Shown here: piece by piece, positions 1-38,276 of the stretch
How the letters are laid out: every line of letters begins with the position of its first letter
Numbering within the stretch: position 1 is the stretch's first letter
Source: Deltaproteobacteria bacterium
GTDB taxonomy: Bacteria; Desulfobacterota; Dissulfuribacteria; Dissulfuribacterales; QOAL01
Direction: 5' to 3'
NCBI GenBank assembly: GCA_026995935.1
Contig: JALWNK010000055.1
Coordinates: forward strand, 1 to 38,276
DNA length: 38,276 nucleotides
Program-made: the position numbers and the translations under genes
Notes under the pieces: generated by a model
Database searches by the model: none
Told to the model about the DNA's origin: nothing
What the model saw: only the letters and a program-made list of their open reading frames with translations

Positions 1-47
1 TCGAATCTCATAAGTTTGATCTCCTCCATTATATGTGCCCGGCTCAT
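1..47 (-). CDS. Start of a transposase (partial, N-terminal 15 residues)
   Basis: An ATG at 47-45 follows an AGGAGG site with a 7-base gap, one of the strongest ribosome sites in the window. The visible peptide is MSRAHIMEEIKLMRF. The pattern of MEEIxxMRF near the start, normally followed by a helix-turn-helix that binds the IS ends, resembles ISNCY-type transposases as I remember them. The gene overlaps the open frame of the interrupted surface protein in another frame. Only the first residues are present, so family is tentative. An unrelated gene starting here is the alternative. Confidence 0.5.
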   Translation of the reverse strand, partial: MSRAHIMEEIKLMRF

Positions 48-78
48 ATGGATACCTCCTAAACTCCCATATAAATCC

Positions 79-116
79 GGACAAGTTATGTGTTAAAATG
101 GAGGACAATTTATTTG
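79..116. repeat. Two 14-bp direct repeats near the IS end
   Basis: GGACAAGTTATGTG at 79-92 and GGACAATTTATTTG at 103-116 differ at two positions and are 24 bp apart, just inside the proposed IS boundary. Spaced copies like this are typical transposase-binding sites. That role is inference. Confidence 0.5.
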
Positions 117-125
117 CTCGTAACA

Positions 126-3100
126 GCTGGTCTATGGTCCCTGAAAGGTGCCTTCCAAAGTGGCTGGTGGCCACGTTGGCCCCTGTGCTTCCGACGTCAA
201 CGGTCACCGAAGATATGGATTCGTACTTGTCAGGAAGCGTGTCAGAAAAGGCCCAGTCGAAACCTGGAGCCGCAGAATCCCCTGAGGCGGTGTTACAGAT
301 GTGAAGCGTAAAGGTTATCTCATCCCCTGCACTCGCCGTGGTTGGAGAGGCACTCTTCCGGATCTGCGGGACAGGCTCTGCTGCCAGCAGGTCCACGTTA
401 TTGGAAACAAGTGTGTAGGAGGTACCTGATGCATCCTGATACACCAGTCCTCCCCTGTCTGGCAGGTTTGTCCCGCCATTTGTCACATCGTTGTTGAGGA
501 CCACCACAGTAACCCTCAAAACGTAAGACTCAAGGACATTGTTGTCGTTGTTTGAATTGGTGACGTTTCCAAGGTCCACGGAAATACGTCTCCCATTTGC
601 AGTGTTGCTAAGCTGCACGTAACTATCGGCATCAACCCAGGTGTTGGTTCCATTACCATCAAGTGCAGTGCAGATGCTGCCGGTACATGAAAGATCAGAA
701 GAGGTCTTCATGATCCTTGCAGAGCCTTGGACATAATCTCCCCAGGGGCTTCCGGAGACGTTTTCCAGAAGGTCAAAGACCGTAACCCCCTTTGTCTCAC
801 CCTCTGGAATGGTGAAGGTTATGTCAAAGGTGGCGGTCTCCCCTATGGCAACAGGGTTTGCAGAACCACTTGTAGCAGGCTCACTGGTGGAAATCAGTGC
901 CTTTTCGGAGCTCACCGTTGCTATCTGGATGGTTGCTGTATCGTTTCCGCTTTCACCCCGTTCTCCCTGGACATCTCCATCTTCGCTGCTATAGGTGGCG
1001 TTTGCCGTGTTCTCATAAGGCGTGCTCGTCACTATGTCCTGGATGACATACGTGATGAAAGAAAATTGAAGGGGAGAGTCTGCTGGACTTAGGGCAAACC
1101 CACTGTCAGAGCTGTAGGTTACGGTTGGACTTGAATAGCTGAAGGTAAAGTGGGCAGGTGTTGTGCCCTCACTTACGTTATTTACGTCAAAGACGCTCCC
1201 ATCCAGGACATCTGTTACAGAAATATCATAGGCGGGAGAGGTGCCAGTGTTATCTACAGTAATGCCAATGGTCACCTGATCACCTGCATCTGCTGTTGAA
1301 GGGGATATGGTCTTTGTGACCTGTAGAAAGGGTTCTCCAAGAAAATTGCTCGCCATATCCGTAATGCTTTCACTGTAGCCATAAAAGCTAAGCGAAACCG
1401 TGTTGGTCTTTTCCTGAAGCCGGCTTGTTGCACTGTTTGCCGGATCATCCAGAACCCTTGCCTTGAAGGTAATGCTAAATCCGTTGTTGCTGACGTCATT
1501 ATCTGCATCAACAGTGGCATTACCCATGTCAACTGTTACGTTTTGGCCGTTGTCGGTAACCGTGGAAGAGGCAAGGCTTCCCCCAAAGCCTGTGGTGTTC
1601 ACCTCCAGGCTACCGCTTATGTATTCAAGGCCGGCAGGTAACGTATCGGTAAGCACAAGGTTTGGTATCTTTCCTTCTGGAAGAGTAACGTCCACCCTGT
1701 AGGTGACATTGTCCCCAATTGTCATGTTCGGGCTAATTGGGCCTGGAACCACTAACGAGATGGACTTATTCATAGCAGGAAGTGCCATGGAGACCGTGGC
1801 ATTATCACTTTTTCTGGGGAAAGGGTCTCCGCCAGAGCCTGCTGACCATTCAACCTGTGCCTGGCGATCTATCACGTCCGTAGGCCTTGCATCTTCCTTT
1901 ATTCTGCAGGTAAAGGTGACTATGGCCTTACCATTTTGGGGAATGGGAGCGTTAAGGGCAATACCTCCACTCCAAAGGTTTCCCGAATGATCAAGACCCG
2001 ACCCGTTTCCATCCTGTACGCTCACAAGACTACAGTCATCCATGTCCTGGTCGGTGTCGTCGTAAATTCCAACATCATAGGCAGGTGCCTGACCCGTATT
2101 TTCGACAGTTATCACAAAGGTAACCGTGTCATTTGCATCCGAATTGGTCGCGTCTCCATCAACTGGCAGATTTGATGGAGGGGGGCTTATGACCGCGTTG
2201 GGGTTGTTGCTTTGGGAGACACCCTTGGTTATCTGGAGCACCGGCTCCCCAAGCTCAATTTGAATGATGCCGTCGGAAAAGGAGGCACCTGCGTTTGTGG
2301 ATTCGTCTTTTGCCCTGACCTGGTTTGTCAGATAAAGGCCATCTGCAAATGGGTCGTCCTTGACCGTCACGGTAAAAAGAATGTCTATGGTTCGTTCAGA
2401 GGTGTCGTTGTCATCAAAATCCCCGTAAACGAACCTTATGCTGTTTTCTGGCCCATTTGTAGTAATGGAGGGGTAGTTATGACCGCTACCGTCGTCATAT
2501 ATGTTGTGAAAGGTGTCATCAGGGCCAAACTTGGCATAGCCTGCAGGAGGCGTATCGTCGGATGCATTATTATCAAAATTTTGAATCTCTGTTGCATCAA
2601 GGACAGGAAGAGGCAGGTAATCGATAAGGACAAGATCTTCCACATCATTTGTGGGCATGGAGTAGCGAATACGGTATGTAACAGTATCTCCGGGCCGCAT
2701 AATAAGTGGGTTTGGCAGGTCTGTGCTGCCGTTTATTGCGTATATGTTTTTTGATACCTCTCCGTGCAAAATATTAAAGGACGCAGCACTGGTGTCTGCC
2801 TCCGATTGGTCTGTTGGACTGCTGTTATCAGCAACGGAAAGGAGATTCCCAATTATCGTCACGTTGTTATCAAGGAGGTCTCCCTGGTCCACAGACTCAT
2901 CTCCAGACGGATAATCTACATCAAAGTTCTGCCTGATCACGGTTCTAAAAACTATGCGGCCTGTGGTTGGGCCCTGATCATACTGGTTGCAGTCAGGCTG
3001 CCCGCCGCCAGTGCCTGAGTCAGGCACACAACCTCCAGTGAGCTTGTTCGGTATGAGAAAGACAAGGGTCTCTGTGCCATCTGCGTTTGTGGCGTGATCC

Positions 3101-4557
3101 GGTGTGATGGCCACGTTGCTGGACGTGCCATGAACTGTGGTAATGAGTTGGGGAGTAAAACTGGTATCAAAGTCCTGTCCATCAGAAATGATATCTGTGA
3201 CATTGACATCTTCCATGGAGAAATAGTCCGAGACCTGAAAATCAAGGGTATATTCCACCACGTCACCAGGGGAGTAGCCTGCAGCACCGGTATCAGTGGC
3301 AATGGCCACGCCCTTTTGTATGGCTATGGACTTATCCGTAAGGATGTGCTCCGGGCCTTGGGCATCTGCAACTGCATTGTCCTGGCCGGAGGGATCCCTG
3401 CTGTCCAGAGGGGTCCAATCCCCAATTGCCCGGGCCTGGTTGGTGGAATTTACGTCGTCATCGCTTTGGGGATCGATCACGTTGTTTGAGTCTGCATCCT
3501 GAAGGGGAATGAAGTACTTAAAGACCACATAGGCGTCAGTGGAATCAGTGTCGTTGTCTGCAGTGACAGAAGAAAATTGTACGTCCAGGACGTTATTAGG
3601 CCGATTTGCCGGATTGTTTACCGGAGGAGATGAGACCACCGTGCCGCCGGATGGGAAAGTGGCGTTCACTTCAAGAAATGCCATGTTATTTGGCAGGTCA
3701 TCTATCACGTCTAGGTTCGTAATGGTCTGCCCCGGGGCAAGCTTCACCTCGATGCGGTAAAGCCTTGGGAAATTGGGCCCTGTTGCAGTCTCATCCTCTG
3801 GACCAACATACTGTTTCTCAAGTTTTATGAGGGTAGGGGTAACTGTAGAAGAATTTGTCCAGCTCGAAGAATCCGTGGCGTTGTCTGAAAGAATGGTGGG
3901 ATCTGTGGCATGATCGTCCACCGGGGTTGCGCCGAATTGAAAACCGGCCCTTGCCTTTATATCGAGGCCATGATTGAGATCGGCCTTCTGGCTGATACTG
4001 ACAGGGAGCTCTATGGCCGCTGGAGGTTGATCAGGTACAAAGGAGCCAAAGGGAAGCTGGATGGTGACAAGCTTGTCACTGGCAGTACCACAAACTTGGA
4101 GATGATTGCCCGCAGTATCCACTGCAAATGGATGTTCAACGCAGCCTGTTCCTCCCCCATCGTTTGGGAAGGTCTGGGTGACAGTTGTAACGGTAACGCC
4201 AAGGTACGTTGCATCTCCCCTGATGTCTATGCCGTCAGGATCCTGGGTTCCTGCGGCCCCGTCTGCCCCGTTAACAGGCAGGATCACATCGATGAAAGGC
4301 CCGTATCCGGTCTTTGTGGCGTTGACGTTGTCAAAGGTAAAGGCAATAGTGGTATTTTCACCGATAAAGGGGTCTTGAGGCGCATCTACGGTGACAACAG
4401 GCTCAGGGGCCCCATAGGAGTCAAAGGCACAGACAAGGGGTAAAACGAAGACAAGAAAAATTACAACTCTCTTGACATTCCCCTTCGGTCCTTGCCAAAA
4501 AAGTGCAATTAAAAGGGCCAAAAAAATTTCGCAAAAGGCTGAATAAAATTCTTCCAT
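126..4557 (-). CDS. Giant exported repeat protein (DUF11/isopeptide-type beta-sandwich repeats), interrupted by IS
   Basis: An uninterrupted frame runs from the ATG at 4557 for about 1477 codons to the IS junction, and stays open to the window edge. The start is preceded by a GAGGGGG ribosome site. The N-terminus has a hydrophobic export segment (about residues 33-50, KRVVIFLVFVLPL) ending before APEPVVTVDAP; a first hydrophobic stretch precedes it. The rest is a string of beta-rich repeats of two alternating kinds. One starts EPxLQITK and has AGDxVTFxIxVxNTGxAPAYDV. The other has KSIxxxxPGPI, GDxVTYRxxxTLPEG and LTDxLPxGLxY. This is the DUF11/conserved-repeat style of surface and adhesin proteins. 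It is rich in Asn, Asp and Thr. A downstream cell-wall or sorting signal would lie beyond the IS. It is likely a surface or secreted adhesin-like protein; the ligand is unknown. The insertion probably destroys it. Confidence 0.8.
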
Positions 4558-4717
4558 GCCACCCCCCCTCGGCGGGTCTGTTTTTTTACCCTTAACCCCT
4601 TTTGTTAACATCATAACATTTGTGGAGCAAGACCAATTTGGAGTGTTTTGCCTGGTTTGCGGTAATGGAGATCAGGTACTAACTGAAACGAAAACCCAGA
4701 ATGTTGACGCCATGGCC

Positions 4718-6160
4718 TTAAAGGCGCCGTATTACCGCAGCAAAGAAACCATCCATACCGTACTGGCCGGGAAGCGACCTGAAGAAACCGCCTTTAACCA
4801 AATCATCTGGAAGAAAGGGTAGCACCTCCCTGGCAGATACAAGGGCAAAATCAGAATGGGTCTCAAGAAAGGATTGTATGACTCCTTCTGTCTCCTCATA
4901 CTCCATGGTGCAAACCGAATAGACCAGCATACCCTCCCTTTTAAGGCAGCTTGCCCATTTTTCCAGAAGCGAAAGCTGCCTTGCCGCAAGGGCCTCAATG
5001 TCATCTGGTGTACGGTTCCACTTGATGTCCGGGTGTCTTCTTATGACCCCAAGGCCTGAGCAGGGAGCATCAATAAGAATCCTGTCACATGGGATAATCC
5101 TGTCAAGCTGCCTTTTTTGTATGCGCCCTTTTTCCGGTTTGGGCAACAGACATGTCCTTATGGAGGTTATACCCAGGCGCTTTGAATTTTCAGCAAGTAT
5201 CTGAAGACGGCTCCTGTTTGTGTCACATGCCAGGATATTTCCCCTATCCTCCATGAGCTCTGCAATGTGCGTGCTCTTTCCGCCCACCCCGGCACACACG
5301 TCAAGGACCCTTTGACCCTTCCTCAAATCAAGAAGAAGGGATACGAGCTGTGCTGCCTCGTCCTGCACCTGGAAAAGCCCCTGTTCAAAGCCGGGGATCT
5401 CTTCCACCCTTCCCCTGAAGCCCTCCAACCTTATTCCACAAGGGGAAAGGGAGGTCTTTTCTGCAGACAGCCCGCCTTTTTTTAACATGTCCAAAAAGGA
5501 ATCCCTTTCTATCTTGAGTGTGTTAACCCTGACGGTAAGGGGCGGCTGGATGTTGTTTTGAAGGCAGATGGAAACGCAGCCATCCACTCCCCAGGCCTTT
5601 AGCCATCGCTTGACCATCCAGTGGGGATGGGATGTGAGGTTTGAAAGACAGTTGGCCTTGGACCCCTTGCACCTTTCAAGAAGTTCCTTCCTGGTGGAAG
5701 GCACGATCTTCTTGGAGGTGGCAAGCCTTCTAAGACTTGCATTTACAAGGCCCGAGGCCCAGGGCGCACCCATAATCCGGGTAAGCTTTACAGATTCGTC
5801 AACTGCTGAAAAAAAGGGGATTCTGGAAAGAAAGATTATCTGAAAGCCACCTGTCAACAAGATGGCCTGAACCTCAACGGGAAGCCTTGAATATCTCTTT
5901 ATGTACCGCTCAAGATGCCACCTAATCAGCCTTAGCCAGCGCACACTTCCCACAAGGATGTGCCAGAAGAGTGCCCTGTCCTTTTCCTGTAACCTTTTTC
6001 CCTTAAGGAGGGTATCTCCAAGCCTTTGGATTTCAGGTCGTGCCCCGGGCCCTTTAGAAAGCCAAAATGAAAGGGCCTTTGCGGCAAGGAGGCGGGGATT
6101 GGATGTGCCTTTCCCCTTTTTAAGCCTCACCCCCTTGGATGAAACCAAGGCGTCAGCCAA
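4718..6160 (-). CDS. rsmB: 16S rRNA (cytosine-967-C5)-methyltransferase RsmB
   Basis: This 480-residue protein is an SAM-dependent m5C methyltransferase acting on C967 of 16S rRNA. Residues about 20-150 form the NusB-like RNA-binding domain. The Rossmann core has VLDVCAGVGGKS (285-296). The two catalytic cysteines of m5C methyltransferases are present: C367 in DAPCSG and C417 in YSVCTMEYEE. It is the last gene of def-fmt-rsmB, and its start lies 8 bases inside fmt, so it is probably translationally coupled. The start codon is TTG with AGGG 7 bases upstream; a GTG at 6130 is an alternative. The pairing with def and fmt is a classic bacterial order. Confidence 0.93.
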   Translation of the reverse strand: MADALVSSKGVRLKKGKGTSNPRLLAAKALSFWLSKGPGARPEIQRLGDTLLKGKRLQEKDRALFWHILVGSVRWLRLIRWHLERYIKRYSRLPVEVQAILLTGGFQIIFLSRIPFFSAVDESVKLTRIMGAPWASGLVNASLRRLATSKKIVPSTRKELLERCKGSKANCLSNLTSHPHWMVKRWLKAWGVDGCVSICLQNNIQPPLTVRVNTLKIERDSFLDMLKKGGLSAEKTSLSPCGIRLEGFRGRVEEIPGFEQGLFQVQDEAAQLVSLLLDLRKGQRVLDVCAGVGGKSTHIAELMEDRGNILACDTNRSRLQILAENSKRLGITSIRTCLLPKPEKGRIQKRQLDRIIPCDRILIDAPCSGLGVIRRHPDIKWNRTPDDIEALAARQLSLLEKWASCLKREGMLVYSVCTMEYEETEGVIQSFLETHSDFALVSAREVLPFLPDDLVKGGFFRSLPGQYGMDGFFAAVIRRL

Positions 6161-7109
6161 GCCTCGTCCCTTGCCTTAACTTTCTGCCCCTTAAAAAATC
6201 ACAGACGGGTATGCGCTTCTTGCCAGGCCATTGGATTTCCTTGATCAGAAGGGCCCTGTCCGAACAGGAAACAAGAAGGCCATCTTCATCAGCCTTAAGC
6301 ACGGTTCCTGGCCCATGATCGATGGCTTCATCCGAAACAAGCAGTGGGCTAAAGAGCCTCACCCTCTGACCTTCCATTATTGTCCAGGCCCCGGGCCTTG
6401 GGTCAAAGGCCCTTAGCTGGCAGTGGATATTCCAGGCAGGTGCATCCCACTCTATTTTTAGCTGCTCTTTCTTTATGGGAGGTGCGTAGGTGACTCCCTC
6501 TTCGGGCTGGGCCACCTCCTTGAGCCTTCCCCTTTCAAGAAGATCAAGGGCCTCCATGAGGGCCTCTGCCCCCAAGATGGCCATCTTCCTGCTCAACTCT
6601 CCAAAGGTGGTTTCAGGCCCTATGGGCAGGGAGCGCTTAAGAAGCATGGGGCCGGTATCCATTCCAGCATCCATCTTCATGATGGTGATGCCAGTCTCCT
6701 TATCCCCGTTCAAGATGGCCCACTGTATAGGAGCTGCGCCCCTGTAACGGGGAAGCAGGGAGCCATGAATGTTTATGGGCATAATCCTAGGAATGTCAAG
6801 GACCCTTTGGGGAAGTATCTGGCCAAAGGCGCAGACCACTAAAAGATCCGGCTCAAGCCCCTTTAAGGTCTCAACAAAGTCAGGGTTTGCCACCTTCTCA
6901 GGCTGAAAAACAGGGATATCGGCCTTTTGGGCCTCTACCTTTACAGGCGAGGGCAAGAGCTTTCTGCCCCTGCCCCTTGGCCTGTCCGGCTGGGTCACCA
7001 CGCCGCTCACCTCATCGGGCCCTGCAATAAGGGCCTTTAAGGCCGGAACGGCAAACTCAGGCGTCCCCATGAAAACTATTTTGAAACGCTCCTGACTATT
7101 CTTTATCAT
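6153..7109 (-). CDS. fmt: Methionyl-tRNA formyltransferase
   Basis: This 318-residue enzyme transfers a formyl group from 10-formyl-THF to Met-tRNAfMet before translation initiation. KIVFMGTPEFA (10-20) opens the Rossmann-like N-terminal domain. The NIHGSLLPRYRGAAPI block (113-128) carries the catalytic N113 and H115, and D151 in MDAGMDTGPML completes the triad with the usual spacing. The C-terminal OB-fold tRNA-binding domain is present (about 205-310). It overlaps def by 14 bases and rsmB by 8 bases, so the three are one operon. Confidence 0.96.
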   Translation of the reverse strand: MIKNSQERFKIVFMGTPEFAVPALKALIAGPDEVSGVVTQPDRPRGRGRKLLPSPVKVEAQKADIPVFQPEKVANPDFVETLKGLEPDLLVVCAFGQILPQRVLDIPRIMPINIHGSLLPRYRGAAPIQWAILNGDKETGITIMKMDAGMDTGPMLLKRSLPIGPETTFGELSRKMAILGAEALMEALDLLERGRLKEVAQPEEGVTYAPPIKKEQLKIEWDAPAWNIHCQLRAFDPRPGAWTIMEGQRVRLFSPLLVSDEAIDHGPGTVLKADEDGLLVSCSDRALLIKEIQWPGKKRIPVCDFLRGRKLRQGTRLG

Positions 7110-7617
7110 CTTTACCTAAGTCCAGCTCCGCCAAAATCTTGGGCCACTTCTTCCTGAACATGGCCTTCTTGAGGGAGCTCAGCCTGTCCACAAAACATAT
7201 GCCGTCAAGATGATCTATTTCATGCTGAAGGCACCTTGCTGCAAGGCCCTGGCCCTCGTACCGGATCTCATTGCCGTGCCTGTCAAAGCCCTTTACCTCC
7301 ACAAGGGATGCCCTCTTGAGCTTGGCAGAATACCTCGGCACGCTTAGACAGCCTTCTTCTGCCACCTCGCTTCCCTCCATGGCAGTAATCACAGGATTGA
7401 TGATGACAATGGGACTAGGTGGCTCATCGCTGCCAGAGACATCCATGACAAAGAGTCTTATGGCCTCGCCCACCTGGTTTGCGGCAAGGCCCACGCCCTT
7501 GGCCCTGTACATGAGCTCGATCATGTCGTCAATGAACTTCTGAAGGGCCCCGTCTATTTCCCTTACAGGCTCGGCCTTTTTCTTCAGTATCTCGTGTGGA
7601 TAAACATAGATTTTCAT
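7096..7617 (-). CDS. def: Peptide deformylase
   Basis: This 173-residue metalloenzyme removes the formyl group from new proteins in the cytosol, undoing the step catalysed by the adjacent fmt product. All three family motifs are seen: GVGLAANQ (41-48), EEGCLS (87-92, metal ligand C90) and QHEIDHLDG (131-139, metal ligands H132 and H136 and catalytic E133). Length is normal. The ATG at 7617 has only a weak ribosome site. It is the first gene of def-fmt-rsmB; its promoter should lie in the AT-rich gap upstream. Confidence 0.96.
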   Translation of the reverse strand: MKIYVYPHEILKKKAEPVREIDGALQKFIDDMIELMYRAKGVGLAANQVGEAIRLFVMDVSGSDEPPSPIVIINPVITAMEGSEVAEEGCLSVPRYSAKLKRASLVEVKGFDRHGNEIRYEGQGLAARCLQHEIDHLDGICFVDRLSSLKKAMFRKKWPKILAELDLGKDDKE

Positions 7618-8096
7618 GAGCGTAAGATTACCTTTTCCCTGAAAATCTTAAACACTAAGGTTGAACTTTACAAGTAAAGGCAAACCTGGCCAAATTTTAA
7701 GCGATTTTACCAACATCAATAAATGTCAAAAATCTAGCCAATATCGCTTCATAAAAATCAAACACATCTCTGTTACGTCTGTCATCAAGTTAAGAAATAT
7801 TATTAGCTTGTAAACCACCCTAGATTAAGGGCTGTCTTTTCAAACTGTTACAAATTGGCCATGTGAAAATTAATTTTTCTCAGCCAATACCCCGAATTTA
7901 AATATATAGAACATCTCCTTTGACCTGGGAACTTGACGTTGGTTATAAGACGAAAAGAATTGCCTTTCTAGGCCTTGAAACAGAAAAATAACTCCTGAGC
8001 TTTCTCCAGGTCTTTCTGAACAAGTCTTTTTGTTTTATTCCAGGGACATTTTGCGGGTACATGGGAGAAAAACTCATTTTAGAGGGGTATTGTGCC
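7618..8096. other. AT-rich divergent intergenic region between def and the chemoreceptor gene
   Basis: About 480 bases without a credible gene. It is much more AT-rich than the flanking genes and must hold the promoters for def (leftward) and the chemoreceptor (rightward). A plausible rightward promoter is listed separately. No tRNA or clear terminator was seen. Confidence 0.6.
7920..7949 (+). promoter_or_regulatory. Candidate sigma-70 promoter for the chemoreceptor gene
   Basis: TTGACC (7920-7925) and TATAAG (7944-7949) are separated by 18 bases. The implied leader is about 140 bases before the ATG at 8097. Judged by eye only. Confidence 0.35.
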
Positions 8097-9692
8097 ATGC
8101 ACACCTTAAAAAACTTGCGTTTAAAGACCTTGCTCCTGTTCTTGGCAGGAATTTGGGCAACCGGCCTGGGGCTTTTGGCCATCTTGGGATTTTCATACAT
8201 GAATCTTGTAGAAAAGGAAATTGGGGCCATGTCCACGGAAAATACTCCAGTCTCCATGGCAATAAGCCGTATCAAGTCGAGGCTTCTTACAAACTCAAAC
8301 ATCCTGCTTAAAGGCGAAAAAAACGCTGGCAACAGAGACAGTGACATCAAGAGCATTTCAAAAGACATCGAGGCCATAAAATCTGTCCTTGCAAAAGCGG
8401 TACTCCAAAAGGGTGAATCCAAGGGCCAATTTGAAAGGATGAATTCCCTTTTGATGACCTTTATTGACACTTTCAACCAGTATAAAAGGCTTATAAAAAC
8501 TGGACAAAATGATGTTGAATCATACGTGGGATATTCGGGTCCGTACCTGAGAAAACTAAGCCTTGGCCTTGAGAAACTCTCCCGGTTGGCTAACCGGATG
8601 GACTCTGAAATCGACAGTCTGAATGCTGATGCAATTAAAAGGATATCCAACAAGGCAATGAGGCAGAAACAACATGTGGCCCTTTTGTGCATGCTCATTT
8701 TAGCTGCCGGGCTCTCCTTCAGTTTTCTGGTATTCAGGGCCGTTGGTTCCAAACTGAAGGATACACGCGATGCTGTTTCTGCCATTGCAACAGGAGAGGC
8801 TGATTTGACCAAAAGGATCAAGGTGGATGGAAGTAGCGAGGTGGATGAAATCGCCGCCCTTTTAAACACCTTTATTGAGAGAATGCAGAAAATGATTAAA
8901 GAGATTAAGGAATACGGACTCCAGATGACCGCAGGAGCCAGGGAGGTAGGCGAATTGTCCTCCTCTCTCGCAAGCACCGCCGTGGAAGGAAATGCACAGT
9001 CTGAAGAGGTCGCAAAGTGCGCCTCTGACATGGGTGAACAGATGTCCAGTATTGCCGCAGCCATGGAGGAAATGACGGCAACAGTGGCAGAAATCGCACA
9101 AAATACTGCTGTTACCGGTCAGAAATCGTCAGAGGTTGCCCAAAAGACAAGGCAGGCCCGCGAATTGGTGGATGCCCTGGCCAACTCTTCTATCAGCATC
9201 AACGAGATGAGCAGCCTCATTGGCAACATTGCAGAACAAACCAACCTCCTTGCCCTCAATGCCACAATTGAGGCAGCAAGAGCCGGAGAGGCAGGCAAAG
9301 GCTTTGCAGTGGTTGCTGGCGAGGTGAAGGAACTCGCCAAGCAGACAAGCGAGGCTGTTCAAAAGATAGACCATACCGTAGAGGAGTTACAGGAACATAT
9401 AACCAGAGTAAAGACCGTCACAGACGATATCAGTGAATCAATAGAGGAAGTTAGCGAACTGGCCAACAGTGTTGCGGCCGCAGTGGAAGAGCAAACGGCA
9501 ACCACCAACGAGATAAGTGAGAACACCCAGGCGGTATCCAACAGCACCAGCCTGTTGGTTACCCAGAGCGAAGGAATCAAGGAAGCAAGTACCCAGACGG
9601 CTTCGGGCTCTGAACAGGCGAGGCTCTCCGCAGGTGAGATGTCTCTTACAGCAGAAAACCTGGAAAACACGCTGAAGGCCTTTAAGGTATAA
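8097..9692 (+). CDS. Methyl-accepting chemotaxis protein (transmembrane chemoreceptor)
   Basis: This 531-residue receptor passes an outside or periplasmic signal to CheA/CheW. A first membrane helix lies at about 11-33, then a helical periplasmic sensor (about 35-192, probably a four-helix bundle), a second membrane helix at about 193-214, a HAMP domain (about 215-265) and the signalling coiled coil. The hairpin tip is the highly conserved [30 protein letters not shown] block (378-407). The start was placed at 8097 because GAGGGG (8082-8087) sits 9 bases upstream; an in-frame start at 8061 has no such site. There is no C-terminal CheR/CheB-binding pentapeptide (it ends LKAFKV). No other chemotaxis gene is nearby, so the ligand and array are unknown. 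Confidence 0.92.
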
Positions 9693-9714
9693 AGACACCT
9701 GACACAACGAAAAA

Positions 9715-9733
9715 GGGCCTGTTTTACAGGCCC
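9715..9733. terminator. Rho-independent terminator shared by convergent genes
   Basis: GGGCCTGT (9715-9722) pairs with ACAGGCCC (9726-9733) around a 3-base loop. On the minus strand the stem is followed by CTTTTTC, so it best ends the stressosome-ydbL operon. It can also serve the chemoreceptor gene reading rightward. Confidence 0.8.
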
Positions 9734-9760
9734 CTTACACTCCCTGAATTTATTTCATAT

Positions 9761-10333
9761 CTACTTCCTCACCCATTTCCCTGGCTTTTTCTCAATAAAC
9801 GTCCCCTTTGGGGCCGTCTTCTGCCACTGCTGTGCGAAAATGGCCTGGACCCTGGAAATCTGGGAGGCCGGAATATTTAGGGCCTGTGCCACCGCCCTGT
9901 AAAGGGCCATCCTGTCCTTGTTCTCCGCATCAACCAGCTTCTTCAAGGCCGCCTTCTGCTTGAGCCCAAGCCCTGCAAGGCTCCTGATGGACAAAAGACC
10001 GTCCAGGCCTTCACCAACCAACCCCCTTTTCATGTATGGGACCAGGGACGGAAAGCGCTTCTTCATGCGATCCTTTAGCTGGCGGATGGTGGCGTTTGAA
10101 ACAGTGAGTTCACCTGCCGCATGTGCCTCACTGACGGAAAAGAGCCAGGAGGTGGGGGAGGTTGTTGTGTCCTGTCCATTTTCCTGCCCCTGCTTCTGCC
10201 TTACGTCCTTAACAATGTCTTCTGCGGCCTTCCTCACCTCTGCTGCCGGGAAATAGATGTTTACGGTAACGCAGGCCGTTACCAGAAAAAGTAGCGCAGT
10301 GATAAAAAGCCTGTAATTCTTCTTGCCAATCAT
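9761..10333 (-). CDS. YdbL-like DUF1318 lipoprotein
   Basis: A 190-residue protein with a lipoprotein signal: hydrophobic stretch then LVTAC, so C21 would be lipidated, followed directly by VTVNIYFPAAEV. The C-terminal half (about 75-185, with LKDRMKKRFPSLVPYM and GLVGEGLDGLL) matches the DUF1318/YdbL family. In E. coli, YdbH, YnbE and YdbL act together in envelope phospholipid transport. Here the gene directly follows a YdbH-like gene, sharing one base with it, which supports the same partnership. No separate ynbE is present; the lipidated N-terminus may stand in for it (inference). It is the last gene of the stressosome operon and precedes a strong terminator. Confidence 0.82.
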   Translation of the reverse strand: MIGKKNYRLFITALLFLVTACVTVNIYFPAAEVRKAAEDIVKDVRQKQGQENGQDTTTSPTSWLFSVSEAHAAGELTVSNATIRQLKDRMKKRFPSLVPYMKRGLVGEGLDGLLSIRSLAGLGLKQKAALKKLVDAENKDRMALYRAVAQALNIPASQISRVQAIFAQQWQKTAPKGTFIEKKPGKWVRK

Positions 10334-12033
10334 TAACGCACCTCCACTTTGCTTTGGCTGGATTTGCCAATTCTCTTGAGTCTGTCCAGCATGTCTCTAA
10401 AACTTATTTTGCCCTTAGAGTTCATATTAATCACATTGACTCCCCCGAAAAAGCCCCTTTTTACCAGATATTCCCTGTCGCCCTTTCTGTACAGGCCGTG
10501 GAGCTCAAAGACATCATTTTTGAGCCTGCAAGAGATACCAATCTTGCTGTAGGAAAACTCCTTGAAAAGCTGGCCCAGAAAGGATACAGAACCTCCTCCG
10601 CCTCCCAAAATGGACAGGTTCTCAATGGCCTTGATGCTTATCTTCTTGGAACGGCTTGCCTTCTCATCGGTTTTTACCAAAAGATCAAATGCCTCGGGCT
10701 GAGACCCGCTCATGACAAGCCCCTTTACCCAGCCCTCTACTGCCCCGGTCACCAGTCCAAAGGAGGTATTTTCTGTGACGGCCTTTAAATTGATGTGTTT
10801 AAAGTAGATATCTGCACCCCACCTTAAGATTGCTGCATAGGGCTCAATCCATATGTTTTTTATCTGAACCATTCCGCCGGCCACCTCTACATTGAGGCTT
10901 CCCTTAAAGACCAGCCTGTCGCCATTGAACCGGGCCTCTGGCAGGTTTCCTTCAACAACTATCTCAAGGGGAACCTCCCTGAATAACTTATGAGGCTTTA
11001 AGTCCTTGATCTTGATCCCCCTTAGCATCAAGGTTCCATGTGAAAACAGGAAACTTGCCTCCTCAAAGGAGATTGTGCCATTTCCAAGGTCCAGGGATAA
11101 CGGGCCAAAACTTCCCCTGTCATGACAAAGGGTTACTGGCAGTTTTTTCCCTGAGATACCAATCTCTTCTGGTGAGCGAAAGACGCCCTTTGGGAGCAAG
11201 GGCCTAAGATATATATCCTGCCAGCTCACATATCCCTTTTCACACCTGTCCTTCTTGAGAGGGTAGCAGACAACTGCCTTGAGCCCGTCTATAAACTTTT
11301 TTGACCTGTAAAGAAGCTGGCCAGCCAGGGTAAGGAAAATCTTGTCACCCTGGCCCCTTACCTGTGCGCTTCCCTCTGGTCTAAATTCCTTCACAATGGG
11401 ATGCGAATCAGAAAAGGCATCACGGACAAAAAGGTTGTAGGCACGCTGGATGTCTGCACTCATCTGCCAGTTGGAGCCAAGAAGGCGCTGAAGATAATCT
11501 GACGAGGCAGATTTCCCTTGAAGGGGAAGATGCACACCACCTGCCTTAATGGTAAAGGGGCCATAAATGAGTAAATCATCAATATGGAGGCTGCCATTTC
11601 TGACCCGCCCCCTTGCCTTTAGACTTCCTTTTATCTGGGACAGGTCAAAAAACCAGGGGAAGAAAAGCACCTGCCCCCTGGGCCAGGCGGCCTTAATCGT
11701 CCATGAGAAATCCTCAGCCCCTGGGGAAAACGAGCCGTCAGCCTGCAGATTCAAAAAAATATCCAGATCCTCAAAGGCGTGATCCTCGTCCTTTTGCCCT
11801 GCAAGGCCCTTTAACAAAAGCCTGCATTTAACATGAATGCCCTGAGCGTCCTGTTTTGTCTCAAATTCGCCATGGGGATAGTGTTTGATAGCCTGCCAGA
11901 GGGCCTTGGCATGGGGTCTAAGCCCACCTTGATCATTGGAATCCAAGGGGTATGCATGCAGGCAAGGGCAATGAAAGACTGCCATAGCCAAGGCCAGTGC
12001 AAAAAAAAACAAAAGGCTAAAAAGGCCCCTCAA
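10333..12033 (-). CDS. YdbH-like AsmA-type envelope (intermembrane lipid transport) protein
   Basis: 566 residues with an N-terminal signal or anchor (about 3-20) and then a long beta-rich body of the AsmA/YdbH kind. The C-terminal part (about 470-520, with SILGGGGGSVSFLGQLFKEF and FSYSKIGISCRL) resembles the conserved end of YdbH-family proteins, once called dicarboxylate transport proteins. Such proteins form a groove spanning the periplasm and carry lipids between membranes. It starts at a TTG with GGAAGG upstream, 17 bases inside the histidine-kinase-like gene, and ends on the first base of the DUF1318 gene. The signal-peptide codons contain a run of nine T on the coding strand. Family assignment is good; substrate is not visible. 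Confidence 0.75.
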   Translation of the reverse strand: MRGLFSLLFFFALALAMAVFHCPCLHAYPLDSNDQGGLRPHAKALWQAIKHYPHGEFETKQDAQGIHVKCRLLLKGLAGQKDEDHAFEDLDIFLNLQADGSFSPGAEDFSWTIKAAWPRGQVLFFPWFFDLSQIKGSLKARGRVRNGSLHIDDLLIYGPFTIKAGGVHLPLQGKSASSDYLQRLLGSNWQMSADIQRAYNLFVRDAFSDSHPIVKEFRPEGSAQVRGQGDKIFLTLAGQLLYRSKKFIDGLKAVVCYPLKKDRCEKGYVSWQDIYLRPLLPKGVFRSPEEIGISGKKLPVTLCHDRGSFGPLSLDLGNGTISFEEASFLFSHGTLMLRGIKIKDLKPHKLFREVPLEIVVEGNLPEARFNGDRLVFKGSLNVEVAGGMVQIKNIWIEPYAAILRWGADIYFKHINLKAVTENTSFGLVTGAVEGWVKGLVMSGSQPEAFDLLVKTDEKASRSKKISIKAIENLSILGGGGGSVSFLGQLFKEFSYSKIGISCRLKNDVFELHGLYRKGDREYLVKRGFFGGVNVINMNSKGKISFRDMLDRLKRIGKSSQSKVEVR

Positions 12034-13345
12034 TTTTGCCTTCCTTCCACCTTTCAGGGAAAATTAGACGCACCCTTGTACCCTTACCGGGACTGCTTTC
12101 TATATGCACCTGGCCCTGGTGTTCCTTCATTATGTGATGCACCATAATGAGGCCCACACCGGTTCCAGACGGCTTTGTCGTTACAAGCTCCTTGAATAGC
12201 CTGGTCTTGACATCGCTACTGATCCCAGGCCCCTGATCAACTATTTCCAAAACAGGCCTTCCGTCCACTTTTTCCACATTTACCTCCAGGTCCGAGCCTG
12301 CAGGGGAGGCGTCCACCGCATTCTTTAGAATATGCAGTATGGCCACCTTTAGTGTCCTCGGGTTAGCCCGTATCCTAATGGGTTCCTTGGCTGTATGAAA
12401 CCTGAGGTTTATTCCCTTTTTTTCAAAATTCGGCTCCCAGGCATCCAGTATTTCCCTCACCAGGTCCTGGAGGACAACCTGGGTCAGGAAACGCTCCTGC
12501 TGTCTTGCCAGGCCCTCAAAATCCTTGACTATGGCCTCGAGTTTCTGCGCTTCAAGGTAAATGGCCTCTATCTTCTCCCTGTCTGGAAAGTCCTTTGGCA
12601 GCCTTTTCAAGATTATCCTGGCAAGCCCCCCAATTACCGTTGCCGGGTTACGGATCTTGTCGGCTATGCGAAGGGCAAACTCCACCACGGTCCTTTCATG
12701 AACCAGGGATTCCATGTCCCTGCTAAGCTCCAGAAGCTCTGCATTGACCTTGTCAAGCTCCTTGTTTTTGAGCGACAGGGTCTTTAAGAGGGAAAGGACC
12801 TCTTCATGTTTTGCCCTGAGATTTTCCATGTATGATTCTTCAACATCCCTGAAGAGCTGCTGTCGAATCCTTTCCTGCCCCTTGAGAAGCTCGTCACAGC
12901 TTGCCTGCCCGCCAAGAATGACCACCTTGAGCTCAAAGCCTTCCTCTCCTGTCCCGGGATTCACCTGGAAATGGTCTGCCATTGATTTCATTGGCCCAAA
13001 TATTCGGGTGAAATCGCCATGCTCTTCATTGGTATAGCTTTCCACGGGGCATGATTTCTTTCCAATAAAATGCACCATGATCCCTGACGGGCTGCCACTA
13101 AAGGAGGCATTAGACGCTTCACTTGCACACACCAGGAAAAAGACGACCCTTCCCCCTCCGGTGTTCTTAATCAAAAAACGTGCTACTTCCGAGGCCATAA
13201 GGGCGATCTGTACCCGCTTTGTGCCTGAAAAACCGCATATCCCTCCCAAAAGCTTGGCCTTTGACCTTGCAAGGGGAATATCCCTCTGGCGCTTAATGAC
13301 CAGGGTAAGGACGTGAATCTGGTGGCTCAGGCCTTCCATTTCCAT
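12017..13345 (-). CDS. Histidine-kinase-like protein lacking the phospho-acceptor histidine, with degenerate RsbT-like N-terminus
   Basis: 442 residues. Residues about 10-75 (RDIPLARSKAKLLGG, then ASEVARFLIKNTGGGRV) resemble the RsbT-type ATPase fold, but the N-box Asn is replaced by Phe (SEVARF). A coiled coil follows (about 155-220). The dimerisation segment reads RIADKIRNPATVIGG (226-240), where kinases normally have AHEIRNP, so Asp229 stands where the His should be. The C-terminal HATPase is intact: N342, DQGPGI (370-375) and GTGVGL (394-399). It may be an ATP-binding output or partner-switch component rather than a normal kinase. It overlaps both neighbours (19 and 17 bases) in the stressosome operon. 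No response regulator is adjacent. Confidence 0.8.
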   Translation of the reverse strand: MEMEGLSHQIHVLTLVIKRQRDIPLARSKAKLLGGICGFSGTKRVQIALMASEVARFLIKNTGGGRVVFFLVCASEASNASFSGSPSGIMVHFIGKKSCPVESYTNEEHGDFTRIFGPMKSMADHFQVNPGTGEEGFELKVVILGGQASCDELLKGQERIRQQLFRDVEESYMENLRAKHEEVLSLLKTLSLKNKELDKVNAELLELSRDMESLVHERTVVEFALRIADKIRNPATVIGGLARIILKRLPKDFPDREKIEAIYLEAQKLEAIVKDFEGLARQQERFLTQVVLQDLVREILDAWEPNFEKKGINLRFHTAKEPIRIRANPRTLKVAILHILKNAVDASPAGSDLEVNVEKVDGRPVLEIVDQGPGISSDVKTRLFKELVTTKPSGTGVGLIMVHHIMKEHQGQVHIESSPGKGTRVRLIFPERWKEGKIEGPF

Positions 13346-14415
13346 ACCACCAATGTTGCGTCATCCTGATGTCTTGGCTCCTGGCCGCAAAGAGAAAAGA
13401 GATAGTTGGTCCATATTATGGCCGGGATATCCATAAGTGCCTGATTGAAACGCACCCTTGGGACATGCCCAAGGCCATCTGTATAGAAGATGCCCATTAT
13501 GTCTGAAAATTGAGCTATCTCTATGGCCTCAACAGTTCTCCTGGTACTCACCGGACCGATGGGCCCTCTGCGGTCGGAAACGAAGCGCTCCCTGCCGTCG
13601 ATGAAGAGGAAGTGTTCAACATCTCCTGCCGCTCCAATAAGTATTTCAGGCTCCTCCACATTGACCCTGACCGCCTGGGCCATTATGCCGCGGGTGCCAA
13701 CCATCTCGTTTCCAAGGGCAAGAAGAAGGTCTTGAGGGTGGGTCTTGGAAGGCACAAGGGCGAGGAAGCGTTTCGCCTCAGCAAGGATTTGTGCCGCCTG
13801 TCGCCCCTTGCCCAGGGCGTCCATGACAACCATTTGAAAAAAGGGATAATCAAAGGAAAAGAAAAAGCCGTCTCCGCACAGGAGCGATTCCCCTGCCGGC
13901 CTTATGAGAAAGGAAAAGTCCATTGGGATTTCCTTGAACTTTTCCCTGGGCTCCACGAAGGATGCGGCAACAAGGGTGGCAAACTCCCTGCTTCCAAGAA
14001 GCAGGTCAGGACAGGGGGATTCACCAAGTTTTCCGGAGCAGAGCCCGAAACTGTCTGCAAGCCTCTTTACAGTGCCAAGGCCTGCACCAAGACTGCCCCT
14101 ACCCAAACCATCCTTATGATGAATGGCCCCAGGGTTCATTCCCGGGCCCATATCGAGACTCGACATGACAATGACCGCCTCCTTCTCACCCGTTCTCTGA
14201 CCAAAAATCCGTATAATGCCATTGTCTGTATTATGATCCAGGTGGTTCTGGGCAAGCTCTGTCACGCACAGGGAAACATCGGCCACCCGCTTTTCAGAAA
14301 ACCCGAGCCTCTTGGCAAAATCCCTTGCAGCCCGCCTTGCAAGAAGGACATGGGCCTCCATGGAGACCCCTCTTTCATACCAAAGCGGCTGAAGGCCTTC
14401 TATATCCATTTCCAC
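13327..14415 (-). CDS. rsbX: RsbT-like ATPase domain fused to RsbX/SpoIIE-type phosphatase
   Basis: 362 residues. The N-terminal half (about 15-150) is an RsbT-type HATPase with VTELAQN (51-57), SLDMGPGM (86-93) and GLG (112-114). The C-terminal half (about 165-360) is a PP2C/SpoIIE-type phosphatase of RsbX kind, with GDGFFFSF, VVMDALGKGRQA, FYTDGLG and QDDATLVVW. RsbX resets the stressosome by removing phosphates from RsbR and RsbS. The fusion pairs a putative kinase or adaptor with the phosphatase in one chain. The gene overlaps rsbT by 16 bases and the next gene by 19 bases. Confidence 0.85.
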   Translation of the reverse strand: MEMDIEGLQPLWYERGVSMEAHVLLARRAARDFAKRLGFSEKRVADVSLCVTELAQNHLDHNTDNGIIRIFGQRTGEKEAVIVMSSLDMGPGMNPGAIHHKDGLGRGSLGAGLGTVKRLADSFGLCSGKLGESPCPDLLLGSREFATLVAASFVEPREKFKEIPMDFSFLIRPAGESLLCGDGFFFSFDYPFFQMVVMDALGKGRQAAQILAEAKRFLALVPSKTHPQDLLLALGNEMVGTRGIMAQAVRVNVEEPEILIGAAGDVEHFLFIDGRERFVSDRRGPIGPVSTRRTVEAIEIAQFSDIMGIFYTDGLGHVPRVRFNQALMDIPAIIWTNYLFSLCGQEPRHQDDATLVVWKWKA

Positions 14416-14831
14416 ACTTCCACGTATGCGCCGCCTTCAACCAGGCTGCCAATCCGAAGGTCGTCACAGATGGACTTAAGGAGATTCAGCCCCATTCCCA
14501 TTCCCCTGTCCTCTGAATAACCGGGCCTGAGTGCCCTCTCTAAATCCTCTATGCCGGCTCCCCTGTCCTCTGCCACCATCCTAATGCCTACTTTGTCCCC
14601 CTTTATATAGGCTGAAATGCATATCAACCCCTTTTCTCCGTGGCGGAGGATGTTGTTACCAAGCTCATCAAGGATGGTCAGGAGCCTTGCCACCTTTATC
14701 TCGTCACTAACGTTTACTTCTGACAGGATGTCTCTAAGGGCCTTTCGTGCCTGTGAAAGACCCACCTTTTTGGACACGGTGACACACCTTTTATGAATAT
14801 CCAGCCGGGGGCCCTCTTTATGAGCCAACAT
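14400..14831 (-). CDS. rsbT: RsbT-like serine/threonine protein kinase (stressosome switch kinase)
   Basis: 143 residues with a complete GHKL ATPase core: LDELGNNILRHG (N-box), EDRGAGI (G1) and GMGMGLNLLKSICD (G2). In stressosomes RsbT is held by RsbR-RsbS, phosphorylates both on stress, and then leaves to activate a downstream target. It lies directly after rsbS with a 14-base overlap, in the standard R-S-T order. No SigB-type sigma factor or RsbU is visible here, so its released target is probably another protein of this operon or one elsewhere. Confidence 0.88.
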   Translation of the reverse strand: MLAHKEGPRLDIHKRCVTVSKKVGLSQARKALRDILSEVNVSDEIKVARLLTILDELGNNILRHGEKGLICISAYIKGDKVGIRMVAEDRGAGIEDLERALRPGYSEDRGMGMGLNLLKSICDDLRIGSLVEGGAYVEVWKWI

Positions 14832-15189
14832 CCACTATCCTGCAGCCAAGTTTTGACAGGGCGTGCTCAGCATCCAGGGCAAAGCGAAGCTCCCTGCCAA
14901 AACTCATGTCAAAGGCCTTGAGGGCGGAGATAGCATGTGCCCCAAGGCCTGCAACCACGACCTCTGCCCTGAACAGGTTCATGGTGGTGGCAAGCCTCTG
15001 TATGTTCTCTGCAAGGTAGGTATCCATGACCTCTACATCTGAAAGATCAACTATTACTGCCCTTGCCCCGACAGTTCGAACCTTGCGGGTTAGCTCCTTA
15101 AGCAGCTCCTTCACCTGTTCATCATCTATCTCCTCCTGCAGGTAAACGAGGAGAATTCGCCCGAGACGAAAGATTGAGAAGGCCTTCAT
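14818..15189 (-). CDS. rsbS: RsbS-like single-STAS stressosome scaffold protein
   Basis: 123 residues forming one STAS domain. The motif VIVDLSDVEVMDTYLAE (46-61) holds D56-T57, at the place where RsbS of Bacillus has Asp-Ser; T57 is therefore the likely phospho-acceptor (by analogy). GLGAHAISALKAFDM matches the second conserved loop. It sits between rsbR (8-base gap) and rsbT (14-base overlap). The ribosome site (GGCGGA at the end of rsbR) is only fair. Confidence 0.88.
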   Translation of the reverse strand: MKAFSIFRLGRILLVYLQEEIDDEQVKELLKELTRKVRTVGARAVIVDLSDVEVMDTYLAENIQRLATTMNLFRAEVVVAGLGAHAISALKAFDMSFGRELRFALDAEHALSKLGCRIVDVGS

Positions 15190-15197
15190 CTAAAAAT

Positions 15198-16079
15198 CTA
15201 TCCGCCTGTCTGATCCTCTAAGGCGCGTATGGCCTTTGCCTGGTGCTCCTTCATCTTCATTATCTGCTGCATGGCATAGTGGAGCCCGTCGGCCATACGG
15301 CTCCTCACGTTTATGGTTCCAAGGTCCACCCCGAGATGTGCCATGGTAAGGGCGATGCGGGAGGATATTCCGGTAAGCACTGCCTCGCTGCCCATTAATC
15401 TTACTGCATCAACTGTCTGCAGCAGATAGTTTGCCACTGCCGTATCCACATTGGGCACACCTGTGATGTCGATTATCACAAAGGGGGAACGGGTTGATTC
15501 TATGGTGACAAGGAGTCTTTCCATGGCAGATTGTGCCCTGTGGCTGTCCAGGGTCCCCACAAGGGGCAGGGCAAGCACCCCGTCCCACACCTCGATAACC
15601 GGGGTTGAAAGCTCAAGTATCTCCTCCTGGAGGTGACGTATGTCCTCGTCGCGTTTCTTGAGCAGCTCCTCCTGCTGCTTCAGTATGAGCCTTTCCTTTT
15701 CAAGCCTGTCTGAGATGTCGATGAAGTGCTCTACGCAACCAATCACTTCCCCCTTGTGATTCTTTATGGGGCGGCTGGCAAATTCTATGGGTATCTCCCT
15801 GTCCCCTGCCTTCAAGGTGGTCTGACCCTGGTTAACGGTGTTGTTCTTTGTGGCGACCCTGCACGTGCACTGCTCTGTCTGGCACATGGGGGTGTTAAAG
15901 ATCTCGTAACACTTCCGGTCGAAGCAGTCGCCTGGTGTACGTCCAACCATCTCCGCTCCGGCCCTGTTGATGATGAGTATGTTGTTGTCAAGGTCTGTTA
16001 CGAAAATTCCAGACGGCACTGCATTAATTATCTCAAACAGAAAACCCTCGTCCCCCTGGTAGTCCTTAAGCTCGGTCAT
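15198..16079 (-). CDS. rsbR: RsbR-like stressosome sensor with cysteine-rich PAS domain and STAS domain
   Basis: 293 residues. A PAS domain (about 10-125) replaces the globin-like sensor of Bacillus RsbR. A coiled coil (about 125-160) leads to a C-terminal STAS domain with WDGVLALPLVGTLDS, DITGVPNVDTAVANYLL and VLTGISSRIALTMAHLGVDL. T213 and T245 are likely phospho-acceptors by family analogy. The PAS domain contains C52, C57, C66, C71 and C73 (pattern C-x8-C-x4-C-x-C within it), which suggests metal, haem or redox sensing. The ATG at 16079 was chosen because GGAGAAGG lies just upstream; a GTG at 16100 lacks support. It is the first gene of the seven-gene operon. Confidence 0.88.
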   Translation of the reverse strand: MTELKDYQGDEGFLFEIINAVPSGIFVTDLDNNILIINRAGAEMVGRTPGDCFDRKCYEIFNTPMCQTEQCTCRVATKNNTVNQGQTTLKAGDREIPIEFASRPIKNHKGEVIGCVEHFIDISDRLEKERLILKQQEELLKKRDEDIRHLQEEILELSTPVIEVWDGVLALPLVGTLDSHRAQSAMERLLVTIESTRSPFVIIDITGVPNVDTAVANYLLQTVDAVRLMGSEAVLTGISSRIALTMAHLGVDLGTINVRSRMADGLHYAMQQIMKMKEHQAKAIRALEDQTGG

Positions 16080-16434
16080 GGTCCTTCTCCTTTTGGTCAC
16101 ATGATTAAAAATTGTAACAAAAAGCAGCTTCTTCGTCTAATGGTGCTTCACTAGACAAAAAGGCGAAGACCTAAAAGGTCGGCCCTGATCAGGATTGCCC
16201 GGAGAAATCACTTTAGCTGGCAACTACAAGCGTATCGAGTTCTATAACGCAAGACAGAAAGGATTCTCGTTAGGCTGTTCCATAAATGGAGAGGACTCAT
16301 GTTCCACAGGGAACATCGTTTCCAAACTGACGTACATTGTTGCCTCAAAGGGGCCAGGGTTTGCCAGCCCTCGTCCAATTCCACCTCGCCCTAAAGTTCT
16401 GAGTAACAGGCTCGCAAAACCGAGAACCCCCTGC
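16080..16434. other. Intergenic region upstream of the stressosome operon, with inverted repeats
   Basis: About 355 bases with no credible gene. It holds a perfect 7-bp inverted repeat, ATGTTCC (16299-16305) and GGAACAT (16310-16316), plus shorter ones: GACCT/AGGTC near 16170 and GTCTA/TAGAC near 16135-16157. They could be operator sites or RNA hairpins for rsbR expression; nothing in the sequence decides which. Confidence 0.5.
16111..16140 (-). promoter_or_regulatory. Candidate promoter of the stressosome operon
   Basis: On the minus strand TTAGAC (16140-16135) and TACAAT (16116-16111) are 18 bases apart, about 30 bases before the rsbR ATG. The -35 match is imperfect. Confidence 0.4.
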
Positions 16435-16992
16435 CTAAGGTCGAGGAAGGTCACACTCTCTGGCGTTTCTTGAAAGTAGCATGAGAAAGATCCCGTCCAT
16501 CAGGAGGCTTATTCCAACCATCCAGCCAAGGTACCAGTGGGTGCTGTAGGGCCAGAACATGATAAAGCCTGCTGCAAGTGCAAGGGACAAGATTCCGCTC
16601 ACAAACAGGAAGAGCCACCCCGGCTGGGGTTTCATATCCAGGGCGAGGGTAATGCTTGCCACCCCATCCAGGATAAAATAGATGAAAATGGCAATCCCCA
16701 GAACAACCACCAAGGCAAAGGGCTTAAGAGCTATGAACAAACCGAGGATCAGGGGAGTGAGTGCCTTGAGCCAGGATATTCTATCCCGCTGGCCGGTGAG
16801 GTAGGTGAAAAGGCACAAGACCACGCCTGTAAGTATGAGCATCAGTGCTATCACCAGTGAGACGGCAACGGCTATGAGCTTTGGGGCCACAATGCCCAGG
16901 ATGCCAATCAGGCAAAGCACAATGCCAAATATCTGAAGTTTTCTTGCAAGGTCCCTGTCCATGCAGACAAGAAAGGAAAATCTTTGATTCAT
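16435..16992 (-). CDS. HdeD-family (DUF308) membrane protein
   Basis: 185 residues that are almost entirely membrane helices, about six, arranged as three helical pairs. Segments such as GIVLCLIGILGIVAPKLIAVAVSL and GIAIFIYFILDGVASI fit the HdeD/DUF308 pattern. HdeD of enteric bacteria is linked to acid resistance; whether that holds here is unknown. The start ATG has GGGAG 7 bases upstream. It follows the DUF190 gene by 24 bases on the same strand, so probably belongs to the fluoride-channel operon. Confidence 0.75.
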   Translation of the reverse strand: MNQRFSFLVCMDRDLARKLQIFGIVLCLIGILGIVAPKLIAVAVSLVIALMLILTGVVLCLFTYLTGQRDRISWLKALTPLILGLFIALKPFALVVVLGIAIFIYFILDGVASITLALDMKPQPGWLFLFVSGILSLALAAGFIMFWPYSTHWYLGWMVGISLLMDGIFLMLLSRNARECDLPRP

Positions 16993-17016
16993 CTGTCTTC
17001 TCCCAAAAATATCTGA

Positions 17017-17358
17017 TCAGCTACTTTTATAGGTCAGTACGTGGACATTTTGAAGGGTGATCATCCCGGCAGGCACCATTTCATCAAGTCCAAGAAGTAC
17101 CTTTTCTATCTTCACCGGGTCATCCACTACCTCCACCACCACGGGCAGATCAACTGAAAGGGAGAGAATATCAACGGTTCGGAAGTAGCTGTTTGGCCCA
17201 TAACCGGCAATGGCCCTGTACACCGTTGCTCCTGCTATGTCGCTTTCCTTGAGATAGTCAAGAATGGCCTTGTAAAGAGGCTTCCCTCTGAACTTGTCCT
17301 TTTCCCCAATGTAGATGCGCATGCACATCTGATCTCCCTCTAAGCGCGTGGTGGTCAT
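17017..17358 (-). CDS. DUF190 protein, fluoride-channel companion
   Basis: 113 residues, small soluble alpha/beta protein with MRIYIGEKDKFRGKPLY, AGATVYRAIAGYG and LPVVVEVVDDPVKIEKVL. These are the hallmarks of DUF190, a PII-like fold often found next to crcB/fluC. The ribosome site AGGAGG directly precedes the ATG at 17358. It lies 16 bases after fluC. A regulatory role on the channel is plausible from the PII-like fold but is not shown by sequence. Confidence 0.85.
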   Translation of the reverse strand: MTTTRLEGDQMCMRIYIGEKDKFRGKPLYKAILDYLKESDIAGATVYRAIAGYGPNSYFRTVDILSLSVDLPVVVEVVDDPVKIEKVLLGLDEMVPAGMITLQNVHVLTYKSS

Positions 17359-17374
17359 CTTCCCCTCCTTTTTT

Positions 17375-17749
17375 TCATCCCATGAGGCGACTTACAACAA
17401 ACCCAAGCCAGCCCGCCAGAAGGCACAGAAACAGGTTTCCAAAAACATTAAGAAAGGCCACGATATTGTATCCATCCTGGAACAGGGACAGGGTCTCGAA
17501 ACTGAAGGTGGAAAATGTGGTAAAGGCCCCGCAAAAACCAACAGTCACGGCCGCCCTGATCTCTGGGGATATCTGATATACTTCTAAACTCAAAGGAAGA
17601 AAAAGACAAAGGAAAAAGCTGCCCACAACATTTACAAACAGGGTTCCATAGGGGAAGCCAGGCCCCAAGAGCCTGTGTACAAGAGAGGCGGCAAGATACC
17701 TGGAAATGGCTCCGAAAAAGCCGCCCATTCCAATGAATATCAGGTCCAT
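17375..17749 (-). CDS. crcB: Fluoride ion channel FluC/CrcB
   Basis: 124 residues with four membrane helices. FGAISRYLA, GTLFVNVVGSF and the signature GFCGAFTTFSTFSFE are those of dual-topology fluoride exporters in the inner membrane, which protect against cytoplasmic fluoride. Only one copy is present, as expected for a homodimer. No fluoride riboswitch was seen; the gene is internal to an operon, 34 bases after the ASKHA gene, with GGGAGAAG before its ATG. Confidence 0.93.
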   Translation of the reverse strand: MDLIFIGMGGFFGAISRYLAASLVHRLLGPGFPYGTLFVNVVGSFFLCLFLPLSLEVYQISPEIRAAVTVGFCGAFTTFSTFSFETLSLFQDGYNIVAFLNVFGNLFLCLLAGWLGFVVSRLMG

Positions 17750-17783
17750 TTCAAAATCTTCTCCCGAATAGAATTGTCAGAAA

Positions 17784-19340
17784 TCAGCTCAGATTAAGCC
17801 TTTTGGCAACGCTTGGAAAGCGGCTCAGGTCCGTATGGGGAAGGAAAAGGGCGCCAGTCAGCTGGTTCATAAAATCCCCCCTCACGTTCATCTCCAGGTA
17901 GGTGATTTTTTCGCAGATCTCGTCCATCTTCTCCAGGGACTTTTGCTCAAGGAGCACGCGGACCGCCCCCTTTCCCGCAGAATTTCCAAGGGGCTTAAAC
18001 TTTTCAAGGGGAATATCCGGAAGCATTCCAATGGCAATGGCCTTTTTGGGGTCGATGTAGTTTCCAAAGGCACCGGCCACAAAAAAGTTGTCTATGTCCT
18101 CAAAGGTGATGCCAACGCTCTGTATCACAACGTTCAATATGGTGTACATGGCCCCCTTGGAACGGATAAGATTTTTTATATCGCTCTGGGTGATGTAGAC
18201 AGGTTTGCCCTCTGCCGTCTCTGACTCAAAGGCGACCACGTAGGCCCACTCGTGGCCAATCTGTTTCATCCTGGCAGGGTCCAGGTCAACCATGAGCTTT
18301 CCCGTCTGGTCCACAAGGCCTGCCTCGAACATGGCTGCCAGAAGATCGATTATTCCAGAGCCGCAAAGGCCCCTTGGCTTCTCATCCCCAATGGTCTTTA
18401 CATGAACGGAAAGGTCCTTTGGATCTATCTCCACCCGTTCAATGGCCCCTGGCTGCGCCCTCATTCCGCAGGAAAGAATGCCACCCTCAAGGGCCGGACC
18501 TGCAGCGCCGGCACATGCAACGAGCCAGTCCTTGTTTCCCAGCACCACCTCTGCGTTGGTTCCAACATCCACCAGAAGGGAAATCTCGTGGCGCTCTGCC
18601 ATCTTCGAGGCAAGGATTCCGGCAATGAGATCACCTCCAAAGTAGCTTCCCACATTTGGAAGCACGTATATGGAGGACTGGGGATTTATTTCAAGGCCTA
18701 GCTCCGAAGGGCTTACGAAGTCAAACCTGTTTACGGCAGGGATGTAAGGCTCCTTGCAGATGTTACTGGGGTCGAGCCTAAGAAGAAAATGGCACATGGT
18801 AGTGTTTCCGGCAACGCTTACAAAGAGGATGTCCTGGGCATCTACCCCGCACTTTGAGCAAAGCTCCCTTATGGAATCGTTAAAAAGATCCACCACCTCT
18901 TTTTGAAGCTCCTCCAGGCCGCCCCTTTGGGCAAACATGATCCTGTCCAGGATGTCTTCCCCGTGGGCCCTTTGCGGGTTTTCCCTCGAAAGGGTGCGAA
19001 GCGTCTTTCCGGAAACAAGGTCCACCAGGTAAAAGACCACAGAGGTGGAGCCAAGATCCACGGCCAGCCCCAGCACCCTTCCGGGCCTCTCTAAGGGCCT
19101 GCATGCGCAAATCCGCCAGCCGCACTGGTCCCTTGTGAGCAGTGCGCTTACACTAAAACCTGCATAAGAAAGCTCTTCAGGAAGCCTGCGGGCAACATCC
19201 AGGGGAAGATGGAAGGGGCCCGGGCCAAAGTCCTGGGTAAGTGCGTCACGGAGGCGCTTTTCAGGGCTTCGGTTGTCCCCCAGGGCAGGCTCCTTGAGCC
19301 TCAGGGGGACTGACTTAGCTACCGGATCAAAACCGCTCAT
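17784..19340 (-). CDS. ASKHA-domain ATPase (DUF4445, RACo/RamA-like), without ferredoxin domain
   Basis: 518 residues. Proteins of this family (RACo, RamA) use ATP to re-reduce inactive Co(II) corrinoid proteins. The actin-like ASKHA fold is clear: GLAVDLGSTSVVFYLVDL, SVAGNTTMCHFLL, LLVDVGTNAEVVLG, CAGAAGPALEGG, GLCGSGIIDLLA and FFVAGAFGNYIDPKKA. Relatives usually begin with a 2Fe-2S ferredoxin domain; here the protein starts directly with the linker region, and no C-terminal Fe-S cysteine cluster is seen. It overlaps the small membrane-protein gene by 14 bases. No corrinoid protein or methyltransferase is nearby, so its partner must be elsewhere. Confidence 0.85.
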   Translation of the reverse strand: MSGFDPVAKSVPLRLKEPALGDNRSPEKRLRDALTQDFGPGPFHLPLDVARRLPEELSYAGFSVSALLTRDQCGWRICACRPLERPGRVLGLAVDLGSTSVVFYLVDLVSGKTLRTLSRENPQRAHGEDILDRIMFAQRGGLEELQKEVVDLFNDSIRELCSKCGVDAQDILFVSVAGNTTMCHFLLRLDPSNICKEPYIPAVNRFDFVSPSELGLEINPQSSIYVLPNVGSYFGGDLIAGILASKMAERHEISLLVDVGTNAEVVLGNKDWLVACAGAAGPALEGGILSCGMRAQPGAIERVEIDPKDLSVHVKTIGDEKPRGLCGSGIIDLLAAMFEAGLVDQTGKLMVDLDPARMKQIGHEWAYVVAFESETAEGKPVYITQSDIKNLIRSKGAMYTILNVVIQSVGITFEDIDNFFVAGAFGNYIDPKKAIAIGMLPDIPLEKFKPLGNSAGKGAVRVLLEQKSLEKMDEICEKITYLEMNVRGDFMNQLTGALFLPHTDLSRFPSVAKRLNLS

Positions 19341-19626
19341 GATCCAAAGAATTGGGCTCTTCGGACTGGGGAGTAATGTCTATGATGAAATCACCCTGCT
19401 GGCCCTGCCTGCCCATTTCCTGCTGGTGTTTGAGCATCTCTTCCTCAGCCTTTTTGATTGCCCTGGTAAGCCTCCAGGCCACGTATGCGCCAACGGTTCC
19501 AAATACCACGAAGGCACCGATAAGTATGGGAAGGGTGAGGAAAAAGGCACCGACCGCCAAAAGGCCAAAGCCCAAGGCGGCAAAGGGTGTCATATTGCCA
19601 TAGTAGTAGAATTGTCCTTTTCTCAT
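19327..19626 (-). CDS. Small membrane protein with two helices
   Basis: 99 residues from the ATG at 19626, chosen because GGAG lies 5 bases upstream; an upstream in-frame start at 19683 has less support. Two membrane helices (about 13-50, with FAALGFGLLAVGAFFLTLPI and IGAFVVFGTVGAYVAW) are followed by a charged helix (KKAEEEMLKHQQEM) and a polar tail. It overlaps the ASKHA gene, so the two are probably coupled, but I do not recognise a family. Confidence 0.6.
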   Translation of the reverse strand: MRKGQFYYYGNMTPFAALGFGLLAVGAFFLTLPILIGAFVVFGTVGAYVAWRLTRAIKKAEEEMLKHQQEMGRQGQQGDFIIDITPQSEEPNSLDHERF

Positions 19627-19846
19627 TTTGTCTCCAAATATGTCAAAGTGTCTTGATTTCCTGGTGGATCCTGTCTGGATCACCTGAATTATAACATAAG
19701 ATGTCTTTAAGATGGATAAAAGCGTCTATATCCAGGGCGTCAAAGAAAAGAGCCAGCCAGAAGCGTCCTTACAACCAGCCCGGTCTCAAAGGGGACCTTT
19801 ATGGGCCTTCGTCTTTCATGCCTTTCCGTCACTCCCTCTGCCTCTG

Positions 19847-21076
19847 TTATTGGCTCTCTTTCCCCTTTCTTTTCCCTTCCAGAAGCGACCTTATCTTGAG
19901 CCTGAGGCCCTGGAGCCGTATGAAACCCTCTGCGTCCTTCTGGCTGTAAACCTCATCTTCCTCAAAGGTTGCAAACTCTGGCTCATAGAGGCTGAAGGGG
20001 GATTTTCTCCCTGTCACTATGCAGTTACCCTTGTAAATCTTGAGCCTCACCGTGCCTGTAACCCGCTCCTGGGTCTCATCTATCATGGTCTGTAACATCT
20101 GCCTTTCAGGGGCATACCAGAACCCGTAGTAGACGAGCTCCGAGTACTTTGGTATGAGACCATCTCTTATGTGCATCACCTCCCTGTCAAGGGTGATGGA
20201 TTCAAGGGCCATGTGGGCCGTGCGTATTATTGTGCCCCCAGGGGTCTCGTAAACCCCTCTGGACTTCATGCCCACGAAGCGGTTTTCTACAAGGTCCACC
20301 CTTCCGACTCCGTTTTCTGCTCCTATTTCATTAAGGGCAGAAAGCATCTTTGCCGGAGTCAATGGATTTCCGTCAAGGGCAACAGGGTCGCCCTTTTCAA
20401 ATTCTATCTCGATGTAAGTAGGCCTGTCCGGGGCATCCTCCGGGTTTTTTGTCCAGGTGTACATGTCTGCGGGCGGCTCGGCCCAAGGGTCCTCGAGTAT
20501 CCCGCCTTCGTAGCTGATGTGAAGCATGTTTGCATCCATGCTGTAAGGCTTCTTCTTTGTAACCGGAACCGGAATGTTGTGCTTGTTTGCAAAGTCAATG
20601 AGTCTAGTGCGGGAATTCAGGTCCCACTCCCTCCACGGGGCGATTATCTTTATGGAGGGCTCAAGGGCCATGTAGGTAAGCTCGAAACGCACCTGGTCAT
20701 TGCCCTTTCCTGTGGCCCCGTGACTTACCGCATCTGCCCCTTCCTTCCTTGCGATCTCTATCTGCTCCTTTGCAATAAGGGGCCTGGCAATGGAGGTGCC
20801 AAGGAGGTAGACGCCTTCATATATGGCATTTGCCCTGAACATGGGAAAGCAGAAGTCCCGGACAAACTCCTCCTTCAGGTCCCTGATGTAGACCTCGCTT
20901 GCCCCGGTATCCACGGCCTTTTTTCTCACCGCATCCCAGTCCTCATCCTGGCCAATGTCAGCGGCATAGGCCACAACCGGGCAGCCGTAGTTCACCTGGA
21001 GCCATTTGAGGATAACCGAGGTATCAAGCCCGCCTGAGTATGCAAGAACTATTTTTTTGACATCCCCTTTGTTCAT
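19847..21076 (-). CDS. argG: Argininosuccinate synthase
   Basis: 409 residues, the usual length. The enzyme joins citrulline and aspartate using ATP in arginine synthesis. The PP-loop AYSGGLDTS (12-20) binds [16 protein letters not shown] binds the substrates. It lies 10 bases after argF and is the last gene of argD-argF-argG. No argH is present in the window. About 220 bases to the next gene hold no gene. Confidence 0.97.
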
Positions 21077-21086
21077 AAAACACCCC

Positions 21087-22019
21087 TTAATCCCTGAGCC
21101 TCATTGCCCATTCAAGAACTGCCTTGTGGATGTGCATCTTGTTCTCTGCCTGGTCCCAGGCAACTGAATGTGGCCCTTCAAGAACCTCTTCTGTTATCTC
21201 CTCGCCCCTGTGGGCAGGAAGGCAGTGAAGGACAATGCAGTCAGGCTTTGCATGTTTTAACAGCGCATCATTTACCTGAAAGGGCATGAAGACCTTTTTT
21301 CTTTCCTCTGCCTCTTCCTCCTGGCCCATGCTTGCCCAAACGTCTGTATTAATAACATCGGCATCCTTTACGGCAGCAACAGGGTCTTCCATCACTTCGA
21401 TTGGAAAGCCTGCCTCTGAACGCGCCCTAGAAAGTATCTCGTCGTCTGGCTCATATCCCTTTGGGCAGGCAAGATAGAGGGGAAAGCCCAATTTTGCTGC
21501 CGCCTGTATCCAGGACTGGGCCATGTTGTTTCCGTCCCCAACCCAGGCCACTTTCAGGCCTGATAGGTCCCTGCCCTTTGCCTCCATTACCGTCATGACA
21601 TCTGAAAGGATCTGGCAGGGGTGGTGGGAGTCTGTAAGGCCGTTTATGACAGGTATGTCAGACCACCTGGCAAGCTCTTCCACCACACTTTGCCCAAAGG
21701 TCCGAACCACGAGACAGTCAAGGTAGCGGGAAAGGACCCTGGCCGTATCCTTCAGAGGCTCTCCCCTGTCTAGCTGAAGATCCCGCCTTGCCATGAAGGA
21801 GACGTTTCCGCCAAGGCGGAACATGGCAGCTTCAAAGGAGACCCTGGTGCGGGTGGAGGCCTTTTCAAAAAGCATCCCAAGCACCTTTCCAGAGGCAGGC
21901 GTATACATCTTGCCCTCCTTCTGCATCCTTTTTAGTTCCATGGCCCTATCCAGGAGGGAAAGAAGCGTTTCCCTGTCCAGATCCGCCACCTGGAGATAAT
22001 GTCTGACGCTCTGTTTCAT
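21087..22019 (-). CDS. argF: Ornithine carbamoyltransferase
   Basis: 310 residues. It makes citrulline from ornithine and carbamoyl phosphate. STRTR (55-59) binds carbamoyl phosphate; HPCQILSD and HCLP (265-268) bind ornithine. The ATG at 22019 has GGAG 6 bases upstream; a TTG four codons earlier is an unlikely start. It lies between argD (35-base gap) and argG. Confidence 0.96.
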
Positions 22020-22054
22020 GTTAAACTCCAATTAAGATTCTTAATCACTTCACC

Positions 22055-23251
22055 TTATGTTGCCTGTTTCTTCAAAAAGCCCTCAAGGGCCTCTACCAGA
22101 AGGTCCATGTGTTCATTTTCTATTACAAAGGGAGGAAGAAGCCTGAGAAGCCGCCCGTGGGCAACTATGGTCAGAAGGCCCCTTTCAAGAAGGTATGCGG
22201 CAAGGCCTGGAAACTCCCTGTCAAATTCCACAGCCTGAATGAGCCCCATGCCCCTAACTTCCTTAATGACACCGTACCTGGCAGAAAGGCCTTCAAGCCT
22301 TTCCCTCAAATACTCTCCCTTCTTTCTTACCTGCTGGAGCACGTCCGTTTCAGTCAGAATCCTCACCACCTCAATTGCAGCAGCACAGGAGACGGGGTTT
22401 CCGCCAAAGGTGGAGGCGTGGGTGCCTGGGCCAAGGTGCTCCATGACCTCTTTTCTTGCAAGCATGGCCCCGATGGGAAGGCCGTTTCCAAGGGCCTTGG
22501 CAAGGCACATGACATCTGGCTCAACACCTGTCTGCTCGTAGCAAAAAAGCGTCCCAGTCCGGCCCATTCCAACCTGCACCTCGTCAAAGATGAGTAGCGC
22601 CCCAAGCTCGCTGGCTATCCTTCTGGCAGAAGAGACAAAGCTCCTTTCAAGGGGCCTTACCCCTCCCTCCCCAAGTATGGGCTCCATAAGGATGGCAGCA
22701 GTGCGTTTTCCTGCTGCAAGCTCCAGGGCCCTTATGTCGTTTGGGGGAACGTGGATGAACCCGTCTGGCAGGGGTTCAAATCCCCTTTGGTAAACTGGCT
22801 GGCCGGTTGCGGTTATGGCGGCAAGGGTTCGTCCGTGAAAGGAGCCCTCAAGGCAGACGATATCAAAGCAATCAGGCCCCCTGGTGTCGTGGCCGAACTT
22901 TCTTGCAAGCTTTATTGCCGCCTCCACGGATTCTGCCCCTGAGTTGCAGAAAAAGACCCGTTCCGCAAAGGAATGCTTACAAAGAAGGCGTGCAAGCTCT
23001 GCCTGGGGCCTTGTCCAGTAGAGGTTTGAGATGTGAAAAAGCTCCTCTGCCTGGGCCTTTACTGCCTCAACTATCTCCCTTCTGCAGTGGCCGAGGCTGC
23101 AGACGGCAATGCCAGAGGTGAAATCAATGTATCTTTTGCCTTTGTCGTCCCACAGATAGACCCCCTGGCCCCTTGTTATAAGGACAGGAAACCTGCTGTA
23201 GGTCTCTGCAACAAATTCAAAGGCTTTTCTTGTACTGGCAATGTCATTCAT
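22055..23251 (-). CDS. argD: Acetylornithine aminotransferase
   Basis: 398 residues, a class-III PLP aminotransferase making acetylornithine in the arginine pathway. NSGAESVEAAIKLAR binds the cofactor phosphate, FDEVQVGMGRTG holds the PLP-ring Asp, and K252 in LAKALGNGLPIGAM is the Schiff-base lysine. The first gene of the argDFG operon. Its promoter shares a short region with the divergent gene at 23356. Related ornithine or succinylornithine aminotransferases are possible, but the argF-argG context favours ArgD. Confidence 0.93.
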   Translation of the reverse strand: MNDIASTRKAFEFVAETYSRFPVLITRGQGVYLWDDKGKRYIDFTSGIAVCSLGHCRREIVEAVKAQAEELFHISNLYWTRPQAELARLLCKHSFAERVFFCNSGAESVEAAIKLARKFGHDTRGPDCFDIVCLEGSFHGRTLAAITATGQPVYQRGFEPLPDGFIHVPPNDIRALELAAGKRTAAILMEPILGEGGVRPLERSFVSSARRIASELGALLIFDEVQVGMGRTGTLFCYEQTGVEPDVMCLAKALGNGLPIGAMLARKEVMEHLGPGTHASTFGGNPVSCAAAIEVVRILTETDVLQQVRKKGEYLRERLEGLSARYGVIKEVRGMGLIQAVEFDREFPGLAAYLLERGLLTIVAHGRLLRLLPPFVIENEHMDLLVEALEGFLKKQAT

Positions 23252-23303
23252 GTTAATTTTATCCGGCTCACCTGTTTTTCAGAGTCATGCGGCAAAAGGA
23301 AAA

Positions 23304-23326
23304 CCTTTTATATAGCACCTTTTATA
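23304..23326. promoter_or_regulatory. Divergent promoter region with a 9-bp direct repeat
   Basis: CCTTTTATA occurs at 23304-23312 and 23318-23326, 14 bases apart, between argD (leftward) and the exported-protein genes (rightward). Both copies overlap TATA-like -10 elements, so this may be a regulator site or just AT-rich promoter DNA. Confidence 0.35.
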
Positions 23327-23355
23327 CAAATAAAAAAGGAGGTTACAGGGAAATC

Positions 23356-23943
23356 ATGCGTTTTTTGTTGATAATTGCCACTGTTATGCTTTTCACATCC
23401 CCTGTCTTGGCCGACAATGTCATTGACAGCCTTGAAAAGGCCAAGGCCCTCTACAACCAGGGCAAGTACTACAAGGCAGTAACTGAACTCAACTTTGCCA
23501 TAGGACTTATCCAGGACAAGCAGGTTGACAAGTTCAAGACCCTACTTCCAGAGCCACCTTCAGGATGGAGCGCTGAAAGTGCTGAAGGCTCAAGGGCCCC
23601 GGGCCAGATAATGGGCGGAGGAATAAACGTATCAAGGAGCTACCATTCCACGGACGGCCAGGAGGTGCGCATTGAGATGATTACGGACTCACCTCTTCTT
23701 TCAAGCGTTATGATGCTCCTTTCAAACCCTCTCATAATGGGAGGAGGAAGGCTCGTTGCCATAAACGGGGAAAAGGGGATTGAGGAGTGGCGCCCGGAGG
23801 AGCACTCTGGAAAGATACAGATAGTGCTTCAAAACCGCATGCTAATTACCGTTGAAGGAAACAACCTCAAGTCAAAGGATATACTTTACGATTTTGCAAA
23901 GAAGCTAGATTTTGCACGGATCAAAAAGGCAATGGAGGAGTAA
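23356..23943 (+). CDS. Exported protein of unknown function
   Basis: 195 residues with a clear Sec signal (MRFLLIIATVMLFTSPVLAD, cleavage after about residue 19). Next comes a helical TPR-like stretch (SLEKAKALYNQGKYYKAVTELNFA would fit one TPR), then an alpha/beta part with GGGINVSRSY and EVRIEMITDSPLL. The start at 23356 fits the signal peptide and has AAGGAGG upstream. It lies 3 bases before the DUF4412-like gene. No function is recognised; a periplasmic location is inferred. Confidence 0.75.
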   Translation: MRFLLIIATVMLFTSPVLADNVIDSLEKAKALYNQGKYYKAVTELNFAIGLIQDKQVDKFKTLLPEPPSGWSAESAEGSRAPGQIMGGGINVSRSYHSTDGQEVRIEMITDSPLLSSVMMLLSNPLIMGGGRLVAINGEKGIEEWRPEEHSGKIQIVLQNRMLITVEGNNLKSKDILYDFAKKLDFARIKKAMEE

Positions 23944-23946
23944 GAC

Positions 23947-24765
23947 ATGAAAAAAACAAGAAAAATTCTCTCATCTTTAATAGCAGCCGCACTTTTCCTG
24001 GTCATTTTCTGTGCCCAGGCCTGCGCTGGCCTTGTCATAGAAAGGGTGTATTCCACAGGAACCGTACCTGGAAAGTCAAAGACCAGGAAGATCGTCTCCT
24101 ATTTCCAGGGCAACAAGGTGAAAACCATTGAGGAAAACGGTAACTATTCCATTGTGGACCTTGCAACTGGCACCATGACCATGGTCAACCCCAAGAAGAA
24201 GGAATATTCCGTTACCAGCCTGGACAGCATGGTCAAACAGATGCAGAGGGGAATGGACAAGTTAAAGGCGCATCTCAAGGGACTTTCACCTGAGCAAAGG
24301 GCAATGATGGAGAAGATGATGGGGATATCACAGGGCCCATCGTCAAAACTTGTGCTCAAAAAGCTGGGAGACAGCAAAAGGATCGCAGGATACGAGGCAA
24401 CCCACTACGTAATCACCCAAAACGGCAAGAAGGTCGGCGAGTACTGGGTGTCAAAGGCCCTAAGAGAAAAGATGCTCAAGGAGATGGACAGGGAAAAGAT
24501 AGAAAAGTTTGAAAAGGCCATGAACAACATCTCAAGCCAGCTAAACGTATTTGGAAACTCAAGCCTGACCCAGCTCATGGAAATGGAGCAAAAGCTCCAG
24601 AAGGAAGGAGAGATTGTTAAGCAGATACACTACCCCAACAACATGAACATGAACAAACAGGGAAGCACCCAGGAGGTGGTTTCCGTAAAGGAGGAGCGCA
24701 TCCCTGCATCTGCCTTTGAGGTGCCAAAGGGCTATAAGAAAACAAGGCTTAACAGCGAGGGGTAA
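23947..24765 (+). CDS. Exported DUF4412-like protein
   Basis: 272 residues with a signal peptide (about 1-27, ending AQACAG). The mature part has YFQGNKVKTIEENGNYSIVDLATGTMTMVNPKKKEYSV, the pattern of DUF4412 proteins that bind or sense something in the periplasm, and later AGYEATHYVI and GEYWVSKALR. A Met/Lys-rich helical insert (about 95-125) is unusual. The ribosome site GAGGAG lies inside the previous gene, so the two are coupled. Function unknown. Confidence 0.65.
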   Translation: MKKTRKILSSLIAAALFLVIFCAQACAGLVIERVYSTGTVPGKSKTRKIVSYFQGNKVKTIEENGNYSIVDLATGTMTMVNPKKKEYSVTSLDSMVKQMQRGMDKLKAHLKGLSPEQRAMMEKMMGISQGPSSKLVLKKLGDSKRIAGYEATHYVITQNGKKVGEYWVSKALREKMLKEMDREKIEKFEKAMNNISSQLNVFGNSSLTQLMEMEQKLQKEGEIVKQIHYPNNMNMNKQGSTQEVVSVKEERIPASAFEVPKGYKKTRLNSEG

Positions 24766-24785
24766 AACATAAAAGGCTGGCCCCC

Positions 24786-25808
24786 ATGATGAGCGCAATC
24801 AGGCCCCTGTCCATTTTACTTGCCGTCCTCTTCCTCCTTTGGGCGTGCAACCAGTCTGCGCCCCATAAGAAGGAGGCGGCCAGGGGACCTGCCATAAAGA
24901 TCACCTACAGGCTCAAGTGGCTTTTTAACGCAAGCACTGCCGGGGATCTTTGGGCAAGGGACAAAGGGCTTTTCAAGAAAAACGGCCTTGATGTAACAGT
25001 AAAGGAAGGCGGTGCTGAGCAGGACGCCATCGAGGAGCTTGAGCTTGGCCGCGCCCAGTTTGGCGTGGCCTCGGCCGACCAGGTGCTAAGGGCCGTCTCA
25101 AGGGGCGCAGACGTCCTGGTTCTTGCCCAGATATTCCAGGTAAATCCCCTTCAGTGGATATACATGAAGTCCAGGGTGGACCTAGAAGGCCACAGCAGGG
25201 AGCAGCTTCGAAGGGATCTTACCCGTCTAACCGTTGGTATAACTTACGGGGGAAACGACGAGGCCATTTTCATGGCCCTTGCAAAGAGTCTGGGCCTTGA
25301 TCCAGACCATCTTCACATCTACGCCATAACCTACGACTATGCGCCCTTTTGGAAGAAAGAGGTGGACCTTTGGCCCTGTTACAGAAACACCCAGGGCATC
25401 ACCCTTTCAGAAAAGATGGAGGCCATGGGGGACAGGCCCGGATTCCTTAACCCTTCTTCCTACGGAATAAACTTTGTGGCAAACTCCCTTATCACATCCA
25501 GGAAATTTGCATCAAGACATCCAGAAATCGTAAAGACGTTTACGCAGTGTATTCTCACGGGCTGGAAGGAGGCCCTTAAGGACAGCAACAGGCAGGAAAC
25601 GGCAAAAATCATTTCGCGCTATGAAAAGACCTTGTCCATAAAGACCATTATCCGCCAGATCAAGGCCACAAAGGAACTTGTCACTGCAGGGGGCCAGCGC
25701 CAGATCGGCTTCATAGACAGGCCTGCGTGGCATCAGACAGAAAAGGTCATGTTTGAGCAAGGTCTAATAAAGAGGCAGGTGGACGTGGACGGGCTTTTTG
25801 GCAAATAA
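24786..25808 (+). CDS. SsuA/THI5-like substrate-binding lipoprotein
   Basis: 340 residues. A lipoprotein signal ends LLWAC (C21). The body is the NMT1/SsuA type periplasmic binding fold: KITYRLKWLFNASTAGDLWARDKGLFKKNGLDVTV, then ELELGRAQFGVASADQVLRA and LTVGITYGGNDEA. Relatives bind pyrimidine precursors of thiamine, sulfonates or nitrate. No permease or ATPase gene is adjacent, so the ligand and transporter are unknown. It ends the three-gene exported-protein unit and is followed by a strong terminator. Confidence 0.85.
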   Translation: MMSAIRPLSILLAVLFLLWACNQSAPHKKEAARGPAIKITYRLKWLFNASTAGDLWARDKGLFKKNGLDVTVKEGGAEQDAIEELELGRAQFGVASADQVLRAVSRGADVLVLAQIFQVNPLQWIYMKSRVDLEGHSREQLRRDLTRLTVGITYGGNDEAIFMALAKSLGLDPDHLHIYAITYDYAPFWKKEVDLWPCYRNTQGITLSEKMEAMGDRPGFLNPSSYGINFVANSLITSRKFASRHPEIVKTFTQCILTGWKEALKDSNRQETAKIISRYEKTLSIKTIIRQIKATKELVTAGGQRQIGFIDRPAWHQTEKVMFEQGLIKRQVDVDGLFGK

Positions 25809-25812
25809 AAAA

Positions 25813-25837
25813 GGAGGGGCATTAAAACCCCTCCCTT
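25813..25837. terminator. Bidirectional rho-independent terminator
   Basis: GGAGGGG (25813-25819) pairs with CCCCTCC (25828-25834), 8-base loop. T-rich tracts lie on both strands, so it ends both the binding-protein gene and the convergent PxxKW gene. Confidence 0.85.
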
Positions 25838-25864
25838 TAAAAGTCGTAAAAAGATAACAGCCTA

Positions 25865-26155
25865 TTAACGGCCCCTTGATGCCCTCTTTGCCGCCTTTAG
25901 CGGGTTAATGGCCTTTCCAGAGGCGTCCTGCTTTATCTCAGGCTTTACGTGGCTTGCAAAGTTGCAAACGCCCCTTTTCCACTTCATCTCCGGATGGGGA
26001 AAGACAGCGCAGAAACGCCCTGCTTCGGTCTCCACGATCTTGTTGCAACCCTCGCACTTTTCAACGATCTGGAAACAGGCGCCACCTATAAAGGTACAGC
26101 CCTTTTTCCCCATAAACTTGCATTCATCTCCTGGTCTATTGGTGGTACACTGCAT
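25865..26155 (-). CDS. PxxKW family cysteine-rich protein
   Basis: 96 residues from the ATG at 26155, with GGAG 8 bases upstream. An upstream frame extension would overlap the divergent gene and has no support. Nine cysteines are spread through the N-terminal 70 residues (MQCTTNRPGDEC, KKGCTFIGGACF, EKCEGCNKI, GRFCAVF, GVCNFASH), and PEMKW supplies the PxxKW signature. A basic tail, LKAAKRASRG, ends it. The family occurs mainly in delta-proteobacteria. The cysteines probably bind metal; function is unknown. Confidence 0.85.
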   Translation of the reverse strand: MQCTTNRPGDECKFMGKKGCTFIGGACFQIVEKCEGCNKIVETEAGRFCAVFPHPEMKWKRGVCNFASHVKPEIKQDASGKAINPLKAAKRASRGR

Positions 26156-26245
26156 ATTTCTTACTCCATAGGTTATTTTTGCAGCAAATATAAAGCCAGC
26201 CATTTGCTTTTGCAATATAAATAATGTTAAAGGACCTAAGCGCCC

Positions 26246-26596
26246 ATGAACTGGATAACACTTTTGCTCATCGGTATGGCAGTTGGAATCGGGGCATCCT
26301 TTACCGGCCTTGGAGGAGGATTCCTCGTAGTTCCCCTTCTTTTGCTTCTTGGCTACAGCGCCCAGAAGGCCGTTGGGACAAGCTTCATGGCCATTTTGGT
26401 AATAAGCGCATCGGCCCTTTTTGCCCACGGAAGGCTTGACAACGTGGATTTCAAGACAGGTGTCATCCTCGGGCTTGGGGGTGTGGCAGGCGCCCAGCTC
26501 GGCGCGCTTTTACTGGAGCAAGTTTCCACCATGCAGTTTAAGAAAATCTTTGCAGTGGTCCTTATGGGGCTTTCCGCATACCTGTTTTTCAAGTAG
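26246..26596 (+). CDS. Half-size TauE/SafE-type membrane transporter
   Basis: 116 residues with about four membrane helices. GASFTGLGGGFLVVPLLLLLGYSAQKAVGTS is the TauE/SafE signature. Full-length members have two such repeats and about 250 residues; this one has a single repeat and ends cleanly, with no second half on either strand nearby. It may dimerise. Relatives export sulfite or sulfonates. The CCA-adding enzyme gene starts 5 bases downstream. Confidence 0.8.
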   Translation: MNWITLLLIGMAVGIGASFTGLGGGFLVVPLLLLLGYSAQKAVGTSFMAILVISASALFAHGRLDNVDFKTGVILGLGGVAGAQLGALLLEQVSTMQFKKIFAVVLMGLSAYLFFK

Positions 26597-26601
26597 GAGC
26601 C

Positions 26602-28071
26602 ATGAACCTGAACCCCATAGAGCTTCTAAGATTCGTGGCCGAAGACAATCAGAAGGAGCAGGTCTTCATTGCAGGAGGCCCTGTCCGGGACTGGCTCCTT
26701 GAAAAGGCGGTAAAGGACGTGGACCTTGTCTTTAGCCATGGCGCCATTACCGCTGCAAAAAACCTTGCCAGCGCCTTTGGCGGTGCATTTGTGATGCTGG
26801 ATGAGGCCTTTCAGGTTGCACGGGTGGTTGTTCAAGATATCTCCTATGACTTCAGCCAGTACAGGGGGGATGCAACAACCATCAAGGAGGATCTGGCCCA
26901 CAGGGATTTTACCATAAACGCCATGGCCGTGCCCCTTGATAAGGCCCTTGAACACTTTTCCATAAAGGAAAACGCAGGTCTTTACTGTTCCAGGGATTTT
27001 GTTGCCTCTGCCACCATTGACCCTTTTAACGGAAAAGGGGACCTGGGACAGGGCCTCATAAGGGCCATTTCAAGGGGAAACCTTGCGGCAGACCCCCTCA
27101 GGATGCTCAGGGCCTTCAGGTTCAGGGCAGTGCTTCACTTTTCGATTGAACCGCAGACTCTTTCGTGGATATCGGATATGGCCTCCTACATTTTGAAATC
27201 CGCCCCTGAACGCATAGACCTTGAGCTTGACAAGATAATGGCATCACCGCTTTCCGGTATCACCCTTAGGGAACTTTTCGGATGCTCGCTCTTAAGGGCC
27301 ATAATCCCTGAAACCGCCGAAATGGAAGGGGTGGAGCAGCCGGGCTTTCACCACCTGGACGTTCTCGGCCACCTTTTCGAGGCGGTCTCTTCAATGGACA
27401 AACTTGTTGAGGATCCGTGCATAAAGTTTCGCGACTGCGAGCCCTTCAGGGAGTGGCTAAAGGCGAATAGCCAAAGGGTGCCCTGGCTGAAGTGGGCTGC
27501 ATTCATGCACGACTTTGGAAAGCCTGCCAGAAAGGGCCAGAAGGAAAACGGAAGGGTAACCTTTTACGAACACGACAAGGAAGGGGCCCAGATGGCAAGA
27601 GACGTTGCCAAAAGACTTCGCTGGTCAAAGGAGAAACAAAGGTTTGTCTCCATGCTGGTAAGGCTCCACATGCGCCCCTTTCATCTGCTCAATGACCTTA
27701 GAAAATCGGGCCCGTCAAAAAGGGCCATGAGAAGGCTTCTTGATGAGATCGGGCCTGATTATCCGGCCCTTTTCCTTCTTGCCATGTCAGACAGCATGGC
27801 AGGGTGCGGCCCCATGAAACCCAAGGAGCTGGATAATGAGATAGGTCTTCTTTTCAGAAAGATTCACCACTTTTACCTGAAGAGCCTTAAACCCGTTGAA
27901 GAAAACCCGCCACTTCTAAGAGGCCAGGACGTCATGAAGGCGCTTCAGGTGGGCCCTGGGCCCATTGTGGGCAAGGCCCTAAGGGCCGTAAGGGAGGCGC
28001 AGGTGGAAGGCACCGTCTCAACCAGGGAAGAGGCCATTGATTTTATCAAGAAACAATTTAAAAAGGGTTGA
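26602..28071 (+). CDS. cca: CCA tRNA nucleotidyltransferase / poly(A) polymerase family with HD domain
   Basis: 489 residues. The nucleotidyltransferase core has GGPVRD (25-30), the catalytic pair D39/D41 in KDVDLVF, and HRDFTINAMA (100-109). The RNA-binding helices follow, with NLAADPLRMLRAFRF. An HD-type phosphohydrolase domain sits in the second half (FMHDFGKP, HD at 303-304). This is a class-II enzyme that builds or repairs the tRNA CCA end. A poly(A) polymerase reading of the family cannot be excluded from sequence alone. The nearby tRNA genes already encode CCA, so repair is the more likely use. Confidence 0.85.
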   Translation: MNLNPIELLRFVAEDNQKEQVFIAGGPVRDWLLEKAVKDVDLVFSHGAITAAKNLASAFGGAFVMLDEAFQVARVVVQDISYDFSQYRGDATTIKEDLAHRDFTINAMAVPLDKALEHFSIKENAGLYCSRDFVASATIDPFNGKGDLGQGLIRAISRGNLAADPLRMLRAFRFRAVLHFSIEPQTLSWISDMASYILKSAPERIDLELDKIMASPLSGITLRELFGCSLLRAIIPETAEMEGVEQPGFHHLDVLGHLFEAVSSMDKLVEDPCIKFRDCEPFREWLKANSQRVPWLKWAAFMHDFGKPARKGQKENGRVTFYEHDKEGAQMARDVAKRLRWSKEKQRFVSMLVRLHMRPFHLLNDLRKSGPSKRAMRRLLDEIGPDYPALFLLAMSDSMAGCGPMKPKELDNEIGLLFRKIHHFYLKSLKPVEENPPLLRGQDVMKALQVGPGPIVGKALRAVREAQVEGTVSTREEAIDFIKKQFKKG

Positions 28072-28187
28072 AAAATCAATTGGTTGGCCAGCAAACACAA
28101 AGAAGGCGCCTTTCTTGCCTTGAGGGGCTTCATTTGCTATCTTTCATATTGGAAGTCCGGTTTCTTCACCGAATCCTGCAACCAGAC

Positions 28188-28280
<93 letters not shown>

Positions 28281-28345
28281 TTTATTTTGTTGACTGTTCT
28301 GGACTTGAAAGTGTATAAGAGTGAACCTATTTTGAATATGTTTTT

Positions 28346-28436
<91 letters not shown>

Positions 28437-28453
28437 CAACCAGGATACCCTTT

Positions 28454-28555
28454 GATAGCCGGGTCCTGCGCAACGAAATCCCGCGAACCCCGCCAGGTCC
28501 GGAAGGAAGCAACGGTAGTGGGACCCTTCGTGTGCCGCAGGGGTGCCTGGCTATC
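28454..28555 (+). ncRNA. ffs: Signal recognition particle RNA (4.5S-type)
   Basis: The conserved tip of the bacterial SRP RNA is present (CCAGGTCCGGAAGGAAGCA, with the GGAA loop). The ends GATAGCC and GGCTATC pair. A T-rich tract (ATCCTTTTTTC) follows. The position just before dnaX is the usual one. Confidence 0.93.
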
Positions 28556-28576
28556 ATCCTTTTTTCTTTCAATCCC

Positions 28577-30307
28577 ATGTCCTACCTAGTACTGGCCAGG
28601 AAATGGAGGCCCCAAAGCTTCGGGGAGGTCATTGGCCAAGGCCACGTAACCAGGACCTTGCAAAACGCCCTGGGCGCAAACAAGGTGGCCCATGCCCTGC
28701 TCTTTAGCGGCCCAAGGGGAGTGGGCAAAACCTCGGTCGCAAGGATACTTGCCAAGAGCCTCAACTGCGAATCCGGGCCTGCAAAGGATCCGTGCAACAG
28801 CTGCACCATCTGTGAACAGATCACCGCAGGAAGCTGCGTGGACGTAAACGAAATAGACGGCGCCTCAAACAGGGGCATTGACGAGATAAGGCAGCTTCGG
28901 GAGGAAATAAGGTTCCAGCCGGTCCAGTGCAGGTTCCGCATCTACATAATAGACGAAGTGCACATGCTCACCAACGAGGCCTTTAACGCCCTGCTCAAGA
29001 CCCTGGAAGAGCCTCCAGCCCATGCATACTTCATATTTGCAACCACTGAACCGCGAAAGATCCCTGAAACCATTCACTCCCGCTGTCAGCACTACGAATT
29101 CAGGCGCCTTTCGGAAACAGACCTTGCAGCCCACCTTGACCGCATAGTGGCCAAGGAGGGCCTTGGGCTTCCCACAGAGGCCACACAGCTTCTTGCCCGC
29201 CAGGCCCAGGGAAGCGTAAGGGACAGCCTGAGCCTCCTTGACCAGGTGGCCGCCTTTGGGGCAGAAAGCTACGAGGACGTTTGCCAGGCCCTTGGCGTGG
29301 CAGGGCTTGCCACAATAGAGGAGCTTGCAGACGCCATTTTCGCATCAGACGTCTCAAAGGCCCTCTCCATCCTGAACGGGGTCTACGAGATGGGAATAGA
29401 CCTGCATCACCTTGCCAGGGATCTTTTGGGTTTCCTCAGAGACCTTGCAGTAATAAAAAAGGTTGGGGTAAAAAACGCTGCCACCCTCACAAGCCTTTCC
29501 AGGGAACGGCTGGAAGAGATGGGAAAAGGCCTTGCCAAGGTCCCCTTTAACACGCTTCTTCAGGCCATGGACGTCCTTTCTTCAGGCATGGATGAACTTT
29601 ACAGGAGCCTTACCCCGAAGACCTGCCTTGAAATCCTTGTGATGAAGATGTGCAGCCTGCAGGAATTCGTGCACATAGACAAGGTCCTTGAAGGCCTTGA
29701 AAGGCTTCTTCTCCTTTATGAAGGGGCAGATGCGAAAGACGCTGTCACAAAAGACACCATCAGAAAAGACGCCAGCCTAAAGGAGCCGTTAAATACCCAG
29801 GTAAGGCCGGAAACCTCTTCTGAAATCCACGAAGGCTGCGCCCTCAAACAGCAGGACGATCCTGCCTCTTACCCGGAAGCAGAGACAGACCCGGAAAAGA
29901 TGTGGCCTGAGTTTGTCAAGTTTGTAAAAAAACAGAGCCCCAGCCTTGGAAGCGTGCTGGATGCCTGCCTTGAGGTTAAATCAAGGGGAGATGACCAGCT
30001 CGAGGTAATCTGCACGGCAGACGTGCGCGGGGAGATGCTTCTTGGCAGAGAGCGGACAAGCCAGATAAACAGCCTGGCATCGCGCTTTTTCAGGCGCCCC
30101 CTGAACATATCATTCAGGCTCAAAAGGGAGGAGGCAGCCCCTTTAGAGAACGGGGCAGGTAATGGCAACAGCACTCAAAGGCCAAACCCCAGGGACGAAC
30201 TCATTCAAAATCCCCTTGTGCAGGAGACCATTAATATCTTTCAGGCACGCATAAGCAATGTTACCCTCTTTGGCAGATACAAAAAGAATAAAAGGCAAAG
30301 GAGTTGA
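28577..30307 (+). CDS. dnaX: DNA polymerase III subunits gamma and tau
   Basis: 576 residues, the clamp-loader ATPase. Walker A GPRGVGKT (45-52), four zinc-binding cysteines (C64, C73, C76, C79) and DEVH (126-129) are all present. MSYLVLARKWRP is the standard start; an upstream GTG frame would reach into the SRP RNA. The start has no obvious ribosome site. Slippery A-runs at codons 293-295 and 450-452 are discussed under findings. The order SRP RNA - dnaX - ybaB - recR is common in bacteria. Confidence 0.96.
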   Translation: MSYLVLARKWRPQSFGEVIGQGHVTRTLQNALGANKVAHALLFSGPRGVGKTSVARILAKSLNCESGPAKDPCNSCTICEQITAGSCVDVNEIDGASNRGIDEIRQLREEIRFQPVQCRFRIYIIDEVHMLTNEAFNALLKTLEEPPAHAYFIFATTEPRKIPETIHSRCQHYEFRRLSETDLAAHLDRIVAKEGLGLPTEATQLLARQAQGSVRDSLSLLDQVAAFGAESYEDVCQALGVAGLATIEELADAIFASDVSKALSILNGVYEMGIDLHHLARDLLGFLRDLAVIKKVGVKNAATLTSLSRERLEEMGKGLAKVPFNTLLQAMDVLSSGMDELYRSLTPKTCLEILVMKMCSLQEFVHIDKVLEGLERLLLLYEGADAKDAVTKDTIRKDASLKEPLNTQVRPETSSEIHEGCALKQQDDPASYPEAETDPEKMWPEFVKFVKKQSPSLGSVLDACLEVKSRGDDQLEVICTADVRGEMLLGRERTSQINSLASRFFRRPLNISFRLKREEAAPLENGAGNGNSTQRPNPRDELIQNPLVQETINIFQARISNVTLFGRYKKNKRQRS

Positions 30308-30311
30308 GAAG

Positions 30312-30626
30312 ATGAATCCAAATATGAAAGAGATGATGCGTCAGGCCCAGATCCTCCAGAACAAGATTGCAAAGACCCAGGAGGAGCTGGCAAAAAAGAC
30401 CGTTGAAGTCACCGTGGGCGGGGGAATGGTCAAGGCCGTTGCAAGTGGAAAGCCCGAGATCGTCTCCCTCACCATTGAAAAGGAGGTGGTTGACCCGGAT
30501 GACGTGGAGATGCTCCAGGACCTGGTGGTGGCCGCAGTGAACGAGGCCCTGGCCCGCTCCAAGGAGATGGTGGAAAGCGAGATGTCAAAGCTCACAGGCG
30601 GGCTCAAGATGCCAGGGCTTTTCTAA
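30312..30626 (+). CDS. YbaB/EbfC nucleoid-associated protein
   Basis: 104 residues. The family pattern is clear: MKEMMRQAQILQNKIAKTQEEL followed by a beta-stranded core with VTVGGGMVKAVASG and VDPDDVEMLQDLVVAAVNEAL. It binds DNA as a dimer. The ATG at 30312 follows AAGGAG; it lies 4 bases after dnaX and 13 bases before recR. Confidence 0.95.
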   Translation: MNPNMKEMMRQAQILQNKIAKTQEELAKKTVEVTVGGGMVKAVASGKPEIVSLTIEKEVVDPDDVEMLQDLVVAAVNEALARSKEMVESEMSKLTGGLKMPGLF

Positions 30627-30639
30627 GGCAGTACCTCCG

Positions 30640-31242
30640 GTGATTCAGGCAATTCCACCTGCCCTTGAAAGGCTCATAAAAAATCTCATGCGCTTTCCCG
30701 GCGTTGGGGAAAAGAGCGCAACGCGCATGGCCCTCCAGATACTTCGCTGGCCGCCGGCAGTGGCAAGGGAGCTTGGGGCCTCCATCCTTGAGCTTCACGA
30801 AAAGATAGGCATCTGCTCCAGGTGCTTTACCTTTTCCCAGGAAGACCCGTGCCAGATCTGCACGGCCCAGGGAAGGAACCAGGAGGTCATCTGTGTGGTG
30901 GAAGAGCCTGGAGACGTTGTTGCAATAGAAAAAACAGGCTCCTTTAGCGGCATCTACCACGTGCTACAGGGAGTACTTGCCCCAAGGGAGGGTATTGGCC
31001 CTGATGAGTTGAGAATAAGGGAACTCATAAAGAGAACAGAGAAGGAGCCTGTAAAGGAGATAATAATTGCCACAAGCAGCACAGTGGCAGGCGAGGCTAC
31101 GGCCAGTTACCTTACCGACATGCTGAAGAATCATGATGTCAAGGTGACACGGATAGCGTGCGGAATCCCCATGGGGACAGACCTGAAGTACGCAGACCAG
31201 ATGACCCTGAAGAAGGCCCTGGAATTCAGGACGTCCATTTAG
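30640..31242 (+). CDS. recR: Recombination protein RecR
   Basis: 200 residues, standard length. FPGVGEKSATRMAL is the helix-hairpin-helix, CSRCFTFSQEDPCQIC is the four-cysteine zinc finger, and ICVVEEPGDVVAIE opens the Toprim domain. RecR works with RecF and RecO to load RecA at gaps. Start codon GTG. It ends the dnaX-ybaB-recR unit. Confidence 0.96.
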   Translation: MIQAIPPALERLIKNLMRFPGVGEKSATRMALQILRWPPAVARELGASILELHEKIGICSRCFTFSQEDPCQICTAQGRNQEVICVVEEPGDVVAIEKTGSFSGIYHVLQGVLAPREGIGPDELRIRELIKRTEKEPVKEIIIATSSTVAGEATASYLTDMLKNHDVKVTRIACGIPMGTDLKYADQMTLKKALEFRTSI

Positions 31243-31297
31243 AAGCCAGATAGGCGCATATTTTCAGGCATCAGACCATGCAAGGTTGGAGGTGTAA

Positions 31298-31516
31298 ATG
31301 AAAGCAGAATTTACGGCAATCATTGATAAAGCCCCTGAAGGTGGGTATTGGGCTATATGTCCGGAAATCCCAGGGGCTAATGGTCAAGGCGAGACAATCG
31401 AAGAGGCCAAGGCCAATCTCAAAGAGGCTATCGAATTAATTCTCCAGGATCGTAGAGAAGATTTCCTGCGGGGTCTACATGCGGATGTGATACGCGACAA
31501 GGTCCAGATTGTATGA
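31298..31516 (+). CDS. hicB: HicB-family antitoxin
   Basis: 72 residues with the HicB fold: FTAIIDKAPEGGYWAICPEIPGANGQGETIEEAKANLKEAI. The short form has no obvious DNA-binding tail beyond QIV, which is unusual, so repression may be weak. GGAGG precedes the ATG by 5 bases. Its stop overlaps the start of the toxin gene (ATGA). Confidence 0.85.
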   Translation: MKAEFTAIIDKAPEGGYWAICPEIPGANGQGETIEEAKANLKEAIELILQDRREDFLRGLHADVIRDKVQIV

Positions 31517-31692
31517 AGCGTAGTGAGTTGGAAAGGAAACTCCGTATAGCAGGATGCTACCTGAAAAGAGAGGGAAGATCACATTCTCTCTGGATAAATC
31601 CAAAGAGCGGAGTTATTGAAGCGGTCCCACGACATAGGGAAATAAAGGAGCCGTTGGCGAAAAAAATCCTGAAAAATCTTGGTGCAGAATAA
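31513..31692 (+). CDS. hicA: HicA-family mRNA interferase toxin
   Basis: 59 residues. KRSELERKLRIAGCYLKREGRSHSLWINP carries the conserved Gly and His of the HicA dsRNA-binding-like fold; H24 would be the catalytic residue. VIEAVPRHREIKEPLAKKIL completes the family pattern. Order antitoxin-toxin is reversed from the commoner hicA-hicB order. It was too short for routine calling but is well supported by the coupled start. Confidence 0.85.
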   Translation: MKRSELERKLRIAGCYLKREGRSHSLWINPKSGVIEAVPRHREIKEPLAKKILKNLGAE

Positions 31693-31745
31693 ACGCCTGT
31701 AAAGGCCCCATTACTCAGACGGCAATACTTTACACTCCATTATCG

Positions 31746-31785
31746 CAGGTGGACTTTGCAGGTAAAGCCCGCCTTTTGCCACCTG
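31746..31785 (+). other. Possible structured RNA or attenuator hairpin
   Basis: CAGGTGG (31746-31752) pairs with CCACCTG (31779-31785), and GCAGG/GCCCGC-type pairs can form inside the loop. It lies in the 139-base gap between hicA and the holin-like gene. No known riboswitch class was recognised, and the hairpin could be chance. Confidence 0.3.
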
Positions 31786-31831
31786 GCCTTTCGGGTCGAG
31801 ATGGCCTTGACCTTCTTAGAGGACGAAAGCA

Positions 31832-32095
31832 ATGTCAAAACTGAATCTTAAGGCCCTTGCCATTGCAATAGGTGCTGCCTGGTCACTTTGCGTTTTTCTT
31901 GCAGGCCTGGCTGCCTCCTTTGGATGGTGTTCTGGATTCGTGGAGGTGGTGGGCTCCATATACATTGGCTACAAGCCAGGCCTTTTGGGTGCTGTTGTCG
32001 GGGCCGCCTGGGCCTTTTTTGACGGCGCAATCTTTGGCCTCATAATTGGCCTTGTCTACAACAGGTTCTCAAGGCCAGGAGGCGATAGTAACTAA
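31832..32095 (+). CDS. Small holin-like membrane protein
   Basis: 87 residues with two membrane hairpins: ALAIAIGAAWSLCVFLAGLAA and GYKPGLLGAVVGAAWAFFDGAIFGLIIGLVYNRF. The pattern matches a small family often labelled bacteriophage holin in delta-proteobacterial genomes, though no phage genes are nearby. It is probably a cellular membrane protein of unknown role. It faces the rhlE gene, with only 5 bases between them. Confidence 0.6.
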   Translation: MSKLNLKALAIAIGAAWSLCVFLAGLAASFGWCSGFVEVVGSIYIGYKPGLLGAVVGAAWAFFDGAIFGLIIGLVYNRFSRPGGDSN

Positions 32096-32100
32096 CGTTT

Positions 32101-33369
32101 CTACTTTATTATCCTGACGGTTCCCCGCCTTGATTTTTGACCCTCTGCCTTTTTAAGCCCAAAGGAAAATCTCTTCTTTTTTCTTCCAGGCCTGAAGGAG
32201 CGGGTGGTTTTCAAAGGGGCTGCCAAAGGCCTTTTGGGCTCAAGCCCCTCAATGGTCTTTCTCTTGATCCTCATGCCGATAAAGCGCTCAATGGCCTTTA
32301 GCTGGGCAGCATCCTTGCTTCCGCTTGCAAAGGAAATGGCAATGCCTTCTGCGCCTGCGCGCCCTGTCCGGCCTATCCTGTGCACATAGTCATGGGCGGC
32401 CTGGGGGAGGTCAAAGTTTATGACGTGGCTTATGCCGGAGACGTCTATTCCCCTTGCTGCCACGTCTGTGGCCACGAGAAGCCTCACCTTTCCCCGCCTC
32501 ATGCTTGCCATGGTCCTGCTCCTTGCAGCCTGGCTCATGTCCCCGTGAAGTGCTGCTGCCCTGTGGCCGTGCCTTTTCAGGTCCCGCGCAATCTCCTCGG
32601 CACCCCTCTTTGTTGCTGAAAATATCACCGCCCTTTTGAGGGCCTTGTCTGATGCAAGGTGCCTCAGGAGCCTTTTCTTGTGACCAAGGCTGTCGGCAAG
32701 GTAGATGCGCTGGCAAATGGAATCAACGGTTACCTTGCCAGATGCCACGTCTATGTGAACAGGGTTGGTCATGAGCCTGTCTGCAAGGCTTGAAGTGGCC
32801 CTGTCCATGGTGGCCGTAAATAGAAGCGTCTGCCTCTTTTTAGGAGTGGCCCTGGTGATACGCTCTACATCCCTCTTAAAGCCCATATCAAGCATGCGGT
32901 CTGCCTCATCAAGGACGAGGATCTCAAGCCTTGAAAGATCAAGGCTTCCCCTCTCCAAATGGTCAAGAAGCCTGCCTGGAGTGCCAATAACAACGTCTAT
33001 TGGGCGGGACAAGGCCTTAAACTGCGGCCCGTAAGAGACCCCGCCAAGGATCACTGTGCTCCTTATATTCAAAAACCTGCCGTATCTTCTTGTGGCATCT
33101 GCAACCTGCTCGGCAAGCTCCCTGGTTGGGCTCAGAATCAGGACCCTGGGCGCGCCCTTTCCGCCGCGGCCTTCCTGAGAAAGCCTGTGGAGGATGGGGA
33201 GCACAAAGGCCGCCGTCTTGCCCGTTCCCGTGTTGGCAGAGGCAACAAGGTTCCTTGCCCCTAACACCTGGGGTATGGCCTTTTCCTGGATGGCAGTGGG
33301 CCTTTCATAGCCACATTTCTTCACCGCCTTGATAATGGAAGGATTGAGCTTGAGTTTTTCAAATGACAT
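32101..33369 (-). CDS. rhlE: DEAD-box RNA helicase, RhlE type
   Basis: 422 residues. All helicase motifs are seen: Q-motif GYERPTAIQ, ASANTGTGKT (I), PTRELAEQ, GTPGR, DEAD, TAT (III), VATDVAARGID and HRIGRTGRAG. The N-terminus MSFEKLKLNPSIIKAV matches RhlE proteins, which help ribosome assembly and RNA decay. A basic C-terminal tail (RPGRKKKRFSFGLKK) binds RNA. The ATG at 33369 was preferred to a GTG 9 codons earlier because it matches the usual family start. Confidence 0.93.
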   Translation of the reverse strand: MSFEKLKLNPSIIKAVKKCGYERPTAIQEKAIPQVLGARNLVASANTGTGKTAAFVLPILHRLSQEGRGGKGAPRVLILSPTRELAEQVADATRRYGRFLNIRSTVILGGVSYGPQFKALSRPIDVVIGTPGRLLDHLERGSLDLSRLEILVLDEADRMLDMGFKRDVERITRATPKKRQTLLFTATMDRATSSLADRLMTNPVHIDVASGKVTVDSICQRIYLADSLGHKKRLLRHLASDKALKRAVIFSATKRGAEEIARDLKRHGHRAAALHGDMSQAARSRTMASMRRGKVRLLVATDVAARGIDVSGISHVINFDLPQAAHDYVHRIGRTGRAGAEGIAISFASGSKDAAQLKAIERFIGMRIKRKTIEGLEPKRPLAAPLKTTRSFRPGRKKKRFSFGLKKAEGQKSRRGTVRIIK

Positions 33370-33702
33370 GTCTTTTCCCTTTCTTCCTGCAACCACACAG
33401 GGATTGCAGCATAAACTGTGCGCAACCTGTCAAAGGCACACCTCGGCCTTTGAAACATGGCAGATAACGCATCCTGGCCGGCATTAATAACATCGCGCTC
33501 GCCAACCACTTTGCGCTGCTGAATTGTTCTTTGGCGGAATATCAGACAGGAAGGTCAGGAATACGATGACAGTTAAGCCGTGTGCACTCTACACCTGCGC
33601 ATCAAAATAACAAGCCTTTTATTTGCGCCAAATCCCTTGCCTTCACAACGCCAATTCTTGACAAGGCAGACACCAACTTCTATATTTCAGGAGACTGGCT
33701 GC
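33370..33702. other. Intergenic region between rhlE and tRNA-Gln
   Basis: About 330 bases without a credible gene. It holds the tRNA promoter (listed separately) and presumably that of rhlE. Confidence 0.6.
33658..33686 (+). promoter_or_regulatory. Sigma-70 promoter of tRNA-Gln
   Basis: TTGACA (33658-33663) and TATATT (33681-33686) are 17 bases apart; the tRNA begins 17 bases further on. A near-consensus promoter at the right distance. Confidence 0.8.
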
Positions 33703-33776
33703 TGGGGGATCGTCTAATGGCAGGACGGTAGACTCTGGATCTACTAGTCTAGGTTCGAATCCTAGTCCCCCAGCCA
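33703..33776 (+). tRNA. tRNA-Gln (anticodon CTG)
   Basis: TGGGGGA pairs with TCCCCCA, and CCA is encoded. The anticodon stem GTAGA/TCTAC frames the loop CTCTGGA, which gives CTG. T-loop GGTTCGAATCC is standard. Confidence 0.93.
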
Positions 33777-33832
33777 TTTCACCTTTCGTTTTGAAACGGT
33801 GGGGTGCCTTTGTTTTTGGAGAAAAGCTTTTA

Positions 33833-34468
33833 ATGAGCCCTAAAAATCCCTTTCGCGTATCCGCACCGAGAGCTTCCACACCTTCTCTTAGAATCCTTCT
33901 TGCCGAAGACGACCGATCCGTTGCAGACGGTTTCCGCACCATACTTCAAAACGCCGGATACAGGGTGGTAGGCGTTGCATACAACGGGGTAGAGGCAGTG
34001 GAAAAGACTGCCCAGCTAAACCCAAACATGGTACTCATGGACATAAAGATGCCCCTCATGGACGGCCTGGAGGCAGCCCGCCAGATAAACAGCATCCCAG
34101 GCAAGAACATCATTCCCATCATCCTGGTGACAGCCTATGCTGAAAAGCACCTGGTGGAAAAGGCCAAGGGCAGGGGAATTCTCGGATACCTGGTAAAGCC
34201 TGTCCATGTGGACGATCTGGTGCCTGCCATTGAGATGGCCCAGTCCATTGCTCAGACCATAAACGCCCTTGAAGGTGTGGTGGAAAACCTCTCTGAAGAG
34301 CTGGAAGCAAGAAAGCTGCTTGAGCGTGCAAAGGGCATCCTAATGAAGCACCTGTCCATTGACGAAGAGGCGGCAATGCGCATGATGCAGAAGGAAAGCC
34401 GCCGCCAGCGCATAAAGCTCAAGGAGCTTGCGAGAGCCATAATCGCCTCCCACTCGGTCCTGTCGTAA
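33833..34468 (+). CDS. ANTAR-domain response regulator (AmiR/NasT type)
   Basis: 211 residues. A receiver domain (about 18-135) has acidic E25-D26-D27, phospho-acceptor D70 in VLMDIKMP, and K122. A coiled coil leads to an ANTAR domain with LLERAKGILMKHLSIDEEAAMRMMQKESRRQRIKLKELARAII. ANTAR proteins bind paired RNA hairpins and prevent termination. No kinase or target hairpin pair is evident nearby. The gene follows tRNA-Gln closely; start at 33833 fits GGAG 11 bases upstream, though a TTG at 33791 is possible. Confidence 0.92.
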   Translation: MSPKNPFRVSAPRASTPSLRILLAEDDRSVADGFRTILQNAGYRVVGVAYNGVEAVEKTAQLNPNMVLMDIKMPLMDGLEAARQINSIPGKNIIPIILVTAYAEKHLVEKAKGRGILGYLVKPVHVDDLVPAIEMAQSIAQTINALEGVVENLSEELEARKLLERAKGILMKHLSIDEEAAMRMMQKESRRQRIKLKELARAIIASHSVLS

Positions 34469-34685
34469 GCCTTTCTCTTTGGCCTCTTAAGGCCACCTTT
34501 CCCGCCTTGTCCTTCCTTTCCCCTTCTCTTTTTTGTTCACCGGTTTTTGCATTTCATTGTAACGGCGTAAAGGCTTAGTGCGCGCCTTTCTTCGCCAGGC
34601 TCCCATTCAGAACCTGAACCATAGTTGTTCCGCCTTGTTAAGCGGTACTCAATCGGTATGCACCGACTCCTGTGTGGGTTTAAAG
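34469..34685. other. Gene-free region before the CRISPR-end duplication, with small hairpins
   Basis: Contains two short inverted repeats, CCGC...GCGG (34630-34645) and TCGGT/ACCGA (34653-34666), and GGCCT/AGGCC just after the regulator gene (34483-34496), which could be a weak terminator. No gene seen. Confidence 0.4.
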
Positions 34686-34776
34686 CTGAACCGCAAAGAC
34701 GCAAAGAACGCCAAGATTAAACGCTAAGGTTATTGGCGGGTCTCAATCCCTTCTTCATCAGGTCTAAGTTTGGAAC
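34686..34776 (-). repeat. Diverged duplicate of the CRISPR trailer plus a solitary repeat
   Basis: This 91-bp stretch matches 37040-37130 at 85 of 91 positions by hand alignment, starting CTGAACCGCAAA. It consists of 54 bases of trailer followed by one CRISPR repeat (34740-34776) with one substitution (GGTCTAAG instead of GGTCTAGG). No further repeat is adjacent. The two copies are in the same orientation, 2354 bp apart, and bracket the ATPase and VapBC genes. Confidence 0.9.
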
Positions 34777-34833
34777 TATTGAAGGAAAAAGAATGAGGAT
34801 GCACTGAGGGATACTTACATTATCCCGCAGGCA

Positions 34834-34861
34834 TTGACTTTACGATATTTTCGTATACAAT
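34834..34861 (+). promoter_or_regulatory. Promoter of the ATPase gene with overlapping palindrome
   Basis: TTGACT (34834-34839) and TACAAT (34856-34861) are 16 bases apart. The spacer contains the inverted repeat TACGA...TCGTA (34841-34855), a likely operator for a regulator. Confidence 0.55.
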
Positions 34862-34895
34862 TTGAACAATCTATACGACAGGAGCGTAAAAAAGA

Positions 34896-36080
34896 GTGAA
34901 GGCCCTTCTATACCGTTTTAATCCTTGGTGGGAATCATCCAACTGGCCAGCGTTCATTCCCAGGGAAGGCTATCTGAAAAACCTTCTATCCCTTGAAAGC
35001 ACCAGGGATATCGTCCTTCTTACAGGACTTCGCAGAATAGGGAAAACCACCCTGATGAAAATGGTAATCCAGGCCCTGATCAGGGATTGCGGCATTGACC
35101 CAGGTCATGTCTTTTACTGTTCTCTGGATTTCTACGGCCTTGAACACCACTCAATTCTGGAAATAGTGGAAGAATTTTTCAAAATCCAAAAGATATCCAC
35201 AAGTGAAAAATCCTTCCTTTTCCTTGATGAGGTAGCCTGCAAGGAGGGCTTCAGCCTGCAGCTTAAAAATCTTTATGACGCTTTCAACGTAAAGATTTAC
35301 GCATCCTCTTCGTCCGCCTCGGTCCTTGGAGATGAAAAGGCGCTCCTTACCGGGCGGGAAAGGGTGGTAGAGGTTCTGCCTCTGGATTTCCAGGAGTTTC
35401 TCAAGTTTAAAGGCCTACATATAAAAAAGGCTGACCGCCACCTTCTGGAATCTGCATTTTTGGAATACATGGAGACAGGCGGGATACCGGAATACGTCCT
35501 TACAGGCGATCCGGAATACATCAAGCAGCTGGTTGACGATTTAATCTACAAGGACATAATCAGCCGCCATAAAATCAAGGATGAAACCTCTGTCAGGGAC
35601 TTTTTCCGCCTCCTGATGGAACGGGCAGGAAAGCAGCTGACGCTGAACAGGATCGCCAAGATTCTTGGTATAAGCGTTGATACTGCCAGGAGATTTCTGA
35701 ACTATTTTTCCAGTACCTATATAATCTACACAGTGGAACGATGCGGCAAGCTTAACGAGAGGCTGAAAGCCCCCAAAAAGGTCTATGCCGGAGATGTCGG
35801 CATAAGAAATGCCGTTACCGGTATCCGGGACCTAGGCGCAATATTTGAGAACCTGGTCTTTTTTGCCATCAAGCACAAAAGACCGTGCTACCTGCTGAAA
35901 GACGGTGTTGAAATCGATTTCCTTACCGAGGACAGATGGCTGATCGAAGCAAAATACAACCGGGAACTTACGGACAAACAGGCCCGGCTCTTTGAGTCAG
36001 TGGATGCAACAAAACGCCTGGTGGTTGATTCCATGGAAGGCCTTCAAAGGCTAAAGGATATCCAGGATTTCAAGAGGTAA
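34896..36080 (+). CDS. AAA-family ATPase with DUF4143 domain
   Basis: 394 residues. Walker A GLRRIGKTT (44-52) and Walker B FLFLDEV (107-113) place it in the AAA_14 group. The C-terminal DUF4143 has a winged-helix part (NRIAKILGISVDTARRFLNY) and a nuclease-like segment with FENLVFFAIKH, GVEIDFL and LIEAKYN. The D-E-K pattern in EIDFL...IEAKY resembles the PD-(D/E)xK fold. GTG start with GGAG upstream. Such proteins are common, often mobile, and of uncertain function. It lies between the two CRISPR-end copies. Confidence 0.85.
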   Translation: MKALLYRFNPWWESSNWPAFIPREGYLKNLLSLESTRDIVLLTGLRRIGKTTLMKMVIQALIRDCGIDPGHVFYCSLDFYGLEHHSILEIVEEFFKIQKISTSEKSFLFLDEVACKEGFSLQLKNLYDAFNVKIYASSSSASVLGDEKALLTGRERVVEVLPLDFQEFLKFKGLHIKKADRHLLESAFLEYMETGGIPEYVLTGDPEYIKQLVDDLIYKDIISRHKIKDETSVRDFFRLLMERAGKQLTLNRIAKILGISVDTARRFLNYFSSTYIIYTVERCGKLNERLKAPKKVYAGDVGIRNAVTGIRDLGAIFENLVFFAIKHKRPCYLLKDGVEIDFLTEDRWLIEAKYNRELTDKQARLFESVDATKRLVVDSMEGLQRLKDIQDFKR

Positions 36081-36232
36081 CGGCCCTGGCCATGCATGAA
36101 AAAAGGGACCACATCAACCGCAGCATCGCTTCAGGTGAATATTTTTTGGCATTATATTAACGATAATCTACTGAAATTGTAAAAAAACATGAAGTTATTT
36201 ATTATATTTTGAGTGCCTTATTGCTATGCTTA

Positions 36233-36652
36233 TTACCTGCTTCTGTGATTATTTGCCACCCAGTTTTCAATTTGTAAGGATTTTATTCGGCTGAACTCAT
36301 TAATATTATTTGTGACAAGAATTAATTTCCTGCTTAAAGCATGGGCAGCAATGAGCATGTCAATAGGGCCGATTACTTGTCCTATTTTTTCAAGAGTTGC
36401 TCGGATCCTTCCATATTCCCTTGACGCAGCATCATCGTATGCCAATACATCAAAGGGATAGAGAAAGTCTTCAACCCGCTGAATATTCCGTCTTTTATTA
36501 CTACTTTTTTGAGCCCCGTAATAAAGTTCAGAAACAGTTATTGAGGATACTGCAATTTCACCAATTCCCATTTCCCTGAATCTTGCCAATACTTCTGGCG
36601 GATGGTGATTCATGATATAAATGCAGATATTTGTATCAATCAAATATTTCAT
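36233..36652 (-). CDS. vapC: VapC-type PIN-domain toxin
   Basis: 139 residues. Acidic residues of the PIN nuclease site are D6 (LIDTNICIY), E42 (SELYYGA) and D98 ([10 protein letters not shown]). The usual fourth acid is replaced in TNNINEF. VapC toxins cleave initiator tRNA or rRNA. It overlaps its antitoxin gene by 17 bases. Confidence 0.93.
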
Positions 36653-36884
36653 CCAGACCTTCTCTAATCTGTTGGCCTTCCGGTTGATTACGTTTTGCCA
36701 TAAACGGTTTCTTATATTTCTTTAAATTTTTTTCCCATACATCCCAGACAGTGGATTCTTTTGGGATTAATAGAACTCCCTGGGGAACTTTTTTGATATA
36801 AACTTCCTTTCCATGGAAACGATAACGTTTGGGCAATCTTACAGCCTGGCTACTACCGTTCAGAAAAAGTTTTGCCGTATCCAT
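36636..36884 (-). CDS. vapB: VapB-type AbrB/MazE-fold antitoxin
   Basis: 82 residues from the ATG at 36884, preceded by GGGGG; a longer in-frame extension is not credible. [22 protein letters not shown] is the swapped-hairpin DNA-binding fold of VapB/VagC, followed by a toxin-binding tail. It normally represses its own promoter. Confidence 0.92.
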
Positions 36885-36920
36885 AAAACCCCCGATCCAA
36901 GCTTTTACAAAATGAGACAA

Positions 36921-36948
36921 TTTTAAAATATATATTTTAAAATATATA
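36921..36948 (-). promoter_or_regulatory. AT-rich tandem repeat upstream of vapB, likely promoter/operator
   Basis: TTTTAAAATATATA occurs twice in tandem (36921-36934 and 36935-36948). Each unit is itself nearly palindromic. This is a good candidate for VapBC autorepression. Confidence 0.5.
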
Positions 36949-37039
36949 TTAGGATAGGGTGATGTCAAGATATAAACTGCCCCGGTTATATCTTTTTTAT
37001 GGGCCAATGGACAATGTTGTGCCTTCCCCAAAATTAGAA

Positions 37040-37093
37040 CTGAACCGCAAAACCGCGAAGAACGCCAAGATTAAACGGTAAGGTTATTGGCGA
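37040..37093 (-). repeat. CRISPR trailer, copy B of the duplicated segment
   Basis: This 54-base trailer adjoins the distal repeat of the array and is nearly the same as 34686-34739. It has short internal repeats of the form CGC(A/G)AAG. Confidence 0.8.
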
Positions 37094-37684
37094 GTCTCAA
37101 TCCCTTCTTCATCAGGTCTAGGTTTGGAACGGAGGCGATCGAGGAAGTTATTCGCGAACACTGGCCAAAAGTCTCAATCCCTTCTTCATCAGGTCTAGGT
37201 TTGGAACCTGAAGTTTTTGGCGCATCAAACTACCTGCTCCAAAGGGAGTGATAAGTCTCAATCCCTTCTTCATCAGGTCTAGGTTTGGAACAGTTGCTAA
37301 AAGTATAGTTCGTGACTCCTCTTCTCAAGTCTCAATCCCTTCTTCATCAGGTCTAGGTTTGGAACAATTACAGCAATAAATAGGGGCCTGCCTGCCACTG
37401 TTGGCATAGAGTCTCAATCCCTTCTTCATCAGGTCTAGGTTTGGAACGCGGCCTCAAAAGAGGTCAAAAAACCGGAACAACAGGGTCTCAATCCCTTCTT
37501 CATCAGGTCTAGGTTTGGAACGCGAGATGAACTTAATTTCTGTCTTACCGATGCCATTGCACTCAATGTCTCAATCCCTTCTTCATCAGGTCTAGGTTTG
37601 GAACTCTAAAAATTCAATCATGGGTCACTCCAATCGCTGTTTTGAAAGTCTCAATCCCTTCTTCATCAGGTCTAGGTTTGGAAC
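37094..37684 (-). CRISPR. CRISPR array: eight 37-bp repeats, seven spacers
   Basis: Repeats start at 37094, 37171, 37255, 37329, 37411, 37485, 37568 and 37648 and look identical; on the plus strand each begins GTCTCAATCC and ends TTTGGAAC. Spacers are 40, 47, 37, 45, 37, 46 and 43 bases. Read on the minus strand the repeat ends ATTGAGAC, the usual crRNA handle form, so transcription runs from high to low coordinates, away from cas2. The newest spacer would be 37605-37647. The subtype cannot be told without the other cas genes; repeat form suits type I-B, I-D or III. Spacer targets were not checked. Confidence 0.97.
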
Positions 37685-37899
37685 AGGTGCCATTTTTTTA
37701 TTAAAAAAATCAGATGGTTATTTAGGCATTTTCCGTAACCTCATTTTTTCCTCTCCGTAAAAAGCCCTAAAAGGCATTTGGCGACCTTCCAAATTTGCCA
37801 AAATAAAAGTTATTTCAGTAAGTTATGAATTTACCGTAACCTGCCCCCGTTTTCGCATATGCCAGAAAAAGCCAGCAACTTATTGAATTTTTTAAGAAA
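37685..37899 (-). promoter_or_regulatory. CRISPR leader
   Basis: AT-rich 215 bases between the first repeat and cas2. The motif AGGTTACGG (minus strand) occurs twice, at 37733-37741 and 37834-37842, 101 bp apart. Such motifs can guide spacer integration; this is inference. No gene was seen. Confidence 0.7.
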
Positions 37900-38208
37900 T
37901 TACAAAATATACACGTCCTGGTCCTCCAGAACCGGGCCTTTTCCGATAATTATCATGCCCTTCTGGCATGTCGCGCACATGGGGTAGATACGCACGCTGT
38001 CTTCCTGTTCGTTTATGGTCCTGTTTATTCCCTTTATCAATTTGTCAAAGAGCTCTTGGTCCAACCTTGCTTCAAAAACACTATACTGCACTCTGTCTCC
38101 AAAGTCCAAGAGCATCTTGGCAAGTTTTGTCCGTCTCCTGTCGTTTGGGATGAAGTGGTACCCGATTTTTGTACAACTTTTCGTTAATTTTATGTTCGCC
38201 TCCGCCAT
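37900..38208 (-). CDS. cas2: CRISPR-associated protein Cas2, 5' end replaced by an IS
   Basis: The 102-residue frame holds a good Cas2 body: IPNDRRRTKLAKMLLDFGDRVQYSVFEARL, then VRIYPMCATCQKG. Cas2 forms the adaptation complex with Cas1. However, the first 19 residues (up to GYHF) do not fit Cas2, which normally opens with a strand ending YDIP, holding the conserved Asp. That portion is read from the end of an IS3-like element; the native part ends at about 38150. A start codon in the IS creates an in-frame fusion. It may be inactive. It reads toward the array, in step with the leader. Confidence 0.85.
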   Translation of the reverse strand: MAEANIKLTKSCTKIGYHFIPNDRRRTKLAKMLLDFGDRVQYSVFEARLDQELFDKLIKGINRTINEQEDSVRIYPMCATCQKGMIIIGKGPVLEDQDVYIL

Positions 38209-38276
38209 CTGTTTTCATGCTGCACAGGCAAAATCATATACCTCATCTGGAGTCTTGTAAGACAGACTTTGATGGA
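38151..38276 (-). mobile_element. Right end of an IS3-like insertion sequence
   Basis: The element begins TGAAGTGGTACCC at 38151, a terminal repeat of IS3 form. The C-terminus of a transposase lies inside it and the rest runs off the window. It is inserted into the first codons of cas2. It is not the same element as the left-hand IS, because the two terminal sequences differ. Confidence 0.75.
38215..38276 (-). CDS. IS3-family transposase, C-terminal end (partial)
   Basis: Visible residues read HQSLSYKTPDEVYDFACAA and then stop. HQSLxYKTPxEVY is the usual end of IS3-type DDE transposases. The stop is at 38217-38215, 64 bases from the IS end. Confidence 0.75.
   Translation of the reverse strand, partial: HQSLSYKTPDEVYDFACAA

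Follow-up and report, generated by a model that had tools for sequence, protein, structure and literature searches.

A stressosome gene row with a probable kinase-dead output protein and a separable, putative lipid-bridge gene pair in the Dissulfuribacterales

What does a stressosome act upon in a locus that has no sigma-B? The RsbRST stressosome is a 1.8 MDa assembly of RsbR and RsbS that binds RsbT; in the window (i.e., the whole stretch of 38,276 nucleotides that was analysed) its components are predicted from the genes. Seven open reading frames are localized on the minus strand from 16079 to 9761, in the order rsbR, rsbS, rsbT, rsbTX, the gene of a histidine-kinase-like (HK-like) protein, ydbH and ydbL (Table 1). 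A gap of 8 nt separates rsbR from rsbS, and the junctions downstream of rsbS overlap by 14, 16, 19, 17 and 1 nt, respectively. RsbU, RsbV, RsbW and SigB are absent from the row, as judged from its ORFs and Pfam matches, and no sigma-B gene was found among the window genes examined. An earlier note on this DNA had described the same seven genes on one strand with this gap and overlaps of 1-19 bases, a terminator at the end and no sigma-B gene, all of which agrees with the present results. Its gene identities are recovered by domains for rsbR, rsbS, rsbT, the RsbT-RsbX fusion, the kinase-like gene and DUF1318, while the YdbH label is weaker, with remote sequence support.

Because the genes overlap, a single transcript covering the whole row, from rsbR to ydbL, appears plausible; it must be noted that such overlaps are suggestive of shared expression, short of proof. 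The terminator that closes the row is the only convincing one in it, and an MCP gene, convergent to the row, ends at 9692. A hairpin at the HK-ydbH junction (12032-12010) was dismissed as a terminator since it folds no better than shuffled sequences (z -0.2). Only one promoter-like site was found upstream of rsbR. The promoter scan gave 3 matches where 5.4 are expected by chance, thus it is uninformative on internal promoters.

Table 1. Coordinates of the genes and signals of the row in the window
Feature	Position	Strand	Basis
Promoter-like site 5' of rsbR	16111..16139	-	TAGACG-17-TACAAT, TG-extended; not significant
rsbR, Cys-rich PAS + STAS, 293 aa	15198..16079	-	Pfam PAS_4 and STAS
rsbS, one STAS domain, 123 aa	14818..15189	-	Pfam STAS; alignment
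rsbT, GHKL switch kinase, 143 aa	14400..14831	-	Pfam HATPase_c_2; alignment
rsbTX, RsbT-like domain + PP2C (RsbX/SpoIIE type) phosphatase, 362 aa	13327..14415	-	Pfam HATPase_c_2 + SpoIIE
HK-like gene, 442 aa	12017..13345	-	Alignment, hhalign, model, Foldseek
YdbH-like envelope protein, 566 aa, TTG start	10333..12033	-	Position, model, weak profile match
YdbL-like DUF1318 lipoprotein, 190 aa	9761..10333	-	Pfam DUF1318; alignment
Intrinsic terminator closing the row	9712..9736	-	-18.4 kcal/mol, z -3.7

RsbR has an identity of 56-98% across the order, and the motif CFDRKCYEIFNTPMCQTEQCTC of its PAS domain is almost invariant in the alignment; this Cys-rich domain perhaps senses a redox or metal signal. 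The STAS domain is matched with 54.7 bits at the C-terminus of RsbR and with 37.3 bits as the single domain of RsbS (Pfam). The positions of the phospho-acceptor Thr/Ser, which we take to be those of B. subtilis, give as candidates VDT and IALT in RsbR and MDT in RsbS, i.e., the candidate phosphosite of RsbS is a Thr (MDTYLA). The first candidate Thr of RsbR is replaced by Ala in five genomes (L046, L083, L084, L085, L090). In RsbT the N-box Asn and the DxGxG and GxGxG motifs are conserved, and E56, N60, D89, G91, G93, G110, G112 and G114 are invariant in the alignment. G026, G028, G033 and G034 yielded no separate rsbT gene. The search for related loci with RsbT gave three records only, all of them «Deltaproteobacteria bacterium» MAGs. 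The N-terminus of the TX protein is related to RsbT (hhalign E 7e-18). Its SpoIIE match (18.2 bits) is under the 25-bit Pfam cut-off, and the metal-binding Asp motifs of PP2C are present (MDALGKG, YTDGL, QDDATL); these motifs are lost from the TX protein of G034.

The HK-like protein is composed of a degenerate RsbT-like domain (about residues 1-150), a coiled coil, a HisKA domain with Asp229 and an intact HATPase. In Pfam, HATPase_c is matched and HisKA scores 24.6 bits, below its cut-off of 26.9. By hhalign, the N-terminus is homologous to RsbT with E 2e-9 and to the RsbT-like domain of the TX protein with E 2e-10, and the order of strands and helices in the predicted model (pLDDT 78) agrees with the RsbT-like fold; the N-box Asn is lost in this domain. 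Three consecutive genes of the row, i.e., rsbT, rsbTX and the HK-like gene, thus carry RsbT-like domains.

The position of the phospho-His is occupied by Asp in 25 of the 25 HK-like orthologs. The acidic residue at +1 is equally lost in all 25, being replaced by Lys, Arg or Gln, so that the motif reads A-D-K/R/Q-x-R-N-P instead of the A-H-E-x-R-N-P of the kinases. The Asn at +4 (N233) and the surrounding RNP motif are invariant in the alignment, and so are the ATP boxes N, G1 and G2 (N342, D370, G372, G374, G396, G398). The HisKA-HATPase fold and the phosphatase Asn at +4 are shared with the bifunctional kinases of the CrdS/HisKA type (PMC3510030), and the model matches ZraS by Foldseek; the HK-like orthologs differ from such kinases in that all lack the phospho-His and the acidic +1 residue. 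In CrdS, the mutants H371A and E372A are kinase-dead and retain the phosphatase, and N375A has lost phosphatase activity; PleC H610A is reported to have lost both activities, and H-to-D is not among the mutants described (all PMC3510030). Since the phospho-His is missing, the HK-like protein cannot act as an ordinary histidine kinase; with its ATP site intact and the Asn essential for phosphatase activity retained, a phosphatase role is proposed. It is thus probably a kinase-dead pseudo-histidine kinase of the phosphatase type, which most likely dephosphorylates a response regulator. Asp-bearing relatives might have another chemistry at this site.

The invariant ATP boxes in a protein without phospho-His would also suit a GHKL kinase of the Ser/Thr type, or a scaffold gated by ATP and comparable to the pseudokinase DivL. 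RsbT, its homologue, is a Ser/Thr kinase, and DivL is found among the Foldseek matches of the HK-like model. However, the Asn at +4 and the RNP motif are invariant too and would not obviously be needed by a scaffold, so that we consider this alternative to the phosphatase improbable.

A fused protein of the same order supports, at the level of sequence, the proposed wiring between RsbR and the HK-like protein. In G030, a protein of 399 aa (L123:5060-6259) joins an RsbR PAS (53% identity over 152 aa) to a HisKA(Asp)-HATPase (47% identity to that of the HK-like protein over 245 aa); neither a full-length HK-like protein nor an RsbR STAS protein was found in this genome at the thresholds used. 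A fusion of PAS and effector without stressosome is expected if the stressosome serves to link this PAS with this effector.

No response regulator is encoded beside the HK-like gene in the window, nor does one adjoin it in this lineage, and candidates were sought in the other genomes. In six of them, from five families (G009, G013, G021, G023, G026, G028), rsbR is preceded at a distance of 63-764 nt by a PilS-like/NtrC-type pair. The congeners G002, G003 and G004 have a pseudopilin gene divergent to rsbR, a pilin-type gene adjoins ydbH in the congener G001, and GspE/GspF genes follow these pseudopilin or pilin-type genes where the contig shows them. The HK-like protein could thus act on a PilR/NtrC-type regulator, the stressosome modulating type IV pili or a related sigma-54 regulon. 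Against this, PilS homologues are found in 41 of the 46 genomes, including those without stressosome, and the residues of DHp helix-1 that usually set regulator specificity differ (IRNPLASLSGA in PilS vs. IRNPATVIGGL in the HK-like protein). The PilS proteins near the rsb unit keep His at the site replaced by Asp in the HK-like protein. PilSR as a target is a weak lead, and we regard this route as quite unlikely. A route to the partner regulator by way of kinases whose DHp helix is near-identical (L096-L102) was set aside: these kinases are orphans, with no regulator adjoining.

The DUF1318 match of the ydbL product (63.7 bits for a cut-off of 27 in Pfam) is clear; the protein has a lipobox, LVTAC, followed by VTVNIYFPAAEV, and a TVNIYFP segment. 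The identity of YdbH is only remotely supported, by the position of the gene 5' of DUF1318, by the predicted elongated beta-sheet (pLDDT 81) and by a profile match to canonical YdbH (hhalign probability 96.5) covering only 76 columns. No Pfam family was found for this protein, and the search of the PDB with its model gave nothing at E<0.001. PF11739 (YdbH) has no match in its own genome at E<=1; the same model matches the E. coli control and 16 of the 20 genomes searched. The protein is also short, relatives having 830-990 aa.

E. coli has three lipid bridges that are redundant but essential as a group, and YdbH is one of them (PMC8593681); it interacts with YnbE, a lipoprotein (PMC12977461). 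As in the YdbH-YnbE-YdbL system of E. coli, a large beta-rich exported protein is directly followed in the window by a DUF1318 protein. In contrast to that system, (i) there is no PF11739 match, (ii) no separate YnbE gene was found at the row, (iii) the DUF1318 protein is itself a lipoprotein and (iv) the YdbH-like protein is shorter than its counterpart of 879 aa. The DUF1318 protein may be a fusion of YnbE and YdbL: the match to YnbE is suggestive, with E 9e-6, when the signal peptide is included, and falls to E 0.014 and a probability of 3% once it is removed. The two proteins would form a lipid bridge of the envelope comparable to YdbH-YnbE-YdbL. As both proteins bear export signals (the lipobox for the DUF1318 protein), a direct action of the stressosome on YdbH or YdbL was rejected. 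Any tie between them would rather be one of shared expression, since YdbH and YdbL are exported and the stressosome is cytosolic.

The order of the genes was surveyed in 46 genomes covering the whole order Dissulfuribacterales, many assemblies being fragmented and presence depending on the thresholds: a full-length HK-like protein was found in 25 and DUF1318 in 24. HK, ydbH and ydbL are linked in 13 genomes of four genera and three families (seven of the genus of the window, four of a second genus of its family and one in each of two other families), and these 13 are taken from only 16 genomes that have both HK-like and DUF1318. The order is thus neither unique to this contig nor due to chance, since it recurs in other genomes. 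The tight overlaps are retained in two genera (g1 and g4). In the two linked genomes of other families the genes do not overlap: in G034, HK and ydbH are separated by a small cytochrome gene, and gaps of 43 and 161 nt space the genes in G042. In a tree of RsbR and the HK-like protein, three lineages have the linkage, which fits one early linkage followed by losses or up to three gains alike.

The two groups of genes are also found apart. In 12 genomes the stressosome-HK unit is not followed by ydbHL; the majority of them lack a DUF1318 gene altogether, three have one elsewhere, and unrelated genes follow the HK-like gene where the downstream sequence is readable. Conversely, two congeners have ydbHL without stressosome, RsbR and the HK-like protein being found nowhere in either genome. 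G007 (same genus, 99% complete) aligns with the window by nucleotides on both sides, i.e., over DUF308-crcB and ydbH-ydbL-MCP, and has a PurQ-like gene in place of the five rsb genes, between DUF308 and ydbH; in G001 the rsb genes are likewise absent beside ydbH. The boundary of what is missing runs between the HK-like gene and ydbH. By gene content, the row is thus made of two separable units, neither needing the other. Since a gene missing from one assembly may simply lie in a gap, this conclusion leans on several near-complete genomes together with the two cases of synteny. As the rsb unit and ydbHL separate both ways, and the HK-like gene is the last of the rsb unit in every genome where it was found, the comparison suggests that this gene, and not ydbHL, is the fixed downstream partner of the stressosome.

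These data bear on the output proposed in the earlier note, namely outer-membrane lipid balance through the dosage of ydbH-ydbL. The high proportion of linked genomes, the overlaps kept in two genera and the three linkage lineages would speak for it. The 12 genomes without ydbHL and the two reverse cases speak against it, and led us to reject ydbHL as an obligate output; moreover, TamB is also encoded in the genome, so that YdbH is probably not the only lipid bridge. Lipid balance as the output is therefore held to be improbable. The route through the kinase-like protein, which the same note had offered as a second option, is better supported as regards a fixed partner, but not as regards an ordinary histidine kinase.

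At the other extreme, ydbHL could stand behind the rsb unit by position alone, with no functional tie. This would be consistent with the separability in both directions, the cytochrome gene of G034 and the gaps of G042. It is less easily reconciled with a linkage kept or repeatedly gained over three families at 33-46% protein identity, the chance of adjacency to any one given gene being about 1 in 4600 per lineage; such neutrality is somewhat unlikely.

The reading we prefer, with a probability of roughly 0.55, is a stressosome with a disarmed HK output, ydbHL being co-transcribed with it in this lineage for coordinated dosage. The first unit (rsbR to HK) would make up a full stressosome that includes a phosphatase for feedback and an output protein dedicated to it. 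The signal, perhaps redox or metal, would be received by the Cys-rich PAS of RsbR; by homology, RsbT would phosphorylate RsbR and RsbS and then depart, and the TX phosphatase would reset the system. RsbT, or the RsbT-like part of TX, may act on the HK-like protein through the degenerate RsbT-like domain of the latter. Unable to autophosphorylate in the usual way, this protein would dephosphorylate a response regulator. The second unit (ydbH-like and the DUF1318 lipoprotein) would be carried on the transcript of the first in this lineage, so that envelope supply tracks the levels of the stressosome. The lack of a separate rsbT in four genomes and the loss of the PP2C motifs in G034 speak against this reading. 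That a further RsbT fold, the third in the row, evolved in fusion with a kinase-dead HisKA as a phosphatase output that switches a regulator off under the control of partner switching, the same transcript carrying lipid-bridge genes, is a doubtful extension.

RsbR, RsbS, RsbT and an RsbX-type phosphatase are common to the row and to rsbRSTUVW-sigB-rsbX of Bacillus subtilis, whereas RsbU, RsbV, RsbW and SigB are found only in the latter and the output of the row is HisKA-like. The rsbRSTX/VvD1-VvD2 locus of Vibrio vulnificus is closer: it has a minimal RsbRST and RsbX cluster without sigma-B, directly followed by an output gene of two-component type (PMC9237108). The window differs from it by (i) an RsbR with a Cys-rich PAS instead of a globin; (ii) an RsbX fused to an RsbT-like domain; (iii) an output protein with its own RsbT-like domain and without phospho-His, next to which ydbHL is found. 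In Vibrio, RsbT could not be shown to interact with the product of the downstream gene (PMC9237108). Literature searches gave no paper that ties a stressosome to YdbH, AsmA or phospholipid transport.

The row bears on the signal output of Gram-negative stressosomes that lack sigma-B. The output protein of the window has an RsbT-like domain of its own, its effector part occurs in G030 in fusion with the sensor PAS, and its missing His predicts a definite activity, i.e., a phosphatase without kinase. The natural presence or absence of each unit in close relatives offers ready comparisons for the link to the envelope. If the more doubtful extension given above is true, a single sensor would control a regulon and, in this lineage, also how much envelope lipid is supplied.

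A five-Cys motif, CFDRKCYEIFNTPMCQTEQCTC, is found in the PAS part of RsbR and is nearly invariant throughout the order. RsbR is far more conserved than the proteins of the neighbouring genes.

The genes upstream of rsbR in the window encode DUF308, DUF190 and the fluoride exporter CrcB; in one genus of the order (g4) they are replaced by a ClC-type chloride channel gene. The AcsV-like assignment of a corrinoid activation protein in the window (NCBIfam E 3e-152) is under the model's own cut-off. At four loci a gene pair is convergent to the kinase-like gene, or adjoins ydbH if the stressosome is absent. In a congener, the position that the five rsb genes have in the window is taken by a PurQ-like glutamine amidotransferase gene.

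Coordinates of the features (L, surveyed loci)
Feature	Location	Remark
RsbR	window 15198-16079	PAS with five-Cys motif
DUF308, DUF190, CrcB genes	window 16435-17749	
AcsV-like protein	window 17784-19340	
Region of ydbH start	window 12010-12040	
Gene pair	L083:8053-9396	
Gene pair	L085:7741-9159	
Gene pair	L090:7300-8643	
Gene pair	L044:4350-5708	first gene: multihaem cytochrome c7-like
PurQ-like gene	L030:6369-7199	
PAS-effector fusion	L123:5060-6259	

The phylum holds two YdbH subtypes (L108-L112 and L114-L122 vs. the A4 family, i.e., large proteins of the window type), both present inside the window's order: (i) the canonical YdbH-YnbE-small YdbL; (ii) a large, divergent protein with a DUF1318 lipoprotein behind it, YnbE being absent. 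Most ydbH orthologs have an ATG start and a 22-nt overlap, and this ATG has no open counterpart in the window; there, ydbH has a TTG start and a 17-nt overlap, and a poly-T/Phe signal peptide is encoded by its first bases.

A membrane kinase family is widespread in the phylum, with His or Asp at the phospho-acceptor site depending on the member (L060-L064, L066 and L079 vs. L068-L075, L077, L078 and L080). A small membrane protein gene usually precedes, and no adjoining regulator gene was found at the loci inspected.

One genome lacking the stressosome unit has the RsbR PAS naturally fused to the kinase-dead HisKA-HATPase effector. The RsbR PAS is a candidate sensor of the metal, Fe-S or redox type.

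Follow-up and report, generated by a model that had tools for sequence, protein, structure and literature searches.

The window analyzed in this study is the entire contig C55 (38,276 bp) of a source genome of 2.59 Mb in 79 contigs, and its right edge falls 126 bp within an IS3-family element that abuts a cas2 gene beside a CRISPR array. This arrangement raises the questions of whether a transposition has interrupted cas2 and whether the gene could still serve the acquisition of new spacers. An earlier note, made from this one end of the element, had proposed an IS3-like insertion that cuts into cas2 and supplies it with a new start.

The cas2 remnant and the end of the insertion sequence

Reading the minus strand from the right edge of the contig, we found the transposase tail, 6 nt, an ATG at 38208, the IS terminal repeat, and cas2, in this order. 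The remaining part of cas2 (37900-38150, minus strand) starts with TCCCAAACGACAGG... at about the ninth codon, covers native residues 9 or 10 to 91, and ends with a stop codon at 37902-37900. The final A of the IS takes the place of the native A and thereby restores Ile9. From the ATG at 38208, an open reading frame of 102 residues (37900-38208, minus strand) joins 19 IS codons to 83 cas2 codons, as described in the earlier note. The Cas2 domain extends over the body of this protein (PF09827, 70.6 bits; TIGR01573, 64.2 bits; both from residues 20-21), and in nearly all PADLOC Cas2 models, as well as in Pfam and NCBIfam, the match begins only at fusion residues 20-25. The native Cas2 frame had thus been placed correctly, on the minus strand with its stop at 37900, and the profile matches it from fusion residue 20 onward. 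The N-terminal strand with the conserved Asp (YD), which is present in 14 of the 14 homologues aligned with the window protein, is missing from the fusion, and IS-encoded residues stand in its place.

Between cas2 and the CRISPR array lies a leader-like region (37691-37899, minus strand), and a similar region occupies the same place beside a second array on contig C16. The array itself (37094-37684, minus strand) consists of eight identical 37-bp repeats and seven spacers of 37-47 bp. Additionally, beside the array (36233-36884, minus strand), an ORF with a PIN domain was observed directly downstream of a MazE/AbrB-like ORF; the two form a VapBC-type toxin-antitoxin pair in which the MazE/AbrB-like member falls just below the Pfam cut-off.

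The right end of the IS occupies 126 bp (38151-38276, minus strand) up to the contig end that cuts it, and is 98% identical to the right end of the IS at locus L061. At 38151, TGAAGTGG represents the element's terminal inverted repeat, whose terminal CA lies at 38152-38151 on the minus strand. The transposase C-terminus HQSLSYKTPDEVYDFACAA* with its stop codon (38217-38215) lies beyond this end (38215-38274, minus strand). Its homologue at L061 matched the IS3-family model NF033516 with 284.8 bits (cut-off 160) and the Pfam domains rve, rve_3, and HTH_21. Both assignments of the earlier note, i.e., the codons in front of the native frame to an IS end and the tail beyond them to a transposase, are therefore borne out. 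The element at L061 (L061:2628-3893, 1266 bp) is a complete relative, 98% and 97% identical to the two ends of the cas2 copy, and its orfA appears damaged. The same right end was also identified at L057-L060, adjoining unrelated DNA in each case.

The terminal repeats of the IS (left TGAGGTGGTCCCC..., right ...GGTACCACTTCA) form an imperfect inverted repeat with TG...CA ends. A target-site duplication of TCC was found at cas2, with its right copy at 38148-38150 (minus strand) and its left copy on contig C57, as the three bases that immediately precede the IS. Duplications of 3 bp are normal with this IS, because AAC/AAC flanks the same IS at L061 and TTG/TTG flanks a 69%-identical copy at L075; no duplication was found at four other, distant full-length copies. 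With the IS3 family (NF033516), the element has in common an rve/HTH_21 transposase, TG...CA ends, imperfect inverted repeats, a 3-bp duplication, and a length of about 1.27 kb, and no difference was seen in this comparison, which covers its ends and the L061 relative, its own interior being unassembled.

In the source genome, the ends of this IS were detected only on C55 and C57, apart from a single diverged relic of 73 bp. Relic sequences whose terminal repeats resemble those of the IS were observed at G000:C51:20477-20507, C51:25090-25162, and C11:12528-12548, and these are probably remnants of related elements. The assembled part of the cas2 copy amounts to 126-127 bp per end, with the start of orfA on C57 and the tail of orfB in the window. 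Several IS-bearing contigs stop at 123-127 nt into the element. The stops of C55 and C57 at 126-127 nt into the IS would fit an assembler k-mer of about 127 that fails at a sequence repeated in the sample.

The other half of cas2 and its uninterrupted relative

The earlier note expected the rest of cas2 and cas1 beyond the IS, and both were found at the end of contig C57, where a Cas1 profile search of the same genome had located cas1. After cas1, this contig reads ATG CAC TAC ATA ATT TCA TAC GAC ATC C and continues with TGAGGTGGTCCCC..., so that the cas2 start ATGCACTACATAATTTCATACGACATCC (MHYIISYDI) is directly followed by the left end of the same IS. Beyond this left end, the start of orfA (ATGGCAAAGAAAAAG...) is reached before the contig ends. 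When the two flanks were joined with the shared TCC counted once, a complete Cas2 of 91 residues was obtained (MHYIISYDIPNDRRRTKLAKML...VYIL). The IS is flanked by both halves of cas2 and by the target duplication, with the halves on two contigs. No intact cas2 start adjacent to the remnant was found in the source genome; the native start is the one on C57, separated from the remnant by the left end of the IS.

Both contigs end in a repeated element, where misjoins happen, and the junction could in principle be an assembly chimera. We rejected this reading as extremely unlikely, because C55 and C57 independently carry complementary IS ends, each on the correct half of cas2, and because the 3-bp duplication matches. 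The rebuilt frame also equals that of a natural homologue.

A natural empty site was identified at L055 (JALVJO010000141; same family, other genus), which contains cas1 and, free of any IS, an uninterrupted start of cas2. Up to the junction, this locus and C57 are 94% identical over 1,178 bp; past it, the cas2 remnant of the window matches the uninterrupted cas2 of L055 at 100% over 104 bp. Because L055 matches both flanks without the IS, it shows the state before insertion and the order of C57 and C55. It also has an intact cas2 start, so the empty site exists in nature. The insertion originally deduced from one end is confirmed by the presence of both ends, the TCC duplication, and this empty site. 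As no read or assembly spans the IS, we infer the adjacency of C57 and C55 today, and the halves could have been relocated since by a recombination event between copies of the IS.

It is possible, if rather doubtful, that the insertion is polymorphic, in which case other cells of the population would keep an intact cas2 and the assembly would represent one allele; this would add to an insertion into cas2 rather than replace it. The L055 contig ends 127 nt after the cas2 ATG and several of the contigs that carry the IS break off 123-127 nt inside it, and such ends would be expected of a k=127 assembly graph if the intact cas2 had a second context. However, C57 reads into the IS uninterrupted, a different strain or a further cas2 copy could provide the second context, and the reading draws on contigs rather than on reads or assembler settings. 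We observed that the end of the L055 contig (L055:4977-5103) falls exactly where L055 and C57-type sequence become identical. This contig end is a hint that the source community may contain another cas2 allele that is intact, possibly reflecting a polymorphic insertion.

Contig C57 harbored cas6, cmr1, cas10/cmr2, cmr3, cmr4, cmr5, cmr6, two CARF genes, and cas1. The type III-B set on this contig gave NCBIfam matches for Cmr2 (196.7 bits), Cmr4 (229.4 bits), and Cmr6 (138 bits), and PADLOC matches for Cmr1, Cmr3, Cmr5, and Cas6. Like type III-B (Cmr) loci with their own cas1-cas2, the locus comprises cas6, cmr1, cas10/cmr2, cmr3-cmr6, CARF genes, cas1, cas2, and an array, whereas it differs from them in its interrupted cas2. 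Additionally, an ORF with a PDDEXK_3 domain (PF13366) was observed between the CARF genes and cas1 (L012:15037-15408, on C57).

We consider it very likely that the type III-B cas2 received an IS3-family element in its ninth codon by transposition, leaving the integrase there non-functional or badly impaired and the array frozen. An IS3-family copy, whose close relative measures 1266 bp and whose own interior is unassembled, inserted there in the same direction as cas1-cas2 and duplicated TCC. Cas2 thereby lost residues 1-8, its native start, and its upstream region, and the remaining 83 codons stand in frame with an ATG of the IS by chance. A Cas1-Cas2 integrase that is non-functional or badly impaired would then freeze the array. 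The existing spacers, together with cas6 and the Cmr effector, would remain and may still give immunity.

The fusion frame and the expected loss of adaptation

The extra residues of the fusion come from the IS. Fusion residues 1-19 (MAEANIKLTKSCTKIGYHF) recur at five unrelated sites (L057-L061) with the same IS end and different non-cas DNA. They were found in no homologue without the IS and occur only as an IS end, and the homologues aligned with the protein have short starts that end in YD (YDV in one) and carry no IS. Two of the three outward frames of the IS end are open from an ATG, with tails of 19 and 22 codons, and a fusion ORF is therefore expected by chance from two of three co-directional insertions of this IS. 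We also considered selection for the fusion frame but set it aside for lack of support, given that an ORF of this kind arises in two of the three frames.

Within the 20 nt upstream of the fusion ATG at 38208, Shine-Dalgarno-like matches did not exceed 3 nt. The native cas2 has AAGG 5 nt before its ATG, and nothing comparable precedes the ATG of the IS. The claim that the IS supplies a new start thus holds for the open reading frame, which is present, but not for a functional start, as no ribosome-binding site was found and nothing suggests selection; judged from the sequence, translation from this ATG is putative.

These data also bear on whether the IS end might equip cas2 with a start that works and with a substitute for the first strand (KIGYHF for IISYD), which would give a functional fused Cas2 and allow adaptation to continue. 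In its favor, the frame stays open through 102 codons, and the IS points in the same direction as cas2. Re-initiation is possible, since 6 nt separate the transposase stop from the ATG, and the active-site residues of E. coli Cas2 are dispensable (PMC4574026). Nevertheless, we regard a functional fusion as improbable, given that two of three outward frames would yield such an ORF by chance, that no ribosome-binding site was found, that the Asp of YDI becomes Phe, and that the IS part is left unaligned by the Pfam and NCBIfam Cas2 models. A specific form of this idea, in which the IS end is a replacement N-terminus and the fusion is translated by re-initiation after the transposase stop to yield an Asp-less, structural Cas2 for Cas1, appears very improbable. 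If true, a working adaptation protein would have incorporated the end of a transposon.

The preferred reading, a disruptive insertion, is in line with what the IS removes. Comparison with the natural empty site L055 confirmed that residues 1-8 of Cas2, including the first beta strand and the conserved Asp8, are lost; the earlier note had stated this for the first strand and its Asp. The native cas2 start and the upstream ribosome-binding region are also cut off by the IS. In the type V-A system of Francisella, mutation of the conserved N-terminal Asp of Cas2 nearly abolishes full-site integration (PMC13034035). In the type I-E system of E. coli, Cas2 active-site mutants still acquire spacers (PMC4574026, PMC13034035), and loss of the Asp alone therefore need not stop adaptation. 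The case for lost adaptation leans more on the loss of the strand and the start than on that of the Asp. Loss of the strand, the start, and the upstream region should exceed either point mutation in severity, and adaptation would thus be expected to be lost or badly impaired. By this reasoning, spacer acquisition from the type III-B locus is very probably lost or badly impaired. Stored immunity may persist, because the insertion does not touch the array or the C57 interference genes and both the effector and the existing spacers remain.

Other cas loci and comparable cases

Contig C16 carries a second copy of the cas1-cas2 region, likewise broken, in this case through a deletion and a stop codon. 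In this copy (about L002:1440-2300; L013:10240-10884), cas1 is cut to its first codons (ATGGCC), which the deletion has joined to a cas2 tail that contains an in-frame TAG. The array downstream has the same 37-bp repeat as the C55 array, and C16 is 86% identical to the window across a 570-bp stretch that takes in the cas2 tail, the leader, and part of the array. No intact second cas2 of the same kind was found in the source genome, the only other close copy being that on C16, which has the TAG and no start. The one other cas1 that scored above the curated cut-off is part of a separate type I-C locus on C56, where the genes cas4-cas1-cas2 look intact. Judging by gene content, the only adaptation set in the genome that looks intact is this unrelated type I-C one, and its Cas1-Cas2 might act in trans on the type III-B arrays.

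Natural transpositions of ISs into cas genes have been documented in 163 cases involving 20 IS families and 57 genera (Sheng et al. 2023, Nat Commun 14:4366, PMC10359306). The locus studied here has in common with the cases described in the main account of that survey a cas gene split by an IS with a target-site duplication. It differs from them in that the target is a type III-B cas2 and that only adaptation, not interference, would be expected to be lost. A phrase search for 'inserted in cas2', which is a weak one, and which was made outside the supplementary lists of that survey, returned no report of exactly this case, i.e., an IS in a type III-B cas2. The cas2 insertion is a clear, ordinary new instance of a published and common phenomenon. 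It offers a clean example from nature of a CRISPR system that has probably lost the machinery for new memories and retained its effector and memory. Since the second adaptation copy on C16 is broken by a different route, the genome offers a modest case study of the loss of type III adaptation.

Several minor observations were made on related loci. The broken cas2 on C16 contains a run of about 80 nt identical to the window copy, with the remainder clearly more diverged, a pattern that suggests gene conversion. In another genome of the same order, the cas2 at L017 (G034:C149) is 53% identical to the query and has an in-frame TGA, and a partial match at G034:C157:29224-29406 spans only fusion residues 42-102; decay of cas2 may recur in the group of G034. 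Finally, in the C16 array (L013:10526-10882), a spacer-repeat block of 119 nt occurs in two identical copies 238 nt apart, so that at least one spacer is duplicated.
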